From Gemmata sp. (GTDB taxonomy: Bacteria; Planctomycetota; Planctomycetia; Gemmatales; Gemmataceae), in contig JANWYJ010000058.1 of the NCBI GenBank assembly GCA_025055115.1, positions 1 through 64,000 on the forward strand: DNA of 64,000 bases. The letters run 5' to 3'. Of the stretch, positions 1-64,000 are shown piece after piece. Position 1 is the stretch's first letter. Each line of letters opens with the position of its first letter. The position numbers were made by a program, and so were the translations under genes. The notes beneath the pieces were generated by a model. That model saw only the letters and a program-made list of their open reading frames with translations. It was not told the DNA's origin and did no database searches.

Positions 1-61
1 CAGCCGGGTTCAGGCCGGCCAGGCCAACAACGATCGTCATTGCTGCTATCAGGCGTGCCAT
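1..61 (-). CDS. 5' end of an exported protein, truncated by the window edge
   Basis: Only the first 20 codons are inside the window. An ATG at 61-59 is preceded, on the minus strand, by a good Shine-Dalgarno (GGGAGG about 8 bases upstream). The residues read MARLIAAMTIVVGLAGLNPA, a short basic start followed by a hydrophobic stretch and a possible signal-peptidase region. It is therefore probably a secreted or lipoprotein-type product. Its function cannot be told from this fragment. Confidence 0.6.
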   Translation of the reverse strand, partial: MARLIAAMTIVVGLAGLNPA

Positions 62-172
62 GATTTCGCCTCCCGCCGGCGTATCGTCCCCACCCCCCTT
101 TTTTTGAATTATCCGCTACAATCCGCACAACCGCAACGGCAGTCGGCTCAGACTCGTACCGATGGCCACTTC

Positions 173-256
173 CGACAACTGGGGCGTGGTGCTCCTAAGC
201 GCGTGTGGCCGGTGCGACAACTGGAGCGTGGTGTTCCTAAGTGCATGTGGCCGGTG
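173..256. repeat. 42-bp imperfect tandem repeat, two copies
   Basis: Copies at 173-214 and 215-256 begin CGACAACTGG and end GTGTGGCCGGTG or a variant. I count about five differences between them. A second pair, 22 bp long (GGTGGGGTGCGG...CTTCAG), begins inside copy two (253-274) and recurs at 329-350. Confidence 0.8.
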
Positions 257-475
257 GGGTGCGGAGTCCTTCAGAAGGTGGCTAACCCGATGGCAAACGC
301 CTTGGCTACAGTGAGAGAGCGTGTGGCGGGTGGGGTGCGGAGTCCTTCAGCAGGGTGTTTCGGGCTGTTTGCCAGTGCGCGTGGAGAGGGGGTACGCGCT
401 ACGCCTCACCCGCAGGATGAAGGCCGCCAGGGGATCGGCCCGGCTGGGTCCCATGATGAGGGGTGTCAACGACGC

Positions 476-577
476 CTCGCCCGCAGGATGAGGCCGGCTT
501 GCATTTCGTCTCGCCTGCAGGATGAAGTCGGCTTGCATTTCGTCTCGCCTGCAGGATGAAGCCGGCTTGCACTTCGT
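476..577. repeat. 34-bp tandem repeat, three copies
   Basis: Copies at 476-509, 510-543 and 544-577, each starting CTCGCC and ending CTTCGT. Copies differ at only two to four positions. A partial copy lies at about 404-425. There are no spacers between units, so this is a tandem array and not a CRISPR. Confidence 0.85.
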
Positions 578-778
578 GATGTGCCAACGTCGCGGGGGTA
601 AAAAGACCGTCGGGGGGGGTAAAAAATGTGTAGCCCGCCGGGTCCGCGCGGGCTGCACTGCATCGGTTCGGGAAGGTCGGAACGAGAATTCAGGGAACCT
701 TGATAACCGGCGCGTCAACAGGCGAGCTGCACTTCATCAGGCTGCACTTCATCAGCTCGGGGGGCTGGCCGAGAGCGG

Positions 779-1573
779 TTAGGCAGCGGCTGTTGTGCGG
801 CGAAGCCAGCGGGCGCGGCCCAGCAGAGCCAGAACACCGAAGCTGGCCAGCAGGGCGGCTGGGGGAGCCGGAATCGGTCGCAGAATCAACTGGTCTTGGA
901 TCTGATCCGTGGACTTACCATCGATCGAGGGGGCGATGAGAGCCACCAGTTCATATCCGGCGAAGCGGTTGTTGAAGTAGCTGGTGTCCCCATTGAGGCT
1001 GTTGAGCATATTCTGGGCCACGGTTGTGATCGTTCCTAAGCCGGAGGCTTGGAAGTTTCCGGAGCTGAGGCTGGGGCTACTGGCTCCGTCGTAAATCAAT
1101 TCCCAGATAGCAATTTGGAAGGCGACGGAGTCAGTACTGCCAGTGAAGGTGGTTTTGTTTTCCCAAGCGGTGTCGTAGTAACGGCCATACAGTTCGTAGA
1201 GGGCGGCGACTTTGGCGCTGTTGTTGCCGATCGTGGGGGCATCTTGAGGACGAACGACCGAGAAGGTGGTGTTCGTGCCGACCGACGGCAGGGGTTGGTT
1301 GGTGGCAATCTCGATGCAGAAGGTGGCAATCGGTGGTGGGAAGTTGGCGTTGGGGGGAATCGAGTTCTGTTGCCAGTAAAATGGCCCCACTGGGAGGTTG
1401 GAGAACGTCGTGCTGTTGAGGGTCACTTGGACCGTCGGATTCCCAGGATTGGTCGTTGCCCCCTGATAATTGAGGGTGACGACTTCCGCGGCAGCTGGCG
1501 GCGTGATCGTGAGGAAGGCGACGATCGCACAGACCGCGATGCTGGGGCGAATCCAGGGGGTTCGGGCGTTCAT
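779..1573 (-). CDS. PEP-CTERM-like exported protein
   Basis: 264 residues from the ATG at 1573-1571; the reading frame is open further upstream but that part has no signal-peptide character. The N-terminus (MNARTPWIRPSIAVCAIVAF) is a classical Sec signal ending near AAAE. The middle has Thioester/TQXA-like features: a secreted, Asn/Thr/Ser-rich region with FCIEI and a conserved-looking AIWELIYDG stretch. The C-terminus has PIPAPPAALL, a hydrophobic helix and the basic end RARWLRR, the architecture of PEP-CTERM sorting tails. This class is exported, trimmed by an exosortase and released to the surface or matrix. Signal and tail are seen; the surface location is inferred from the family. Confidence 0.7.
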   Translation of the reverse strand: MNARTPWIRPSIAVCAIVAFLTITPPAAAEVVTLNYQGATTNPGNPTVQVTLNSTTFSNLPVGPFYWQQNSIPPNANFPPPIATFCIEIATNQPLPSVGTNTTFSVVRPQDAPTIGNNSAKVAALYELYGRYYDTAWENKTTFTGSTDSVAFQIAIWELIYDGASSPSLSSGNFQASGLGTITTVAQNMLNSLNGDTSYFNNRFAGYELVALIAPSIDGKSTDQIQDQLILRPIPAPPAALLASFGVLALLGRARWLRRTTAAA

Positions 1574-1913
1574 AGGGGCGTCTCGGAATGGAATCAGAGG
1601 TAGGACGGACCCGATGGCGTCTTCTCTAACAGTAAATTTTTTACCAGACCGCATAATCGGTGTAAACCGCAGAAATCGAAAAAGTTCGTAACTTGTTTTC
1701 AAGCGACACCTCAACTTCTCCGTCACTTGATGGTTAGTCGTTACGGCCGTTGCCAAAGTTTCCGATTTTGCCCAAAATTCTTCTTGACAGAAACTGTTTT
1801 GTCTGTTCTGCCCCCTCGGGAGTTCAACCAACCTCATATATTGATTGACGGCGATCGAAGCTGCAATGAGGTGCGTTGATTGACGGCGATCGAAGCTGCA
1901 ATGAGGTGCATTC
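1574..1913. promoter_or_regulatory. Divergent intergenic region, AT-rich, with duplicated leader
   Basis: Separates the minus-strand PEP-CTERM-like gene from the plus-strand gene at 1914 and so must hold both promoters. It is clearly more AT-rich than its surroundings (1620-1800). A perfect TTGACA occurs at 1784-1789 on the plus strand but has no convincing -10 at 16-18 bp. The right end is a 35-bp tandem duplication (see 1841-1909). Confidence 0.45.
1841..1909. repeat. Exact 35-bp-period tandem repeat just before a start codon
   Basis: Copies at 1841-1874 and 1876-1909 are identical over 34 bp (TTGATTGACGGCG...GAGGTGC). The unit includes the purine-rich ATGAGGTGC that sits directly before the GTG start at 1914, so the putative ribosome-binding site is present twice. 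Confidence 0.9.
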
Positions 1914-2258
1914 GTGGCCGAAATTACCCGGCAAATGCTCCGCGATTACCTGCACGATGCCCTGCCGGATGCGGAATTGGTGGAGGTTGAAAAGGCGCTG
2001 CGGGCTTCGCCGAAACTCCGAGCTTTGTACAAAGAAGTGATCGAGCAAGAGGACCGCGGCGAACACACCGTCGGCGCTATCTGGCGGCGCGAACGGGTCA
2101 GCTGCCCGACGCGCGAACAACTCGGCGGCTTTCTCCTAGGTGCGGGCGATCCCGAGTTGCTGGATTACATCGATTTTCATCTTGCGCTCATTGGTTGCCC
2201 CTACTGTCAGGCCAATCTGGACGATCTGAAAAAAGTGGCGAAATCCAAGAAACGCTAA
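1914..2258 (+). CDS. Small planctomycete protein with H-x5-CxxC motif (anti-sigma-like?)
   Basis: 114 residues with a GTG start; AGG of the duplicated leader lies about 9 bases upstream. The N-terminal half is helical and charged (MLRDYLHDALPDAELVEVEK). The C-terminal half has FHLALIGCPYCQANL, an H-x5-C-x2-C arrangement that resembles, but does not match, the H-x3-C-x2-C of zinc-binding anti-sigma factors. No membrane helix is present. It resembles small soluble proteins I know from other planctomycetes without an assigned role. It ends 9 bp before the frame that contains the antiporter. A role in sigma-factor control is only a guess. Confidence 0.6.
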   Translation: MAEITRQMLRDYLHDALPDAELVEVEKALRASPKLRALYKEVIEQEDRGEHTVGAIWRRERVSCPTREQLGGFLLGAGDPELLDYIDFHLALIGCPYCQANLDDLKKVAKSKKR

Positions 2259-2357
2259 GCCACGATCGTGTTGTCAGCGCGGGTTGCGAACGGTATTACA
2301 CTCTGGCCCACCGGAAAAGCCCTTCGCCTTCCAGACTCGTCGTTGAGGATTCGTAGC

Positions 2358-3851
2358 GTGTGGGATTTGTTGGCCGATGTACCCGATGTGGCCCGGGCGT
2401 TCACCCAATTGCCTGTCGAAGACTTACTGTTGCCGGTTCTGTTGCAGTTGATTGTGATTATCGCTGCGGCCCGGTTGTTCGGGGCATTGGCCCGCTATTG
2501 GGGCCAACCGAGCGTGGTGGGGGAAATCGCGGCCGGTCTGATTCTGGGGCCGTCTCTGCTGGGCTGGTTGGCTCCCGAAGTCTTCCAGGCCTTATTTCAC
2601 CCCAGCTTACCCGGCTTGGGGCCAGCGTTGGCCGATGGACTCATCGCCAAGATATTCACCGTCATCGCGCAGCTGGGGTTGATTCTGCTGTTGTTTCTGG
2701 TGGGCCTGGAGTTTGAGTTCCACCATCTGCGTGGGCATGCGCGTTCGGCGATGCTGATTTCTCTCGCCGGAATCGCGGTACCGTTTACTCTGGGGGTGGC
2801 CTTGGCTCCTTTCATCCACCCCCACCTCGAAGCCCACCCGCGTGTTGGGCCCGTCTCGCCCCTGGGATTAGCGTTGTTCCTGGGCGTGACGCTGGGCATC
2901 ACGGCGATTCCGGTCTTGGCCCGCATCATGATGGAATTGAACATCACCCGCACCCGCTTGGGCACCATCACGATGACCGCGGCCGCCATCGACGACGCGT
3001 GCGGCTGGATCATCCTGGCCAGCGTCATTGCCATTGTGCAATCTAACTTCGACCCGTGGGAAACGCTGCGGATGGTGGGGCTAACGGTCAGCTTCGCTCT
3101 GGCCATGGCATGGATCGTTCGCCCCGGGTTGATCCGCTTTTTCCGTTATTCCCAGCGCGTCAACCGCGGGCATTTCAGCAACACCGCCATGGCGGTCTTG
3201 TTGGTCAGCGTACTTCTGGCGGCGGTAGCGACCAATCTCATCGGCATCTTTGCGGTGTTCGGGGCCTTCACTCTGGGCGTGGTCCTCTCCGATCAACACG
3301 AACTCCAGCGCGCAGCGCATGCCAAGCTCTACGATGTCGTCACCGCGTTTTTCCTACCGGTCTTTTTCACTTACACCGGCTTACGCACCGACATCACCGC
3401 CCTGCCCCAAGGTAGCGGCTGGCTGCTATGCGGAATCTTGGTGGCAGCCGCGGTGGTCGGCAAGCTGGTGGGCTGCGGTTTGGCGGCTCGGGTCAGCGGC
3501 TTCACCTGGAAGGAATCCGGCATTATCGGAGCTATGATGAACGCACGCGGCCTGATGGCACTGGTAGCGATCAATCTCGGCTACGACCTGGGCGTTGTAC
3601 CGCAAAGCCTCTACTGCATGCTGGTGCTGATGGCCTTGACGACCACGGTCTTGACGACCCCGCTGTTACTTTGGCTGCGCTATGGGACGGAATTGGAAGA
3701 ATCCATCGCCCGCAGCGGTTTTGGTTCGCGACAACCACCCCCATCCGCGGCCTTCACCCCGGAAGCTGCCACAGCCGACGACCCATCCGCCCAAGCGGCG
3801 GACGAATCCCTCCCGGTGCAGACATCATCCACACAATATTCATCACAATAG
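2358..3851 (+). CDS. Cation:proton antiporter, CPA2 family
   Basis: About 497 residues from the GTG at 2358; the frame is open to a GTG at 2268, which would add a non-hydrophobic 30 residues. It has 12-13 hydrophobic helices and CPA2/KefB hallmarks: GQPSVVGEIAAGLILGPSLL in helix 1-2, GLEFE, the TAAAIDDACGW ion-binding aspartate pair, and the GMMNARGLMAL-like segment (AMMNARGLMALVA) in the late helices. The soluble tail is short, acidic and Pro/Ser-rich, with no TrkA-N domain, so it is probably a Na+/H+ or K+/H+ exchanger of the inner membrane and not a gated Kef channel. The tail ends in a duplicated segment that carries the stop codon. Confidence 0.88.
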   Translation: MWDLLADVPDVARAFTQLPVEDLLLPVLLQLIVIIAAARLFGALARYWGQPSVVGEIAAGLILGPSLLGWLAPEVFQALFHPSLPGLGPALADGLIAKIFTVIAQLGLILLLFLVGLEFEFHHLRGHARSAMLISLAGIAVPFTLGVALAPFIHPHLEAHPRVGPVSPLGLALFLGVTLGITAIPVLARIMMELNITRTRLGTITMTAAAIDDACGWIILASVIAIVQSNFDPWETLRMVGLTVSFALAMAWIVRPGLIRFFRYSQRVNRGHFSNTAMAVLLVSVLLAAVATNLIGIFAVFGAFTLGVVLSDQHELQRAAHAKLYDVVTAFFLPVFFTYTGLRTDITALPQGSGWLLCGILVAAAVVGKLVGCGLAARVSGFTWKESGIIGAMMNARGLMALVAINLGYDLGVVPQSLYCMLVLMALTTTVLTTPLLLWLRYGTELEESIARSGFGSRQPPPSAAFTPEAATADDPSAQAADESLPVQTSSTQYSSQ

Positions 3852-3902
3852 TGAATATTCATCCCCAAAGTGATCAAAAGTCATCACAATAGTGATCAAA
3901 AG
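3835..3902. repeat. Duplicated antiporter 3' end with an inverted repeat
   Basis: TCATCACAATAGTGA occurs at 3840-3854 and again at 3881-3895; the first copy contains the TAG stop of the antiporter. TGATCAAAAG follows at 3871-3880 and again at 3893-3902. AATATTCA (3835-3842) and TGAATATT (3852-3859) form an 8-bp inverted repeat across the stop codon, which could act as a weak bidirectional terminator between two convergent genes. Confidence 0.7.
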
Positions 3903-3982
3903 AACACAGGCGACATCAAGGCCACAGCAGCCTTCGGAAGGGTCACAATCGGCCGTTCGGCTCGGTAACCGGGCCGAACGCC

Positions 3983-4867
3983 CTAGTCGGCGGTTGATGG
4001 AACCGTTTCGGCAGGCGCATCGGGGGCGAGTTCGGAACCGCAGTATTTGCAGTAGCGGGCGTCGGCGTCGTGTCCGGCGTGGAAGCAGCGGGGGCACATC
4101 GTTTCCCGGCTGGAGCGGCTGGAGCGGCTGCGGCCGTCCCGGCGGGCCAATTCCACCGTTACAATTCCTGTGGGCACGGCGATAATCCCATAGCCGAGAA
4201 TCATCACGCACGACGCCAGCATGCGTCCCCCGGGTGTTTTCGGGGCAATGTCGCCGAATCCCACCGTCGTTAGCGTCACGATGGCCCAGTAGAGGCTTGT
4301 GGGAATGTCGGTGTAGCCGTTTTCGGGTCCTTCAATCAGGTACATCAACGCCGCCACGATCGTCAGGAGGGTGAGAACCGCCAGGAGGAAAACGCCGATT
4401 TTGCGTCGCGCGGCCCACAGGGCTTCGGTCAAGACGCGGGATTCGCGTAAGTACTCAGTCAGTTTGAAGATACGGAAGATACGCAGCACGCGCAGGAAAC
4501 GGACGACCATCAAGGCTTCCGTACCGGGCAGAAACAGACTCAAGTAGGTGGGTAAGATCGCCAAAAGGTCGATGATGCCCAAGAAACTGGTGGCATAACG
4601 CAGCGGCCGGCGGACGCAACTGAGCCGCAAAATGTATTCGATCGTGAATAAGCCGGTGAAGCCCCACTCGATCGCATGCAGTTCCGGCCCGTAGTCGGCA
4701 CGGATCGTGGCCACACTTTCGATCATAACAGTCAGGACACTGGTCACGATGGCAATGATGAGAATGACATCGAACGCCTTGCCGGCGGGGGTATCGGCCT
4801 GAAAGATGATGCGCCAAAGCCAGTACCGCCAGCCACTGTCGGGTCCGTGTTCGCTGGACGTGAGCAT
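3983..4867 (-). CDS. Voltage-gated K+ channel (6TM) with C-terminal zinc ribbon
   Basis: 294 residues. Six-helix ion-transport domain: S1 around 32-50, S2 around 66-82, S3 around 92-112, S4 at 120-136 with regularly spaced arginines ([15 protein letters not shown]), S5 around 156-176, pore helix and selectivity filter TVGFGD at 201-206, S6 at 213-240. This predicts a voltage-sensing, K+-selective channel in the inner membrane. Residues 258-276 form CPRC...CKYC, a zinc ribbon, followed by an acidic tail. The ribbon is an unusual cytosolic add-on to a Kv-type channel. It faces the antiporter convergently, so both may serve monovalent-cation balance, but they are not one operon. Confidence 0.9.
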
Positions 4868-4957
4868 TGTCGCCGCTCCTTGTGTGCGTGCGTGTTCACA
4901 CTTTGGTCATACAATACGCGCAGGGGTGATTCTCCTCTATCTCAGGGCGACTCTCCG

Positions 4958-6493
4958 ATGCACGACTACCGGATTGAAACCGACAGCATGGGTCCGATTC
5001 GTGTCCCCGCTGATCGTTACTATGGGGCACAAACGGCCCGTTCGCTGACGCATTTTGCTATTGGGGCCGATACGATGCCCCGGGCCGTCATTCGCGCCTT
5101 CGGCCTCCTGAAGAAGGCGGCGGCACTGGTCAATCACGATCTCGGCTTGCTTGCGGCAGAAAAGGCCGAATTGATCGCTCGTGCGGCCGATGAGGTGATT
5201 TCCGGCCACCTCGATGATCATTTCCCCTTACGGGTCTGGCAGACCGGCAGCGGCACGCAAACCAATATGAACGTCAACGAGGTGATTTCTAACCGTGCCA
5301 TCACCATGGCCGGCGGGATGCTCGGCAGCAAAAAGCCGATTCACCCCAACGACGATGTGAATATGTCGCAATCGTCGAACGATACGTTCCCCACCGCGAT
5401 GCACATTGCCGCCGCGGAGCAACTGGTTCACGCCCTGATCCCCAGTGTCACTGCGTTGCGGGATGCTCTGGCCCAGAAAGCCGCCGAATTCCACGACATT
5501 GTCAAGATTGGCCGCACCCACTTGATGGATGCGGTCCCACTGACGCTGGGTCAGGAGTTCAGCGGTTATGTCGCGCAGATCGACTATGGCTTAATCGCCA
5601 TCAAGAACACGCTGCCGATGCTGTATGAATTGGCCTTGGGCGGTACCGCGGTCGGCACGGGGCTGAATGCCCACCCGGAGTTTGCGGTCCGCGTGGCCCG
5701 CAAGATCGCCGAGTTAACGAACTTGCCGTTCATCACGGCTCCGAACAAGTTTCAAGCCTTGGCCGGTCATGAACCGTTGGCGTTTGCGTCGGGGGCTCTC
5801 AAAACGCTGGCCGCCGGCTTGATGAAGATCGCCAACGATATTCGCTGGCTGGCCTCCGGCCCACGCTGCGGCTTGGGTGAACTGACGATCCCGGAGAACG
5901 AACCGGGGTCGTCAATCATGCCGGGCAAAGTGAACCCCACGCAGTCGGAAGCCCTCACGATGGTCTGCGTGCAGGTGATGGCCAACGATGTCGCGGTTGG
6001 CCTGGCCGCATCGCAAGGGAATTTCGAGCTGAACGTCTTCAAACCGGTGATGATCTACAACTTCCTCCACTCGGTGCGCCTACTGACCGATGCCTGCCGG
6101 TCGTTCCGCGAGCATTGTATCGCCGATATGCCCGAAACGGATTACGAAGCCCTCGAATACACGGTCAACCCCGAAACCGGCATGCTCGAAGTCGATCCGG
6201 CGAAGATTCGCCCCAAAGACGGTGGCCAGATACGCAAAGGGGTCAATGCCAACCGCGCTGTGATTGCCAAACACCTCAACCAATCGCTGATGTTAGTGAC
6301 CGCCCTGAACCGGCATATCGGTTACGATGCCGCCGCCAAAATCGCCAAAGCCGCGCACCACAATGGAACCACGCTGCGGGAAGAAGCCATCAAACTCGCC
6401 CCACCACTCAAAGATGGCTCGGGAGTTCTGACGGCGGAAAAGTTCGATCAGATTGTGCGGCCCGAAAAAATGACCGCTCCCGGCTTCGAATAA
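4958..6493 (+). CDS. fumC: Fumarate hydratase class II, with a ~30-residue insertion
   Basis: 511 residues from the ATG at 4958. It interconverts fumarate and L-malate in the TCA cycle as a soluble, iron-independent homotetramer. Conserved blocks are clear: [62 protein letters not shown], and the signature [11 protein letters not shown] at about residue 318. Usual length is about 465. The surplus is largely an insertion at about residues 388-420 (near [20 protein letters not shown]), just before the conserved [11 protein letters not shown] block. The frame is open upstream, but the N-terminal [12 protein letters not shown] fits the family. It is transcribed alone, divergently from the K+ channel gene. 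Confidence 0.95.
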
Positions 6494-6524
6494 GTGGTTC
6501 GCCCAAGCCAACGCGCCGGGCCGA

Positions 6525-8150
6525 TCAGACATACAACCCCGGGCGACGGCGCAACTTCCGCGCCAACGGTCGCGACAAGGCATTGCCCAGCAACGAGCAG
6601 GCCGACAACCGCGGCAGTACCGACCGATCGGCGAGCAGTTCCAAACTCTTGGCCAGCCGATTCTCCCGTAAACCCAGTTCGATCAACTGGCTCAGGGTCG
6701 CGGCGGTGAGCAGTTTCTTCGCAGCCGCTTCGGTCAGCCGGCAGTTGTTAAGACCTAAACGCCGAAGTGACATGAACTTCGGATGTGTCAGGTGTTCAAC
6801 AGCCTTCGGCCCCACCGGTCGATGCGACAACTCCAAACGGCGCAGCTGGGGCCAATCGACGCGAGCCAGAAACGCCTCCAAGTGGCGCGCGGTCAGTCCG
6901 CGATTCGGCTGCGGGGTGTACCGGGAGCCTTGGATATTCAGCGAACACAAGTCGCGCAAGGCGGGATTGGCGGCGAGTGCCGCCAGCGACCGGGGACTGA
7001 AAGCGGCATAAGCGAGGTTGAGATGGCGGAGCTGTCCGAATTTCCGACACTTCACGATGGCATAGACATCGGGAGAACTGAGCCAACTGCCGGAAAGATT
7101 GAGAATCCGCAATGAACTAGCCCAGGGAGCGGCCGTCAGCGCCGTGCCGGCCCCCGGCGACAGCGGGCAATCGACCGCCTGAAGAACCCGGAGCGTGAAA
7201 CCATCGGCCCGCGTGAGGTTTTCCCAGCGTCCCTCACTCAGGTCACTTTCGTCGAGGTGTAACACCGCCAGGCGCGGGAAGCTGCGAGTGCTGGCAAAGA
7301 TTTCCCAGGAACCTGTTGACAAATCACTGAACGAGAGGTCGAGGGTGTGCAGTTGCGGCAAGGGGGGGAGGCGCACCAGTCGTTCGAAGGTTTCATCCGT
7401 TTGGCAGTGCAATAACCCGAATTCGCGCAAGTTGCGGAACCATTCGCTGTCTGCCAACGCCAGAAATCCGGCGGGGGTGAGGAGATCACCGTCGATCAGC
7501 AATGTTTCCAAACCCGCCCACGGAGCCGCCGCCAGCTCAGCGCAGGCGGCCTCCGTTAAGCTGAAGGCCAGACGCAGCCAGCGTAACTGCCGCCAGTGCC
7601 GGCTGTGGGCAAGAACCCGTGCGGCTTCGTGACTTGCGTCGGGAGCATCGGCCAGTTGCACGGTGAGGTGAGTCAATCCCGCGATCACGGGATGCCGCAC
7701 CAGTGCCGCCAGTTGGGCCACGGTCACATGGTTGACGACCAGCCAGCGCGTCGGCACGACTTGGAACGCTTGCTCCAGGGCCGCCGCTAATCGCCGTATG
7801 CTCCGGGTACCAGGCCGTTCCGTTCCATCGAAACTGATGAACGCCGGGAAGCCCCGCTGACAGCGCCGCCACCAATGGTTGCCCCCATCGATCGACAACC
7901 CAGCTGGAAACGCCAGCCGCGGACCGGGCACATGAGCGGTCAGCCACAAACGCAACTCCTCGTTGCGCTCCAACAATTCCGGATAATCCGCTGCATCCGG
8001 GGGTAGGGATGCCAACCGGCATTGAACCCGGATGAACTCCGCCTCTTCCACACGATCGTTTTCTTCTAACCAATCGGCGTAAATCAGCCGCGGGGTGTCG
8101 TCGGCCGGATTGGCGATGATCGCTGCCAACAGCGCCTCGGAATCGCTCAT
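6525..8150 (-). CDS. TIGR02996 leucine-rich-repeat protein
   Basis: 541 residues. The first ~45 residues (MSDSEALLAAIIANPADDTP then RLIYADWLEEND) are the TIGR02996 repeat-companion domain, a Gemmata hallmark that precedes LRR arrays. The rest is a series of degenerate leucine-rich repeats (LRELGLLHC, LHTLDLSFS, LRILNLSGSWL, LRHLNLAYAAF, LRRLGLNNCRL, LIELGLRENRL), predicted to form a solenoid for protein binding. There is no signal peptide or membrane helix, so it is probably cytoplasmic. The partner is unknown. The gene stands alone, convergent with fumC and 138 bp downstream of the carA stop. Confidence 0.9.
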   Translation of the reverse strand: MSDSEALLAAIIANPADDTPRLIYADWLEENDRVEEAEFIRVQCRLASLPPDAADYPELLERNEELRLWLTAHVPGPRLAFPAGLSIDGGNHWWRRCQRGFPAFISFDGTERPGTRSIRRLAAALEQAFQVVPTRWLVVNHVTVAQLAALVRHPVIAGLTHLTVQLADAPDASHEAARVLAHSRHWRQLRWLRLAFSLTEAACAELAAAPWAGLETLLIDGDLLTPAGFLALADSEWFRNLREFGLLHCQTDETFERLVRLPPLPQLHTLDLSFSDLSTGSWEIFASTRSFPRLAVLHLDESDLSEGRWENLTRADGFTLRVLQAVDCPLSPGAGTALTAAPWASSLRILNLSGSWLSSPDVYAIVKCRKFGQLRHLNLAYAAFSPRSLAALAANPALRDLCSLNIQGSRYTPQPNRGLTARHLEAFLARVDWPQLRRLELSHRPVGPKAVEHLTHPKFMSLRRLGLNNCRLTEAAAKKLLTAATLSQLIELGLRENRLAKSLELLADRSVLPRLSACSLLGNALSRPLARKLRRRPGLYV

Positions 8151-8222
8151 GGTGGAGCCATCTTAGAACGCCCAACTCGATGGGTCTGCCCCGCGGTGGC
8201 GGGTATTGTTTGCAGAAAGCGG

Positions 8223-8321
8223 TCAATCCATCCGTTGGCGGAACTCTTCAAACCATCAATCCATCCGTTGGCGGAACTCTTCAAACCATCAGTCCATCAG
8301 TTGGCGGAACTCTTCAAACAA
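8223..8321. repeat. 33-bp tandem triplication of the carA 3' end, stop codon included
   Basis: Units at 8223-8255, 8256-8288 and 8289-8321. The third unit is the real carA terminus (last ten codons plus stop). The first two are identical to each other and differ from the third at three positions; read on the minus strand they would still encode FEEFRQRMD followed by a stop. Confidence 0.93.
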
Positions 8322-9395
8322 ATAGCTGCTGTCGTGCGGGCCAGCGGCGGCCTCGGGGTGATATTGCACGCTGAACACCGGCCAACGCTTGTGCCGCAAC
8401 CCTTCGAGGGTGTAGTCGTTGAGGTTGATGTGCGTGGCCATGACATCGGCTGGAAGGGTGGTGGGATCCACGGCAAAACCGTGGTTCTGCGTCGTAATCT
8501 CCACTTGCTTGGTCAATTCATTGCGCACCGGATGGTTGGCGCCGCGATGGCCAAACTTCAGCTTAAACGTTTTGGCCCCCAAGGCCAAACCGAGGAGCTG
8601 ATGGCCCAAACAAATCCCAAAGATCGGTTTGTGACCCAAAAGCTGTTTGACGGTATCAATGGCATAGCCGACCGCGGCCGGATCGCCCGGACCATTGGAT
8701 AGGAAGACGCCATCCGGATCGTAGGCCAGAACCTCCGCCGCGCTCGCCGTCCCTGGAACCACGGTGACGTCACAGCCCACCTGCGTCAAACACCGCAGAA
8801 TGTTCCACTTCATCCCGTAATCGATGGCCACTACCCGTTTGGTCGCCGGGCGCGCCGCCAGCACGTGTGCCGTCAAAGTACCAAAACCGGTATTCCACCG
8901 AAAGGCTTGTGCCGGAACGACTTCCTTCACCAAATCGCGGCCTTCCATGCCAGGGAAGGCTTGTGCTTTTTGCACCAAGGAAGCGTCGTCAAGGTCGATG
9001 GTCGAGAGAATGCCGTTCATGGCGCCGCGGACACGCAGGTGACGCACCAGCGCCCGCGTATCGATCCCTTCAAGGCCGATGATGTTGTGCTGCTTCAAGT
9101 AAGTGTCCAAATCGCTTTCGGAACGGAAATTGCTCGGAACCCGCGTCAGTTCACGCACCACAAACCCCGCCACACGCACCGCACCCGACTCGGCATCGTC
9201 CGGCGTTGTCCCATAGTTGCCGATCAGTGGATAGGTCATCGCCACAATCTGACCAGTGTACGATGGATCAGTCAGAACTTCCTGATAACCCATCATCGAC
9301 GTATTGAACACTACTTCGCCCAAGCTTTCCCCCGGGGCACCAAAGCTACGCCCGGTGAAGACAGTACCATCGGCTAAGGCCAGTTTCGCATGCAT
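8289..9395 (-). CDS. carA: Carbamoyl-phosphate synthase small subunit
   Basis: 368 residues, the normal length. It is the glutaminase subunit that supplies ammonia to CarB for carbamoyl phosphate, feeding arginine and pyrimidine synthesis. The N-terminal CPSase_sm_chain domain is typical ([35 protein letters not shown]). The C-terminal class-I amidotransferase carries the nucleophile cysteine in [13 protein letters not shown] and the His/Glu pair in [11 protein letters not shown]. carB is not adjacent. Its last eleven codons are repeated twice directly downstream. Confidence 0.97.
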
Positions 9396-9568
9396 CGTGA
9401 AAAATTCATCTCCAAGTTCAGGAACAATCCGCGCAAACTAGATGAATCTTACAAAGCACGAGCACCACTGGATATGATGAACAACAATGTCGGGGACTAT
9501 CCCCGCACAAACTGGCCGATTCGGCCGACCGAATCGCCCCCCAAGTCCCCCCGTATTACGCAGTGATA

Positions 9569-11104
9569 ATGGCGCATCCCACTCCTTTGGATCGGCGGAA
9601 GTTTTTTGGCTCGGCGGCAGCCTTATCTCTGTCAGCCAGCAGCTATGCGAAGATCCCCGGCAGCCACGAGCGCCTGCGGGTAGCCTTCCTCGGTTGCGGT
9701 GGCCGGGCGCAAGCGCACATCGATCTGGTCACACGCCTGGCCCGCGACGGGCAGGCCGTGGCCGCCGTGGCCGTTTGCGATGTCTGGGACGGACTCGACG
9801 ACGAATACGACGTTCACTTCGGCGGCAAAACCACCCGGCGACGCTATGCCCAAGGGCTTTACCCTTCCGCTCAGAAATGCGGCCTGGACCGCAGCGATAA
9901 GAAAAGTGTGACAAAAGATTACCGTGTTATACTTGATCGCAACGATGTCGATATCGTCTGCATCAGTACCCCGGACCATTGGCATGCGAAAATGACCCTC
10001 GACGCCTTGGCGGCCGGCAAGGATGTGTTTGTCGAAAAGCCGATGACGCGCACGGTGGACGAGGCGATCGTGGTGATGGATGCCTGGAAACACAGCGGCC
10101 GCGTGGTCACGGTGGGGGTCCAGGCGATGGCCGACGCGGTGTGGGTGCGGGCCTACGATGCCCTGCGCCGAGGGGCGATTGGCCACGTTGTTCAGGCGCA
10201 AACGGGGGTTTTCCGCAACGACATCCGCGGTCAATGGCGTTACTACCGGCTCGCTTCCCAAATGACCCCCCAAACCATCGACTGGGACTTATTCCTCGGC
10301 CATCAGTTTGAATGCGCCGGTCGCCCCATCGGACCAACACCGCGCGAACAGCCCTTCGATCGGTCCAGCTTCGCCCAATGGCGCTGTTTATGGCCCTTCA
10401 GTAGCGGGCCGTTCACCGATCTGTTGATCGCTCCGATCACCCGGATGACGGCCACCCTCGGCGTCCGCTTCCCGGCGCGGGTCACAGCCGGCGGGGGGTT
10501 GTATCTCGAATACGATGGCCGCGACGTACCCGATGTGGCCACCATCGTCGCCGATTACGAGGAAGGCTGCCAATTGATCGCCACGGCCACCACGCTCAGC
10601 AGTTACCCGCTCGAAGAAGTGATCCGCGGCCGGCTGGGAACTCTGAAGTTCGTCTCCGGTGGCTTTCAGCTCTTCACCGACGACCCCACACGCGGAACCA
10701 GCTACCCACCGCGGCTGGAACAGCCGCTGCCGGCTGCCGTCTTTGAAGCGGTCGAACCGCCCCGTCATGATACCGCGGCGTTGTGGCACAACTTCTTGGA
10801 ATGTGTTCGACTCCGGCGACAAAACACGTTCAGCCCACCCGATCTGGGCGCCGTGGCCGTGGCCGTGGCGACCATGGCCACCGCCAGCTACCAAAGCGGT
10901 CAGGCGTTCTTCTGGGATCGTGAAAAGCGGCAGATGGTTCCTGCAGATGGTACCTGGCCTCAGCGGTGGGAAAAAATGAGCCACCACCGCGCCCAACCCC
11001 ATCACATCTACGGCTGGTCTGGCGGTGATGGCGGAACCGTACAACCCCCGTATTACCAAACACTGGCCGGCCCCTGGCGCAGCGGCCAAGACCCAGCCAG
11101 TTGA
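9569..11104 (+). CDS. Tat-exported Gfo/Idh/MocA family oxidoreductase
   Basis: 511 residues from the ATG at 9569 (a GTG two codons upstream is also possible). Residues 9-13 are RRKFF followed by a short hydrophobic stretch, a twin-arginine signal. A Rossmann fold follows: LRVAFLGCGGRAQAHIDLV, then CDVWD, STPDHWHAKMTLDAL and KDVFVEKPMTRTVDEA, the NAD(P)-binding signature of the family, and a C-terminal GFO_IDH_MocA/DUF-type domain. Such secreted paralogues are abundant in planctomycetes and are thought to oxidise or epimerise sugars. The substrate cannot be read from sequence. Confidence 0.9.
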   Translation: MAHPTPLDRRKFFGSAAALSLSASSYAKIPGSHERLRVAFLGCGGRAQAHIDLVTRLARDGQAVAAVAVCDVWDGLDDEYDVHFGGKTTRRRYAQGLYPSAQKCGLDRSDKKSVTKDYRVILDRNDVDIVCISTPDHWHAKMTLDALAAGKDVFVEKPMTRTVDEAIVVMDAWKHSGRVVTVGVQAMADAVWVRAYDALRRGAIGHVVQAQTGVFRNDIRGQWRYYRLASQMTPQTIDWDLFLGHQFECAGRPIGPTPREQPFDRSSFAQWRCLWPFSSGPFTDLLIAPITRMTATLGVRFPARVTAGGGLYLEYDGRDVPDVATIVADYEEGCQLIATATTLSSYPLEEVIRGRLGTLKFVSGGFQLFTDDPTRGTSYPPRLEQPLPAAVFEAVEPPRHDTAALWHNFLECVRLRRQNTFSPPDLGAVAVAVATMATASYQSGQAFFWDREKRQMVPADGTWPQRWEKMSHHRAQPHHIYGWSGGDGGTVQPPYYQTLAGPWRSGQDPAS

Positions 11105-11172
11105 ATGAAAAATGCCCAACAAACGCAGCGGCCAAGACCCAGCCAGTTGAATGAAAAATGCCCAACAAACGC
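11081..11172. repeat. Exact 46-bp tandem duplication containing the oxidoreductase stop codon
   Basis: Copies at 11081-11126 and 11127-11172 are identical (AGCGGCCAAGACC...CAAACGC). The first copy begins in the last eight codons of the oxidoreductase and includes its TGA at 11102-11104. Copy two lies in the 76-bp gap to the convergent lipoprotein gene. Confidence 0.95.
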
Positions 11173-11180
11173 CGCACTAC

Positions 11181-11618
11181 TCATTTCTGGGCCTGCTGAT
11201 CCGCCAGTTTCTGGGCCTGCTGATCCGCCAGTGAGCGCACCGGCGGCAACTGCAGTTCACTGACAGCTTGCTCGGCATGCCCGAGCAATTCCTTGAGCGT
11301 GGTACGGAATTTCTCATACTGAAGCTGAAGAGCGTCGCGTTCGCTCGTTCGTTTCGTCAGTTGGGCTTGGAGGACGTCGCGCTCACGCTGCAATTGTTTT
11401 AATTGGTGCTGCAGTTGCGTTTGATGGTCGCGGGCGACAGCCAGTTGTGCCCGAGCGTCGTCACGAGCGGCTAGGGCCGCTTGATAATCAGCTTCCAGCT
11501 TCTGGATTTTGGCAGCCTGAACCGACTGGGAAGACGAACTGATCGGAGCTTTCGTGCAGCCGTAGGCCCCCAAGACGATGATCAATAAAAACCCGATGAT
11601 CCGATACGCACGCGCCAT
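11181..11618 (-). CDS. Small coiled-coil lipoprotein
   Basis: 145 residues from the ATG at 11618, preceded by AGGAG about 10 bases upstream. The signal peptide ends in a lipobox-like LGAYGC (Cys 21), so a lipid-anchored envelope protein is predicted. Residues ~33-115 are a continuous heptad-type coiled coil rich in Gln, Arg, Leu and Ala (QLQHQLKQLQRERDVLQAQL). The C-terminus is LADQQAQK twice, the product of an exact 24-bp in-frame duplication. No family was recognised; it could be a spacer or scaffold protein. Confidence 0.8.
   Translation of the reverse strand: MARAYRIIGFLLIIVLGAYGCTKAPISSSSQSVQAAKIQKLEADYQAALAARDDARAQLAVARDHQTQLQHQLKQLQRERDVLQAQLTKRTSERDALQLQYEKFRTTLKELLGHAEQAVSELQLPPVRSLADQQAQKLADQQAQK
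11184..11231. repeat. Exact 24-bp tandem duplication inside the lipoprotein C-terminus
   Basis: Copies at 11184-11207 and 11208-11231 (TTTCTGGGCCTGC...GCCAG). They add eight residues (LADQQAQK) directly before the stop codon at 11181-11183. Confidence 0.95.
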
Positions 11619-12106
11619 AGTAGCAATCTCCTGATGAACCGGTCCTTCCATCTCTCGGCCGGGAATCCGCCCGGATAATAGGGCCTCCGAGGGCCGGTTT
11701 CGGCCTGCTTGCTCATTTCACTCGGTTCTCGAAAACGACTCACTTCACCCAAAATCACCCATTTTCCCAAATCTCCCAATATTACAATTACAAACGGCCT
11801 GCCGCCGCCGACTTGCTTGGGCGTAGTGGTGGGTGGAGGATTGGGGACCTCGCGCCCTGATCACGCCGCCTACAGCGCGATCACGCCGCCTGCAGGACGC
11901 AAAAGGTTTCGCGGGTTCTCGTCCAGGGGTCTGGGTGGAGGATTGCATCCGGGGTCTGGGTGGAGCATGGGAGGCATCGCGATCGCACCATCCACAGGGG
12001 AACTGGGGCTTTCCATGGCAATGGAACGAGTCCACCGGGGTGGAGGATGGGAGGCATCGCGATCGTGCCGCCTCCAGGGCCGCCGCGACGACTTCCATCA
12101 ACAACC
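11619..12106. other. Non-coding stretch with scrambled short repeats
   Basis: No frame here looks coding. GATCACGCCGCCT occurs twice near 11858-11892, GTCTGGGTGGAG twice near 11930-11965, and GGGAGGCATCGCGATCG twice (near 11970 and 12048). The lipoprotein promoter should lie at its left end. Confidence 0.5.
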
Positions 12107-12430
12107 ATGCGAGGCTACGGCCATGACCTGCGGGAAAATCCCCCCGCCACCATCCGCGGATACCTGCACGGCTCCCAGGTCCGCGTCGGGCAACGCGAAT
12201 GCCCCTTGCGACCGTTGGCCCAACCTGGGCGGCGGATGATGTTCAGTTCCGGCGTGCGAGAATATGAAGAATTGATGAAAAACGGTCACAGTTTGATGAA
12301 AAAACCGCCACAGTGCCTAGCTCGGCGGGAACCTGGGTCACCACTCCGTCTGATGTCGGTGAAGGATGTGATGCCCGTCATCGTATCTGACCTCCCCGAT
12401 GGCGTTCCCGGTGGTCACCACTCCGTCTGA
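12107..12430 (+). CDS. Possible small hypothetical protein
   Basis: 107 codons from an ATG at 12107. Codon use is moderately coding-like: C/G-rich third positions in the first ~70 codons and normal-looking composition (MRGYGHDLRENPPATIRGYL, then MMFSSGVREYEELMKNG). No domain or signal peptide is recognised and there is no good ribosome-binding site. Its final codons and TGA lie in the second of two 33-bp direct repeats, the same arrangement seen at real gene ends in this window, which slightly favours it being a gene. It may equally be a relic. Confidence 0.35.
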   Translation: MRGYGHDLRENPPATIRGYLHGSQVRVGQRECPLRPLAQPGRRMMFSSGVREYEELMKNGHSLMKKPPQCLARREPGSPLRLMSVKDVMPVIVSDLPDGVPGGHHSV

Positions 12431-12445
12431 TGTCGGTGAAGGATG
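12336..12445. repeat. 33-bp direct repeat, 77-bp period
   Basis: GGTCACCACTCCG...GAAGGATG at 12336-12368 and identically at 12413-12445. The second copy supplies the stop codon of the possible small gene at 12107-12430. Confidence 0.9.
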
Positions 12446-12481
12446 CGATGAGACGACCTGGAGGGCCTTGCCGAGGGGGCC

Positions 12482-12591
12482 GGTCACAACTCCGCCGTCC
12501 CGTGGAATAAGCCGAGGTGTCGTAAAGCGTTGATGAAGTCCATCTTTTTCATAGGGTCACAACTCCGCCGTCCCGTGGAATAAGCCGAGGT
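12482..12591. repeat. 37-bp direct repeat copying the rsgA 3' end
   Basis: Copies at 12482-12518 and 12555-12591 are identical (GGTCACAACTCCG...CCGAGGT) and separated by 36 bp. The right copy holds the last codons and stop of rsgA. The left copy lies downstream of it and would also encode LGLFHGTAEL plus a stop on the minus strand. Confidence 0.93.
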
Positions 12592-13744
12592 AGCTGTGAT
12601 AGCGCTGCGTGGTAATCAGCCGGCGGGCCACCGCATCCTTGACCGCACAGCCTTTCTCGTGGGTGTGTGTGCAATCGGGGAATGTACACAGTGGCACAAA
12701 GGGCCGGAATTCGGGGAAATAGCCCTCCACTTCCTCCGGTCGGGTATCCCACAAGGCCAACTGCCGCACACCGGGTGTATCCACCACCCAACCCCCGAAA
12801 TTCAGTTTGATCAAGGAAGCGAAAGTGGTGGTGTGGCGGCCTTTCTGATTCACCGCGCTGACGGATTGCACCGCCAGGCCCAAGCCCGGTTGAATCGCGT
12901 TCAACAACGACGATTTGCCTACGCCCGATTGCCCACTGAAGACCGAGGCCCGGCCCCGGAGCTGTTCGCGGAGGCGGTCGATCCCAAAACCGGTGCGGGC
13001 ACTGCACAGCACCACGGGTACGCCCAATTGCGCATACAAACCGATCAGCGGTTGCAGTTCGACAGGATCGGCCAGGTCGGATTTGTTGAGGCACAACACC
13101 GGCTTGAGGCCCCCTTGCTGGGCCGCAGCGAGGTAACGGTCGATCAGATGCGGTTTCAGATCGGGTTGCACCAACGACATGACAATAATCAACTGATCGA
13201 CATTGGCCACCAAGACATGCTCCCGCCGCCGACTGGCCCGGGTGAGAACGCCATGACGTGGTTCAACCCGCTCAATCATGCCTTCGAGGGTCTCGGCGGA
13301 GGGGGAATGGCGATCGGGGGCAGCGTTCGCACCACCGCCTCCGGGTGTCGCTGGGCGAACCCAGACAATGTCCCCCGTCGCCACCACATTCCGCTCCTCA
13401 GTGGCCAGGCTTTTGAGCAACCGGCGCACCGCGCAGCGGAACATCCGGCCGTCGTCCGCTTCCACAATCGACACCAGGCCATGCACGCGCAGAACCCGCC
13501 CACGCACGCATTGCTCGGGGTTAACCGCCGGCAACACCGCGGGGACTTCTTCCTCGGGGCCAGCCTCCGTGACCACCGTACGGTAACGCGACAGTTCGCC
13601 CTTGGCACGCACACGTTCGGTGGTTTGAATGTCCTCGGCGTGCTCTTGGCTTTCCTGGTAAACGCGGGTGAAATCTTTTTCGCGCGGCGGTTTCGCGCGA
13701 TTTTTTCGTAATTCGACTCGGATTTTTTTCTTTTTTTCGCTCAT
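12557..13744 (-). CDS. rsgA: Ribosome small-subunit maturation GTPase RsgA
   Basis: 395 residues from the ATG at 13744, with a lysine-rich start (MSEKKKKIRVELRKNRAKPP). It is a circularly permuted GTPase that acts in late 30S assembly. An OB-fold region (GRVLRVHGLVSIVEADDGRM) is followed by motifs in permuted order: G4 (CLNKSDL), G1 (FSGQSGVGKSSLLN), G2 region (GRHTTTFASL) and G3 (VVDTPGVRQL). The C-terminal zinc site is CTFPDCTHTHEKGC. It is longer than the E. coli protein mainly through the basic N-terminal extension of about 50 residues. Transcribed divergently from 13893. Confidence 0.96.
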   Translation of the reverse strand: MSEKKKKIRVELRKNRAKPPREKDFTRVYQESQEHAEDIQTTERVRAKGELSRYRTVVTEAGPEEEVPAVLPAVNPEQCVRGRVLRVHGLVSIVEADDGRMFRCAVRRLLKSLATEERNVVATGDIVWVRPATPGGGGANAAPDRHSPSAETLEGMIERVEPRHGVLTRASRRREHVLVANVDQLIIVMSLVQPDLKPHLIDRYLAAAQQGGLKPVLCLNKSDLADPVELQPLIGLYAQLGVPVVLCSARTGFGIDRLREQLRGRASVFSGQSGVGKSSLLNAIQPGLGLAVQSVSAVNQKGRHTTTFASLIKLNFGGWVVDTPGVRQLALWDTRPEEVEGYFPEFRPFVPLCTFPDCTHTHEKGCAVKDAVARRLITTQRYHSYLGLFHGTAEL

Positions 13745-13892
13745 AAGTTGTATTGTAGCGACTGTCTGGGCACATCCCATGCGGGCTTTGTTTCGGTCGG
13801 GGAGAACCTTTCCTCCCGCGAGAAGCGGTGCTTGACGGCCTTGGCCGCGCCGCCGACACTAATTCCCACCCCTCCCCTTTGGAGTTCCTCCC

Positions 13893-14927
13893 ATGCGTAC
13901 CCCACGCTTGTTAGCGGTATTGTCTTTGGTAGCCGTTGGGGCCTTGCCGACCGTGGCGGGGGCCGATGAAGTCGCCATTATCCCTGGGAAGGAGGCGATC
14001 GAATTCAAAGCCGGCTCCACGGTCGCAGCGCGGTATGTGATCGGTCCGGCGGTGGCCAAGCCATACTTGTATCCGGTTCTGACCCCCCGTGGCATTCCCG
14101 TCACACGGCCGTGGCCCATGGAAGCCGCCCCACCGATGGGAACCAAGGATCACGTCCACCAAAAATCGGTGTGGTTCTGCCATGGCGACGTCATTCCGGA
14201 AGGAATCGAACTGAAGATCAAGTCGGCCAACAAAGCGGATCAGGGGGTCGATTTCTGGAGCGAAGCGAAAGATGCCAACGGCCCTCGGCATGGCACCATC
14301 CGGTGTGTCAAGGTCGGTCGCCCGCAACAGCACGCCAAGAACCACGCCAGCATCGAGACGCACAACGAATGGATCGCGCCCGACGGTCAGAAAATCCTGG
14401 ACGAAATCCGTGTCCTGCACTTTCTTGACAAACCGCAAGGCCGACTGTTCGTCTTCGATATCACACTGCAGGCCACGGTCTGCCCCATTCGCTTTGGCGA
14501 TACGAAAGAAGGCTCGTTCGGGGTGCGGGTGCGCGACGAATTGCGGATGGAGAAGCGGAAAGATGTTCTCGGCGGCGATGGTATCCTGAGCAATTCCGCG
14601 GGAAAAGTGGGTGAAAAAGAGATTTGGGGCCTGCCCGCCGATTGGGTGCACAGCTTCGGCCATGCCGACGGCCACCCGATTGGCATTGCGGTGTTCAATC
14701 ATCCCAGCAACCCACAACCATCGTGGCACGCCCGGGCTTATGGGTTGGTCGCGGCCAATCCCTTCGGCCGTGAGCGCAGCGGTTTCCCCTCACAAAAAGG
14801 GAAAACCGACTTACTGAAGCTCGACAAAGGCGGGCAGATGCAGCTGAAATACGCGGTCTACGCCCACGATGGCGACCTGAAAGCCGGCCAAGTCGCCGAA
14901 ACGTACGCGGAGTTCAAAAAGTGGTGA
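13893..14927 (+). CDS. Secreted DUF6807 (PmoA-like) family protein
   Basis: 344 residues with a Sec signal peptide (MRTPRLLAVLSLVAVGALPT, cleavage near AGA-DE). The body matches the planctomycete PmoA-like/DUF6807 family: KPYLYPVLTPRGIPVTRPWP, HVHQKSVWFCHGDVIPEG, FVFDITLQATVCPIRFGDTK and GHADGHPIGIAVFNHPSNPQ. The conserved histidines suggest a beta-sandwich, possibly sugar- or metal-binding, in the periplasm. The name PmoA is historical and does not imply methane oxidation. Function unknown. Confidence 0.85.
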   Translation: MRTPRLLAVLSLVAVGALPTVAGADEVAIIPGKEAIEFKAGSTVAARYVIGPAVAKPYLYPVLTPRGIPVTRPWPMEAAPPMGTKDHVHQKSVWFCHGDVIPEGIELKIKSANKADQGVDFWSEAKDANGPRHGTIRCVKVGRPQQHAKNHASIETHNEWIAPDGQKILDEIRVLHFLDKPQGRLFVFDITLQATVCPIRFGDTKEGSFGVRVRDELRMEKRKDVLGGDGILSNSAGKVGEKEIWGLPADWVHSFGHADGHPIGIAVFNHPSNPQPSWHARAYGLVAANPFGRERSGFPSQKGKTDLLKLDKGGQMQLKYAVYAHDGDLKAGQVAETYAEFKKW

Positions 14928-15057
14928 CCTTGGTGGGTGGGTCTCCTCCCCCCAGATGGTGCGTCATCGGCGCCGTGGCGAACCCGCAGCGGTCCGCCCG
15001 CGTATCCTCAGCAGTACCCCGCTGCCGCACGCCCCGATGGGCCGTAGAATCGTTGGC

Positions 15058-15387
15058 ATGAGCACGGGTGAGCCATTCCCGGCCCTGACCCTTCGGGAAC
15101 TCCAAGAGCGCATTCGCAGCCTCTTCGGCCGCAAAGACAGCCGGCGGGGTGTGGAAGGAACGTTCATGTGGTTTATGGAGGAAGTCGGGGAACTGGCCGC
15201 GGCCCTGCGCGATCCCGATTCCGCCCGCGATAACCTCGCCGGCGAATTCGCCGATGTCCTCGCGTGGCTGGCGACACTGGCGAACATCGCCAACGTCGAC
15301 CTTAACGCGGCCATCCGCGCCAAGTACGGCTCCGGCTGCCCGAAATGCCAAGCCACACCCTGTGCCTGCGGGACTGCCAAGCCCTAA
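15058..15387 (+). CDS. MazG-like nucleotide pyrophosphohydrolase
   Basis: 109 residues from the ATG at 15058. The all-alpha NTP-PPase motif is visible: FMWFMEEVGELAAAL followed by NLAGEFADVLAWL, the EExxE...ExxD metal-binding pattern. Such enzymes hydrolyse (d)NTPs to monophosphates, usually as house-cleaning. The C-terminus adds a CPKCQATPCACG cysteine cluster that may bind zinc, which is unusual for the family. It ends 51 bp before the next ORF's chosen ATG and may be co-transcribed. Confidence 0.8.
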   Translation: MSTGEPFPALTLRELQERIRSLFGRKDSRRGVEGTFMWFMEEVGELAAALRDPDSARDNLAGEFADVLAWLATLANIANVDLNAAIRAKYGSGCPKCQATPCACGTAKP

Positions 15388-15438
15388 GCCCCCAGCCAAC
15401 CCTTGAACCTGCGCTATAACTTGGTATTCGCCATCGGC

Positions 15439-17853
15439 ATGTCAACCACGGCCTTCCGTCGGGAATGCGTTGTAACTGTGTTCGCCCTTCTGCTCGTCGC
15501 CGCGCCGCCCAGCCAAGCCGCCGACGCTGTGAAGATCACCGGCGTTTCCGTCGGGCTGCCAACCCGCAGCCGCCCGACAGACCACAACGATCCGGGGGTG
15601 GCCAAATTCGGCGCCTGGGCCCCCGTGTATGTGTCGCTGGAAATACTTTCCGCCGTCCGTGAACCGGCCGAACTGGTCCTCGAAGCCCCCGATCCCGACG
15701 AGGTCAACACCATTCTGGTGCTGCCGCTGGACTTGAACGGTATCGCCCCCGGCCGCCGAGTGGCCCTGCAAGAACGCGGCGTTGTCGGTTATGTACGGCC
15801 CGCCGGCCGTGCCAGTGAAATCACCGTCACCGTGCGGACACGTACAGGCGAACCACTGGCGGTACCGCACCGTGTGCCCCTCCGGCCGCGAGAACCGTTA
15901 CAGTATGTCGTGCTGGCCCTGGGCGGTGCCCCCGCGGGATTCGAGTTACCACGACCGCTTCTTGGCGGAACCGAAGTCGGCCCACTGCGCTCCGGACGTG
16001 TCGAAGTCGCCCATATCGCCAACTTCGACGATCTGCCGGATCACTGGTTCGGCTACGAATCGGCTGACCTGCTGCTGCTGAACACCGGGACCGCAACGGA
16101 CACATTCCTAACCAACCTGGGGGAAGCGAATACACCGGACGCCATCCGGCGCCGTGAAGCCCTCCTGGAAGCGATTCGCCGCGGCGGGCGCATCGTCATC
16201 GCCGTCGGTGAGAACGCGCATCGGGTGGCCCAGTTATCGCACCTTCAACCCCTGTTGCCGTATGCTATCCACCCCACCGAACCGGCCCGAACCACCGATG
16301 TTGTGGGATTGGATTGGTCTGCCGCCGGCAGCACGCAGGCCGACATCAAAAGCGGGGTTCTGGGCGTCAAAGGCGGCCCCCCCTTCAAAATGGCCAACCT
16401 CATCCCGGCGGAGAAGCCGGCCCGCGTGGTGATTCCGCCGCCGGCGCGGCCATCGAAAGAACGCCCGGTGATCGCCGCCCAGAAAGCCTGGGGGCTAGGC
16501 CGCGTGACCGTCATCGGCTTCGATCTTGATGGCGCGCCGTTGGCCGATAGCCCCCAACGGGCCGAATTCTGGGATTGGGTTCTGCGCGAAGGGGGGGCCT
16601 TCCGGGCCTCGTTAGGCGGCGACGGCAAACCCCGCCCACCCGGTGCCCTAACCGAAGAGGAAGATGAAGCCGCGGTCGCCATCCGGCTATCCAACGACGC
16701 CTTCGATGGTGTTGCCGTCGTGTCGTTCGGCTGGATCGCCGTCTTTATCGGCCTCTACCTGCTGCTGATTGGACCGGTGGAATACTTCTTCCTGCAACGA
16801 ATCTTGGGCCGCCTCGAGCTGACATGGATCACCTTCCCCATCATCGTGCTGACGGTGAGCGTGCTGGCGTATCTGACAGCCGATGCCATCAAAGGCCACG
16901 AATTGCGAATCAACAAAGTCGATGTCGTGGAAATCGACCCGGCATCACATCGGCTGTATGGCACCACATGGCTGACCATCTTCAGCCCGAAAATCGACAC
17001 CTACACCATCGCCCTGACTCCCAACGATGGCTGGGGCCACCCCCCCCTGCCAACGACCATCGCGGCCATCGGTGCACCGCGAGCGGGTCGCTCGGGCATC
17101 GTGCGCCGCAAATATACGATTCACGCCACACAGGCCACGCTGGCCGACAGTTTGATCGATGTCCCGATTCAGGTGTGGTCGACGAAAGCCCTGGCGGCGA
17201 ATTGGTCCAGCCACTGCGCAACGGACAAAAGCGCAAGCCTGGTGTCCGCGGACCTCATCCACCCGCCGGCCGACCGTTCCAAGGTCGTCGGAACGTTCCG
17301 CCACGATCTACCGGTGCCGGCCTTGACGGATTGTGTCGCTTTCTACGGCGGTATGGCCTACCCGTTACCTGGCGCGGTGATCGTCCGCGGGCAACCGGTG
17401 CGCCTGGTTCTCGATCAGGGTACCCCGGCCGTGCAGTGGTTACAAACCCACGGCCAATTGGAAAACCTGCTCACTCGCGTGCAGTCGTATGCCGAGCGGC
17501 CGGGGCAACGCCTGGCGCAGCGGCAGCAGCTGCCCTCGTTGGCCGGTCCGTTGCCGCTGTGGAGTGTTCTATTCCACGAGGGCACGCTGAAGAACGAAGA
17601 AGGCGTGTACGCACGCAATGCTTCACTGCGCCGGCTCGACCAATCGTGGCGGCTGGTACCCGACAACCGCGATGAAGTGATTGTCGTGGGGCGGGTGCCC
17701 CCCCGCCGGGGAGCCGCCGAGGACGTGCTGTGCGGCCCGGATTCCCCCTCCCAGCTGTGGCTCAACAATGGGCCGCGCGACGGCGGGCGAACCGCCCTCC
17801 CCGGCATCGGACGACAAGAAACATGGGTGCGCCTGTACCTGCCAGTGCGATAA
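15439..17853 (+). CDS. Large exported/membrane protein upstream of ABC ATPase
   Basis: 804 residues from the ATG at 15439 (a TTG at 15403 is also in frame). A signal peptide spans residues 1-28. A periplasmic region of ~400 residues contains a GATase-like/Rossmann segment (LLLNTGTATDTFL, RRGGRIVIAVGENAHR, GLGRVTVIGFDLDGAPL). Two membrane helices at about 427-450 (FGWIAVFIGLYLLLIGPVEY) and 458-480 are followed by a beta-rich region. This layout resembles the auxiliary or gliding-type (GldG-like) subunits paired with ABC exporters in planctomycetes. It precedes an ABC ATPase by 114 bp, so it is probably part of that transporter. Specific substrate unknown. Confidence 0.75.
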   Translation: MSTTAFRRECVVTVFALLLVAAPPSQAADAVKITGVSVGLPTRSRPTDHNDPGVAKFGAWAPVYVSLEILSAVREPAELVLEAPDPDEVNTILVLPLDLNGIAPGRRVALQERGVVGYVRPAGRASEITVTVRTRTGEPLAVPHRVPLRPREPLQYVVLALGGAPAGFELPRPLLGGTEVGPLRSGRVEVAHIANFDDLPDHWFGYESADLLLLNTGTATDTFLTNLGEANTPDAIRRREALLEAIRRGGRIVIAVGENAHRVAQLSHLQPLLPYAIHPTEPARTTDVVGLDWSAAGSTQADIKSGVLGVKGGPPFKMANLIPAEKPARVVIPPPARPSKERPVIAAQKAWGLGRVTVIGFDLDGAPLADSPQRAEFWDWVLREGGAFRASLGGDGKPRPPGALTEEEDEAAVAIRLSNDAFDGVAVVSFGWIAVFIGLYLLLIGPVEYFFLQRILGRLELTWITFPIIVLTVSVLAYLTADAIKGHELRINKVDVVEIDPASHRLYGTTWLTIFSPKIDTYTIALTPNDGWGHPPLPTTIAAIGAPRAGRSGIVRRKYTIHATQATLADSLIDVPIQVWSTKALAANWSSHCATDKSASLVSADLIHPPADRSKVVGTFRHDLPVPALTDCVAFYGGMAYPLPGAVIVRGQPVRLVLDQGTPAVQWLQTHGQLENLLTRVQSYAERPGQRLAQRQQLPSLAGPLPLWSVLFHEGTLKNEEGVYARNASLRRLDQSWRLVPDNRDEVIVVGRVPPRRGAAEDVLCGPDSPSQLWLNNGPRDGGRTALPGIGRQETWVRLYLPVR

Positions 17854-17967
17854 GGCCCCCACGAAGTTCCTCCGGATGTGACATGAGCGAATGGGTCCGC
17901 GTGGTCCGTTCCCTCGACCCTTTTCCCCAGCCCTGCAATACGGCGGCCCTCCGCCGGCGAGCCAGTT

Positions 17968-18909
17968 ATGATTGAGTGTCGCGATTTAACCAAAAAATAC
18001 GGTGAACTGTTCGCTGTCGACCGGCTCTCGCTCAAGCTCGAACCGGGCGATGTCTACGGTTTCATCGGTCCCAACGGTTCCGGCAAAACCACCACCATGC
18101 GGATGCTCGCCACCCTCCTGAACCCCAGTTGGGGCGAAGCCACCGTCTGTGGCTATTCCATCTACACGGGGGCCAAGGAAATTCGCCGGGCCATCGGTTA
18201 TATGCCCGACTTTTTCGGCGTCTACGACGATATGAAAGTCGGCGAATATTTGGAATTTTTCGCCGCCGCCTACCGCATTCAGGGCGAAGCCCGCAAAAAG
18301 AAAGTGGCGCAAGTGCTCGATTACGTCGACTTGGGCTACAAACGCGATGCCCTGGTCACCAGCCTCAGCCGCGGCATGACACAGCGGCTGGGCTTGGCCC
18401 GCGTCTTGTTGCACGATCCGCAGGTGTTACTCCTGGATGAACCGGCCAGCGGTCTCGACCCCCGGGCACGCATCGAGATGCGCGAACTGATCAAACGGCT
18501 GCGCCGCGAAAGCAAAACCATCATGTTATCGTCCCACATTCTCCCGGAATTGGCCGACATTTGTAACAAACTGGGCATTATTGAACGCGGCAAACTGCTT
18601 TTCAACGGCACGGTGGAAGAAGCGGAAAGTGAAGTCCGCAAACTCCGCGGCGGACGGGTCTTTCTCGTCTCGGTGGGGGCGCGCAATCCCGAAGCGGCAC
18701 AACTGCTGGCCGGTTATCCGGAGGTCGCCTCGGCTGCGGTCGCGCCCAAACTCCAGGCCGTGCGTGTGGCCCTGCAGCGCGGCTACGACGACGGCAGCTT
18801 CATTCCCGAGCGGCTGATTCATCACCACTTCAAACTCCAAAGTTTTGAAGAGGAAAAGATTGACATTGAAGACATCTTCCTGACACTCACCAAGGGCATT
18901 ACGAGCTAA
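17968..18909 (+). CDS. ABC transporter ATP-binding protein
   Basis: 313 residues of the CcmA/NatA-like class. Walker A GPNGSGKTT (around residues 35-43), Q-loop region with GYMPDFFGVYDDM, signature LSRGMTQRLGLARVLL, Walker B VLLLDEPASGLDP and switch histidine in MLSSHILPEL. The C-terminal ~90 residues are the accessory domain typical of long ATPases of this class. It would power the membrane protein encoded just upstream. A separate permease is not evident in the window, so the two may be an incomplete set. Confidence 0.93.
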   Translation: MIECRDLTKKYGELFAVDRLSLKLEPGDVYGFIGPNGSGKTTTMRMLATLLNPSWGEATVCGYSIYTGAKEIRRAIGYMPDFFGVYDDMKVGEYLEFFAAAYRIQGEARKKKVAQVLDYVDLGYKRDALVTSLSRGMTQRLGLARVLLHDPQVLLLDEPASGLDPRARIEMRELIKRLRRESKTIMLSSHILPELADICNKLGIIERGKLLFNGTVEEAESEVRKLRGGRVFLVSVGARNPEAAQLLAGYPEVASAAVAPKLQAVRVALQRGYDDGSFIPERLIHHHFKLQSFEEEKIDIEDIFLTLTKGITS

Positions 18910-18963
18910 CCGGTAGGGGCCGAGCGACACGCCGGCAGGCGTCGCCAGCCAGTGAGGCGCACG

Positions 18964-19959
18964 ATGAGAATTCTTGTGACGGGAGGAGCCGGATATATCG
19001 GCGCGCATACGGTGCGGCAGTTGCTGGCCGCTGGTCACGATGTGACGATTCTCGACAATCTGCACACCGGCCACCGGCAGGCCGTCCCGGCCGAGCGACT
19101 GGTTGTGGGTGATCTGCGGGATGCCGACTTTGTCGATGCCCTCTTGATCCAGAAGCGGATTGAGGCGGTCGTGCACTTTGCCGCGTATGCCTACGTCGGG
19201 GAATCGGTGACGCAGCCGGCCCGGTATTATACGAATAACCTCCTCTACGCGCTACAATTGTTGGAACGATGTCGCCGACAGGGCGTGGCCCGGTTTGTGT
19301 TTTCCAGCAGCTGTGCCACCTACGGCATTCCCACCACCGTGCCGATCCCGGAAAGCGCGCCGCAACAGCCCGTCAATCCGTATGGGAACACCAAATTGGC
19401 CTTCGAGCGAGCTTTGGCCGATTATACGGCCGCCTACCCGTTGGGAGGCTGCATTCTGCGGTACTTCAACGCCGCCGGGGCGGCCGCCGATGGCACCTTG
19501 GGCGAAGATCATACTCCGGAAACACATCTCATTCCCCTGGTGTTTCAAGCAGCTGTGGGGCAAATTCCGTTTGTCACCATTTTCGGGACCGACTACCCAA
19601 CCCCGGATGGCACCTGCATCCGCGACTACGTTCACGTCGAGGATTTGGCCGCGGCCCACGTTCTTGCCCTGGACGCGATTCAACCCGGACACTGCCGCGC
19701 CTACAATGTGGGTATCGGAAAAGGTTACAGTGTGCGCGAAGTGATTCGGACAGCCGAAGACGTTTGCGGGCGGACGATCCCTGTGCGGGAAGGTCCGCGG
19801 CGGGCGGGTGATCCCCCGGTGTTGGTGGCCGATGCCACGCGCATTCGCCGCGAACTGGGCTGGACGCCGCAGTACGAGCATCTCCGCGGTATTCTCGAAA
19901 CCGCGTGGAATTGGCATCGGCGGCACCCCCACGGCTTCCGAGCGCCGGCAGATCGCTGA
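18964..19959 (+). CDS. galE: UDP-glucose 4-epimerase
   Basis: 331 residues from the ATG at 18964. An extended-SDR enzyme that interconverts UDP-glucose and UDP-galactose for envelope polysaccharide synthesis. NAD-binding GGAGYIGAHTVRQLL, catalytic serine in FSSSCATYG, YxxxK in NPYGNTKLAFE, and the GalE-typical LRYFNAAGA, HLIPLV and YPTPDGTCIRDYVHVEDLA blocks are all present. It is 54 bp downstream of the ABC ATPase and may be read with it. Confidence 0.95.
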   Translation: MRILVTGGAGYIGAHTVRQLLAAGHDVTILDNLHTGHRQAVPAERLVVGDLRDADFVDALLIQKRIEAVVHFAAYAYVGESVTQPARYYTNNLLYALQLLERCRRQGVARFVFSSSCATYGIPTTVPIPESAPQQPVNPYGNTKLAFERALADYTAAYPLGGCILRYFNAAGAAADGTLGEDHTPETHLIPLVFQAAVGQIPFVTIFGTDYPTPDGTCIRDYVHVEDLAAAHVLALDAIQPGHCRAYNVGIGKGYSVREVIRTAEDVCGRTIPVREGPRRAGDPPVLVADATRIRRELGWTPQYEHLRGILETAWNWHRRHPHGFRAPADR

Positions 19960-20108
19960 CGACCCCCGGATTGGAGCCGCCGATACTTTCTGTCAGGCGG
20001 GGCGTTTAATCATTTGCGTCCGATCGTCTGGTATGGTTAGATAGTGCGACGTGTTCCTGCCGGATCGTCCCTCTCCGATGCCCGTTTTCCCCCAACCCGA
20101 CCACCGCC

Positions 20109-21119
20109 ATGAGCGCAATCGTTGAGAACGACGTGGAGATGATTGAAAAACTCCGAGCCGCCCACCAGAAGCTTCGCAAGGAGATCGGCAAAGTCATTGT
20201 CGGCCAGGAAAAGGTTCTCGATGAATTGCTGATGGCGATTTTTTGCCGCAGCCATGCTCTGCTGATGGGGGTCCCGGGGTTGGCCAAAACGCTCATGGTC
20301 TCCACGTTGGCCCAAGCCCTGGACCTCACCTTCAAACGGATTCAGTTCACCCCGGACTTGATGCCCTCGGACATCACCGGCTCCGAAGTGATCCAAGACG
20401 ACCCGGTGACCCGCGAACGGATGTTCAAATTCATGCCCGGCCCGATCTTCGCCAACATCGTGCTGGCCGACGAAATCAACCGCACGCCACCGAAAACCCA
20501 AGCCGCCTTGCTCGAAGCGATGCAAGAGCGCAAAGTCAGCATCGGCGGCACCGACCACCCGATGAAAAACCCCTTCTTCGTTCTGGCGACACAAAACCCC
20601 ATCGAACAAGAAGGCACCTACCCGCTCCCCGAAGCCCAACTCGACCGCTTCTTGTTCCTCATCAAAGTCGATTACCCGACGGATGAGGAAGAGGAGCAAA
20701 TCATGCGGATCGGGACCTCCGACACCAAAGTGAAGATTGAACCGGTTCTCAGCGGGGAGGATATCATTGGCCTGCAGCACATCGTCCGCCGGGTGCCGGT
20801 GAGCGATAAAGTCTTCGCCTTCGCCAAGCGGATCACACGGCTGAGCCGCCCCGGCACGCCCGAAGCCGCGGACTTTGTGCAAAAATGGCTCACCTGGGGC
20901 GCCGGCCCGCGTGCCAGTATGAACCTCATCCTGGCGGCCAAAGCCCATGCTCTGTTACGCGGCTCCAATCATGTCGCGGGGGATGATGTCGTCGCCGTGG
21001 CCAGCCCCATTCTCCGCCATCGCCTCATTCTCAACTTCGCCGCCCAGAGTGAAGGTGTGACGGTCGATGACGTGATTCGCCAACTGGTGAAAACCGCGGC
21101 CAAGGCCGTCGCCGCCTGA
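20109..21119 (+). CDS. MoxR-family AAA+ ATPase
   Basis: 336 residues. Walker A GVPGLAKT, Walker B ADEINRTPPKTQ, sensor-1 ATQNPIEQEGTYPLPEAQLDR and the C-terminal lid domain are all typical. MoxR ATPases act as chaperones that assemble or remodel VWA-domain proteins and cofactored complexes. It opens a seven-to-eight-gene plus-strand cluster and is followed at 17 bp by the DUF58 gene, the classical MoxR-DUF58-VWA arrangement. Confidence 0.95.
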   Translation: MSAIVENDVEMIEKLRAAHQKLRKEIGKVIVGQEKVLDELLMAIFCRSHALLMGVPGLAKTLMVSTLAQALDLTFKRIQFTPDLMPSDITGSEVIQDDPVTRERMFKFMPGPIFANIVLADEINRTPPKTQAALLEAMQERKVSIGGTDHPMKNPFFVLATQNPIEQEGTYPLPEAQLDRFLFLIKVDYPTDEEEEQIMRIGTSDTKVKIEPVLSGEDIIGLQHIVRRVPVSDKVFAFAKRITRLSRPGTPEAADFVQKWLTWGAGPRASMNLILAAKAHALLRGSNHVAGDDVVAVASPILRHRLILNFAAQSEGVTVDDVIRQLVKTAAKAVAA

Positions 21120-21136
21120 GCATCGTTGAGACTCCC

Positions 21137-22027
21137 ATGCCAACTTACCTCCAACCCGATGTCCTGGCGCGTGCCGAAGCCTTGGGCCTGAAAGCCCGGC
21201 AAGTGGTGGAAGGCTTGCGCGTCGGCGATCACAAAAGCCCGTACAAAGGCTTCTCCGTCGAGTTCGTCCAGCACCGCGAGTATGTCCCAGGCGACGATAT
21301 CCGCCACATCGACTGGAAAAGCTACGGCCGCAGCGAACGCTACACCATCAAGCAATACGAGCAGGAAACCAACTTCATCTGCCATTTGCTCCTCGATGCC
21401 AGCAATTCGATGCGCTACGGCAGCGGTGCCACCAACAAGCTCGAATACGCCAAACTCCTCGCCGCCTCCGTGGCCTACATGGTCATTCGCCAACGCGATA
21501 CGGTGGCCCTGCGCATCTTCAACACCGGCTGGGTGGCCGAACTTCCCCCCAGTAGCCAACTGGGGCATATCCACGCCATCACCCACACCCTGGAAGAGAC
21601 GCAACCGCAAGACCGCACCGCTATCGGGCCGCTGTTGGATGAAGTCGCAGACCGCATCAGCCGCCGCGGTATTATCTGCTTGATTTCCGACGGCCTCGAT
21701 GACCTGGAGCCGCTTCTGGCCGGCTTACGGCACCTCCGCTTCCGCGGGCACGAAGTGATTTTCTTTCACCTGTTGCACCCAGACGAAGTGCACTTTCCGC
21801 TCGATGGCAATATCCGCTTCCTCGGGTTGGAAGAACACGCCGAGCTGCTCACCCGGCCGCATTTGCTGCGCCCGGCCTACTTGCGGATTGTCAACCGCTA
21901 CCTGGCCGATATCCAACGCGGTTGCGACGGCAGCGGGGTTGATTATGTGCGGCTGCTGACCGATCGGCCGTTGGCAACCGCCCTCGCGGAATACCTGGTC
22001 AAACGGTTGCAAGCCAGTAAGCGATGA
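21137..22027 (+). CDS. DUF58 domain protein
   Basis: 296 residues. Carries the DUF58 signature (SVEFVQHREYVPGDDIRHID then WKSYGRSERYTIKQYEQE) embedded in a VWA-like fold with a MIDAS-type LLLDASNSMRYG. It is expected to be a soluble partner of the preceding MoxR ATPase. Its stop overlaps the next start (ATGA at 22024-22027), so translation is coupled. Confidence 0.93.
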   Translation: MPTYLQPDVLARAEALGLKARQVVEGLRVGDHKSPYKGFSVEFVQHREYVPGDDIRHIDWKSYGRSERYTIKQYEQETNFICHLLLDASNSMRYGSGATNKLEYAKLLAASVAYMVIRQRDTVALRIFNTGWVAELPPSSQLGHIHAITHTLEETQPQDRTAIGPLLDEVADRISRRGIICLISDGLDDLEPLLAGLRHLRFRGHEVIFFHLLHPDEVHFPLDGNIRFLGLEEHAELLTRPHLLRPAYLRIVNRYLADIQRGCDGSGVDYVRLLTDRPLATALAEYLVKRLQASKR

Positions 22028-22605
22028 ACACCCGAACCGACGATGCGCCGGTCCCCCCCGAGGCCCACGCCGCCCAGCCACCGTCTGCCCCTCCGGTCGA
22101 CGTGGCCCGCAGTCCGCGACCACGGCGCTTGCGCAAGATCGGGGCGTGGGCCGTCCTAGGGGGTGTGGTGCTGGCCATGGGGTTCTGGTTCGTGCGTCAC
22201 CGCGAACCCGACGACGACCTGGCCCGCTGGCAAGGGGAATGGCTTCTTGCGGTACCGGCGGGCGATGACGGCGATCCGGCCAGCGCCCGACGCAAACCGG
22301 TGCTGATCCGCATCCACGGCGACCGGTGGATTTATGTGGCCAACGGCCACGAACAACGGCGCTACGCCATCACGCTGCGCCCCGACACCCACCCCAAAGA
22401 AATCGACCTGGTGCAATTGACGGCCAACGACCAGCCCCTGATGCAACAGTGGCCCCCGCCGCCCCAGCCGGTCACGCTGCGCGGCATCTATCTTCTTGAG
22501 CGGAACCGGGCGACCGTCGCCACGAGCATCGGCCGCGAACCGCGACCGACGGCGTTCGAGGCCAGCGACGGCGTGACCCTGTGGCTACTCGAACGCCAGC
22601 CGTAA
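22024..22605 (+). CDS. Membrane-anchored TIGR03067 domain protein
   Basis: 193 residues. A Pro-rich cytosolic start is followed by one membrane helix at ~42-58 (GAWAVLGGVVLAMGFWF). The exported part matches the planctomycete TIGR03067 pattern: LARWQGEWLL, RRYAITLRPDTHPKEIDL, GIYLLERNRA, and RPTAFEASDGVTLWLLER. The biochemical role of the domain is unknown. Its place inside the MoxR/Bat cluster, overlapping DUF58, suggests it works with that machine. Its last codons are duplicated 76 bp downstream. Confidence 0.8.
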   Translation: MNTRTDDAPVPPEAHAAQPPSAPPVDVARSPRPRRLRKIGAWAVLGGVVLAMGFWFVRHREPDDDLARWQGEWLLAVPAGDDGDPASARRKPVLIRIHGDRWIYVANGHEQRRYAITLRPDTHPKEIDLVQLTANDQPLMQQWPPPPQPVTLRGIYLLERNRATVATSIGREPRPTAFEASDGVTLWLLERQP

Positions 22606-22691
22606 CCCGACAAGATTTTGAAGGTTCTCTCGAGCGAGTCGGCCAACGATCCCACCGGGGCGGCTCGAACGCCAGCCGTAACCCGACAAGA
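22588..22691. repeat. 28-bp direct repeat copying a gene 3' end
   Basis: CTCGAACGCCAGCC...GACAAGA at 22588-22615 and identically at 22664-22691. The first copy contains the last codons and TAA of the TIGR03067 gene. The second lies in the short gap before the BatA-like gene. Confidence 0.93.
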
Positions 22692-22738
22692 CAGCCCGCA
22701 GACCTCCAGGTGCGACTTTCGACCGAGGTGTGAAGCTC

Positions 22739-25006
22739 ATGACGTTTCTGGCTCCATTGATGATGCTCGGTGCCGCGGCGGTGTCGATCCCCATCGCCCT
22801 GCACTTCTTCTACCGCGCTCGCTACCGGCCGCTGCCGTGGGCTCCCATGAAGTTCTTGCGGGAAGCCATCGAGCAGACCAGCCGCCGTCTGAAGTTTCAA
22901 GAATGGCTTCTTCTGGCCCTCCGCTGCCTGGCCATCCTCCTGTTGGCCTTGGCCATCGCCCGCCCCGCCGAACGGTCCGTTTCCGCCGCCGGTGCCGGCG
23001 AACCCATCGACGCCGTCTTCGTCTTCGATACCTCCTACAGCATGGCGGCCCCCGATGGCGATAAAACCCGCCTCGAACGCGCCCAAGAAGCCGCCCTGGC
23101 CATCCTCGACACCCTCCCCAACCGCTCCACCATCCAGATCATCAGCTGTGCCGACCGGGCGATGGTCCTGGGACCCGTCAGCCCCGATAACCGCGATCAA
23201 GCCCGACAGTTGATCCACAACCTCGATGTGACCAGCCTGGCCACCGATTTCTTACCTGGCTTGACCGAAGCCCTCCGCACCAGTGAACACGGCAGCGCCG
23301 CCGCCAAGGAAATCTATCTGTTCAGCGATTTGCAAAAAAGCGGTTTGGAACGACAACACCACGCCCTCCGCGGCCTGGTGGAACAGATACGCGAACACCA
23401 AAAGGTCAACCTCATTTTCATCCGCTGCGGCCATCCGGAACGGAAGGTGGCCAACGTGGCGGTGGTGGATATCGCCCTGCATGCCACCATCCCCCACACC
23501 AATACCCGTGTGCCGTTCGATGTGACCTTGAAAAACACGGGCCAGGAACCCCTTCGCGGGGTCAAAGTCGCTCTGGAGATCGACGGCCAAGCGGTGGAAC
23601 GCGATGCCGCCCAAGTGGATTTCATCGACGCTGGCGAAACGGTCAAAGTGACCCTCACCGGCAGCCTCACGCAAGCCGGCTTACGGCTCGTGTCGGCCCG
23701 TGTCGAGGGCGATGGTATTGCCGGCGATAACATCCTCTACCGCGTCATTGCCGTGCGCGAGAAAGTCCGCATCCTGCTGGTGGCTCACCCCTACGCCGGC
23801 CAGCCGTATACCGACGCGGGCGATTGGCTGGTCCGCTGGGCGTTCTTCCCCTTCGATGCCCAACGCGATAAAGAGAAAATTGACAGATACTTCATCGAAG
23901 TCGAATCGGTTGCCCCCAAAGACGCCACCCCGGAGAAACTCACCAAAACCGATGTCGTTTACCTGCTGAACACAGCCACCCGCACCACCGACCCCCTGGA
24001 AGGCATCTCGCCGGCCTTTATCCGCCAACTGAAAGAATTCGTCACCCGCGGCGGCGGATTGGTCATCGGTTGTGGCGACGCCGTCAATATCGACGGCTAC
24101 AACCGCAGTCTTGGTGCCGACGGGGCGGGCTTATTGCCCTTGCCCATCCGCGGTCTCCGCCAGACAACGGAAGCGACTCCCTTCACCCCGGCGATTGATA
24201 GCGTGGTGGTTCCCTCGGTGTTGGCCCCCGCGGAGGAAGGCCAGCGACAAGCGTTCCACAATTGGTTGCGCCGCGTCACCCTGACGAAAATGGTCGAATT
24301 GGACGAAACCGGCCCCGGTTCCCGCGGTGGTCAAGTGCTGTTGCGGACCACCGATGGCCTTCCCCTGGTGGCTGCCCGGGTGGTGGGGAATGGCGAAGTG
24401 ATCTTTTTCGCCACGTCCTTGGATGAAACCTGGGGTCGGCTGATGTCGGAAGGGGCATTGGCCGCCCCCCTGAACATGTATCTGCTGGCGCATCTGACAT
24501 CCCGACAGGTTCCGGGAGGCACACGGCTGGCCGGGGAGGTGCTGACCTGGTATCCCCCCCAACCAGAACCCAACTTTGAACTGATCCTGCCCCGCCCACG
24601 CCGCGAGAAAGCTGGGTCCGCCGAACGCCCCCGGCTCCAACTGGGACCCGGCCAATGGGACGGCGAACGCCTGGTCGTCCGCTCCGCCGATGCCCTGGTC
24701 GCGGGAGAATACGCCATCGTACCCGGAGGAGCTGCAGCCCCGACAGGGTTGATGAGCGAAACCGGGGTCGTCTTCGCCGTCAACCCCGATCTGCGGGAAA
24801 CCGACAATCTCTCCTTGGCCTCGGACAGCGAACTGGAACAACTGCTGGGTTGGCGGCCGGCGATCATTCCCGCCGGCGCCGGTACCGAATCGGCCGTGCG
24901 CGAACGCCGAACCCAAGGCGAATGGACCGAATACGTACTGCTGTTTTTGCTCATGCTATTAGTCGCAGAAGCCGCCTGGGCCTGGTTCTGTGGCCGGGCA
25001 TGGTAA
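22739..25006 (+). CDS. BatA/VWA domain membrane protein
   Basis: 755 residues from the ATG at 22739 (GAGG ten bases upstream; an in-frame GTG at 22730 is too close to it). The N-terminus is a BatA-type domain with two helices (FLAPLMMLGAAAVSIPIALH and LLLALRCLAILLLALAIARP). A VWA domain follows with MIDAS DTSYSM. Then come CARDB/Ig-like repeats (PFDVTLKNTGQEPLRGVKVA), a class-I GATase-like segment (EFVTRGGGLVIGCGDAVNID) and a C-terminal helix. Bat-type proteins are membrane adaptors for MoxR/DUF58 partners and are linked to envelope stress in other bacteria. Exact role here is inferred from context. Confidence 0.87.
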   Translation: MTFLAPLMMLGAAAVSIPIALHFFYRARYRPLPWAPMKFLREAIEQTSRRLKFQEWLLLALRCLAILLLALAIARPAERSVSAAGAGEPIDAVFVFDTSYSMAAPDGDKTRLERAQEAALAILDTLPNRSTIQIISCADRAMVLGPVSPDNRDQARQLIHNLDVTSLATDFLPGLTEALRTSEHGSAAAKEIYLFSDLQKSGLERQHHALRGLVEQIREHQKVNLIFIRCGHPERKVANVAVVDIALHATIPHTNTRVPFDVTLKNTGQEPLRGVKVALEIDGQAVERDAAQVDFIDAGETVKVTLTGSLTQAGLRLVSARVEGDGIAGDNILYRVIAVREKVRILLVAHPYAGQPYTDAGDWLVRWAFFPFDAQRDKEKIDRYFIEVESVAPKDATPEKLTKTDVVYLLNTATRTTDPLEGISPAFIRQLKEFVTRGGGLVIGCGDAVNIDGYNRSLGADGAGLLPLPIRGLRQTTEATPFTPAIDSVVVPSVLAPAEEGQRQAFHNWLRRVTLTKMVELDETGPGSRGGQVLLRTTDGLPLVAARVVGNGEVIFFATSLDETWGRLMSEGALAAPLNMYLLAHLTSRQVPGGTRLAGEVLTWYPPQPEPNFELILPRPRREKAGSAERPRLQLGPGQWDGERLVVRSADALVAGEYAIVPGGAAAPTGLMSETGVVFAVNPDLRETDNLSLASDSELEQLLGWRPAIIPAGAGTESAVRERRTQGEWTEYVLLFLLMLLVAEAAWAWFCGRAW

Positions 25007-25063
25007 GATGCTAACACAACGACTAGCCCACAACGCCGACAACACTCCCAGCGAGTCTGTGGT

Positions 25064-27664
25064 ATGAATACCGTTTTCGCGTTGTCGATCCCGATGGTAG
25101 GCGAGCTGCAGCGGCGGGGCTGGTTCCCCGGCTGGCTGGCGCTGGTGTTGCTCTTGGCCGCTGTGGTCGCAGTGGGCTGGCTGTATGCCCACGAAGCCGG
25201 CCGCCTCAGCGTGCCCCGGCGGCTGATGCTGGCCACCGTCCGGATGCTGACCGTCATTGTGGTCGCCTTTCTGCTTCTGCGCCCCGTGGTGGTCCAAGAA
25301 AAAACCAATGCCAAACCCCGACCGATCGCCCTTCTCATCGATGTGTCGCAAAGCATGAATAGCGCTGACCCCCGACCCACCCTCCCCGACCAATGGCGGG
25401 CGGCAATGGCCTTCGGCTTTATCGACCCCGATAAGCCCTTCCCCAACCAGCCCATCTCGTCCATCGTCCCCAACACCAAGGACCTCGAACGGCCCACCCG
25501 CCTCACCATCGCCACCCGCATGCTCCGCAATGAGAAGCTCGACTTGCTCAACAAACTCCGGGCCATCGGACCACTGGAAATTTACACCTTCGGAATAACC
25601 CGCGAAGGCCACGACCCCCAGACCACCGAGTGGCTGGCTTCTCTCCGCGCCGATCAACCCCGCACCGCTCTGGTCAACAGCACACTGGAACTCCTCAATC
25701 GCGACGATAACGAACTGCCCACCGCGATTGTGCTGGTGACCGACGGCCGCGATAACGCCAGCGATCGCAGTTTCGCCGAACTGGCCGCTCAATGCCGCAT
25801 CAAAGGCGTTCCACTGCATATCTATGGGGTCGGCAGCACCGCGTTTGGCCAACTGCGGCTCCGCGAAACCCAAGTGCCAGAAACCATCTTCCTCGACGAT
25901 GGCGTTGCCATCCCGATCCGCTATGCCGTCCGCGGTATTACGGAAGGCCGTGTCGATATTACCGTGTTGTATGGCGACCCCAAAGGCACCCGCGATGTCG
26001 ATTACAAAGTCGTCGCGGAGAAGACCAATATCCCGGTCCAAGACGGGGACGATGTGCGAGAAACCCTGACCTTCGTTCCCACCCTGGAATTGACCAAACT
26101 CCGCAAACAGGACGTGACCGTCGAAATCAAAGTCACCCCCGCCGCCGCCCCCGGGGGTATCGTTCTGGAAACGCTCACCGATAGCCTCACAAAACCCACG
26201 CAGATCATCACCAAGAAGTTGAAAGTGCTGATGGTCGATGGCTTGCCCCGCTTCGATTTCCGCTTCCTCCAGCGGGCTTTGTTGCGGGATCGCCGTGTCG
26301 AGGCCCGGTTTTTCCTCACCGAAGGCGACCGCGAAGCTATGAAATCGGGCTATCCCTGGCTGGTCGAGTTCACCAAACAGCTCGGCGGCACCCTCAGCCT
26401 CGATCGCAACGAATTCCGCAAAATCCTCTACGAATTCGACTTACTCATTCTCGGGGATGTGCCGGGGAAATTCTTCACCCCCGAACAACAACAGATCATC
26501 AAAGAGTTTGTCGCCGATGGCGGCGGGTTGCTCCACATTGCCGGGCGCTGGAACGCCCCACGACATTGGTTGGAAATGGGCGAAGGCCAACCGTCGATTG
26601 CCGATGTGCTGCCGGTCGAGCTGCGACCGGAGAAATTTGCCCTCGATCCCCCCGGCGGCCGCTATTTTCAGCCCTTTGTGCCGGTCATCGCCCCCCACGC
26701 CACCCGCCACCCATTGGTTATGCTCGAAGACGACCCCTTCGACAACGCCGATCTGTGGGGCCGACTGACCCGTGTCAATCCGAACGATCCGGTGGCCTCG
26801 CCCCCCCCGCCACCCCGACCCGACCGCAAAAAACAACTGTCACCGCTGGAATGGTATTACCCGGTAGTACGCCTCAAACCGGGCGCCGAAGTCTTCCTCA
26901 TCCACCCCACCGCCCGCACCCCCCAACCCGATAACAAACCGATGCCCCTGCTCGCCGGCCACTACTTCGGCAAAGGCTATGTCCTGTTCTGTGCGTTCGA
27001 CGACACCTGGCGCTGGCGCTACAACGAAGCCGACAAATACTTCGGCCGCTTCTGGAGCCAGGCCGTTTACCAAGCCGGTGTGCCGCGGATGATCGGCACC
27101 AAACGCACCCAGTTGCTTCTCAATACCCCCGAACCCATTCAAGGCGGCAGCGGGCAAGTGTACGCCCGACTTCTCGATGAGAACTTCCAACCGCTGAGCG
27201 TGGAGGACTTCGACGCCACCCTCGAACGGCTCGATGCCGCCGAAAACGACCGCGATCGCACCGTCCGCGTGAAATTCCGCAAACTCGAAGGCCAAAACGG
27301 GGAATACATCGCCACCCTGTTGTTCCAACGTGATGGCCGCTATCGGCTCACCGTGGACGCCCAGAACAAATCTCCGGCCACGCTCGAGTACCGCGTCAGC
27401 CTGCCGCCCAACCACGAACTGGCCCCCGGCGGCATGGCGGAAGCCGATCTGCGCAAATTGGCCGAGGAGAGCAGCACCGAGGAATACGGCGGCAAGTTCT
27501 ACCGCGAAGAAGACTTACACACCCTCCCCGAAACCATTGTGGCCCAATCGGCCCCCACCACGCGCCGGGAGGAGAAACTTCTGTGGAACGCCTGGATCAT
27601 GGGACTTTTGATCGGCTTGCTGGCGCTGGAATGGTTCCTGCGGAAATTCAACGGCCTGAGCTGA
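25064..27664 (+). CDS. VWA and GATase-like membrane protein
   Basis: 866 residues. Two N-terminal helices (LALVLLLAAVVAVGWLYA and MLTVIVVAFLLLRPVVV), a VWA domain with MIDAS IDVSQSMNS and VTDGRDNASD, Ig-like periplasmic repeats, a GATase-like domain (LLILGDVPGKFFTPEQQQ and ADGGGLLHIAGRWN, no nucleophile cysteine seen) and a C-terminal helix (GLLIGLLALEWFLRKF). It is a paralogue in layout of the preceding protein. Both are predicted to sit side by side in the cytoplasmic membrane with large domains outside. Confidence 0.85.
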   Translation: MNTVFALSIPMVGELQRRGWFPGWLALVLLLAAVVAVGWLYAHEAGRLSVPRRLMLATVRMLTVIVVAFLLLRPVVVQEKTNAKPRPIALLIDVSQSMNSADPRPTLPDQWRAAMAFGFIDPDKPFPNQPISSIVPNTKDLERPTRLTIATRMLRNEKLDLLNKLRAIGPLEIYTFGITREGHDPQTTEWLASLRADQPRTALVNSTLELLNRDDNELPTAIVLVTDGRDNASDRSFAELAAQCRIKGVPLHIYGVGSTAFGQLRLRETQVPETIFLDDGVAIPIRYAVRGITEGRVDITVLYGDPKGTRDVDYKVVAEKTNIPVQDGDDVRETLTFVPTLELTKLRKQDVTVEIKVTPAAAPGGIVLETLTDSLTKPTQIITKKLKVLMVDGLPRFDFRFLQRALLRDRRVEARFFLTEGDREAMKSGYPWLVEFTKQLGGTLSLDRNEFRKILYEFDLLILGDVPGKFFTPEQQQIIKEFVADGGGLLHIAGRWNAPRHWLEMGEGQPSIADVLPVELRPEKFALDPPGGRYFQPFVPVIAPHATRHPLVMLEDDPFDNADLWGRLTRVNPNDPVASPPPPPRPDRKKQLSPLEWYYPVVRLKPGAEVFLIHPTARTPQPDNKPMPLLAGHYFGKGYVLFCAFDDTWRWRYNEADKYFGRFWSQAVYQAGVPRMIGTKRTQLLLNTPEPIQGGSGQVYARLLDENFQPLSVEDFDATLERLDAAENDRDRTVRVKFRKLEGQNGEYIATLLFQRDGRYRLTVDAQNKSPATLEYRVSLPPNHELAPGGMAEADLRKLAEESSTEEYGGKFYREEDLHTLPETIVAQSAPTTRREEKLLWNAWIMGLLIGLLALEWFLRKFNGLS

Positions 27665-27697
27665 TTTTCACCGGGAGAAAAGGGTTCGACCGCTCAG

Positions 27698-27783
27698 GAC
27701 ATTCGCTCCAGGGTGGCCTGTCAGACCACTGGCCGACATTCGCTCCAGGGTGGCCTGTCAGACCACTGGCCGACACCCTGGAG
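27698..27783. repeat. Exact 37-bp tandem repeat ending in a hairpin
   Basis: Copies at 27698-27734 and 27735-27771 are identical (GACATTCGCTCC...CTGGCC). The second copy supplies the left arm CTCCAGGGTG (27743-27752) of a perfect 10-bp inverted repeat with CACCCTGGAG (27774-27783). There is no following T-run, so it is a structured RNA or protein site more than a simple terminator. Confidence 0.88.
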
Positions 27784-27862
27784 GAGGAGTCGAGACTTGT
27801 GGGGCCAACAGCGCCCGCGAGAACGACAGAAATCTTTGCATTGTGAATGAATGAAGTGATCT

Positions 27863-30085
27863 ATGAAGACCGTTCTTGGACAACTGACACGCTGGCGCCG
27901 GGTCGAACGCCTTATCCGGATGGCCTGGGGCGCTGCGCGATGGCTAGCGGTGATGGGTGTGGTGGTGGCGTTCGCCTGCTTCACCGACTGGCTGGCCGAC
28001 CGTTATCTGGGTTCGGAAACCTGGCGGAAAACGCTCAAAGCCAGTTGGATTTTTGCCCCGCAGGCGGCGGCCACGGCCGAGGAACGCTGGTTCACCGAAC
28101 ACTTGCGGCTGCGCTATGGCCTGCGGTTACCCCCTGATCCGATTATTGATGAAACGCCCCGGTGGCTCCGCGTCGGCCTGACGGGAGGGCAACTGCTTCT
28201 GGCGGTTGGGTTAGCCTACGTTTGGCTGGTTCGCCCCTGGAAACAGACACCGCCGATTGACGATTTGGCCTCCGCGGCGGAAAAGGCCATTCCGGCCTTC
28301 GATCATCGGCTGGTTACTGCGGTGCAACTGAATCGCCCCGGGGCGCGCACCGAAGGCATGTCCGCCCAATTGATTGCCGCCGTGACCCGGGAAGCCGAGG
28401 AACTGGCCGGTCAGCACAATTTCTTGGCGCTGGTCGACTATCGCCGTTTGCGCTCTGCGGCGGTCGTCGCGCTGCCGGTGTTGGGGCTGTGGGCGGGCTT
28501 TGCCGCAGCCGAGCCGGAATTGGCCGCGGTGTTGCTGCAGCGGCAATTGCTGCTGAGCCGAGAAATCCCACGAACGATACAGCTGCGCAATGTCTCGCAG
28601 GAAGTGTGGCCGACCGGTTCGGAAGTGGAAGTTCGCTTCCTGGTTACGGGGGCTTACACCGAGGACATGGTCGGGCGGCTGCGGGTCGAACCGGACGGTC
28701 AACCGGAGGACTACTACGATCTGAAATTTGAACGCCGCCTCGACGATGGTAGCGCCTATTTCGTGACCAAGCTGCCGCCGGCGTCGAGCGATTTCGATTT
28801 CACGGCCCGCTTGGGCAATGGCCGGACGCGCGAACGGGGGCGGATTCGCTTTGAGGCCCCGCCCACGGCCATCGAGATTGAGGCCTGGCAGATTCTTCCA
28901 GAGTATCTAGGCACCTACAACGGCCGCCGCTACGAACGCCGCAACGATGGTTCCGCCCGCGGCGAAGTCGTTGAGGCTCTGCCGAAAGCGGATATTCGCG
29001 TGGGGGCTGTGTTCAGTAAACCGGTTGTCACCGCTCGGCTTATTCCGCTGGAGCGTCATGGGCTGGATGAAAAGCCGTCTCCGCACGGCGAAGCGCGCCT
29101 CATCGGCCTTTCCGACGATCGCAAGGTGGCAGAATGGCGCTTCCCGACCACTGAAAAGATGACCGGCTACCGCATCGAATTGGTAGACGAGCGCGGCTTT
29201 TCCAACGCGGTACCCATTCGCCGGAATATTCGCATGTTGGAAAACCGTCCGCCGCTGGTCACGTTTTTACCCGAATCGACACGGCATCCCAACCCCAACG
29301 ATTTTGAAAGCCAAGGCGACCCGCGGGCCTATGAGTGGGGCGATAGCATGCCGCTGACGCTCGACGGGCGGATCATGGTCATTTATCATGCCCGGTCCGA
29401 GCAAGGGATTTATGCTCCCCCCCCACCCCCCACCGACGGTCAACTCCCGCCCCCCGATCCGCGGCAGCCCTGCATTCGCTATCGTGTCATTCCCCGGGGT
29501 ATCCCCGTGGATGCTTACCCGGAGGCGATTCGCGACATCCAACACCCCCGCGATGATCCGGAGAACAGAGTGTTCAGCCGGTTGCCGCTCAAACGGGTTG
29601 TCGCCGACCCCCAGAAGATGGGGGCTTTTATCCCCGAATTGGGGCTGTTTGAACGTTCCTGGGAGGGCTTGGTGGGGCTGCGTCGACCAGAGCGGATGAA
29701 AGTGAACGTGGAATTCTACGCCTTGCCGTCGCCCCATCCGGCCTTCGAACCCGGGGAACTGGAAGCCGGCGGCCGGTACATGTTCGAAGTGGCGGAACTG
29801 ACCAAACGGCTTCCGGATGGCAGCCAAGCGAAACTTGAGCTGGGCGACACGGTTGAATTGTATGTCGAGGTGTACGACAAAAACCCCGACAACGCCCGCC
29901 GCCCCGGTTACACCAAAGAAGCGCGGCGGAAGATCGTGGTCAGTAGCGAAGATGCGTATTACGCCCTCAAAATGCGTGATGAACAGCACAAACGCCTGCA
30001 AGACAAGCTCCGCGAACTGGCCATCGACCAACAGAACGTCTTCCGCCAACCACCGGAAGAACCGATGAAGCCCAAGAATCCTTAA
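27863..30085 (+). CDS. DUF4175-like large membrane protein
   Basis: 740 residues. Three N-terminal helices (around residues 22-45, 108-124 and 193-212), then a long periplasmic part with beta-rich modules (TIQLRNVSQEVWPTGSEVEV; YDLKFERRLDDGSAYFVTKL) and a Lys/Glu-rich helical C-terminus. Size, topology and position after the two VWA proteins match the DUF4175-like component of planctomycete MoxR/Bat clusters. A Pro-rich stretch encoded near 29420-29460 is probably a linker. Function unknown. Confidence 0.75.
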   Translation: MKTVLGQLTRWRRVERLIRMAWGAARWLAVMGVVVAFACFTDWLADRYLGSETWRKTLKASWIFAPQAAATAEERWFTEHLRLRYGLRLPPDPIIDETPRWLRVGLTGGQLLLAVGLAYVWLVRPWKQTPPIDDLASAAEKAIPAFDHRLVTAVQLNRPGARTEGMSAQLIAAVTREAEELAGQHNFLALVDYRRLRSAAVVALPVLGLWAGFAAAEPELAAVLLQRQLLLSREIPRTIQLRNVSQEVWPTGSEVEVRFLVTGAYTEDMVGRLRVEPDGQPEDYYDLKFERRLDDGSAYFVTKLPPASSDFDFTARLGNGRTRERGRIRFEAPPTAIEIEAWQILPEYLGTYNGRRYERRNDGSARGEVVEALPKADIRVGAVFSKPVVTARLIPLERHGLDEKPSPHGEARLIGLSDDRKVAEWRFPTTEKMTGYRIELVDERGFSNAVPIRRNIRMLENRPPLVTFLPESTRHPNPNDFESQGDPRAYEWGDSMPLTLDGRIMVIYHARSEQGIYAPPPPPTDGQLPPPDPRQPCIRYRVIPRGIPVDAYPEAIRDIQHPRDDPENRVFSRLPLKRVVADPQKMGAFIPELGLFERSWEGLVGLRRPERMKVNVEFYALPSPHPAFEPGELEAGGRYMFEVAELTKRLPDGSQAKLELGDTVELYVEVYDKNPDNARRPGYTKEARRKIVVSSEDAYYALKMRDEQHKRLQDKLRELAIDQQNVFRQPPEEPMKPKNP

Positions 30086-30236
30086 GGGATTCTCATCAAA
30101 ACGTAACCTCTGTGTAACAGGGTAACAGCCGAACAGAATTCCAATTGCTTTGGTGTCCGGGTTGCTAGATACTACACTCATTCACACCGGGTCGCCGCTC
30201 TCCGCGCCCCCTTTGCCGCCTCAAGGAGGCCCCTCG

Positions 30237-33200
30237 ATGACCGCTGGTCGCCGTCACCGTTTAGTCGCTGTGTTCGCTTTGGCCGCCCTGCTGGTTCCGC
30301 TGGCCACCTCCCGTGGAACCGATCCTGTTCGGCAACGCGACGAACAGAAAAAGATCAAAGCCCGCGTTGATGAAGCCGCGCGCCGAGCGGCCTCCACGCT
30401 CGATGCGATGATGTTCCAACGGCTGACTCCCAATGCTGAACAGAAGGTGTTGCAGGATGTCGCCGCGGGGCTGCGCGGCCTGAGCGAAACGGAAATTCAA
30501 GCGGTTCTCGACCACCTCGAAAAAGCGGTCATGGCCCCCGATCCGCAAACGGCCACCGCGGAGCAGAAAGCCGCCTACGCCAAACACTTACAAATTGTGC
30601 AACAGCTCAAGGTGATGCTCGGTCAACTCGACGTCATCAAGAGCCTCGAAGAAGCCGCCGAGCGCCTGGAGCGGGCCGCGGAGAAAGAAATCCAGCTCGA
30701 CGCCCACGCCCACACAAACTCGCTGCGCAGCCGGGGTATCGATGATCGTGACGAACTCGCCACCGAACAAGCCGATCTGCGCAACGAAGTCGTCAACATC
30801 TTCAAGGGCATTCAACGGTTGGTGGAGGACAAACTGCTGACGCCCGACCAACAGGCCCGCGTGGAAAAGGCCGACGCCCTCACCCGTGGCCAACGCCTGA
30901 CCGCCGAGATGGCCACCACCATCACCACCATCCGCCAAGGTCGCTTCCTCGACGCCAGCGAACGGCTCCGCCGCCATGCGAAAGAACTCAAAGACCTCGC
31001 CGCGGCCCTCCGTACCCCCCCAGGTAGCCGCCTCGAAGCTCTCAAAGCCGCCCAGGCGGAGGTCGTCAAAGCGATCGACGCCCAACGGAAAGCCAATCAA
31101 GACGCTGCGGAACGCAACGAGGCCGATTTCAAAGCCCCTCCGGGAATCGACCCGAAAGCCGCCCGGGCCAACGACCTAGCCAATCAACAGGCCAAAGCCG
31201 AGTTCGCCACCCGCGACGCCCGCCGAGCCACAGAACGTGTCGCCCCAGAAATCGCCGAGAAACTCAAACCGGCAGAAACCCAACAGTGGAAAGCGGAAGA
31301 CGCCCTGCGCGCCAAAAACATCGCCGCCGCCCGCGAACCCCAAGAACGCGCCCTCGAAGCGCTCCAACAAGCCAAAGACGAACTCGATCGGCAAATCGCC
31401 GCTGCCGAATTGGCGAAAAACGACCCCCTGGCGGCCACCAAACAAGCCATTGAACAACTCGACCGCATCATCAAAGATCAAAAAGACACCAACGCCCGGA
31501 CCGAAAAAGCCCTCGAACGCCCCGACCGCCTCCCCGACGCGGCCAACGCCCAAAAAGACGTCGCCCGCAAAACCGACGAGCTCCGCAATACCCCACTGCC
31601 ACCCAACACCCAAGCCCAACAGGCTCTCCAGAAAGCGCTCGAAGCCCAGAAACAAGCCGCCGAAAAACTCGACAACAAACAACCCCGCGACGCCCAACCC
31701 GACCAACAAGCCGCGTTGGACGAACTGCAACGCGCCCGCGATGAACTCGAAAAACAAGCCCAAGCGATCGAACAACGCCGCGAACAACTCGCCCAACTCG
31801 AAGACCTCAAAGGCCGACTCGAAGAACTCGCCAAAAATGAGCAAAACATCGCCAAAGCCGCCGACCAGGCCGCGGCCGATCCCCGGAAACCCGACACCAC
31901 CGAGCTGGGCCAAAAACAAGCCGATCTGGTGAACCCCACCAAAGAGGTCGGCCAACAACTCGAAAAACTCGCCCCCGAAGCGGCCCAAAAAGTCGGCGAT
32001 GCCGCCAAGAAACAAGAGGCCGCCAAAAACGACCTCGCCATGAATATGCCCATGGCCGGCGCCGAAAAAGCCAAAGACGCCGCCGCGCAACTCAACGAAG
32101 CGGCCAAAGACCTGCAAAAACAGATCGACCAAATGAAGGGCCAAGAAGCCGCCGATCAAGCCGCGCTGCAACCCAATAAAGTCGATCCCCAACAAGCCGC
32201 CCAGCAACTCCAAAAAGCCCTCGAACAAGCGCAACAAGCCGCGCAACAAGCCAAAATGGCCGATATGGCCCTCAACCCCATGCCCGCCGATGGCATGCCC
32301 CCCATGGGCACGCCCGACCTCGCCCAACTGCAAAAGGACATCGCCCAAAAAGCCGCCGAACAACAACTCCCCGATGCCGCCAAAGCCGCGGAAAAAGCCG
32401 CCGAAGCCCTCAAAAAAGGCGACCTCCCCCAAGCCATCGAAAACCAACAAAAAGCTCTTGAGGAGCTGAAACGCGCGACCATGCCCCCCGGCATGATGGG
32501 TGAGAAAGGTATGAACCCCGGCATGGGTATGCAACAACCCATGGGCGGCATGATGGGTGAGAAAGGTATGCCACCCGGCATGATGGGTCAACAAGGCATG
32601 CCAACCATGGGCGGGATGATGGGCGAGAAAGGTATGACCCCCGGCATGGGTATGCAACAACCCATGGGCGGGATGATGGGCGAGAAAGGTATGAACCCCG
32701 GCATGGGTATGCAACAACCCATGGGCGGTATGATGGGCACCCCCAACGACCTCGCCAAACAACAACAGCAAGTTCTCGATGCCACCAAAGCCCTGCAACA
32801 ATCACAGCAGGCCAACAATGCTGCCCAAGCCGCGTTGCAACAAGCCCAGGCCAACGCCCCCATGGCGGTTCAAAATCAACTCCAACAAGCTGGCAACCAA
32901 CTCCAACAAGCCGGCAACCAACTCCAACAAGGCCAACCCGGTCAAGCCGGCATGAATCAACAACAAGCCGCCCAAAACCTCCAACAAGCCCTCGATGCCC
33001 TCAACCAAGCCGCGATGGCCCAAGGCCAACAAGCCGGCATGATGGGCATGGGGATGATGGGTATGGGTCAGATGGGCCAAGGTATGGGCCAGATGGGCCA
33101 AGGCCAAGGCATGGGCAGCAATGCGCAACAAGGTATGAACATGGGTATGGGTGAAGGTGACATGGCCGGTGGCGAGAAGCTCAAGAACGTCGGTTCGATG

Positions 33201-33377
33201 GGCAACGACGTGACCGGCGATGGCAGCTTCATCAAGATGCGCAGCAAAGAACGCGACAAGGTGCAACAAGCCACCGATAGTCAGTTCCCTGCCGAATTCC
33301 GCGAACTGATCAAACAGTACAATATCAACATCAAGAACGGGAAACCGGCCCCCACCCCGCCGGTCCCCGGCAAATGA
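30237..33377 (+). CDS. 1046-residue secreted coiled-coil protein with Gly/Met repeats
   Basis: The start at 30237 follows AGGAGG exactly; the open frame upstream lacks a signal. Signal peptide MTAGRRHRLVAVFALAALLV, then ~650 residues of almost uninterrupted Ala/Lys/Gln/Glu coiled coil (EQKAAYAKHLQIVQQLKVML, QAQQALQKALEAQKQAAEKL). Residues ~750-840 hold repeats of GMMGEKGMNPGMGMQQPMG; then Gln/Ala-rich helices (LQQAGNQ three times), more Gly/Met (MGMMGMGQMGQGMGQMGQGQ) and a short conserved-looking tail. It is probably a periplasmic filament or scaffold of the MoxR/Bat machine. No homology-based function can be claimed. Confidence 0.85.
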   Translation: MTAGRRHRLVAVFALAALLVPLATSRGTDPVRQRDEQKKIKARVDEAARRAASTLDAMMFQRLTPNAEQKVLQDVAAGLRGLSETEIQAVLDHLEKAVMAPDPQTATAEQKAAYAKHLQIVQQLKVMLGQLDVIKSLEEAAERLERAAEKEIQLDAHAHTNSLRSRGIDDRDELATEQADLRNEVVNIFKGIQRLVEDKLLTPDQQARVEKADALTRGQRLTAEMATTITTIRQGRFLDASERLRRHAKELKDLAAALRTPPGSRLEALKAAQAEVVKAIDAQRKANQDAAERNEADFKAPPGIDPKAARANDLANQQAKAEFATRDARRATERVAPEIAEKLKPAETQQWKAEDALRAKNIAAAREPQERALEALQQAKDELDRQIAAAELAKNDPLAATKQAIEQLDRIIKDQKDTNARTEKALERPDRLPDAANAQKDVARKTDELRNTPLPPNTQAQQALQKALEAQKQAAEKLDNKQPRDAQPDQQAALDELQRARDELEKQAQAIEQRREQLAQLEDLKGRLEELAKNEQNIAKAADQAAADPRKPDTTELGQKQADLVNPTKEVGQQLEKLAPEAAQKVGDAAKKQEAAKNDLAMNMPMAGAEKAKDAAAQLNEAAKDLQKQIDQMKGQEAADQAALQPNKVDPQQAAQQLQKALEQAQQAAQQAKMADMALNPMPADGMPPMGTPDLAQLQKDIAQKAAEQQLPDAAKAAEKAAEALKKGDLPQAIENQQKALEELKRATMPPGMMGEKGMNPGMGMQQPMGGMMGEKGMPPGMMGQQGMPTMGGMMGEKGMTPGMGMQQPMGGMMGEKGMNPGMGMQQPMGGMMGTPNDLAKQQQQVLDATKALQQSQQANNAAQAALQQAQANAPMAVQNQLQQAGNQLQQAGNQLQQGQPGQAGMNQQQAAQNLQQALDALNQAAMAQGQQAGMMGMGMMGMGQMGQGMGQMGQGQGMGSNAQQGMNMGMGEGDMAGGEKLKNVGSMGNDVTGDGSFIKMRSKERDKVQQATDSQFPAEFRELIKQYNINIKNGKPAPTPPVPGK
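32490..32745. repeat. In-gene repeats encoding GMMGEKGM-PGMGMQQPMG
   Basis: The segment consists of several imperfect units built on ATGGGTGAGAAAGGTATG and GGCATGGGTATGCAACAACC. Two long units (about 32497-32550 and 32677-32730) are nearly identical and others are shuffled, as expected from unequal recombination or slippage. Confidence 0.85.
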
Positions 33378-33404
33378 CCACACAGGCCCACTTAGGACTC
33401 TCCC

Positions 33405-33436
33405 AAGGCCGGTGAACTCTCAGGCTCACCGGCCTT
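33405..33436 (+). terminator. Strong hairpin after the coiled-coil gene
   Basis: Perfect 11-bp stem AAGGCCGGTGA (33405-33415) and TCACCGGCCTT (33426-33436) with a 10-base loop, 28 bp after the stop of the coiled-coil gene. No T-tract follows, so it may terminate weakly, protect the upstream mRNA 3' end, or partly uncouple the next gene at 33479. Confidence 0.6.
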
Positions 33437-33478
33437 CCTCCCATCAACCCCTTGGTGACTGTCTGCCAGGAATTCGCT

Positions 33479-34513
33479 ATGCGCCGGTTCTTCGTCATCA
33501 CCCTGCTCACCGCGTGGATAGCGGTTCTCGCCGCACCGGCGACCCCGCAACCCCCCCCAACCAACGACAAGCCCCTGGGGGAAGTGCCCAAAGACAACGT
33601 CAAAATCGATGACGAAACCAAAAAAGCGATTGATAAGGCCCTCAAATACCTCGCCGACCGGCAAGAGACCGACGGCTCCTGGGGCAATACTGCGATCACC
33701 GGCTTCGTCTTGCTGGCCTTCATGGCCAATGGCCACCTTCCCAACCAAGGCGACTATGGCCAACATGTCGCCAAGGGCGTGCGCTATCTGTGTTCGGCGG
33801 CTCGGGAAGATGGGTATTTGGTCGGTTCTCGCGGCGGCAACATGTACTGCCACGGGATGGCGACCTTGGCTCTCACCCAAGCCTATGGCATGACCGGCGA
33901 TGAGGAAGTCAAGAAAGTCACCAAACGGGCCATCGACCTCATCATCAAAACCCAGAATCACGAAGGGGGTTGGCGCTACGACCCTGCTCCCACTGGGGCC
34001 GATATTTCGGTCACCATCATGCAAGTCATGGCCCTGCGCGGGGCCAAAGACGCCGGTCTGCATGTGCCCGACAAAGTCATGGACGAAGCCATCAAATACG
34101 TCAACCGCTGCTACGATCGCCGCACCGGCGGCTACCGCTACCAACCGTACGCGGCCGGAGCCGGCTACGCCCGCACCGCCGCCGGGGTTTGCGTGTTACA
34201 ACTGTGCGGAAAGTATGACGCCGACGAAATCAAAAGCGCCGTCGAATTCATGGAACGCACCCGCGACGACCGCGGCCACTATTGGTACGGCCACTACTAT
34301 GCTGCCCATGCCCTCAACCAAGTCGGTGGCAAAGCGTGGGAAGACTACTACAAACGCATGCGCGACACCCTCCTGGCCCCCGGCTACCAACAACCCAACG
34401 GCGCATGGTACGATAGCCGCCGCGAAGCTGCCTACGGAGCTTCTTATCAAACGGCCATCGCCGTGTTGATTCTCAGTGTCCCCACGCACTACCTACCCAT
34501 CTACCAAAAGTAA
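33479..34513 (+). CDS. Secreted prenyltransferase/squalene-cyclase-fold protein
   Basis: 344 residues from the ATG at 33479. Signal peptide MRRFFVITLLTAWIAVLAAP. The body is a series of alpha/alpha-barrel repeats of the terpenoid-cyclase/prenyltransferase type: ALKYLADRQETDGSWGNTAI, GMATLALTQAYGM, LIIKTQNHEGGWRYDP, QVMALRGAKDAG, RTGGYRYQPYAAG. Catalytic DxDD of squalene cyclases is not visible. Many planctomycetes carry such secreted proteins of unknown function. It follows the coiled-coil protein and may be the last gene of the cluster. Confidence 0.83.
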   Translation: MRRFFVITLLTAWIAVLAAPATPQPPPTNDKPLGEVPKDNVKIDDETKKAIDKALKYLADRQETDGSWGNTAITGFVLLAFMANGHLPNQGDYGQHVAKGVRYLCSAAREDGYLVGSRGGNMYCHGMATLALTQAYGMTGDEEVKKVTKRAIDLIIKTQNHEGGWRYDPAPTGADISVTIMQVMALRGAKDAGLHVPDKVMDEAIKYVNRCYDRRTGGYRYQPYAAGAGYARTAAGVCVLQLCGKYDADEIKSAVEFMERTRDDRGHYWYGHYYAAHALNQVGGKAWEDYYKRMRDTLLAPGYQQPNGAWYDSRREAAYGASYQTAIAVLILSVPTHYLPIYQK

Positions 34514-35124
34514 GAGCATCACTAAGTCCTCGAGACTGTGTCAAAACCCGACAAAAGCCGAACGATACGCCGTAATCGGCAATGCTCCCGGTGTTTGGAA
34601 ACGTCCTCGAGTATCACTCGCCGGGCGAGTACCGCGACACGCGGCTACCCCGTTGCGTCCGGCGGGTGTCCCAAGGAGTGGTCGATCCACCGTGGCTTTT
34701 CCTCCCCCGGCACAAATTTTCATCCTCGCGGCACAGAGGCGGGGGATGTTCTCGCAACGGACCGCTCGACAGGCCAATCATGAGCCTCTTGCTGACTGTA
34801 GCCGCAAGCGCTAGCCGCAAAACGTCTTGCTGACTGTAGCCGCAAGCGCTGGCGACCAACGGTCTTCGCCCGATGGGGGTGCCCTTCTCAGGGCGTAGGT
34901 GCTGTCATCAGGGTGTGTGGAGTCGATACTGCGAACTCAGGTGGGAGTTGTGCCGGACCGGGCCGTGGGAGAGGGGGTATGCAGGGGCTGTTGAGCTTCC
35001 CCAGGCGCTACTTGTTTCCGGGAAATCCCGACGGGCACCTGATGATCAGACCATTTCTCGTACCGATCGACCGATCAGGACGCATCAGAAGTGACTGGTT
35101 CAGGAGCGGTCTTGTCCCGACCAC
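34514..35124. other. Non-coding gap with one spaced repeat
   Basis: No convincing ORF. A 26-bp repeat (TCTTGCTGACTGTAG...GCGCT) occurs at 34787-34812 and 34825-34850. Its right end (from 35075) is the duplicated 3' end of the HU gene. Convergent intergenic region with no clear terminator. Confidence 0.55.
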
Positions 35125-35168
35125 TCAGGACGCATCAGAAGTGACTGGTTCAGGAGCGGTCTTGTCCC
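35075..35168. repeat. 50-bp-period tandem duplication of the HU gene 3' end
   Basis: Copies at 35075-35118 and 35125-35168 are identical over 44 bp (TCAGGACGCATCAG...TTGTCCC). The right copy encodes the final residues and stop of the HU protein; the left copy lies beyond the stop and repeats the same codons and TGA. Confidence 0.95.
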
Positions 35169-35610
35169 CATGTTGGTTCGCTGATGGTTCGATCAACGAC
35201 TCGGTGGCCAGGTTGTGGTTGTTGCGCGGCAGAGTAACTTCTGCGGGTTTTTCCTCCGTGCTGGCAGTCCGGTTTTTGCGGGTTTTGGTTTTACGTTCGG
35301 GCAGGTGGGTACAATGGCGGACGCGCTCTTCCATTTCCTTGCCAGGTTGGAACGTCACGACGTTTTTCGCTTCCACGCTGACCGGATCGCCCGTTTTCGG
35401 ATTGCGGGCTTTCCGCGGCTTGCGTTGTTTGACTTCGAAGACTCCAAAGTTCCGCAACTCGATGCGACCTTCTTCCACGAGCGTGTCAATGATCGCCTCA
35501 AACGTCCACTGGACGATCTCTTTGGTGGCCAATTGCGTCAGGTTGCCCTTCATGAGCTTACTTTTGTTGGCCCGCTCGCAGATGGTCTTGACGATCTCTT
35601 TTTTAGTCAC
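35125..35610 (-). CDS. HU-family DNA-binding protein with long C-terminal tail
   Basis: 161 residues with a GTG start. Residues 1-~95 are a complete HU/IHF fold: [19 protein letters not shown], the [20 protein letters not shown] arm start, and [20 protein letters not shown] containing the DNA-intercalating arm. HU bends DNA and organises the nucleoid. The tail from ~96 (KTKTRKNR, then an acidic Ser/Thr/Pro region) is absent from typical 90-residue HU proteins. The last 14 codons lie in a duplicated segment. Confidence 0.93.
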
Positions 35611-35710
35611 GAGAGTGGTCCCTCGGCGGGGTTGGACTCAGTATCGCCATGCGAGTGCTGATGCGCCTAAGTCTAGGCACGACACAGACTCACGTCAAGG
35701 AAATACCCGT

Positions 35711-36715
35711 CTACGCGTTGCGCACCAGGGCCAGCGCCAAGGCCACCAAGGCCGCTAGCACCAGCAGCCATTCGGGGCTTTGCCGCACTGCCCGCAACAG
35801 GGGAAGCAGCTCATAGGTTGCGGGGCGGGGGCGTGCGGCGACGGCCATGGTCCGCAACCGGACATACGCCCGTTGCAGTTCGTCGTAGCCGCGTTGCCAA
35901 TCCCGCGCGACTGATTGACGCTGCGAGGGAACCAGCAGGCGAACCAGGTGAACCGGATGCGACGACCGGACCAACGCCGCGACAACACTGCCCGGTCGGC
36001 CTGGCTCGCCGATGAGGCGCGCTACCCCCGGCACCGCGGCGCGGGCCAACTTCAGGGCCTGCAAAAAAGTGAACACCGCCACGGGGGTGGCGAGCGTTTC
36101 CCCCGGCGTGCCCAGAAATGGCCGCAACGCCTCCCAGGCTCGCAACGCCCGTCGTACCGTCGCCAAACGGCGGTAGATCGCCCGGCGGCTAATCGTCTTA
36201 ACAGTAATGTTTTTCGAGAGTTGAGTCGTTTCAGCCCATTCATTGGCCGCACGGAGAGGCGGGGACGGGCCGAACGTATCAAGTGTCGACTCGGGTTGCG
36301 GCGTTGGAGGAAGACGGTTGGTTGGAGTCTCCGCTTTTTCCCCGCGGGGGATTTCGGCTGGCTCCGAAAGAGTTCTTTCCGTAACTTCTTCGGCCACATA
36401 GACTTCTGCTTCGTCGTCGCCCTGATCGACAGCCAATGTGGCCAGTCCCAAACTGCGGTCGTAAGCCGCGCGAGCCTCGCGATCCGTCAGGCACACCAGC
36501 GCTTGGGCCAGGCGGTTCATCCCCTCGGTCACCAGTTCGGGATGCATCAGCTGGTGTGGGCGCAACCGCTCCATCCGTTCCATCACCCGCTCTTCGATAG
36601 CCGCGAACTCGCCGCAGCCTGGCGGTAAACCCAACAGGGTGTAGTGATCCGGAGGCCAGCTCCCCGGTGGAAGTTCCAACCACGCACACAAACGATCGTG
36701 AGCCGTTGCTGCCAA
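35711..36715 (-). CDS. Tail-anchored J-domain-like protein
   Basis: 334 residues from a TTG start. The N-terminal ~90 residues resemble a J domain (PPDHYTLLGLPPG, LAQALVCLTDREARAAYDRS), but the HPD catalytic tripeptide is absent, so Hsp70 stimulation is doubtful. A Pro/Glu-rich linker is followed by a helical region, and the C-terminus is a single membrane helix (WLLVLAALVALALALV). It is probably membrane-tethered with the J-like domain in the cytoplasm. Similar proteins occur in other planctomycetes without known function. Confidence 0.7.
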   Translation of the reverse strand: MAATAHDRLCAWLELPPGSWPPDHYTLLGLPPGCGEFAAIEERVMERMERLRPHQLMHPELVTEGMNRLAQALVCLTDREARAAYDRSLGLATLAVDQGDDEAEVYVAEEVTERTLSEPAEIPRGEKAETPTNRLPPTPQPESTLDTFGPSPPLRAANEWAETTQLSKNITVKTISRRAIYRRLATVRRALRAWEALRPFLGTPGETLATPVAVFTFLQALKLARAAVPGVARLIGEPGRPGSVVAALVRSSHPVHLVRLLVPSQRQSVARDWQRGYDELQRAYVRLRTMAVAARPRPATYELLPLLRAVRQSPEWLLVLAALVALALALVRNA

Positions 36716-36906
36716 GCGTTATTTCCTCAAGCCAATCACCACAGCCCTTTGGCCACCCGTGCCGGCCGAAAAACAGCGGATGCAGCATGTCCCGACCGCA
36801 TCATCCGTCGCTGGGCAACACGGCTTGTCCCATTTTGCCGAACCCGTTATAACCCTGCGCCGGTCTGTGGATAGGTGTGGTGAAGAAACCAGAGTACGGC
36901 AACGCC

Positions 36907-38937
36907 ATGCGCAACTTCCGGCGAAGCATCGGGTTTTCCTGGCCGTATCGACGGCAGTTCGTGGCATCGGTCGTGTGTGCCCTCATCGTCGCTATTCTCT
37001 GGAGTGTGAATCTCTCAGCGATTTTCCCGGTGCTGAAGATTCTCAGCACCAAAAAAAACCTGCACCAATGGGTGGATGAAGAGATCGCCAAACATCAGGA
37101 GGAACGCGATAAACGCAAGTTCGAGGTCGAAAAGCTCAATTGGGCCCTTCAAGACTTGGAGCGGCAACCGTCCACGCCCGAACGGGAGAAGCTGCAACGG
37201 GGTTATACCGCCAGCCTGGCTATCAATACCGACGAACTCAATTACCACGCCGATTGGGATTACCGCTATCAGTGGCTGCGGGCCAAGATCATCCGCCACA
37301 TGCCGACGGACTTATTCGAAACCTTCGTGTGGATTATGGCCGCGGTGTTGGTGTGTGTGATTATCAAGGGCATTTTTGAATTTTTTCACGAATCACTGGT
37401 GGGTCGCGTCACCCATCGCACGCTGTTTGATTTGCGCAATGCGTTTTTTCGGCGGGTGGTTCGTCAGGATGTGCGGCAAACGCAACAGACGGGAACCAGC
37501 GACCTGATGTCTCGCTTTACGACCGACACTGAGCAGGTCGGCCAGGGGCTGAAGGTTCTCTATGGTCGGGTGATCGCCGAACCGCTGAAGGCGGTGGCGT
37601 GTTTTGTGGCGGCGTGCCTGATCAGTTGGCAACTGACGGTTGTCTTTGTGGTGATTGTGCCGCTAGCGCTGTATGTGCTGACGAAGGTGAGCAAGGCGAT
37701 GCGCAAGGCCGCCCGGCGCGTCTTGGAGCGCATGTCGGCCATGTACAAGATTTTACGCGAAACACTCGATGGCCTGCGTGTCGTCAAGGGGTTTACGCGC
37801 GAAGCCCACGAACGCCGCCGTTTCCATGCCGCCAATCGCGAATTCTACCGCAAAGCCATGCGTTTGGTGAACCTTGATGCCTTCACCAATCCAGCGATTG
37901 AGGTCCTGGTGATTCTGGCGGTGGCGGTGGCGTTGTCGGCCGGGGTGTATCTGGTCGTCACCGGTTCGACGCATATTGGCATCTTCCGCATGTGCGCCCA
38001 ACCGTTGAGCTTCGAGACGCTGCTGCAGTTTTATGTATTTCTGGCCGCGATTGCCGACCCAGTCCGCAAGCTCTCCAGTGTGTACGCCAAATTGCAATCT
38101 GCGGAAGCCGCTTCGGCACGCATCTTTGAAGTCTACGATCGCGAACCGACCATTCGTGCTAACCCCGAGGGACCGCGCTTAACCACGGTGGCTAAACGCA
38201 TCGACTTCCGCCATGTCTGCTTTTCCTACAACCCCGCGTCGGAAGAACCGACTCTCGACAACATCTCGTTCACCGTTCAGGCCGGAGAAACCATTGCCGT
38301 GGTGGGGAGCAACGGTTGTGGGAAAACGACACTGTTGGCGTTATTGCCGCGGTTTTTCGATCCCGATTCCGGCGCTGTTCTCATCGACGGTGTCAATCTC
38401 CGCACCGCCCATCTGCGTTCGCTCCGCAAACTCATTGGCCTGGTCACCCAAGATACGCAGCTATTCGACGATACAGTTTTTGCCAACATCGCCTACGGGA
38501 AGCCGGGAGCGACCCGGGCCGAAGTGATCGAAGCCGCCAAAAAAGCCCGTGCCCACGCCTTCATCGAGAAAAAAGAACGCGGTTACGATGAACCGATGGG
38601 TGTCGCCGGGGCGAACTTCTCGGGTGGCGAGCGGCAAAAAATCGCCCTCGCCCGTGCTATCCTCCGCGATCCGCAAATTCTCATTCTCGACGAATTCACT
38701 AGCGCCATCGACGCTCAAAGTGAAGCCGACATTCAAGAGACCCTCAAAGAATTCGTCAAAGGTCGAACCACGTTCCTCATCACCCACAAATTGCACACGG
38801 TACCCGAACTGGCCCACCGCATCGTGATGATGGATGCGGGCAAGGTTCTGGATGTCGGGACGCATAGCGAACTGATGGCCCGCTGTGAGGCCTACCGCCG
38901 CCTGTTCGAATCGGCTCAGTTGTGGAAAGCCGCATGA
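36907..38937 (+). CDS. ABC exporter (MsbA-like, fused permease-ATPase)
   Basis: 676 residues from the ATG at 36907. A first helix (residues ~18-40) is followed by a periplasmic region of ~100 residues containing a Lys/Glu coiled coil, larger than in MsbA. The rest of the six-helix ABC_membrane domain and a C-terminal NBD follow: Walker A VGSNGCGKTT, signature FSGGERQKIALARAIL, Walker B ILILDEFTSAID, and ITHKLHT switch. It probably works as a homodimer exporting a lipid or glycolipid. It is translationally coupled (ATGA overlap) to a GT39-like glycosyltransferase, supporting a role in envelope lipid or saccharide export. Confidence 0.92.
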   Translation: MRNFRRSIGFSWPYRRQFVASVVCALIVAILWSVNLSAIFPVLKILSTKKNLHQWVDEEIAKHQEERDKRKFEVEKLNWALQDLERQPSTPEREKLQRGYTASLAINTDELNYHADWDYRYQWLRAKIIRHMPTDLFETFVWIMAAVLVCVIIKGIFEFFHESLVGRVTHRTLFDLRNAFFRRVVRQDVRQTQQTGTSDLMSRFTTDTEQVGQGLKVLYGRVIAEPLKAVACFVAACLISWQLTVVFVVIVPLALYVLTKVSKAMRKAARRVLERMSAMYKILRETLDGLRVVKGFTREAHERRRFHAANREFYRKAMRLVNLDAFTNPAIEVLVILAVAVALSAGVYLVVTGSTHIGIFRMCAQPLSFETLLQFYVFLAAIADPVRKLSSVYAKLQSAEAASARIFEVYDREPTIRANPEGPRLTTVAKRIDFRHVCFSYNPASEEPTLDNISFTVQAGETIAVVGSNGCGKTTLLALLPRFFDPDSGAVLIDGVNLRTAHLRSLRKLIGLVTQDTQLFDDTVFANIAYGKPGATRAEVIEAAKKARAHAFIEKKERGYDEPMGVAGANFSGGERQKIALARAILRDPQILILDEFTSAIDAQSEADIQETLKEFVKGRTTFLITHKLHTVPELAHRIVMMDAGKVLDVGTHSELMARCEAYRRLFESAQLWKAA

Positions 38938-40484
38938 GTGCCGAACCCTGCCGCGCTGACGCTTCACGACCCTGTCCGTACTGGCCGCACGCCTTCAGGT
39001 TCCCAGATCGGTGGTGGTGGCCCGTCGTGGGCGGGTGTGGCGTGTTGCTTCTGTTCTTCTACCAACTGGGTCAGCGCGATCTGGTGAGCAGCCACGAAGC
39101 CCGGGCGGCGCAACATGCCCAACGGATGCTGGATACGGGCGACTGGGGGCTGCCCACCCTCTTCGATGGGCAAACCGATTTCCAGAAACCCCCCGGCTAC
39201 TATTGGATGGTCGCCCTTGTGGGCCGGCTCAACGGCGGGCACGTTTCACCCTGGGTGGCGCGCTGCCCAGCGGCGGCGAGTGCCGCCGTCACAGTGTGGC
39301 TGGTGTATGTTTTCCTGCGCCGGGAAGGCTATCGCTGCGGGGCGTTCTGGGCGGCCATGGCCTTAGCCACCGCCAATCACTTCGTTGCCATCGGCCGTAC
39401 TGCCCGCATCGACGTACCGCTCACGGCCGCCATCACGATAGCCCTTGTGACATTTTTCACAACCGAACGCCACTTCGCCACCAAAAGTCGTTGGTCCGCC
39501 ATGAAGCGCATAATCGGTTGGGTGGTGGCCGCGCTGGCGGGCGGCTGGGCTGTCTTGCTGAAAGGTCCGGTGGCGCTTGCGCTACTGGGTGCGGTGGCAG
39601 CGATGTACTATCTGCTGGAACGGCGGTGGCCCCCGATCGGGTTACTGCTTGTCAGTGGGGCGGTGGTGAGCTTGGTGGCGTTGCCGTGGTTTATTTGGGC
39701 GAACCAAGTGACCGAGGGCGAATGGGTTCGCGTGTTCGTCTGGTACCACAACGTGGCCCGCTTCACGGGAGAGTCGGAGGCGTTGGCTTCTCATCCGTGG
39801 TGGTACTACGGTCCGCGCTTGACGTTGGCTCTGTTGCCGTGGTCCGTTCCACTGGTGCCGCTTTTGGTGTGGGCCGTGCGTAGCGGGGTTGGCTGGCATG
39901 ATCATGTCGTCCGCTTCGGGCTGATATGGCTGGTGGCGATGGTGGCGATGTTGTCGGCGGCGCAATTCAAGCGGGCGGATTATCTGCTGCCGGCGTTCCC
40001 TGGAGCCGCGATCGTGCTGGGCTGCACAGCCGAACGATGGCTGTATACCCATCCATCCCGTCGCGCAGCACAGTGGCTGCCGGTGGCAGCGGTGGTGCTT
40101 GTTGCCGCCGGATGGGCCATCGGGCCGATCCTGTGGTGGGTGGTGGAACCGCAACAGGCGGCGCGCCACGCGAAGAAGCCGTTTGCCGCGGCGATCCGTG
40201 CCCACGCCCCACAACCGCAACCGATTCTACTTTTCCGCACCGAGTCGCACCTGCTGACCTTCCATCTCGGCATGCCGGTTCATACGCTGGTCGAATGGGG
40301 CGCGTTGAAAGAATGGTTCTCAGCCCCGGGTGAGCATACGGTGGTGATGCCGCCCGAATACGCTGCCGCAGCGGAACAGATCACCGGACGCAAGCTGGTG
40401 CCGGTGGTTTCGCTGGCAGAATGTTTGGCCGTTCCCCCCTCGCGCCCGTTGGTGTGCTGGCGGACCGCGCCGACGTGCCCCTGA
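38934..40484 (+). CDS. GT39/ArnT-like membrane glycosyltransferase
   Basis: 516 residues; the ATG overlaps the exporter stop by four bases. About 10-12 membrane helices. The N-terminal loop has the PMT_2/ArnT motif DLVSSHEARAAQHAQRML and TLFDGQTDFQKPPGYYWMVA; the acidic residue in SHE is the catalytic-base position. It would use a polyprenyl-phosphate sugar to modify a periplasmic acceptor, perhaps the lipid carried by the upstream exporter. Acceptor and sugar unknown. Confidence 0.88.
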   Translation: MSAEPCRADASRPCPYWPHAFRFPDRWWWPVVGGCGVLLLFFYQLGQRDLVSSHEARAAQHAQRMLDTGDWGLPTLFDGQTDFQKPPGYYWMVALVGRLNGGHVSPWVARCPAAASAAVTVWLVYVFLRREGYRCGAFWAAMALATANHFVAIGRTARIDVPLTAAITIALVTFFTTERHFATKSRWSAMKRIIGWVVAALAGGWAVLLKGPVALALLGAVAAMYYLLERRWPPIGLLLVSGAVVSLVALPWFIWANQVTEGEWVRVFVWYHNVARFTGESEALASHPWWYYGPRLTLALLPWSVPLVPLLVWAVRSGVGWHDHVVRFGLIWLVAMVAMLSAAQFKRADYLLPAFPGAAIVLGCTAERWLYTHPSRRAAQWLPVAAVVLVAAGWAIGPILWWVVEPQQAARHAKKPFAAAIRAHAPQPQPILLFRTESHLLTFHLGMPVHTLVEWGALKEWFSAPGEHTVVMPPEYAAAAEQITGRKLVPVVSLAECLAVPPSRPLVCWRTAPTCP

Positions 40485-40505
40485 ATTCCAGCATCTCATC
40501 GATTT

Positions 40506-41390
40506 ATGAGTAAACACGCGGCTCGCGACGGTCTGAGCGTCGTCATCCCGGCCCATAACGCGGCCGCGGCCCTCGATCGGGTGCTGCCGGCCTGGGGGGC
40601 GGTGTTACCCACGCTCCAGCGACCGTTTGAAATCATCGTTGTCGACGACGGCAGCACCGACACAACGCCTGCCGTTTTGGGCCGGCGGCTCGCCACTGTG
40701 CCGCATCTGCGTGTGCTGCAACATTCGACGCGGCAAGGATTTGGGGCTTGCCTCCGCACAGCGTTGCCCGAGGTGAAGTATCCTTTGTTGCTTTATGCGG
40801 GAGTCGATTACCCCTACACGCCCACCGACATTCGCCCGATGTTGGAACGAATTGAGCTACGCGATGAAATCTTCGGTCGCCCCCCGGACCTCATCAGTGG
40901 GATGCGCGCGGGGCGCCAACGGCCCTGGATCGTCAAGTGGCTGGGGCGAGTCTGGAATCTGTTTTGGCGACTATTCGCGGGGCTGCCGCTGAGTGAACCG
41001 ATGCCGTGGTATGGTTGGCGGTCGTGGTGGAACCGGTTGTGGACACGATGGATTTACGGTGTGCCCTTAGCAGATGTGAATAGCGCTTTCAAACTCTGGC
41101 GGACCGCCTTTCTCCGCCGCTTCCCCATTCAATCGGATGGCGATTTTGTTCACACGGAATTAGTGGCCAAAGCGACGTTTCTGACGAGTATCATGGATGA
41201 AATGCCGCTATCGTGGAAAGCGGACCCGCTGCCGCCGCTGTTTCTGGTGCCCCAGGATCGCCGCCGGGTGTTTTCGCAGCCACAGTTTACGCACGAATCT
41301 GAAACGCCGCGCGACGGGGTCTCGACGACGGCGGCCTCCGCCCCCGTAGCGAACGGGGAGTCGAGTTCGTCGCCTGTTCCCACAACGTGA
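40506..41390 (+). CDS. Glycosyltransferase family 2
   Basis: 294 residues. GT-A fold with SVVIPAHNAAAALDRVL, IIVVDDGSTDTTP (nucleotide-sugar binding) and YPYTPTD at the DxD-like position. The central part has tryptophan-rich amphipathic helices (KWLGRVWNLFWRLFAGLP), suggesting membrane association, like polyprenol-phosphate sugar synthases. Such an enzyme would supply the donor used by the GT39-like protein upstream. A hydrophilic Ser/Thr-rich tail ends the protein. It overlaps the next gene by four bases (GTGA). Confidence 0.87.
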   Translation: MSKHAARDGLSVVIPAHNAAAALDRVLPAWGAVLPTLQRPFEIIVVDDGSTDTTPAVLGRRLATVPHLRVLQHSTRQGFGACLRTALPEVKYPLLLYAGVDYPYTPTDIRPMLERIELRDEIFGRPPDLISGMRAGRQRPWIVKWLGRVWNLFWRLFAGLPLSEPMPWYGWRSWWNRLWTRWIYGVPLADVNSAFKLWRTAFLRRFPIQSDGDFVHTELVAKATFLTSIMDEMPLSWKADPLPPLFLVPQDRRRVFSQPQFTHESETPRDGVSTTAASAPVANGESSSSPVPTT

Positions 41391-42781
41391 CGCGGATTCT
41401 GTTTATCACCGGTAAATTGGCCGAACCGGCCCTACGGCGTGTCTTGGAAGAACTGGCGCCCAAAGCCGGGTTTGAAGCCCATGTCGCGGTGCTGCCGATC
41501 ACGGTCGCCGCTTTGATGACCACACCGTGGATCGCGCGGCACCTCCCCCCCCTCCCGAAACCCTTCGATCGCGTTGTGCTGCCAGGTTTCTGCCGCGGTG
41601 AGGTCGACGAAGTCGCCCAAGCCGTCGGTGCCCCGGTCGTTCGCGGACCGGTCGATCTCCGCGATCTGCCCGAATTTTTCGGTTCCCGCAGCGGTCCGCC
41701 GCCGGGTTATGGGGCTTTCGACATCGAGATTGTGGCCGAAATTAACCACGCCCCGACCAAACCACTGGCCACGATTCTTCGCGAAGCCGAGCACTACCGC
41801 ACCAGCGGCGCGGATGTCATCGACCTGGGCTGCGATCCGGGAGCCACCTGGACAGCCGTCGGCACAGCCGTCCGGGCGTTACGGAACGAAGGTTTCCGCG
41901 TCTCGATTGATAGTTTCAACCCCCAGGAAGTGGATGCTGCCCTGGCCGCTGGGGCCGAATTGGTGCTGAGTGTCAATAGTGCGAATGTGGAGTCTGCCCG
42001 GCAGTGGCACGCCCACTATCCCGATGTGGAAGTGGTCGCCATTCCCGATACACCGACAAACCTCGACAGCCTGGCCCGCACGGTGGAGCGTCTGCAGGAC
42101 ATTGGCATCCGTTATCGGCTCGACCCGATTCTGGAACCCATCGGCTTTGGTTTTGCGGCATCCTTGGGGCGGTACATCGCCACGCGGCAACGCTTCCCCG
42201 ACGCGGAAATGCTCATGGGCGTTGGCAATCTCACCGAGCTGACCGATGCCGATTCCGCAGGAATCAACGTACTATTGGCCGGATTCTGCCAGGAATTGGG
42301 AATTCGCAGTATCTTGACTACCGAAGTGATCAATTGGGCACGGTCTGCGGTCCGCGAGTTCGACTTGGCCCGGCGACTGGTTCACTATGCGGTGCGCAAC
42401 AAAGTCCTACCGAAACGCCTGGAACCGAACCTAGTGCTGCTCCGCGATCCGAAAGTGTACGAACAAGGGGAGGAAACGCTGCGCGACCTGGCCCAGCGCA
42501 TCACGGATCGGAATTACCGCATTTTCGCGGAACGCGGGGAAATCCATATCCTCAATGGTTCCCTGTACTTACACGGAACCGATCCGTTTGCACTCTTTGC
42601 GCAATTGGCCGCGGCCGACCCCAAGCTCGATCCGTCGCATGCCTTTTATCTGGGTTACGAATTCGCCAAAGCCGTCACCGCCCTGACGTTGGGCAAGAAC
42701 TACACGCAGGATCAAGCGTTACGCTGGGGCTTCCTCACCGTTGCCGAGACCAGTCACCGAAATGCCACACGCCCGGAGTAA
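41387..42781 (+). CDS. DUF6513/dihydropteroate-synthase-like protein
   Basis: 464 residues, GTG start overlapping the previous stop. The N-terminal ~120 residues match DUF6513 (RILFITGKLAEPALRRVLEE, VVLPGFCRGEV). The rest is a DHPS-type TIM barrel: EINHAPTKPLATILREAEHY, GADVIDLGCDPGATW, RVSIDSFNPQEVDAAL, LVLSVNSANVESA. This DHPS-related family is found with tetrahydromethanopterin genes in archaea, methylotrophs and planctomycetes. The role is therefore likely in pterin cofactor synthesis, in keeping with beta-RFAP synthase at 49591-50532. It is probably not the folate DHPS itself. Confidence 0.85.
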   Translation: MTRILFITGKLAEPALRRVLEELAPKAGFEAHVAVLPITVAALMTTPWIARHLPPLPKPFDRVVLPGFCRGEVDEVAQAVGAPVVRGPVDLRDLPEFFGSRSGPPPGYGAFDIEIVAEINHAPTKPLATILREAEHYRTSGADVIDLGCDPGATWTAVGTAVRALRNEGFRVSIDSFNPQEVDAALAAGAELVLSVNSANVESARQWHAHYPDVEVVAIPDTPTNLDSLARTVERLQDIGIRYRLDPILEPIGFGFAASLGRYIATRQRFPDAEMLMGVGNLTELTDADSAGINVLLAGFCQELGIRSILTTEVINWARSAVREFDLARRLVHYAVRNKVLPKRLEPNLVLLRDPKVYEQGEETLRDLAQRITDRNYRIFAERGEIHILNGSLYLHGTDPFALFAQLAAADPKLDPSHAFYLGYEFAKAVTALTLGKNYTQDQALRWGFLTVAETSHRNATRPE

Positions 42782-43087
42782 TCCCCTCGCCCAACCTGGG
42801 GACTGCACGGAGCCGGCGTGGGCCTTATGCTTCGCCTCACCCCCACGTGGATGACGCCAAGCCAGGTTGGTGGCCACTTGATCTCGAAAACCTGCGCACA
42901 CTTCGTGTCGCCGCCGCGCACACTTCGTGTCGCCGCCGCGGTGGATAGTGCCGCACGCCAAGGTGCATCGATCCTTGCTACCAGGAAATACGGCCATCCC
43001 TTGGCTCACCCAGTATTATGGCGTAGATTAAAGAAACCCTCCGGCGGCTCGTGTGGGCCGCTCAATCCTTTCTTCGAGGATGCACCG
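42782..43087. other. Intergenic region with a short tandem repeat
   Basis: No coding frame of note. GCGCACACTTCGTGTCGCCGCC is tandemly repeated at 42894-42915 and 42916-42937. The promoter for the thioredoxin-like gene should lie within ~150 bp of 43088; TATTATGGCG-like sequence occurs near 43014 but no clear partner -35 was found. Confidence 0.5.
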
Positions 43088-44230
43088 ATGCGCCTACTTT
43101 GTGCCGCCCTGTTATCGCTGGCTTGCGGTCTGTGGGTCGCGTTCGCCGACGACAAAAAGGCGAACGAACCCCACAACGACCGGGCCGCGAAGTTGGCCGA
43201 ATTGAAGAAGAAGTACGAGACGACCTTCAACGAACTGCGCGAACGGTTCGCCAAAGCCGAACCCGCGGATCGCCGCGGCATCCAAGCCGAGATTCGTGAA
43301 GAAACCCTGCTGATGATCAGCAAAGCCATCAAAATTGCGGAAGAAAACCCGAAAGACGCCGTCGCATTCGACGCCGTGGCCTTCATTTTGGAAAAAGGCG
43401 GCATGGTGGGAGTTGATGGCCCCGACATCGCCAAAGCGGTCCAGATTCTGGGTGAACATCACGTCGCCAATCCCAAGGTGAAAGACTTCCTCCTGCTGGC
43501 GCTCAACATGGGCGAAGCTGGAGAGAAGTTGCTCAAGGCCGTCAGCGAAAAGGCCACCGACAACGAAGCCAAAGGCATGGCCTTGTTCCTCCGCGGCTAC
43601 CTCAAAGCGCAAAACATCAACGACGACGCCAATGAGGCCGTGGTAGCCGCACAAGTCAAAGAGGCCACCGAGCTACTCGAACAAGCCATGAAACTGGCCC
43701 CCACGATGAAAGTCGGCCGTAGCGGCCAGACCATTGCCGATTTCGCCAAACGGGAAATCGATAGCCTCACAGCGATTCTGTCCCTGGGAATTGGCAAACC
43801 TGCGCCGGATGTCACGTCCAAACTTCTCGATGGCAAAGAGGTGAAGCTCTCCGACTACAAAGGCAAAGTGGTGCTTCTGGACATTTGGGCTACCTGGTGC
43901 GGGCCATGCCGAGCCATGATCCCCCACGAACGCGAACTGGTCAAAAAACTCAAGGACAAACCATTTGTGCTGATCAGCGTCAGTGCCGACGACAAGAAAG
44001 AAACCCTCGAAAAATTCCTGGAAAAAGAGGAAATGCCCTGGGTTCACTGGTGGAACGATGGTCCACGCAGCGAAGTGCTGACCAAGTACCGGGTCCGCGC
44101 CTTCCCCACACTCTACATCATTGATCACAACGGCATCATCAAGCACAAGTGGATCGGTAATCCCGGCAATGACAAGATCGACGCAGCGATCGAAGAACTG
44201 GTCAAAGTCGCTGAGAAAGCGAAAGGCTAA
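43088..44230 (+). CDS. TlpA/ResA-like exported thioredoxin with helical N-domain
   Basis: 380 residues from the ATG at 43088. Signal peptide MRLLCAALLSLACGLWVAFA. Residues ~25-235 form a Lys/Glu-rich helical domain (TPR-like). The C-terminal ~140 residues are an AhpC-TSA/Redoxin-type thioredoxin fold: GKPAPDVTSKLLDGKEVKLS, LLDIWATWCGPCRAMIPHER with the redox WCGPC, FPTLYIIDHNG. It is predicted to reduce or isomerise disulfides on exported proteins. The two-domain layout is common among planctomycete secreted thioredoxins. Confidence 0.92.
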   Translation: MRLLCAALLSLACGLWVAFADDKKANEPHNDRAAKLAELKKKYETTFNELRERFAKAEPADRRGIQAEIREETLLMISKAIKIAEENPKDAVAFDAVAFILEKGGMVGVDGPDIAKAVQILGEHHVANPKVKDFLLLALNMGEAGEKLLKAVSEKATDNEAKGMALFLRGYLKAQNINDDANEAVVAAQVKEATELLEQAMKLAPTMKVGRSGQTIADFAKREIDSLTAILSLGIGKPAPDVTSKLLDGKEVKLSDYKGKVVLLDIWATWCGPCRAMIPHERELVKKLKDKPFVLISVSADDKKETLEKFLEKEEMPWVHWWNDGPRSEVLTKYRVRAFPTLYIIDHNGIIKHKWIGNPGNDKIDAAIEELVKVAEKAKG

Positions 44231-44255
44231 GGTCCGCGCGAAGGCTTGGGCTGAC

Positions 44256-44281
44256 AACCGCGGGGGTTCGCCTCCGCGGTT
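44256..44281 (+). terminator. Stable hairpin with TTCG loop
   Basis: AACCGCGGGGG (44256-44266) pairs with CCTCCGCGGTT (44271-44281), ten Watson-Crick pairs and one G-T, closing a TTCG tetraloop. It lies 25 bp after the thioredoxin stop and 18 bp before pabB. Only a short T-rich stretch (GGTCGTTAT) follows. Likely terminator or mRNA 3'-end stabiliser; it could also fold across the pabB leader. Confidence 0.65.
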
Positions 44282-44299
44282 GGTCGTTATACTGCCGGT

Positions 44300-45775
44300 A
44301 TGGATGCTCTTGTGCCTTTTCGTTGCGATGCGATCCCGGTCGCAACACCGGCGACCGCTGCTGCGGCTGTGGAGTTACTCCCGGCCCCGGACCCCTGGAA
44401 AGTGGCGCGTTGGCTGAGCGATCTGCCCCATCTGCTGTTTCTCGATAGTGCCGCCACAGACCACCCCCGAGGCCGCTACTCCTATGTCGCCGCTGCTCCG
44501 CACAACATCTGCCGGGGACCGGCCCCCGCGGCCGCCGACGAGCTGTTCTCCAGCCAACGGGCGGTTCTGGCCTCATTTCGCCTGACTCCCATTCCCGGCC
44601 TGCCACCCTTCCAAGGCGGTATCGCCGGGTTGTTTGGCTACGGCCTTCACCGCAGCCTCGAACGCATTGCACCCTGCCGTTTCGATGAGTTTGCCGTCCC
44701 GGATTTCGCCACCGCGGTTTACCCGTGGGTGGTCAGTTTCGATCATCGGCAACAGCGGGCTTGGTTGGTTGCCACTGGCTTCCCCGCCACCGGACCAGCT
44801 CGCGCCGACCACGCCCGCCAGCAACTCCAGCAAGTCCTACAGTGGTTGCGTTCTTCCACCCCCCCGCATCAGCCCGGCGCGTCGCCCACCACGCAGGGAA
44901 TTGTCGCAGCGAGCGATTTGTGCCCCCAATTTCCTCTCCCCCACAGCCGAGGTGTGACAAGTAACTTCCGCCGCGACGATTATGAAGCCACGATCCGCCG
45001 CGCCGTGGACTACATTCACGCCGGGGATTGTTTTCAGGTGAATTTGGCGCAACGGTTACTGGCCCCCCTCCGCGACGACCCCCTCCGCCTTTACGACCGC
45101 CTCCGGCAACGCAACCCAGCGCCATTTGCCGCCTACTTCGATCTGGGCGATTTCCAAATTCTCAGTGCGTCCCCAGAACGGTTTTTGCGGCTTCATCCCC
45201 ACGGCGAAGTCGAAACACGGCCCATCAAAGGCACCCGTCCCCGGGGTCGCACACCCGAAGCTGAAACCACCCTCCTGCGCGATCTCACCACCAACCCCAA
45301 AGACCGCGCCGAGAATGTGATGATTGTCGACTTGCTGCGCAACGACCTGGGCAAAGTTTGCGTCTGGGGTTCCGTTCGCGTGCCGGTGGTATGTGAAGTG
45401 GAAAGCTTCCGATTTGTCCATCATCTGGTTTCGGAAGTGCGTGGGCAACTGCGGCCGGGCTTAGGCCCGCTCGATTTGCTCGTCGCGGCGTTCCCCGGCG
45501 GCAGCGTCACCGGCGCACCTAAAGTGCGCGCCATGGAGATTATTGCGGAGTTAGAACCGACGGCCCGCGGCCCGTACTGTGGCTGTCTGGGTTGGATCGG
45601 CTTCGATGCAGCTATGGACACCAATATCTTGATCCGCACATTCACTGCAGGCCGCGGATGGCTGCAATTCCCCGTCGGCGGGGGCATCGTGGCCGATAGC
45701 GACCCCGCCCGGGAATACGACGAAACCCTCCACAAAGCCGCCGGCTTACTCCAGAGCTTGTCCCCCGCAGAGTAA
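44300..45775 (+). CDS. pabB: Aminodeoxychorismate synthase component I
   Basis: 491 residues. Converts chorismate plus ammonia to 4-amino-4-deoxychorismate, the step before 4-aminobenzoate. The chorismate-binding domain has DYEATIRRAVDYIHAGDCFQ, SPERFLRL, the PabB-type PIKGTRPRG (TrpE proteins have PIAGT), DRAENVMIVDLLRNDLGKVC, GGSVTGAPKVRAMEII and FPVGGGIVADSDP. The lysine of PIKGT favours PabB over TrpE. No glutaminase or lyase gene is adjacent. 4-Aminobenzoate is needed by folate and by the beta-RFAP synthase encoded 4 kb away. Confidence 0.92.
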   Translation: MDALVPFRCDAIPVATPATAAAAVELLPAPDPWKVARWLSDLPHLLFLDSAATDHPRGRYSYVAAAPHNICRGPAPAAADELFSSQRAVLASFRLTPIPGLPPFQGGIAGLFGYGLHRSLERIAPCRFDEFAVPDFATAVYPWVVSFDHRQQRAWLVATGFPATGPARADHARQQLQQVLQWLRSSTPPHQPGASPTTQGIVAASDLCPQFPLPHSRGVTSNFRRDDYEATIRRAVDYIHAGDCFQVNLAQRLLAPLRDDPLRLYDRLRQRNPAPFAAYFDLGDFQILSASPERFLRLHPHGEVETRPIKGTRPRGRTPEAETTLLRDLTTNPKDRAENVMIVDLLRNDLGKVCVWGSVRVPVVCEVESFRFVHHLVSEVRGQLRPGLGPLDLLVAAFPGGSVTGAPKVRAMEIIAELEPTARGPYCGCLGWIGFDAAMDTNILIRTFTAGRGWLQFPVGGGIVADSDPAREYDETLHKAAGLLQSLSPAE

Positions 45776-45886
45776 CCGCCGCCCACACGTGTTCGCTCTG
45801 ATCAGCCGGTCGCCACGAGGAACCATCAGCCTCGATACCCGAAAAATGGAACCACTCGAAATACACTCTCCATGCCGACAACCAGC

Positions 45887-45948
45887 TCCATGGAGAAAGG
45901 ATGGCATCGGCCACACTTCCATGGAGAAAGGATGGCATCGGCCACACT
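45887..45948. repeat. Exact 31-bp tandem repeat
   Basis: Copies 45887-45917 and 45918-45948 (TCCATGGAGAAAGG...CCACACT) are identical and abut. Confidence 0.95.
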
Positions 45949-46026
45949 CAAAAGGAACCACTCCGGCGCACACCCAGCACGAAAGCGGTCTTCTCCGTAG
46001 CCAGTGGCCGCGATCCCTTCACCTGC

Positions 46027-46239
46027 GGCCCAAGCCAATCATCCGCTGCGCTGTGGTATCATAGCGCCTAGAAATTGTGACGATTGTATCGTCGCGAATT
46101 TCAGAAGCCAGTAATCCGCTGCGCTGTGGGATCATAGCGCCCGCCAATTTTATCATTTCCTTTGATCATCACCGGCTTCGTTTCATCACCTGCTTCGTTT
46201 CTCTGCCCCTGTGGCCCAAGCCAATCATCCGCTGCGCTG
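46027..46239. repeat. Three-copy dispersed repeat
   Basis: GGCCCAAGCCAATC...GCGCTG at 46027-46053 and 46213-46239 (identical, 27 bp), and a diverged copy at about 46106-46141. The first two positions by order (46053-46068 and 46126-46141) also share a TATCATAGCGCC/GATCATAGCGCC extension. Confidence 0.88.
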
Positions 46240-46451
46240 ACGTCTCATCGTCCACCGCCAGAGGTTCACCAGCCCCTGGCGCGCTCGAAGTTCACGAAGG
46301 GGCGCGAATGTCGATGAGTGTCGGGTTTTGTATATTTTTGTATATTTATGATGTTGTGTTCAGATCGCAGCAGAAAATTGAGCAAAGACAATATTTCTCC
46401 CGATCTGCAGCATGCACAACGACTTCGGCGCGACATTCTAACATTCGCCGA

Positions 46452-46467
46452 CGTTCCACGTGGAACA
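46452..46467. promoter_or_regulatory. parS-like ParB-binding palindrome
   Basis: CGTTCCACGTGGAACA, whose 14-bp core GTTCCACGTGGAAC (46453-46466) is a perfect palindrome. It matches the 16-bp pseudomonad-type parS TGTTCCACGTGGAACA at 15 of 16 positions. parS sites are bound by ParB-CTP clamps and mark the origin-proximal chromosome. Sequence match is direct; function is inference, and no parA/parB or dnaA gene is in the window. Confidence 0.6.
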
Positions 46468-46648
46468 TATCGACAAAAATAGACATCCACACTGCCGGAC
46501 AACCGCCGGACAGTTGGCCACCGCCAAGCAGCGGCGCCAGCGAACTGCGCACCTACCCAGTTCGCACCACAACGAGCCACCACCGTCAGGTCGGCCGTCG
46601 GTCTTGGCGGAGGAACCACCGCACAAGTAGCCAAACTGGCTAGACCCA

Positions 46649-46709
46649 TTGCTGTGTCGAGGCTTTTGCACAAGCGCCCTTGCTGTGTCGGGGCTTTTGC
46701 ACAAGTGCC
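46649..46709. repeat. 30-bp tandem repeat, 31-bp period
   Basis: TTGCTGTGTCG(A/G)GGCTTTTG... at 46649-46678 and 46680-46709, differing at two positions. Confidence 0.92.
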
Positions 46710-46806
46710 GCTGTACACGCAAGGAGACGTGCAACCCTTCAGGCCACGCCCCAAAGAGCGTTCATCCATGCCGCGGGCTGATCCGATGTGACTCCCGCCC
46801 TAAGTT

Positions 46807-48966
46807 TCAGTCGTTCGGAACGCGGCCCGCGAAGCATTCGGCGGCTTGGCGATACTGCCGAAGCGTTTCATAGGCACGACCCATCAGTTTCAAGACCTCG
46901 GCTGGGTCCACGCCGGCACGATGGACCAAACGGCGGCAAGTTTTGAGACATTCCTCCACCTCGCCGTCGCGAAAAGCGATTTCTGCCAGCCGTAACTCGG
47001 CCTGCGGCCCTAAACCTTGGGGATCAGTGGCGGCGATGGCGAAGTACCGCGACCGCGCGGCTTCCCGTTTGTCGTGAAGGAAGTACCATTCCGCGGCTGC
47101 AAACGTCATCTGAATGGCCAGCGGACCGCGCAGTGATGCAGTGGCACGATCGTAGAGGAGCACCATCTTTTCGGGATGGTGCAATTCGCGATAGACCTGA
47201 CCCACGAAGAAGAAACCCGCCGGACCCAGGTCACGACCTTCGTTACACTCACCGATAGCCTGTAGCAGGCGCGCACGACGACTGTCGGAAGGTCCCCTGC
47301 GGTATTGCTGGAGTGCTTCCATGAAGGCCACGAGTTGTCCATGCGCTTCCCGAGTTGAAAAACGGGTTTCTTCGAGCCATGCCCGGATGCTGTGGTCGCT
47401 GCCTTTGAGCCATTCGCAGAGGCATAAGCCGAGCGTGGCCGCTGAGATCACTTCCCGGGTTCGGCTATCGCGGGCGGTGGTGAAAAATTTCTGGGCCGTC
47501 GTAATATCGCCTGTATCGAGATGAGTTCGACCCACCCACCACCACGCATAGTCCACCCATTTCGTCCGTGGGGCATGATCGACCAGATTGATGAAGCGGC
47601 TGCGGGCGGCCGAAAATAAGCCCAAACGGAGTTCGGCCAATCCCAAGTTGTACAGGGCCTCGGCCATAGCGGTGGGCGACTGTTCCACAACATGCTGATA
47701 CGCCCGAGCCGCCTCGTGCCAGCAGCCATCGAGAGAGTAGAAATTCCCCAACCACACCTGGATGCTTGCCGCCAGGGGGTGCGCCGGCGCGGTGGCCAGA
47801 AGGCGTTGAAACGCTTGGGCCACGGTGGCACGTGCTGGAGGTGTTACCCCTGGTTGCACAATCAATGCCTGTGGCTCGATGTGATAACGGAGGCCGAACC
47901 GCCGTGTCAAAGCGGCCAGGAAATCCGCCAGCGGCAGGGATTCGACATTCACCGCGGTCACTTCGTGGGCCAAGGTTGGCGTGACGGAGGCATCCAGTTG
48001 TAACGGTCGCTGCAGACTTTGGGCAACGTGTTGCAGAAGATCAACAATGGGCCGTTCGGCCAGGTGAGCCGTAACTTCGTAGCCGCCTGGAACATCGGTT
48101 GCGGGCCGAAGTTCGAGGGCGTTGGGAAGCGAAGGGCCGGCGCTGCCTGTGGGTGGTGTGTCTGGCGGCAGCCAGTCGTAATAGCGATCGAATTGGCCAG
48201 TTAGCGCTGGCCAGGCCACCGCTTCGGCATCCAGAGGATCCAAGGCGCGAACGGGTCCAAGGCGCAGGGCCTCGAGCTGGGCTTGCACAAAGCGGCATTC
48301 GTCGCCGATGGCCGTACCGTTGCAATCGGGATGCCCTGAGCGCAACAGCACACGATCCACCAGGTTCTGAGCCGTGACGAGATCACCACGGGCCACCGCG
48401 CAGCGTGCTTGGCCCAACAAAGCCCGTGCCCACGCTGCCTGATCGCCACGGGGTGGTTCGGCCCGGTGATACGCCGCGACGGCTTCTTTCAAGCGTCCTA
48501 AGGCTTCCAGGCACACCGCTTCACGATAACTCCAGCTGCGCGCGTCGGCCGCTGTCGGGGGTGACGCCGACGCTTGACACACGGCCAGCGCTTCGGCATA
48601 GCAGCCAGCGCGAATGAGCGTATCGATGTGCATCAGCACCGAGTGCGGCGCGAATTCCGGCGTCGTGGCGACGGCTGAGTTTGTGGCATCGTCCGCCGCT
48701 TCTGCGGGTGGATGCCATTTCTTCTGGAGCATGAACTGGCCAACAGCGCCTCCCATCAGGCAGAGGAGAAGTACGATAGGGACCCCAATTTTCCGCCGGC
48801 CCGAAACAGGGGAAGCAATGGGTTCCCTCGGGGCGGTGGCCGCAGTGGCAGCAGCTTCGGCTTCGGCGGCAGTCCCAGCGTTTTCCAAGGCGGTGGCCGC
48901 AGCAGGTTCCGTCGTGGTGTTCATGGGCGGTTCCGAGGGAACAGACCTAGGTTCTGGCTCTAACAT
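46807..48966 (-). CDS. Membrane-anchored TPR protein with STN-like domain
   Basis: 719 residues. A low-complexity Ala/Glu/Thr cytosolic start (50 residues) is followed by one membrane helix at ~60-80 (IGVPIVLLLCLMGGAVGQFM). The exported part has TPR-type helices (YAEALAVCQASASPPTAADA; LKEAVAAYHRAEPP), then a central STN/secretin-short-domain-like segment (PIVDLLQHVAQSLQRPLQLD; ESLPLADFLAALTRRFGLRY), then more TPRs (AMAEALYNLGLAELRLGLFS; AWWWVGRTHLDTGDITTAQK). It probably scaffolds an envelope complex. No operon partner: convergent with pabB, divergent from the FlgM-like gene. Confidence 0.8.
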   Translation of the reverse strand: MLEPEPRSVPSEPPMNTTTEPAAATALENAGTAAEAEAAATAATAPREPIASPVSGRRKIGVPIVLLLCLMGGAVGQFMLQKKWHPPAEAADDATNSAVATTPEFAPHSVLMHIDTLIRAGCYAEALAVCQASASPPTAADARSWSYREAVCLEALGRLKEAVAAYHRAEPPRGDQAAWARALLGQARCAVARGDLVTAQNLVDRVLLRSGHPDCNGTAIGDECRFVQAQLEALRLGPVRALDPLDAEAVAWPALTGQFDRYYDWLPPDTPPTGSAGPSLPNALELRPATDVPGGYEVTAHLAERPIVDLLQHVAQSLQRPLQLDASVTPTLAHEVTAVNVESLPLADFLAALTRRFGLRYHIEPQALIVQPGVTPPARATVAQAFQRLLATAPAHPLAASIQVWLGNFYSLDGCWHEAARAYQHVVEQSPTAMAEALYNLGLAELRLGLFSAARSRFINLVDHAPRTKWVDYAWWWVGRTHLDTGDITTAQKFFTTARDSRTREVISAATLGLCLCEWLKGSDHSIRAWLEETRFSTREAHGQLVAFMEALQQYRRGPSDSRRARLLQAIGECNEGRDLGPAGFFFVGQVYRELHHPEKMVLLYDRATASLRGPLAIQMTFAAAEWYFLHDKREAARSRYFAIAATDPQGLGPQAELRLAEIAFRDGEVEECLKTCRRLVHRAGVDPAEVLKLMGRAYETLRQYRQAAECFAGRVPND

Positions 48967-49099
48967 GGGCTACAATCGGCTGGAATGCCAGCGCGTTTGT
49001 GAATGAGGAGAAGTTTGGGCAACTTTTTCTGAAACTGACCGATGATAAATGCGCTGAGGCGTCAACCGCCTTGGGGAAAGTCGCCCCGGAGAGCCGGCT

Positions 49100-49399
49100 A
49101 TGCGTATTGATCCCACAGGAGCATCGCCCTTATCGGCCCAGCCGCTGGGAGCTGTTCCCCCGGTGGCCCGGGCGGGGGATTCGCCCAGTCCGGTAGTCGA
49201 TGGGGAGTCGTTCATGCTTTCGGCGGATTTGGCCGCATTATTGCTCGCAGTGCGTCAATCGCCGGAAGTACGTGCCGAAGTGATCGAAACCGTTGCAGCG
49301 CGATTGGCAGAGGGCCTCTATCAGTCACCGGAAGCCGCGGCGGAGGCTGCCCATGCACTATTGAATTCAGGCGAGCTAGCGCCGCCGGCAGCGGAGTGA
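49100..49399 (+). CDS. FlgM-like anti-sigma-28 protein
   Basis: 99 residues; GGAG lies ~12 bases before the ATG. The N-terminal 35 residues are disordered and Pro/Ser-rich. The C-terminal helical part (MLSADLAALLLAVRQSPEVR then VETVAARLAEGLYQSPEAAA-type residues) follows the FlgM pattern LS..a..l...VR...V..l...i..G.Y......A..LL. FlgM binds and inhibits the flagellar sigma factor FliA and is exported through the finished hook. No flagellar gene is nearby, so the call rests on pattern and size alone. Confidence 0.55.
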   Translation: MRIDPTGASPLSAQPLGAVPPVARAGDSPSPVVDGESFMLSADLAALLLAVRQSPEVRAEVIETVAARLAEGLYQSPEAAAEAAHALLNSGELAPPAAE

Positions 49400-49416
49400 A
49401 CGGGCTACGGCCTTCG

Positions 49417-49621
49417 CGTATCGCCGCTTCCTGAGCGGCACCTTGAGCATGCTTGATCTAACTGCCGAATCAACCGCTTCGCGCTCTGGGCGTATCGGCG
49501 CTTCCTGAGTGGCACCTTGAGCATGGCTTTTCGACCTGGTGCCCGGTCACGATCAAGCAGTCCGAATGGCAGGCCGGCGCGACAGTTTCCTCATGATGGC
49601 TTTTCGACCCGGTGTCCCGTC
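49417..49621. repeat. Two interleaved direct repeats at the beta-RFAP synthase 3' end
   Basis: A 35-bp unit (CGTATCG(C/G)CGCTTCC...GAGCATG) at 49417-49451 and 49491-49525, and a 26-bp unit (ATGGCTTTTCGACC...) at 49523-49548 and 49596-49621. The last copy holds the terminal codons (HRVEKP) of the beta-RFAP synthase gene; 49523-49548 is an echo of them beyond the stop. Confidence 0.88.
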
Positions 49622-50532
49622 GCGATGCGGGCTACGAACGCTGGGATGCGCTGCCCCCAACGTGCGATCAATCCCTGGGCGCTAGCGCTATCTTCGACCA
49701 CGGCGAAAACGGTAGGCCCCCACGAGCTTTGCCCCACCGCGTGAATACCGCAACGGCGGATGGCGGCAATCAGTTCGGCCACATCGCGCGAAGCGTAGAC
49801 GCCGCCTTGGGCGACCGCAAAGGGTTCCCCGGCTTTGCGGTTGAACTCGTAGACCGCTTCCCCGAAAGCTGGTAAATCCCCCCGACGGGCGGCTGGCAGA
49901 ATCCCTTGTTCGGCAATTGTTCGCAATATCTCAGCCTGGCCGTCAGTGGCGGCCGCAAAGGCACGCTGTTCCGAGACACCGTACCACCGCCCCGCCACCG
50001 GCGGAATGAACAGCACCACGCGCCATGCCGTGGGGAGGTTCACATGCGCCAACAGCGGGGAGATGGTTTCGCCGGGTTGTTTGCCAGCTTCGATAATCAG
50101 GCCTCCCGCATCGAAACCATGAACGCCCACGGCCGATCGTTCGCCCCGGCCCACCCGTTCGGCCAGTGTCACGGCGGGTCCATCCCCTTCTTCTCCGGCC
50201 ACTGCGAGGGCTTTGGCCACGGCCAGCGCCAACTGTGTACCGACTCCCAGGCCGATGTGTTCCCGCGGACAACGTTCCACCAGAACTTGAAATGCCCGCC
50301 GGCGGCATTCGGGCAGCGATACCAGAAAGCGCGTGGCGAAGTGCTGCGCTCGGCTGGCCAGCACACCTTCAAATTGCGACGATGCCGCAACCCGGGCCGC
50401 GACCACGACACCCGGTTGGTCGATCATCAGCCCGACCCCACCGAAGATGCGTTGTTCCGCCGGGGGATGATCGCCACTTGGTACATGGAACAAGCCGAAA
50501 TGCAACCGGCTGGGAGCGACGACGCGAATCAT
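49591..50532 (-). CDS. Beta-ribofuranosylaminobenzene 5'-phosphate synthase
   Basis: 313 residues from the ATG at 50532. It joins 4-aminobenzoate to PRPP with loss of CO2 and PPi, the first committed step to tetrahydromethanopterin. GHMP-kinase-type fold: VVAPSRLHFGLFHV near the start, FGGVGLMIDQPGVVV, HIGLGVGTQLALAVAKALAV (glycine-rich motif), RGERSAVGVHGFDAGGLIIE and SSWGPTVFAVVE. Its start overlaps the DUF447 stop by four bases (ATGA), a pairing well known from C1-metabolism clusters of methylotrophs and planctomycetes. Confidence 0.9.
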   Translation of the reverse strand: MIRVVAPSRLHFGLFHVPSGDHPPAEQRIFGGVGLMIDQPGVVVAARVAASSQFEGVLASRAQHFATRFLVSLPECRRRAFQVLVERCPREHIGLGVGTQLALAVAKALAVAGEEGDGPAVTLAERVGRGERSAVGVHGFDAGGLIIEAGKQPGETISPLLAHVNLPTAWRVVLFIPPVAGRWYGVSEQRAFAAATDGQAEILRTIAEQGILPAARRGDLPAFGEAVYEFNRKAGEPFAVAQGGVYASRDVAELIAAIRRCGIHAVGQSSWGPTVFAVVEDSASAQGLIARWGQRIPAFVARIATGHRVEKPS

Positions 50533-51104
50533 CGGCTCGCCTCCACTTGCTGCCGATGGGCTTCGAGCAAGGCCATCGCCGCTTGTTCCTGCGGTCCGCC
50601 GGTCTTGTCCACAATCACCCGCAATTTGGCGAACTCCGCGGCTACCTCCGCGGGCGGCAACACGTGGAGGCGAGTGGCCATGATAGCGGCTTCGACAATC
50701 GCATGCTTGGCCCGGTTGAAGCCGAACCAATCGCGACCACGCCCAGTGTGAACGACATCCGCAATCAGAGTATGACGTTCGCCGCGTTCATCGCGAGCAC
50801 GGACAACGAATTCCAAATACCGGCAGCAATCGACAAGGACAAAGCCGCGAATCCGTTCGGCCGCACGCACCGGTGGCAGTTCCCGAAGGGCACCGATGGC
50901 GGCTTGAGCCAAAAGGAGGGCATCGTCGGTAATGTGAATCACTCCTTGCGGGTGTCGGCAGAGGTTGCGGTAGGTTTGCGACGATGGAAACAAGCGCAAG
51001 GTGAGCTGTGAGCTATCCGCATCCACACGCGGACCCATCGGGGCCAGATGGGCCGAGCCGTCGGCATCGAGCGTTGTGACCAAGGCTTCGAGGATTAACG
51101 CCAT
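50529..51104 (-). CDS. DUF447 (H4MPT cluster) protein
   Basis: 191 residues. Begins ILEALVTTLDADGSAHLAPM then GPRVD, the DUF447 start resembling an FMN-binding split barrel (NITDDALLLAQAAIG-type segment, FGFNRAKHAIVEAAIMATRL). DUF447 genes accompany methanopterin genes in methylotrophs and archaea; a flavin- or pterin-related role is inferred from this company. Translationally coupled to the beta-RFAP synthase. Confidence 0.87.
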   Translation of the reverse strand: MALILEALVTTLDADGSAHLAPMGPRVDADSSQLTLRLFPSSQTYRNLCRHPQGVIHITDDALLLAQAAIGALRELPPVRAAERIRGFVLVDCCRYLEFVVRARDERGERHTLIADVVHTGRGRDWFGFNRAKHAIVEAAIMATRLHVLPPAEVAAEFAKLRVIVDKTGGPQEQAAMALLEAHRQQVEASR

Positions 51105-51630
51105 TTCACCTCAAACGGCACGCGTGCTTTCATATGTTGGGGAGGAACGGTGACCATAGCCGAGCCGGGGGTGTGAGTTCGGTGGTTCACTGGGGTGACG
51201 ATGCGCACCAGTCCCGGGCACGGGACCGGCGGTTAGCCCGCCGGGTGGGGGTTCGGTGGTTCACTGGGGTGACGATGCGCCGGCCCTCCGCAGGTCAGAA
51301 CCGCAAGGGGTGTGTCGCTCCAATGGCCCACCGAGAAAGCGTCTTGCCGCCTGACTTCTCAGGCTACCGACGGCATGATCGCCAGTATCCTCCTCGAAGT
51401 TGGAACTATTCTAGCACGACCTAGGCCCGTGTTGAAACATCCGGGTACAGACTACTCACGCTGGGGAGCCGAGGTTGTGTCATCCGAGGAATTCTCGGAT
51501 TGTGGGTATTCTCGGTGTTCGAGGGATTTTGTTTTTGACTTGCCCCCCCGTGTGTGTTACTTGTAAGCCGCTGTGGAAATTACCGCCCGAGTTCGCCTCT
51601 GTCATTGCCTTGGGGAAGGAGACCCATCCC
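51105..51630. other. Leader region of the CsrA-receiver gene, with a 30-bp repeat
   Basis: No gene seen. A 30-bp direct repeat (GTTCGGTGGTTCAC...GATGCGC) occupies 51177-51206 and 51251-51280. Nearer the gene, CCGAG-GAATT-CTCGG (51484-51498) forms a short inverted repeat, and ATTCTCGG occurs again at 51509-51516. Confidence 0.5.
51535..51563 (+). promoter_or_regulatory. Tentative promoter of the CsrA-receiver gene
   Basis: TTGACT (51535-51540), 17 bp, then TACTTG (51558-51563), about 70 bp before the ATG at 51631. The -35 is good, the -10 poor, so this is a weak call. Confidence 0.25.
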
Positions 51631-52359
51631 ATGTTGGTACTGACCCGTCGTGTTGGGGAACGGATTGTCTTCCCGACGTTAGGCATCACCGTCGAGCTAC
51701 TGCGTGTGGCGAAAAACAGTGCCCAAGTGGGGATTGCCGCTCCCCCGGAGATTCGCATTCTCCGGGAGGAGTTGGGCGGCACAGCGACCGAGGCAGCGGC
51801 ACGCCAAGCCCGGCACGACCGGGCCAACGCCCTCAGCAAAATCACGCTGGCCGTTCACTTAGCGCAGAAACAGTGGGCCGCTGGACGAGCCGCAGACGCC
51901 GAACGCACCCTGTCGGCGGCGCTGGTCGCCCTCGAAGAACTCGATAAGCCGCGGAAAACGGTTATCCGTGAGAAACCCTGCCATGCCCTGATTGTCGAAG
52001 ACGACCTCAATCAGCGCGAACTGTTGGCCAGTTTGCTGGTGATGAGCGGTTGCGAATGCACCACCGCCGCCGACGGCGAAGACGCCTTGAACTTCCTGCG
52101 AACTCATCAACTGCCCGACATTATCTTCCTGGACATGGCCATGCCGCGCTGCGATGGTCCCGAAACACTGCGCCGCATTCGTGCCGACAAACGGCTGGCC
52201 AAACTGCCCGTCTACTCGATGAGCAGCACCAGCCCCAAGGAAGTGAACATTCCGGTGGGTCCGAACGGTTTCGATGGTTGGGTACCGAAACCCCTCAACC
52301 CCCATACCCTGTGGGAATTGATTCAAACAGCGGCTCAGGCCAAAGTGGTGGACAACTGA
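51631..52359 (+). CDS. CsrA fused to a response-regulator receiver domain
   Basis: 242 residues from the ATG at 51631, with AAGGAG about 12 bases upstream. Residues 1-48 are a full CsrA/RsmA domain: MLVLTRRVGERIVF at the start and VGIAAPPEIRILREEL, with Arg45 at the position of the RNA-binding Arg44 of E. coli CsrA. Residues ~52-112 are a helical Ala/Arg-rich linker. Residues 115-238 are a CheY-like receiver: acidic pair in VEDD (E123-D125), phospho-acceptor D168 in IIFLDMAMP, Ser/Thr at 198-200, Lys220 in VPKPL. This predicts a post-transcriptional regulator whose mRNA binding is controlled by phosphorylation. No histidine kinase gene is adjacent. Confidence 0.92.
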   Translation: MLVLTRRVGERIVFPTLGITVELLRVAKNSAQVGIAAPPEIRILREELGGTATEAAARQARHDRANALSKITLAVHLAQKQWAAGRAADAERTLSAALVALEELDKPRKTVIREKPCHALIVEDDLNQRELLASLLVMSGCECTTAADGEDALNFLRTHQLPDIIFLDMAMPRCDGPETLRRIRADKRLAKLPVYSMSSTSPKEVNIPVGPNGFDGWVPKPLNPHTLWELIQTAAQAKVVDN

Positions 52360-52454
52360 GAGCTGGGTAATCAGATTCCGGGTGATTCTGTCCAACGCGC
52401 GGCGCGATTCGGGTGGATGCCGTGCCCGGGCCAGCATCTGGGCGGCTGGAATGT

Positions 52455-53708
52455 TCAGGCCGCAGCGGCCACGGCGGTGGCATCGGGCATCGGCACCACG
52501 CGAGGCAGAAGGGCCAGAGCATCGAGCAGGCCATCGATTTGCTGCGGATGGTGGTTGGCGTTCACTTGCATCCGCAGCACGCCGGCGCCGTGGGGAACAG
52601 CCGGGAAGACCACCGATTGCACGTAATAACCGCGCTCGAAGAGGAAGCGGCCGGCTTGGAGGGTCGCTTCCTCCGCCCCCACCAACACCGAGACGATCGG
52701 TACCAGCCCCCCCATGACCGCCAGTCCCAACCGCTTCGCCCCTTCCGTCAGCCGGCGGACGTTCTGATCCAGCCGGCGCCGCAAGCGCGGGTATTCGTCT
52801 GACGTGAGAATGCCCACAACGACGCGAATAGCTTCCAGATACGGTGGCGGCACGGGTCCGCCGAAGATAAGGGAATTTGAGCGGAGTTTGAGAACGTCGA
52901 TAGCGGCGCGGGAGCCGGCGATAAAGCCACCCAAGCACGAGAAGCCCTTGGACAGCGAGCCGACGGTCAGTGTGTTGTCGTAATTGCCCAGCGCTTCCAG
53001 GACGGTCCCACGACCAGCCTGGCCCAGCACGCCTGTGGCGTGGGCATCATCGACATACAAACAGCCGTTGTACTGATCGGCAATGCGGCGAAATTCGTCC
53101 AACGGTGGCAGCCGCCCGCTCATGCTGTAGACGCCATCGACGGCGATAACGGCGTGTCGGTAGGGAGCCAGTTCGCGGAGTGTGTGTTCTAGAGCAACCG
53201 GGTCGTTGTGAGCGAATTTCGCCGTGCGCACGCCGCGTGCTTTGGCCAGTTTGAGTCCTTCGTCGATGGAATTGTGGGCGAATTGGTCGGCGACAAGAAC
53301 ATCGTGCCGCGTCACCAGACCGGGCAAGGCGCCGATATTCGCCAGCGTCACCGAGGGGTAGATCAGGGCTGCTTCAGTACCGAGCCACTGGGCGATCTGC
53401 TGTTCGGCCTGCACATTCGGTTCGATGCTGGAAAAGGCTCGCGAGCTACCGTTGTGGCTGCCCCACGTGCGGACACCGCGTTCGATGGCGGCCAGAACCC
53501 GTTCGTCTTGGTCCAAACCCAGAAAGCTGTCGGAACCGAAGTTGGTGACCCAGCGGCCGGCCAGTTTGATGGCCCGATCTGGTCCGACATCTTCGACAGT
53601 TTGGTCTTTCATCAACAGATCGGGGTAATCGTCGAACAAGCGGCGGAAGAACCGCGTCATCCCGGTTTGTGCCAGTGCGTCAATAAGTCGATCCAGTGGC
53701 GCGGGCAT
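52455..53708 (-). CDS. Alpha-oxoamine synthase (BioF/KBL/SPT family)
   Basis: 417 residues. PLP-dependent class II aminotransferase-fold enzyme that condenses an amino acid with an acyl-CoA. FGSDSFLGLDQDERV and GSHNGSSRAFSSI near the substrate site, VDDAHATGVLGQAGRGT with the Asp/His pair, PLP-lysine in VGSLSKGFSCLGGF, and a typical C-terminal domain (YYVQSVVFPAVPHGAGVLRM). Candidates are glycine C-acetyltransferase, 8-amino-7-oxononanoate synthase or a serine palmitoyltransferase-like enzyme; the sequence alone does not decide. No biotin or threonine-degradation gene lies nearby. Confidence 0.88.
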   Translation of the reverse strand: MPAPLDRLIDALAQTGMTRFFRRLFDDYPDLLMKDQTVEDVGPDRAIKLAGRWVTNFGSDSFLGLDQDERVLAAIERGVRTWGSHNGSSRAFSSIEPNVQAEQQIAQWLGTEAALIYPSVTLANIGALPGLVTRHDVLVADQFAHNSIDEGLKLAKARGVRTAKFAHNDPVALEHTLRELAPYRHAVIAVDGVYSMSGRLPPLDEFRRIADQYNGCLYVDDAHATGVLGQAGRGTVLEALGNYDNTLTVGSLSKGFSCLGGFIAGSRAAIDVLKLRSNSLIFGGPVPPPYLEAIRVVVGILTSDEYPRLRRRLDQNVRRLTEGAKRLGLAVMGGLVPIVSVLVGAEEATLQAGRFLFERGYYVQSVVFPAVPHGAGVLRMQVNANHHPQQIDGLLDALALLPRVVPMPDATAVAAAA

Positions 53709-54178
53709 GACAAACCCTCGTCAGTGATTGGCAAAGTCATTTATCGACCAGTGGGCCACGTCAGGTTTGGCCGATGTCAGTGGTTTTGCCGAGCTAGGGG
53801 CTTCATAGGAATGATGATGGCCGGCCACTCGGCTTGCGCGGCAGTTTGGGCAATTTGCGTGAAATGATCAATGGCAAGTGGCGACGGCAGCGGCCGAAGC
53901 AGTGGCGACGGCAGCGGCCGAAGGAAGAGAACAATCCGAGGTGCGACTCGGTGAGGGGTTAGTTTCAGGCAAGCTCACGGCTCATCCGGGCGGAAGATGC
54001 TCACCCTTCCGGGCGGAAGATGCTCACCCTATCGTGAGCCATCGGTTTGTTAGCCTTCCGCCGGAAAGCTCACGGCTCATCCCGGCGGAAGATGTGCCCG
54101 GCTGCGGTTGGGCCGACGGCAGTGTCTTCAGCGGGGTCTACTGCCACCGGCTGGCCCCGGGTGGCTGTCCAGTTGCCG
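53709..54178. other. Repeat-bearing intergenic region
   Basis: No convincing gene. Tandem pairs: 23-bp units at 53877-53899 and 53901-53923 (AGTGGCGACGGCAGC...CGAAG), and 22-bp units at 53986-54007 and 54009-54030 (CCGGGCGGAAGATGC...CCCT). A longer unit AAGCTCACGGCTCATCC recurs near 53970 and 54065. The promoter of the BioF/KBL-type gene lies in its left part. Confidence 0.55.
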
Positions 54179-55381
54179 TTAGCCCTGTAAGCGTTTCAAG
54201 CGTTCCGCCAATTCATCTTCGGCCGCCGACGACCAGACGAAGTCGGGCGGCGGAACAAAGCCCCCTTCGGCATTGACGGTCGCGGCCGGCACTGGGCGTA
54301 ACGACGCAATCCCCAACAAGCGCCCGTTCAAGCGCAGCTCGAAGCTCCCGACGCGCGCCACATCGACGGCCTCAAAGAGAGTTGGGAGGAATACTGTGGG
54401 TGCATCGGTGATCAAAACGTGTGTTTCGGAATGCACCAGGGGGGTCATATCTCCGTTGGCAAGCCCGGTCACTTGCAAGCAGCAGACACCGACGGCCCCA
54501 GGTTCGGTACTCTGCAGCACAAAGCATGGTCCCAGCCGTTGAATGCCGGTCAGAGACGTGGGCAGCTTCAGGGTCCGGGCGGCCCCACACGATTCAATGA
54601 CGGCGAAGCGTGTGTCGAGCAGCCGGACGCTCGCCTCAAAGCCGGCCGCGGCGATGGCGACGACTCGCTGTGTGGCCAGCGGCCGATCGCACACTTGCCA
54701 GGTGACTTTCCAACTGCCTGGTTGCTGCGGGGTGAACGGGCAAACGGCCATCACCACGGCTTGCTGTTGCGTCAATTGGGTTAATGGCAGGCTGACGGAG
54801 GCGGGAAAGGTCGCGTTGGTGGTTTCTTCGGTGAAGAGGACTTTCAGCCCCAATTCGCCCAGCGGTAGAAGCGCTGTGGGACTGTGCAGTACCGCAGTTG
54901 CCAGAAGGGCTTCACACGCCTGGGGAACAAACGCTCCCACTGCCACGGTTGTGCCGGCGAGCCGTACGGCGACGGTGGCGTGTGTCAGGGTCAGCCCTAG
55001 CAGGAACGCCTGGGGGGTGAGGACCGGCAGGGTCAGGGGGGCCAACAACCGGCCTTTCCAGCGCAGTTCCGCAGCGGTGATGTTGGGTGGGACGGGCATG
55101 CGGAAGGTGATGCGCGTGCGGTTGTTCAATTCGGGCCGCAGGGTATCGGCGGGGATTGTGGCGGTGGGCAAGCGCAGGGAGAAATCCGCCTTGCGCCGGG
55201 TCGCCGAGCTGGTGGGCACAAGAAGATCGACGACCACGGCATCCGCCGACCAAGGGATGGGTGTTTCCCAGCGGGTTTGTCCGGCGCGTTCGTAGCCGAT
55301 CGCCACCAACAGCGGAACGGGGCGGCGACGCAGCAGGTTATCGCGAACCCAATCGAGCCAGCGCGTCGTCCACGGCGGCAT
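54179..55381 (-). CDS. Unknown protein, last gene of the E2/E1-like cluster
   Basis: 400 residues if the ATG at 55381 is used (GGAG nine bases upstream); ATG 55390 and GTG 55420 are alternatives. All overlap the end of the E1-like gene, so translation is coupled. No signal peptide. An N-terminal helix (TRWLDWVRDNLLRRRPVPLL) is followed by long beta-rich stretches that look like two or three Ig-like/beta-sandwich modules (GSWKVTWQVCDRPLATQRVV; GSFELRLNGRLLGIASLRPV). No JAB peptidase, RING or ubiquitin fold was recognised. It may be a substrate adaptor or target of the conjugation pair. Function unknown. Confidence 0.75.
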   Translation of the reverse strand: MPPWTTRWLDWVRDNLLRRRPVPLLVAIGYERAGQTRWETPIPWSADAVVVDLLVPTSSATRRKADFSLRLPTATIPADTLRPELNNRTRITFRMPVPPNITAAELRWKGRLLAPLTLPVLTPQAFLLGLTLTHATVAVRLAGTTVAVGAFVPQACEALLATAVLHSPTALLPLGELGLKVLFTEETTNATFPASVSLPLTQLTQQQAVVMAVCPFTPQQPGSWKVTWQVCDRPLATQRVVAIAAAGFEASVRLLDTRFAVIESCGAARTLKLPTSLTGIQRLGPCFVLQSTEPGAVGVCCLQVTGLANGDMTPLVHSETHVLITDAPTVFLPTLFEAVDVARVGSFELRLNGRLLGIASLRPVPAATVNAEGGFVPPPDFVWSSAAEDELAERLKRLQG

Positions 55382-56198
55382 CGAGTGCATCTCCGGTGGG
55401 AAGGGCCGCGGTTGATCCACAGGTCAAGCAACTGGGAGAACGGGGAATCGTGAAGCGGTGGGTCCGATAGGGAACCTCGAAGACCCCCGGTACCGCCTGT
55501 AGCGCCACCAACAAGCTGGTGCAGGGGGGGGGCGGCGCGGGGTTGGGCGACTCGGTCTTGGGGGGAGACCTATCAGCTTCCGTGGAGCCTGACAGCAACT
55601 CGAACGTCACCAGGGCATGCCAACTGGCAATAACAGCGATGGCGGCTTTGCTTGCGGGGATTGTGGTTTCGGGGAGTGGCGAGTGCGGCTGGCGGTAATC
55701 GGGCGGTGGTGCTGCGGGTTGTTCGACCACTTCCCGTTGCAGATAACTGGCCACACAGCCGTAACACGCCGCACCCGGTAAGAAGCGATGAACCCAGCCG
55801 CCGATACCGCCGCTGAGGACTTCTCCCAAGGTCCACGGTTTGCCCGCGGCTCGCAGAAGAGCATCGAAGGCCAACTTGGCGGCTTCATTGTCGGCCGCGC
55901 AGATGCCCACATCGCAAGCGGCAGCGCAGCGGGCGAATTCTGCTTGGTACTGCGGATCGGTGATGTCGGCCACAAGAGTGTGGAAGCGAATGTCGGGCCG
56001 CAGGGCTTCAACCCATTGGCGAGCCAGTTCCGCTTTGAGCTGGCCTACGGCGGAGGGTGGAAACAGGTGCCGATAGACATTGTGCGCTTGATAAACATCG
56101 GGTTCGATGAGGGTGATGTGGGTGATGCGGGGATCGCGGGCCATAAGGTCCAGTACCACGATTCCGCCGCTACCAGCGCCCAGTTGCAGCAGATGCAT
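55338..56198 (-). CDS. E1-like ThiF-family adenylating enzyme
   Basis: 286 residues. Rossmann nucleotide site LQLGAGSGGIVVLD (GxGxxG at 7-12), then IEPDVYQAHNVYRHLF with the E1-type Asp34, Asn40 and Arg43, Lys55 in the VGQLKAE block, and Asp103 in ICAADNEAAK. Zinc ligands are CYGC (145-148) and CLTC (257-260). These are the adenylation and zinc features of ThiF/MoeB/E1 enzymes. The start falls directly at the first beta strand, so the usual N-terminal helix is missing. It sits between an E2-like gene and a protein of unknown fold. Partner modifier is not obvious. Confidence 0.88.
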   Translation of the reverse strand: MHLLQLGAGSGGIVVLDLMARDPRITHITLIEPDVYQAHNVYRHLFPPSAVGQLKAELARQWVEALRPDIRFHTLVADITDPQYQAEFARCAAACDVGICAADNEAAKLAFDALLRAAGKPWTLGEVLSGGIGGWVHRFLPGAACYGCVASYLQREVVEQPAAPPPDYRQPHSPLPETTIPASKAAIAVIASWHALVTFELLSGSTEADRSPPKTESPNPAPPPPCTSLLVALQAVPGVFEVPYRTHRFTIPRSPSCLTCGSTAALPTGDALDAAVDDALARLGSR

Positions 56199-56361
56199 GA
56201 TGCGTCAGTGACCCAGGATAACGGAACATTGGGCCGCTTGGCTTTCGCCTTCGGGTGCTTGCGGAGCAACCCGGCCAGGCTGAGCGGAGTTTGGGCCGGC
56301 ATACGGGGAGGGCTGGTAAGACAGTGGCCGTCGGCCATGGCCACCGCGGCCCAGGGGGCCT

Positions 56362-56787
56362 TTACTTCGCTTCTGGCAGGGGCCATTCACCGGTTTCGTG
56401 CCACACTTCGTAGCACAATAGCCAGCGCCACGCAGCGACCACGGCAAAAATACAGGTGAAGCGGCTGGCATCCCAGCGGCTGGCAGCCCGGGTGGAGCCT
56501 TGCCGCCACAAGCACAGGGTTTGCCCTTCGAGCAAATGGGGGCAATGTTTCAGGGGCGTCAGGACGCGGGTTTCCGGTGGGACGATAGGGTAGCTGGACA
56601 GCAAGCGGGTTTCCAGACGATACAGGTTGTGGCACGGCTGGAGACAATACGAAAGGACCAATCCACTCCCGACCCGCGTAACGCTGATGCGGAATTCGGG
56701 ATCACGGCCGGCGTTGTAGCGTTCAATCGCCGGCACTTCGACGGCCAATAATCGCCGCTTGCCTAATTCCGTGTCGAGTAATCCCAC
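56362..56787 (-). CDS. E2-like (UBC-fold) protein
   Basis: 141 residues from the GTG at 56787, which has GGAG about 7 bases upstream; the longer open frame lacks protein-like character. It follows the prokaryotic E2 pattern: AVEVPAIERYNAGRDPEFRI, SSYPIVPPETRVLTP (the YPxxPP turn, 66-71), KHCPHLLEGQTLCLW with the putative catalytic Cys92, and the C-terminal helix AAWRWLLCYEVW followed by TGEWPLPE, like the W..E.W..tG.WPG.E end of bacterial E2 families. It would accept an activated modifier from the E1-like protein downstream. Family and motifs are seen; activity is inferred. Confidence 0.75.
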   Translation of the reverse strand: MGLLDTELGKRRLLAVEVPAIERYNAGRDPEFRISVTRVGSGLVLSYCLQPCHNLYRLETRLLSSYPIVPPETRVLTPLKHCPHLLEGQTLCLWRQGSTRAASRWDASRFTCIFAVVAAWRWLLCYEVWHETGEWPLPEAK

Positions 56788-56900
56788 GGCGACTCCGCGG
56801 ATGGCACCAAGTCCGTGGCTGCTTCCAGAGGCTCTCCATCGCCTCGGAGCATGGCCCAGAGGCAGTGGTCGAGGGCTGTTGGTTCTGAAGAAATCGTCAC
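56763..56900 (-). CDS. Possible 45-residue gene in the E2/E1 cluster
   Basis: GTG start at 56900, 20 bp after the preceding small gene; its TAG lies 24 bp inside the E2-like gene. The residues (MTISSEPTALDHCLWAMLRG, then an acidic end WDYSTRN) look protein-like and codon use is normal, but the RBS is weak. No fold is recognised. It could be a real peptide subunit or only the leader of the E2-like gene. Confidence 0.4.
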   Translation of the reverse strand: MTISSEPTALDHCLWAMLRGDGEPLEAATDLVPSAESPWDYSTRN

Positions 56901-56920
56901 ACGCCCGCAGGTGGCGAATC

Positions 56921-57103
56921 TCAGTAGTGGCACGGCACCGATTTGACGGCGGCAACCACTTGTTCATCCGGAATGTCTTCCGCAGTCCCGGCGAAGCGGG
57001 TGTCTTTGGGGTCCATCAGGAGTGCCAAACCGCGATCGGCATGACCACGGAGGGCGGTGAGAATTTGGCGGCGTTCGGCTTCGGCCAGCGGACGAAAATC
57101 CAT
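56921..57103 (-). CDS. Small helical protein heading the E2/E1 cluster
   Basis: 60 residues from the ATG at 57103, preceded by AGAGGA at good distance. Sequence begins MDFRPLAEAERRQILTALRG and ends VAAVKSVPCHY. It looks all-helical and soluble, lacks the beta-grasp pattern and the C-terminal Gly-Gly of ubiquitin-like modifiers, and has one cysteine three residues from the end. As first gene of the unit it might be the modifier, an adaptor, or unrelated. Not recognised. Confidence 0.6.
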   Translation of the reverse strand: MDFRPLAEAERRQILTALRGHADRGLALLMDPKDTRFAGTAEDIPDEQVVAAVKSVPCHY

Positions 57104-57420
57104 GGTACAATCCTCTGAAACAGGCGAGTGGACAGAATCGATGACGGTCAACCAGCCGTCATTGTGCGAGCGGGGGCTTCGGCCCGCGGTTGTTGTTCAG
57201 GCAGCACTGCCGGGTTCTTGGGAAGGCGGTGCTGGGGTTAGCGAAGCGGCCGTCGTCGCAGACGGCGGTCGGATTCTGGGCGAAGAATTCCTGGTACGTT
57301 CCAGAGAAGAGGCCGGTCCTAGCATGGGGGATCGGTCGTCGGCTGCGCCGACAGTTCTATGATAACCGTGCCTGGCGTTCACACAAGAGATACTCGCCTC
57401 AACCGCCCCTCCAACAGGCT
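57104..57420. promoter_or_regulatory. Divergent promoter region of E2/E1 cluster and hydrolase
   Basis: 317 bp between divergent start codons. Short frames cross it without recognisable product. CTATGATAACC at 57358-57368 is a -10-like element for the hydrolase, but no clear -35 was matched. Confidence 0.4.
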
Positions 57421-58194
57421 ATGATTGCCGAAATTGTGCGTCTGCCCCTGCCCGGCCATGACTACCTGACCGGAATTTTTCAGCCCGGCGCAACGGCGAA
57501 CGGCTTCGTCGTGCTGTGGGTTCACGGGTTTGGCAGTCATCGCGGTGGCGAGAAAGCGCTGGCGGTGCAGCAGGAATGCGACCGCCGGGGCTGGGCCTTC
57601 GCCGCCTTCGACTTCCGCGGACATGGCGAATCGAGCGGGACGATGCACGAACTTTGTGCCACGCGGTTACTGGCTGATCTGGTCGCCATCCGAGATTGGT
57701 TGGCGACCCGCGGTTACAGACGCTTGGGGTTAGTCGGCTCGAGTATGGGGGGGTTCGCCGCAGCGTGGTTTACTCGCTCCTACCCCGAGCAGGTGGTGGG
57801 GTGTGTTTTTATCGCCCCGGCGTTTGCGTTTCTCCAACGCCGTTGGGACGAACTGACCCCCGCCGAACGCGACCAATGGCAGCGCACCAACCGTCGCCGG
57901 GTGGTCAATCCCTGGGTGACCGCGGAACTCGGCTTCCAGTTGGTGGCTGAACGCGAGCGCTTCCAGCCGGCGCAGTTGGTAGCCGCCTGGCGAACGCCGG
58001 CGCTCCTCTTTCACGGCTTGGCCGATGATATTGTTCCCTATACTGAGTCGCTGTTTTTCCTGCAGAACGTCGAATACCCGTCTGTGGAATTGCGTTTATA
58101 TAAGGATGGCGATCATCGCCTGACGGTATACAAAAACGCGATCAGTGCCGCGACGGGGACGTTCTTCGCCTCGTTACTGCCCGGCGAATCGTAG
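57421..58194 (+). CDS. Alpha/beta hydrolase (serine aminopeptidase-like)
   Basis: 257 residues from the ATG at 57421. Oxyanion-hole region WVHGFGSHRGGEK, nucleophile elbow GSSMGG, aspartate in HGLADDIVPY, and histidine in DGDHRL complete a classical triad. No signal peptide, so cytoplasmic. The fold resembles BAAT/Hydrolase_4 esterases that act on small acyl esters. Substrate unknown. Followed 23 bp later by a PqaA-like gene, probably in one transcript. Confidence 0.9.
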   Translation: MIAEIVRLPLPGHDYLTGIFQPGATANGFVVLWVHGFGSHRGGEKALAVQQECDRRGWAFAAFDFRGHGESSGTMHELCATRLLADLVAIRDWLATRGYRRLGLVGSSMGGFAAAWFTRSYPEQVVGCVFIAPAFAFLQRRWDELTPAERDQWQRTNRRRVVNPWVTAELGFQLVAERERFQPAQLVAAWRTPALLFHGLADDIVPYTESLFFLQNVEYPSVELRLYKDGDHRLTVYKNAISAATGTFFASLLPGES

Positions 58195-58217
58195 TAACCT
58201 CTCTGGGAGACTGAACC

Positions 58218-59543
58218 TTGCGCCGCGTCGTTCTCAGCTTCGGTTGGTGGATGGTCTGTCCAGTTGTTGTCCTTGCGGCCCCCGATACGCCGGCTCCGCC
58301 GAGTGATCTGGTCGATTACGTCACCAAGAAAGATGATTCGTTCTCGTGGAAATTGGTCGATACCAAAAAGACCGACGCGGGAACCATCTACGAACTCGAT
58401 CTCATCTCGCAAACCTGGCATGAAATCCGTTGGGACCACAAACTGCTCGTCATCGTGCCCAAAGATGCGAAGCCGCAAGCCACCATGCTGTTGTGGAATC
58501 AAGGTGGACGCCCCAACCCCACCTCCAACATTTTGGGATTGCAAATCGCCGAACGGGTGAAAGCCCCGGTGGCGTTCCTCTTTGGCGTGCCCAAACAACC
58601 GCTTTTTGGTGGCAAAACCGAAGACGCTCTCATCGCCGAAACGTTCGTCCGCTATCTCGAATCGCAGGATGGTTCATGGCCACTGCTGTTTCCGATGGTC
58701 AAAAGCGTGGTGGCCGCGATGGATGCTCTGCAGCAGTTCGCCAAGAAAGAGTGGAATTTTGACGTGCAGTCGTTTGTCGTCACCGGGGCCTCGAAACGGG
58801 GATGGACCAGTTGGCTGACGGCCGCCACCGGCGATAAACGGGTCAAAGCCATCGCCCCCATCGTCATCGACACCCTCAATATGCCCGTGCAGATGACCAA
58901 TCAGGTGAAGGCTTTCGGCAAACCCAGCGAAATGATCAAAGACTACACCCAGCGGAAGTTAGTGCCCATTCCCGATACACCCCAAGCCAAAAAGCTGTGG
59001 ACGATGATCGACCCGTGGGTGTATCGCGACCGGATCACGATGCCCAAGATGATCATCAACGGAACCAACGATCCCTATTGGCCGCTCGACGCCCTCAATT
59101 CATACTGGGACGATTTGAAAGGCGAGAAATGGGTCCTCTACGTTCCCAACGCCGGCCACGATCTGCGGGAAAAAGACGCCAACGGCAAGTTCGAGCTACT
59201 GCCGCAGCGGGCGATCAATACCCTGTCGGCCTTCGCCCACTGCATCATCTTCGATAAGAAAATGCCAGGGATGTCGTGGGTGTGCGATGAAAAAGCGGGG
59301 GTGTGCCGTTTGGAAGTGACATCGGCGGCCAAAACCCAAGCGATCCGTGTCTGGCAAGCCGAAGCCCCGACCCGTGATTTCCGCCAGGCCCGTTGGGTGC
59401 AAGATAACACGGCGATGTTCCCTGTGACCGTGACCGCCGCGGCCCAAGTCTACCGGGCGTTTTTTGCCGAAACCGAATACGACCTTGATGGACTGAAGTT
59501 CACACTCTCCACACAAATCCGGATTCTCGAACCGCACAAGTAA
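58218..59543 (+). CDS. PhoPQ-activated pathogenicity-related (PqaA-like) protein
   Basis: 441 residues with a TTG start preceded by GGGAG. Signal peptide MRRVVLSFGWWMVCPVVVLA. The core matches the PqaA family: PSDLVDYVTKKDDSFSW, YELDLISQTWHEIRWDHKL, VVTGASKRGWTSWLTAA with the GxSKRGW nucleophile motif, NGTNDPYWPLDAL and NAGHDL. It has an alpha/beta-hydrolase fold and is predicted to be periplasmic; natural substrate unknown. The stop overlaps the next start (TAATG). Confidence 0.92.
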   Translation: MRRVVLSFGWWMVCPVVVLAAPDTPAPPSDLVDYVTKKDDSFSWKLVDTKKTDAGTIYELDLISQTWHEIRWDHKLLVIVPKDAKPQATMLLWNQGGRPNPTSNILGLQIAERVKAPVAFLFGVPKQPLFGGKTEDALIAETFVRYLESQDGSWPLLFPMVKSVVAAMDALQQFAKKEWNFDVQSFVVTGASKRGWTSWLTAATGDKRVKAIAPIVIDTLNMPVQMTNQVKAFGKPSEMIKDYTQRKLVPIPDTPQAKKLWTMIDPWVYRDRITMPKMIINGTNDPYWPLDALNSYWDDLKGEKWVLYVPNAGHDLREKDANGKFELLPQRAINTLSAFAHCIIFDKKMPGMSWVCDEKAGVCRLEVTSAAKTQAIRVWQAEAPTRDFRQARWVQDNTAMFPVTVTAAAQVYRAFFAETEYDLDGLKFTLSTQIRILEPHK

Positions 59544-60466
59544 TGGGTTGGAACTTCGCACGCGAACTCCAGACATGGGGGCCCGGCGCTACGGCGCGGC
59601 GGCCCCCCGTGCGTTTAGCCACCGCACGCGCCTACTGCGCGGCGGTGACCCGAACCCATTATGAGAACTTCACCGTCGCTTCCCGGCTTCTGCCACGGCG
59701 GCTTCGACCGCATTTTCACGCCGTTTATGCCTACTGCCGCTGGTCCGACGATTTGGCCGACGAAACCGCCGGGGGCACAACTGCTTTGCAGCTGATCGAC
59801 TGGTGGCGCCACGAACTGCTCGCCTGTTACCACAGCCAACCCACGCACCCGGTGATGGTCGCCCTTCAGGCCACGATCCGCCGTTTCGCCATCCCCGCGC
59901 AGCCGTTTCTTGATCTGCTGGTGGCGTTTGAAGCCGACCAACACCGCCAGCGCTACGACACCTTCGCCGAATTGCTCCACTATTGCCGCTATTCCGCCAA
60001 CCCGGTAGGGCATTTGGTGCTGTACCTCTTTGAGTGTTTCGACCCAGAGCGGGCCGCCCTGGCCGACGAGGTCTGCACGGGGCTGCAACTGGCGAACTTC
60101 TGGCAAGACGTCGCCCGCGATTTCGCCATCGGTCGCGTGTACTTGCCCCAAGAAGACCGCAACCGCTTCGGGTATCGCGAAGATGATCTGCTGTCCCGGC
60201 GTTGTACACCTGCGTTCCGCGAATTGATGCGCTTCGAAGTGAATCGGACGTATGGCTATTTCGAGCGCGGCGCAAAACTGCTGCCGTTAGTGCCACCCGA
60301 GGTGCGCGTCGATGTCGATTTGTTCATCCGCGGCGGCCGTGCCATTCTGCGCGCAATCGAACAGCTCAACTACGACGTCTGGTCCCAGCGCCCGTACCTG
60401 AGCCGCTGGACGAAAGCGAAAATGCTCCTGGCCGCCTTGGGGAGCCATTATCTGCCGCTGGGCTGA
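59543..60466 (+). CDS. hpnC: HpnC-like squalene/phytoene synthase
   Basis: 307 residues. HYENFTVASRLLPRRLRPH is the characteristic HpnC opening. Prenyl-diphosphate-binding motifs are DDLADE and the second Asp-rich site QDVARD; PVGHLVLYLF and GLQLANFWQD flank them. HpnC proteins turn presqualene diphosphate, made from two farnesyl diphosphates, to hydroxysqualene, for hopanoid or sterol precursors. hpnD/hpnE are not in the window. Translation is coupled to the PqaA-like gene by a one-base overlap. Confidence 0.88.
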   Translation: MGWNFARELQTWGPGATARRPPVRLATARAYCAAVTRTHYENFTVASRLLPRRLRPHFHAVYAYCRWSDDLADETAGGTTALQLIDWWRHELLACYHSQPTHPVMVALQATIRRFAIPAQPFLDLLVAFEADQHRQRYDTFAELLHYCRYSANPVGHLVLYLFECFDPERAALADEVCTGLQLANFWQDVARDFAIGRVYLPQEDRNRFGYREDDLLSRRCTPAFRELMRFEVNRTYGYFERGAKLLPLVPPEVRVDVDLFIRGGRAILRAIEQLNYDVWSQRPYLSRWTKAKMLLAALGSHYLPLG

Positions 60467-60783
60467 TGCCGGCCAGATGTATCGTGCCCGGCCACCACCA
60501 GATGTGTCGTGCCCGGCCATCCGGCGAGTATCAACACCGTGCCAAGTCAGTACAGACCCCGTGGGCCGCGCTGGAGGTGCCAGTTGTGCCCACTCGAACC
60601 CAATCAGCATCGTGAAGTAAGACCAGCCGCGGCTGTGTAGTCCGCACGGAGGTGCTTTTCGGAGTCTCAACTTCGACCCGGTGGCGGTGGCCTGGCGCGG
60701 TTTCGTCGGTTCCTCGCTTCCTTTCTCAGAACAGCCAACGTATGATGGACTGGTGATGCTCGGTTGGTTGAAGGATGGCAGCC
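60467..60783. other. Intergenic region with a short repeat at the hpnC end
   Basis: No coding frame of note. CCAGATGTATCGTG...GGCCA at 60473-60494 and, with one change, at 60498-60519, 7 bp after the hpnC stop. Confidence 0.55.
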
Positions 60784-61791
60784 ATGGCGCGATTGTCGCT
60801 GGTATTGGCCGCAGCGGGGGTTTTCGCTCCGATTCTGACGGCAGCGGAAACGGCGACCGGACTCTTGAAAGTCCCGGCGGATGATCCCGACGCCGATATT
60901 GCCGAGCGTTACCGGCTGGCGGAGCCATATCGTGGCCAGTACAAGCTCGTGCATCGTTACACCCTCCGCCACAGTGGCGTGACGGTGTACGACTTAACGT
61001 TCCCGTCGCCGATCGCCAGCGATATTCCCGAGAATAACACCGTTTACGCGCAATATTTTGTGCCGACAAGCCATGCCAACGGCCTTCGCCCAGAGCGAGC
61101 CAAGATTCCCGCCGTCATTGTGCTGGACATTATGCAGGGGAACCAGTTGGTGGCGCGGGGGGAAGCGATGTGGTTGGCGCAGAATGGTGTGGCGGCGTTG
61201 GTCGTGGTGCTGCCGCATTACAACGAGCGCCGGGCCCCGGGAAGTCGTGTCAAGCTGGTCTCGCCGGACATCGTCCGCACGTTCAACGGTATTCAGCAGG
61301 CGGTCTTGGATTGTCGCTGCGCGGCGGCGTGGTTGGCCGAGCGCCCGGAGGTGGACGCCGCGCAGCTGGGGATGGTGGGAACCAGCCTGGGCAGTTTCGT
61401 CACGGCCCTGACGGCCGCCAACGAACCGCGGATCAAGAACGTTTGCCTAGTGTTGGGTGGCGGCGGCTTGGTGGATGCCTACTTCAATCATCCGCGGGCC
61501 CAACCGGTCGCTGAATGGGTGGACCGCTTGGGCGGGAAGAACCTGGTGAAGAAGCTCATCGGGCTGGTCGACCCCATCACGTACGCGGATAAGCTCAAAC
61601 GCAAGAACTTACTTCTGATTGCGGCCCGGCATGATGTGATCGTACCGGCCTGTGCCGCGACAGCGTTGTGGCAAGCCACGGACAAACCCCGGATTGTGTG
61701 GCTGGATTCAGGCCATGTCACCGCGGGTTTCTACACTATGACGGTGTTGTGCGAAATTCGCGATCATGTCCGCGGTCAACCGGTCAAGTAG
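60784..61791 (+). CDS. Secreted alpha/beta hydrolase
   Basis: 335 residues from the second ATG (60784), which has AAGG nine bases upstream. Signal peptide MARLSLVLAAAGVFAPILTA, cleavage near AAE. Hydrolase core: VIVLDIMQGN, nucleophile elbow GTSLGSF, acid/base region LLLIAARHDVIVP and LDSGHVT. Acyl peptide hydrolase/dienelactone-hydrolase-like, periplasmic. Substrate unknown. Confidence 0.85.
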   Translation: MARLSLVLAAAGVFAPILTAAETATGLLKVPADDPDADIAERYRLAEPYRGQYKLVHRYTLRHSGVTVYDLTFPSPIASDIPENNTVYAQYFVPTSHANGLRPERAKIPAVIVLDIMQGNQLVARGEAMWLAQNGVAALVVVLPHYNERRAPGSRVKLVSPDIVRTFNGIQQAVLDCRCAAAWLAERPEVDAAQLGMVGTSLGSFVTALTAANEPRIKNVCLVLGGGGLVDAYFNHPRAQPVAEWVDRLGGKNLVKKLIGLVDPITYADKLKRKNLLLIAARHDVIVPACAATALWQATDKPRIVWLDSGHVTAGFYTMTVLCEIRDHVRGQPVK

Positions 61792-62028
61792 CTGGGCCAG
61801 CTCTGGCTGGACGAATGGGTGCCGTCATGCTACAACTTGTGAACTCGTTGCCGCCCCGCGGCGATACGCGGCCTGGGGCAAAACCGTAAGTCTTGTGACA
61901 AGCGGCTTTTAAGGATTGTTGGCAAACGAAATCACAATCTGTTCGTCGAATAAAGAAGAGGCACTGGTCGATTGGTTTTTGGCTCCCGCATGCTGTCGGG
62001 GGCTTTCCCCTCTTGTGGAGTCCGTTCC

Positions 62029-63114
62029 ATGCGTCTGACAGTGGTTCGGCTAGTGGCAGCGGCCGTCTTGACGGCGGTCCCGGCGGTGGCGCAGGCGGCC
62101 CCGGCCCCCGCAGCCCCGGCGAAAAACAATTCCCCCATCGAAAAAATCCGCAAAGTTCTCGAGGAAGTGGGGGACATGAACTACCAAAACAAATCGCTCC
62201 ACGAAATCATCAACGATCTGAAAGCCAAGGAAATTCAGGTCATCATCGATCCGATGGTGTACCAATTCGGCTTCAACCCCCATCAGCCCACCATCACCAT
62301 CAGTCTCAAGCAAGTCAAACTCAAAGATGGGCTGCAAACGGCTTTGGCCCCCTTCAATCTCAAATGTGGTCTGACCCGAGATGGATTGTATATCTCGACG
62401 GAAGAAGGAGTTATCACCAAACAACTGCGACAACGGGTGAGCGTGGATTGCGACGGCACCCCGTTTGTCGCCGCGGTCAAGCAATTGGCTGCGGATAACG
62501 GCGTCAACATTATTGTCGATCCCCGTTTGGGCGAGAAAGCCAACAAAGCCATCACCATCAAACTCGACGATGTCACGTTGGAAAGTGCGGTGCGGTTGAT
62601 GGCAGAAGTGGCCGATTTGGGCACGGTGCGGATGGGCAATGTGCTGTTCATCACGACCATCGAGCGGGCTGAAAAACTGCGGCCCGATTCGGATGGCCCC
62701 ACCAAGAGCAACAATAACCAAGTCTTTCCCTTCCCGGTACCGATTGATCCGCCCGATGGTCCGGTGCCGTTCCCGGGTGGCCCGCCGGTGATTGGCGTTC
62801 CCGGGGTGATTCTGCCGGCTCCCGGGGGTGGGGGCATCGGGGGTGGAGAGGTCGTCCCGCCTCCGCCGGCCGCGCCGCAACCGGCGCCCGCGGCTCCACC
62901 CGCTCCGGCTCCAGAAAAACCGGTCGAGGGGCCGAAAACCGCCCCTGTTACCCGAGCTAGGTTCAGCGAGGCTACGTGGAAGCCCCTTCTTGTTTACCGG
63001 CGTGCGCCCGACATCGCAGTTACCCAAACTAGGTTCAGCGAGGCTACGTGGAAGCAACCAGAAAAACTGGTCGAGGGGCCGAAAACCGCCCCTGTGGCCC
63101 CTCAGAATCGCTAA
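62029..63114 (+). CDS. Exported protein with two secretin-short (STN-like) domains and Pro-rich tail
   Basis: 361 residues from the ATG at 62029. Signal peptide MRLTVVRLVAAAVLTAVPAV. Two repeats of the STN/N0-type alpha-beta fold: SLHEIINDLKAKEIQVIIDP with KQVKLKDGLQTALAPFNLKC, and FVAAVKQLAADNGVNIIVDP with DDVTLESAVRLMAEVADLG. Such domains occur at the periplasmic entrance of secretins and TonB receptors, but no secretin barrel is here. The tail is Pro/Gly/Ala-rich and contains an in-frame nested duplication (62911-63095), likely an inserted repeat. Confidence 0.8.
   Translation: MRLTVVRLVAAAVLTAVPAVAQAAPAPAAPAKNNSPIEKIRKVLEEVGDMNYQNKSLHEIINDLKAKEIQVIIDPMVYQFGFNPHQPTITISLKQVKLKDGLQTALAPFNLKCGLTRDGLYISTEEGVITKQLRQRVSVDCDGTPFVAAVKQLAADNGVNIIVDPRLGEKANKAITIKLDDVTLESAVRLMAEVADLGTVRMGNVLFITTIERAEKLRPDSDGPTKSNNNQVFPFPVPIDPPDGPVPFPGGPPVIGVPGVILPAPGGGGIGGGEVVPPPPAAPQPAPAAPPAPAPEKPVEGPKTAPVTRARFSEATWKPLLVYRRAPDIAVTQTRFSEATWKQPEKLVEGPKTAPVAPQNR
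62911..63095. repeat. Nested in-gene duplication (A-B-B-A)
   Basis: Outer 38-bp unit at 62911-62948 and 63058-63095 (one mismatch); inner 27-bp unit CTAGGTTCAGCG...GGAAGC at 62957-62983 and 63029-63055 (identical). Periods are 147 and 72 bp, both multiples of three, so the reading frame survives. The inner segment adds FSEATWK twice. Confidence 0.93.
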
Positions 63115-63599
63115 CTTGAGAACAGATCACGACTTGTGGCTGGGGAAGTAATCCACCGGCCACTGCACAGCCACCGCGGGCCGTACCGGCTTGAACCTGC
63201 CTTCGGCCAAGCCTGCTGGCCTGAAACTGCCTTCGGCCAGAAGAACGAACCGGTTCCAGGCCACCCGCGATGGCCGCCCCATCTCCCATGCTACCTTTCT
63301 GCTAACCTTGTGGCCAAACCTAGGGGATGGACGCCACCCGCGATAGCAACCCCGTCTCTGATGCTACAGTCTCTCATGCTCCCATGCGACCGGCCCGAGG
63401 GACACGGTCCCCCGGGCCGGCTCGTTGTTAGGCGATCGGCATACCACTGATTGGCGTACCACTGGCGCCGAGGCGAATGTGGCTAGGGCTGCAGGGTGCC
63501 CACGGCTTGTGCTGACGGTTCTGCTTCAGCCAGGGTTGCAGCCTGCCGTGCGGCGTGCGTACGGCCGGTGAGCCTCCAGGGCGGATGCGGCTTCGACCG
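63115..63599. other. Convergent intergenic region
   Basis: No gene recognised. GGCTTGAACCTGCCTTCGGCC-type 23-bp repeats at 63188-63210 and 63218-63240; GCCACCCGCGAT recurs near 63260 and 63331. A strong hairpin is listed separately. Confidence 0.5.
63390..63420. terminator. GC-rich hairpin between convergent genes
   Basis: CCGGCCCG (63390-63397) pairs with CGGGCCGG (63413-63420), and inner GGG/CCC extends the stem around a short loop. Followed by CTCGTTGTTAGG. A plausible bidirectional terminator for the flanking genes, though without a strong T-run. Confidence 0.55.
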
Positions 63600-64000
63600 T
63601 TAGGCGTTATAGCCAATCAGGTCCCAGCCTTTCCGGTATTCGCGACGGATCAGCGGGGCGGCTTCTTTGATGTCGGCGGTGCATGTTTCGCCGTTGAAGT
63701 TGAAGGCTTTGCCGGTGCGGATGGCCACGTTTCCCAGCAAGAAGGCTGCGGTCAGCAAGCCAGCGTAGTCGAAGTTGGCAAGGGCCAACTCGGGTTTGCC
63801 GGCTTTGATCGCTTCGACCCATTCGTCCTTCTGCCCTTGGTCAGCTTTGTTGTTGATCGGCAGGGTTTCGGGCTTGGAGGTGCCATCGGTGCTTTCACCG
63901 GTGCTGAAGAAGACTTGGGCTCCGTAGTCGTCGGGCGAGTAGGCAATGCCCTTGGTTCCCACGAGGATCGACCCACTATTGACAAGCGGTTTGCCCGAAA
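63600..64000 (-). CDS. C-terminal part of a Gfo/Idh/MocA oxidoreductase
   Basis: The frame runs through the right window edge, so only the last ~133 codons are seen. KPLVNSGSILVGTKGIAYSP then DDYGAQVFF is the C-terminal-domain strand (the G..LVGtkG pattern) of planctomycete secreted Gfo/Idh/MocA proteins, and DEWVEAIKAGKPELALANFD with YAGLLTAAFLLGNVAIRTGK is their usual ending. The oxidoreductase of 9569-11104 is a relative. Start and cofactor domain lie outside the window. Confidence 0.9.
   Translation of the reverse strand, partial: SGKPLVNSGSILVGTKGIAYSPDDYGAQVFFSTGESTDGTSKPETLPINNKADQGQKDEWVEAIKAGKPELALANFDYAGLLTAAFLLGNVAIRTGKAFNFNGETCTADIKEAAPLIRREYRKGWDLIGYNA

What the first reader, a model, noticed from the sequence alone, without database searches (positions are those of the whole stretch)
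54179..57103. Minimal bacterial E1/E2 ubiquitin-like conjugation cluster with unknown partners
Five tightly packed minus-strand reading frames: a 60-residue helical protein, a possible 45-residue protein, an E2-like protein with a TLCLW catalytic-type cysteine and WPLPE end, an E1-like ThiF protein with two CxxC pairs, and a ~400-residue beta-rich protein. Seen: motifs and overlaps. Known: E1/E2 pairs in bacteria usually travel with a ubiquitin-like modifier and a JAB peptidase (for example Bil-type operons) in defence or modification systems. Here neither a beta-grasp modifier with a Gly-Gly end nor a JAB domain is visible, so either the modifier is one of the tiny proteins, or it is encoded elsewhere, or the pair does different chemistry.
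Basis: partly seen in the sequence, partly recalled or inferred. Interest (0 to 1): 0.86.

Follow-up and report, generated by a model that had tools for sequence, protein, structure and literature searches.

The report
Planctomycete E1-E2-JAB operon with unusual peptide
This is a real, conserved set of bacterial genes resembling the machinery that tags proteins with ubiquitin, but its small candidate tag protein has neither the ubiquitin shape nor the usual glycine end, so it may run a tagging reaction of an unfamiliar kind.

Summary
The cluster is real and is part of something larger. Four of the five reading frames are genes: S (60 aa), E2 (141 aa), ThiF-type E1 (286 aa) and P5 (about 400 aa). 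The 45-residue frame is not conserved. In 44 of 64 related loci a JAMM-intact JAB gene lies just upstream of S: JAB-S-E2-E1-P5. E1 is in 67 of 95 family genomes, JAB in 46 of those 67 and none of the 28 others. S precedes E2 in 64 of 64 loci and always carries SVP[CSTV]HY near its end; 52 stop exactly at the Tyr. S is predicted alpha-beta-beta-alpha, not beta-grasp; P5 as three Ig-like domains. E2 keeps Cys92, but E1 lacks a conserved Cys where ThiF/UBA5-type E1s carry theirs. Two distant relatives keep S-E2-E1 order; one S ends HYAGR, a weaker homologue HGG. Best reading: a vertically inherited conjugation pathway in which E1 activates S, E2 transfers it and JAB removes it. No activity is shown. 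A new variant of bacterial E1/E2/JAB systems.

The parts
56921..57103 (-). S (P0001): 60-aa protein MDFRPL...SVPCHY, predicted alpha-beta-beta-alpha; candidate modifier or E2 partner
   Evidence: ATG after an AGAGGA stretch; S before E2 in 64 of 64 loci; SVP-x-HY in 64 of 64 and stop directly after Tyr in 52 of 64; AlphaFold2 pLDDT 83.0, pTM 0.49
56362..56787 (-). E2-like protein, 141 aa, GTG start, Cys92 in LCLW, invariant H84, W105, W120, W122, W135-P136 in relatives
   Evidence: Homology starts at residue 41 of the open frame in most loci; PADLOC E2 3.2e-9; C92 invariant in the 11-sequence alignment and in the 9-sequence alignment with distant relatives
55338..56198 (-). E1-like ThiF-family protein, 286 aa, GAGSGG, two CxxC pairs, no conserved Cys between them
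   Evidence: PF00899 1.1e-15; PADLOC E1-E2 9.9e-17; PDB best UBA5 8.5e-6; invariant columns; Cys count
54179..55420 (-). P5: beta-rich protein, 413 aa from GTG (or ATG at 55390 or 55381), predicted three Ig-like domains plus C-terminal helix
   Evidence: AlphaFold2 pLDDT 88.9, pTM 0.75; Foldseek/VIA matches to filamin, alpha-2-macroglobulin/TEP1 and cytokine-receptor Ig-like arrays; 66 of 95 genomes; overlaps E1
56763..56933 (-).
   Evidence: Matched in place only in the nearest relative L061 at 38.6%, plus one misplaced hit in L092; no match in the other 38 loci
56199..56361 (-). spacer between E2 and E1, judged non-coding
   Evidence: Length varies among relatives (median 69.5 nt, range -1 to 993 in 50 loci); no Pfam or NCBIfam hit for the overlapping frame

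Best explanation
A vertically inherited, reversible protein-conjugation pathway of Gemmatales (Planctomycetota), probably ancestrally five genes: JAB-S-E2-E1-P5. Proposed mechanism: E1 (ThiF type) uses ATP to adenylate the C-terminal carboxylate of the 60-aa protein S; because E1 has no conserved Cys at the usual catalytic place, the acyl group passes directly to Cys92 of E2; E2 joins S to a target; JAB trims S precursors that have residues beyond the Tyr and removes S from targets; P5, an Ig-like array whose gene overlaps that of E1, is a scaffold or target receptor. SHOWN by computation: gene content, conservation, co-occurrence, co-variation, intact E2 Cys and JAMM residues. INFERRED: all chemistry, S as the modifier, direct transfer without an E1 thioester, the roles of JAB and P5. 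The window's genus would run the pathway without the JAB.
For: Gene set: E1 67/95, P5 66/95; JAB in 46 of 67 genomes with E1 and 0 of 28 without (Fisher 4.5e-11, not corrected for ancestry). S before E2 in 64/64 loci. Where S-E2 is not within 5 kb of E1 (5 of 41 E1 loci), an E2 is found elsewhere in the genome in all five, with S beside it (for G031 locus L142, matched by coordinates). Pairwise identities of the five proteins correlate at r 0.84-0.90 in 30 complete loci (shared ancestry gives this too). S residues 55-60 have mean conservation 0.97 versus 0.69 for 7-54; E1, P5 and JAB have no conserved C-terminus. E2: [LIVM]C[LM]W in 58 of 63 called frames, the number of frames of full length (five are mis-called, 5-43 aa). 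JAB: H88, H90, D101 invariant in 42 sequences, E27 in 33. Distant L223 keeps JAB-S-E2-E1 with S homologous (hhalign 88.6%, E 2.6e-6; 0 of 1843 scored shuffles as good) and ending HYAGR; L227 keeps S-E2-E1 with S ending HGG (E 0.0012 and 1 of 1600 scored shuffles as good, after adding L223 to the profile).
Against: S in the window has no C-terminal Gly and is not predicted beta-grasp; in CBASS, changing the terminal Gly of cGAS to Ser, Val, Arg or Trp abolished the Cap2 thioester (PMC10097602, passages), so a C-terminal Tyr is a poor substrate by precedent. No activity, complex or co-fold was tested. S-E2 adjacency equally fits an E2 accessory protein. The N-terminus of S is as conserved as its tail (0.98). 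The L227 link is one genome and weak (E 0.034 before L223 was added, 65 of 1486 scored shuffles as good). The tail/JAB association (p=0.024) used 46 and 21 genomes as denominators although not every S was read, is uncorrected for ancestry and rests on few independent events. JAB is missing in 21 of 67 genomes that have E1.
Confidence: 0.4

Rival explanations
1. S is an obligate E2 partner (adaptor, activator or substrate-recruiting subunit) and the true modifier is a beta-grasp protein encoded elsewhere, e.g. a ThiS/MoaD-type carrier.
For: S precedes E2 in 64/64 loci, also where E1 is far away; S is not predicted beta-grasp and has no Gly end; its N-terminus MDFRPL is as conserved as its tail (0.98 vs 0.97), which suits a binding protein; in L225/L226 an N-terminal extension precedes E2 in the same frame, though its relation to S is not supported.
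Against: Among frames of 45 aa or more in 41 loci no other small gene of similar spread was recognised (families of 6 or more loci, judged by eye); the fixed last residue (52/64) with optional 1-6 residue extensions is not explained; one weak distant homologue ends in GG. ThiS/MoaD genes elsewhere in the genome were not searched for.
Confidence: 0.27
2. The pair does other chemistry: E1 activates a small molecule or a peptide carboxylate that is not a protein modifier (as recalled for MccB-like enzymes), and the E2-like protein is an acyl carrier or transferase.
For: E1 lacks a conserved Cys between its CxxC pairs (13 of 50 sequences have any; no column above 5 of 50); S lacks Gly; C100 is an unexplained invariant Cys (50/50).
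Against: The E2 Cys and, in 46 of 67 genomes, an operon-type JAB point to acyl transfer onto and off proteins; S is strongly conserved (mean identity 0.66 in 30 loci), unlike most natural-product precursors (recalled).
Confidence: 0.13
3. Anti-phage defence system of the CBASS/Bil kind.
For: Best profile hits are PADLOC CBASS-type E2, E1-E2 and JAB models; NCBIfam's 6A-MBL anti-phage model is E1's second hit at 4e-10, far below cut-off (38.9 of 320 bits); tiny-protein/E2/E1/JAB relatives sit beside MBL-like and patatin genes or beside cas2.
Against: Vertical: the E1 tree groups genera g28, g36, g15, g24 and family f2 intact; squalene synthase and PhoPQ-related neighbours each recur in 14 of 41 loci; no plasmid or phage record matches the window's E2 at E<=0.01; present in 51 of 66 good-quality family genomes; no effector or sensor gene was recognised among the conserved neighbours (by eye).
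Confidence: 0.12
4. P5 or another operon protein is itself the thing conjugated, like cGAS in type II CBASS.
For: CBASS precedent; the P5 gene overlaps E1 and some P5 end in G (11 of 44).
Against: P5 C-termini are not conserved (14 different last residues in 44) and P5 is the least conserved protein (mean identity 0.355).
Confidence: 0.06

Closest known systems
Type II CBASS Cap2 (E1-E2) and Cap3 (JAB)
   Same: Nearest profile hits of E2, E1 and JAB; a non-beta-grasp protein as the conjugated partner is a precedent (cGAS, PMC10097602 passages)
   Different: Separate E1 and E2; no nucleotidyltransferase among the seven window neighbours scanned; no conserved Cys in E1 at the ThiF-type place; tiny S; vertical, not mobile
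BilABCD
   Same: Separate E1, E2, JAB and a further small gene in one operon (description from PMC11354881 passages)
   Different: BilA is two Ub-like domains with a processed C-terminal Gly; BilD has inactive and active adenylation domains and a Cys domain; here S is 60 aa without Gly and E1 is a single 286-aa ThiF protein; extra Ig-like P5
Iyer et al. 2006 operon types 6a-6e
   Same: JAB + E1 + E2 gene neighbourhoods; 6d also has a small protein and a further conserved protein (PMC1779556, section 14 read)
   Different: The 6d small protein is predicted beta-grasp with a conserved C-terminal Gly; the terms Rhodopirellula, Gemmata and planctomycete do not occur in its text; a 'beta-strand rich' domain X is named in its figure legends but was not compared with P5
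UFM1 cascade (UBA5/UFC1)
   Same: Best PDB sequence matches of E1 (UBA5, 8.5e-6) and of the E2 profile (UFC1, 0.049); short single-domain E1
   Different: No UFM1-like gene in the operon (not searched genome-wide); no Cys at the UBA5 catalytic position (C250, recalled)
Tiny-protein/E2/E2'/E1/JAB/MBL/patatin operon of Mesorhizobium sp. AR10 plasmid (L231) and its partial counterpart in G374 (L224)
   Same: Tiny protein directly before E2, separate E1, JAB
   Different: Tiny protein not detectably homologous to S and holds LGG near its end; a second E2-like protein; MBL-like and patatin genes on the plasmid

Membership tests
E1-like (ThiF/MoeB/UBA) superfamily | ThiF domain with nucleotide-binding GxGxxG and conserved N/R/K/D residues | tested here: met
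   PF00899 57.8 bits, cut-off 28.1; G7, G9, G12, N40, R43, K55, D103 invariant in 50
E1-like (ThiF/MoeB/UBA) superfamily | Conserved catalytic Cys between the two zinc CxxC pairs (thioester-forming members) | tested here: not met
   No column with more than 5 of 50 Cys between C148 and C257; by sequence alignment, no structure
Ubiquitin-conjugating (E2/UBC) superfamily | Catalytic-type Cys with a nearby upstream His | tested here: met
   H84 and C92 invariant in A1 (11 sequences) and in A7 (9 sequences); PADLOC E2 3.2e-9
Ubiquitin-conjugating (E2/UBC) superfamily | UBC fold in a model or structure | not tested
JAB/JAMM isopeptidase (relatives' first gene) | JAMM metal-binding residues E...HxH...D | tested here: met
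   PF14464 above cut-off in 4 of 4 tested; H88, H90, D101 invariant in 42; E27 in 33
Ubiquitin-like modifier (beta-grasp) | beta-grasp topology | tested here: not met
   Model of S is H8-23, E27-30, E37-41, H46-55; pLDDT 83.0 but pTM only 0.49, so the model is not final
Ubiquitin-like modifier (beta-grasp) | C-terminal Gly | tested here: not met
   Window S ends CHY; 52 of 64 end at Tyr, 5 of 12 extended tails have Gly within two residues
BilABCD | Two-domain Ub-like BilA and E1 with Cys domain | tested here: not met
   S is 60 aa, E1 is a 286-aa protein with one ThiF match
Type II CBASS | CD-NTase gene in the operon | tested here: not met
   None among the four operon proteins or seven neighbouring frames of the window scanned with Pfam; relatives' neighbours were only looked at by eye
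ThiF/MoeB cofactor biosynthesis | NCBIfam equivalog cut-off | tested here: not met
   47.3 of 275.25 bits (TIGR02356), 19.4 of 376.55 (TIGR02355)
Bub operon | Its Ubl, E1, E2 and protease | not testable with these tools
   The paper (PMC12885553) is not held; seen only as a reference entry
Ig-like domain arrays (P5) | Tandem Ig-like beta-sandwiches | tested here: inconclusive
   Best Foldseek E 4.7e-6 (filamin rod); VIA Z up to 9.6 with multi-domain rows at about 10-17 A rmsd; single-domain rows Z 8.0-8.8 at 2.6-2.9 A over 93-105 residues

The most novel reading that the evidence does not exclude
S is a protein modifier that is not a beta-grasp fold and ends in Tyr: an E1/E2/JAB cascade that evolved in Planctomycetota onto a 60-aa alpha-beta-beta-alpha peptide, in which the ancestral tail (HYAG/HGG-like) was cut back to a fixed HY carboxylate and E1 passes it straight from adenylate to the E2 cysteine.
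Probability: 0.27. Interest if true: 0.92.

Novelty: new variant of a known kind. Interest (0 to 1): 0.7.

Why it matters
Bacterial E1/E2 pathways characterised so far act on Ub-like proteins or on cGAS with a C-terminal Gly and appear to work mainly in phage defence (PMC12687455 and PMC10097602, passages). This set looks like a chromosomal lineage trait kept by most Gemmatales examined, including cultivated strains such as Zavarzinella formosa and Limnoglobus roseus, with two hallmarks of the canonical relay (modifier Gly, E1 Cys) missing while the E2 Cys, and in most genomes the JAB, are kept. If S is the modifier, it shows how far a ubiquitin-type cascade can drift from ubiquitin; if not, a strongly conserved E2 partner has been overlooked. 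Either way the question is testable with five small genes.

Tried and rejected
Rejected: the 45-residue frame as a gene; the alternative frame across the E2-E1 spacer (no family hit); a thiamin/molybdopterin role; P5 as a hidden ubiquitin-like protein (Ig-like model); P5 as the conjugated protein (no conserved tail); the genome's only JAB over the Pfam cut-off (L105, 163 aa, beside a frame that looks by eye like argininosuccinate synthase) as the operon JAB, since the operon JAB profile finds nothing in G000; L106 as a JAB (partial hit at E 0.125; a 438-aa frame on the other strand looks by eye like a flavoprotein).

Led nowhere: Pfam, NCBIfam and PADLOC for S in the window; Pfam for 65 S members, best 0.053; fold search of S, no match at E <= 0.001 and best VIA Z 3.2 (absence there proves nothing); Pfam for 44 P5 members, best 0.023; window E2 in plasmids and phages. 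One viral-collection contig (L222) carries JAB-S-E2-E1 at about 57-77% identity to my queries, to my mind more likely a planctomycete piece than a phage; its other genes were not examined. Homology of P5 to the beta-rich proteins after E1 in L223 and L227 was not supported (best E 0.0056, hhalign 2.8%). Homology of S to the tiny proteins of L224, L231 and the E2 extensions of L225/L226 was not supported. E2 profile searches in the classes of G392/G374 (23 genomes) and G442 (12 genomes) added no new genome. Literature: nine searches showed, in the rows listed (5-20 each), no paper that describes this gene set; only open-licence papers are held, and Burroughs 2009, Chambers 2024, Hor 2024 and Ye 2025 were not read.

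Papers: PMC1779556 (passages and section 14), PMC10097602, PMC11354881, PMC12355090 and PMC12687455 (passages); all others search listings only or nothing. Recalled, not from a call: MccB chemistry, UBA5 C250, the conservation habits of natural-product precursors, that Burroughs 2009 treats such operons.

Rows dropped before counts: 5 of 63 E2 frames (5-43 aa, mis-called); JAB, E1, P5 and S sequences below length limits before alignments (limits); for the E1 alignment A5 46 sequences (45 of the 47 loci listed plus the window) and for JAB A6 33 of 35 listed were given; P5 A3 held 43 of 43 listed plus the window. In one search and families were read by eye, and frames lying inside known genes were set aside. 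Shuffle counts: 2000 shuffles per sequence were made, only those that HMMER scored are counted (1486-1913).


Full report
OBSERVATION. The window's minus strand carries S (57103-56921), E2 (56787-56362, GTG), E1 (56198-55338) and P5 (55420-54179), read directly. E1 is ThiF by Pfam (1.1e-15). E2 is found only by PADLOC models (3.2e-9) and by weak matches of its profile to UBC structures, UFC1 first at E 0.049. The extra 45-residue frame has a match in place only in the nearest relative.

CONSERVATION. In the same family E1 is in 67 of 95 genomes (51 of 66 good ones) and P5 in 66 of 95. I took 40 relatives' regions. With the window, S and E2 lie within 5 kb of E1 in 36 of 41 loci. In the other five an E2 lies elsewhere in the same genome, with S beside it (G031 by locus L142). 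A named-genome scan with the E2 profile gave 64 loci, with titles mostly naming Gemmataceae, Gemmatales or Planctomycetota (a few bins carry other names), and S precedes E2 in all 64; E1 was found in 54, P5 in 48 and JAB in 44 of them, several loci being cut by contig ends. A class-wide search found E2 in 64 of 297 genomes: 57 of the family, six of a sister family and one weak outlier.

THE MISSING JAB. Upstream of S, 21 of the 41 E1 loci and 44 of the 64 E2 loci (gap 13-499 nt) carry a Prok-JAB protein, usually of about 240-360 aa, above the Pfam cut-off in 4 of 4 scanned and with the metal-binding residues conserved. At genome level JAB is in 46 of 67 genomes with E1 and in 0 of 28 without. 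All 19 genomes of the window's genus lack it, as do G031, G052, G053, G072 and G073. So the window shows a derived state: in G000 the only JAB over the Pfam cut-off is a 163-aa protein elsewhere. Pieces can move apart and persist: in G001 JAB, S-E2 and E1-P5 lie on three contigs, and in the one-contig genome G051 JAB-S-E2 and E1-P5 are about 4.4 Mb apart.

PROTEINS. In 30 loci with all five genes mean identities are E2 0.69, S 0.66, E1 0.58, JAB 0.47, P5 0.36, correlated at 0.84-0.90. S has two near-fixed ends, residues 1-6 and 55-60 (0.98, 0.97; middle 0.69). SVP[CSTV]HY is in all 64; 52 stop at Tyr, 12 go on by one to six residues, five of them with Gly within two residues. The model of S is alpha-beta-beta-alpha (pLDDT 83.0, pTM 0.49). 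P5 is modelled confidently as three Ig-like domains. E1 has invariant adenylation residues and two CxxC pairs but no conserved Cys between them, where ThiF-type E1s hold their catalytic Cys; C100 is its only other invariant Cys. The UBA5 catalytic Cys position is recalled and was placed by eye.

DISTANT RELATIVES. A phylum-wide search gave five more genomes (6 of 392 including G000). L223 has JAB, a 65-aa protein, E2, E1 and a beta-rich protein; its small protein is an S homologue ending HYAGR. L227 has small protein-E2-E1; the small protein ends HGG and is a homologue only at the edge of detection. E1 and JAB of L223 and E1 of L227 are clear homologues; the beta-rich proteins are not supported as homologues of P5. 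L224 and a Mesorhizobium plasmid (L231) have a tiny protein with LGG before E2, not detectably related to S, then a second E2-like protein, E1 and JAB, and on the plasmid MBL-like and patatin genes. These were found by looking for E2; no count of tiny proteins before other E2s was made.

MECHANISM. Best reading: E1 adenylates S, E2 Cys92 takes it, a target receives it, JAB trims and removes it, P5 scaffolds. Everything after gene content is inference. Against it stand the Tyr end and the missing E1 Cys; in CBASS a bulky last residue abolished the thioester. The rival that S is an E2 accessory is nearly as good. All 12 extended tails are in genomes with a JAB, and none of the 20 JAB-less family genomes whose S I read (of 21) has one. 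The test (10 of 46 versus 0 of 21, p=0.024) treats unread tails as unextended and ignores ancestry, so it fits trimming only weakly.

FUNCTION. The E1 tree keeps several genera together (g1 is a 14-tip clade with one g37 member; g37 itself is not together), squalene synthase and PhoPQ-related neighbours each recur in 14 of 41 loci, and no plasmid or phage match of the window's E2 was found. This points to a chromosomal lineage trait rather than a mobile defence system, though whole-set losses (28 of 95, among them G013 and G017 of the window's own genus, both rated 100% complete) show that it is dispensable. Its process is unknown; regulation of a cell-envelope or stress process would be a guess.

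NOVELTY. Enzymes are of known kinds; the set, S and P5 were not found in the families or papers searched. Only open-licence papers were searchable and key papers on bacterial conjugation were not held, so an earlier description cannot be excluded.

Noticed in passing
L225:8041-10346 (+) and L226:2118-4643 (-): In two genomes of one planctomycete family an E2 with a long N-terminal extension (holding GG in L226) is followed by a JAB+E1 fusion (PF14464 below cut-off, PF00899) and preceded by a cas2-like gene (PF09827 1.3e-18 in L226; L225 by eye); a RAMP-like frame, by eye, lies upstream in L226. A possibly CRISPR-linked E1/E2/JAB set.
   Followed up: partly
L231:3819-8378 (NZ_CP080523.1) and L224: Plasmid operon of Mesorhizobium sp. 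AR10: 57-aa protein with LGGEY end, E2, Phd/YefM domain fused to an E2-like domain, ThiF E1, JAB, MBL-like, patatin; counterparts of the first five genes also in planctomycete G374. Possibly an uncharacterised defence system.
   Followed up: partly
window 51475-52359 (+): CsrA domain and response-regulator receiver domain in one frame (PF02599, PF00072).
   Followed up: no
   Followed up: yes
L094:6379-7056 (-): A convergent M50-family peptidase (PF02163) lies directly after P5 in this relative; similar-looking frames follow P5 in some others (by eye).
   Followed up: no
window 49591-51104 (-): DUF447 protein next to a protein with a GHMP-kinase C-terminal domain.
   Followed up: no
L210 (G206): E2-E1 pair in another family of the class, preceded by a frame that looks by eye like a multi-pass membrane protein; the E2 matches at 8.0e-13 and its E1 matches the window family's E1 profile (7.8e-20).
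   Followed up: partly
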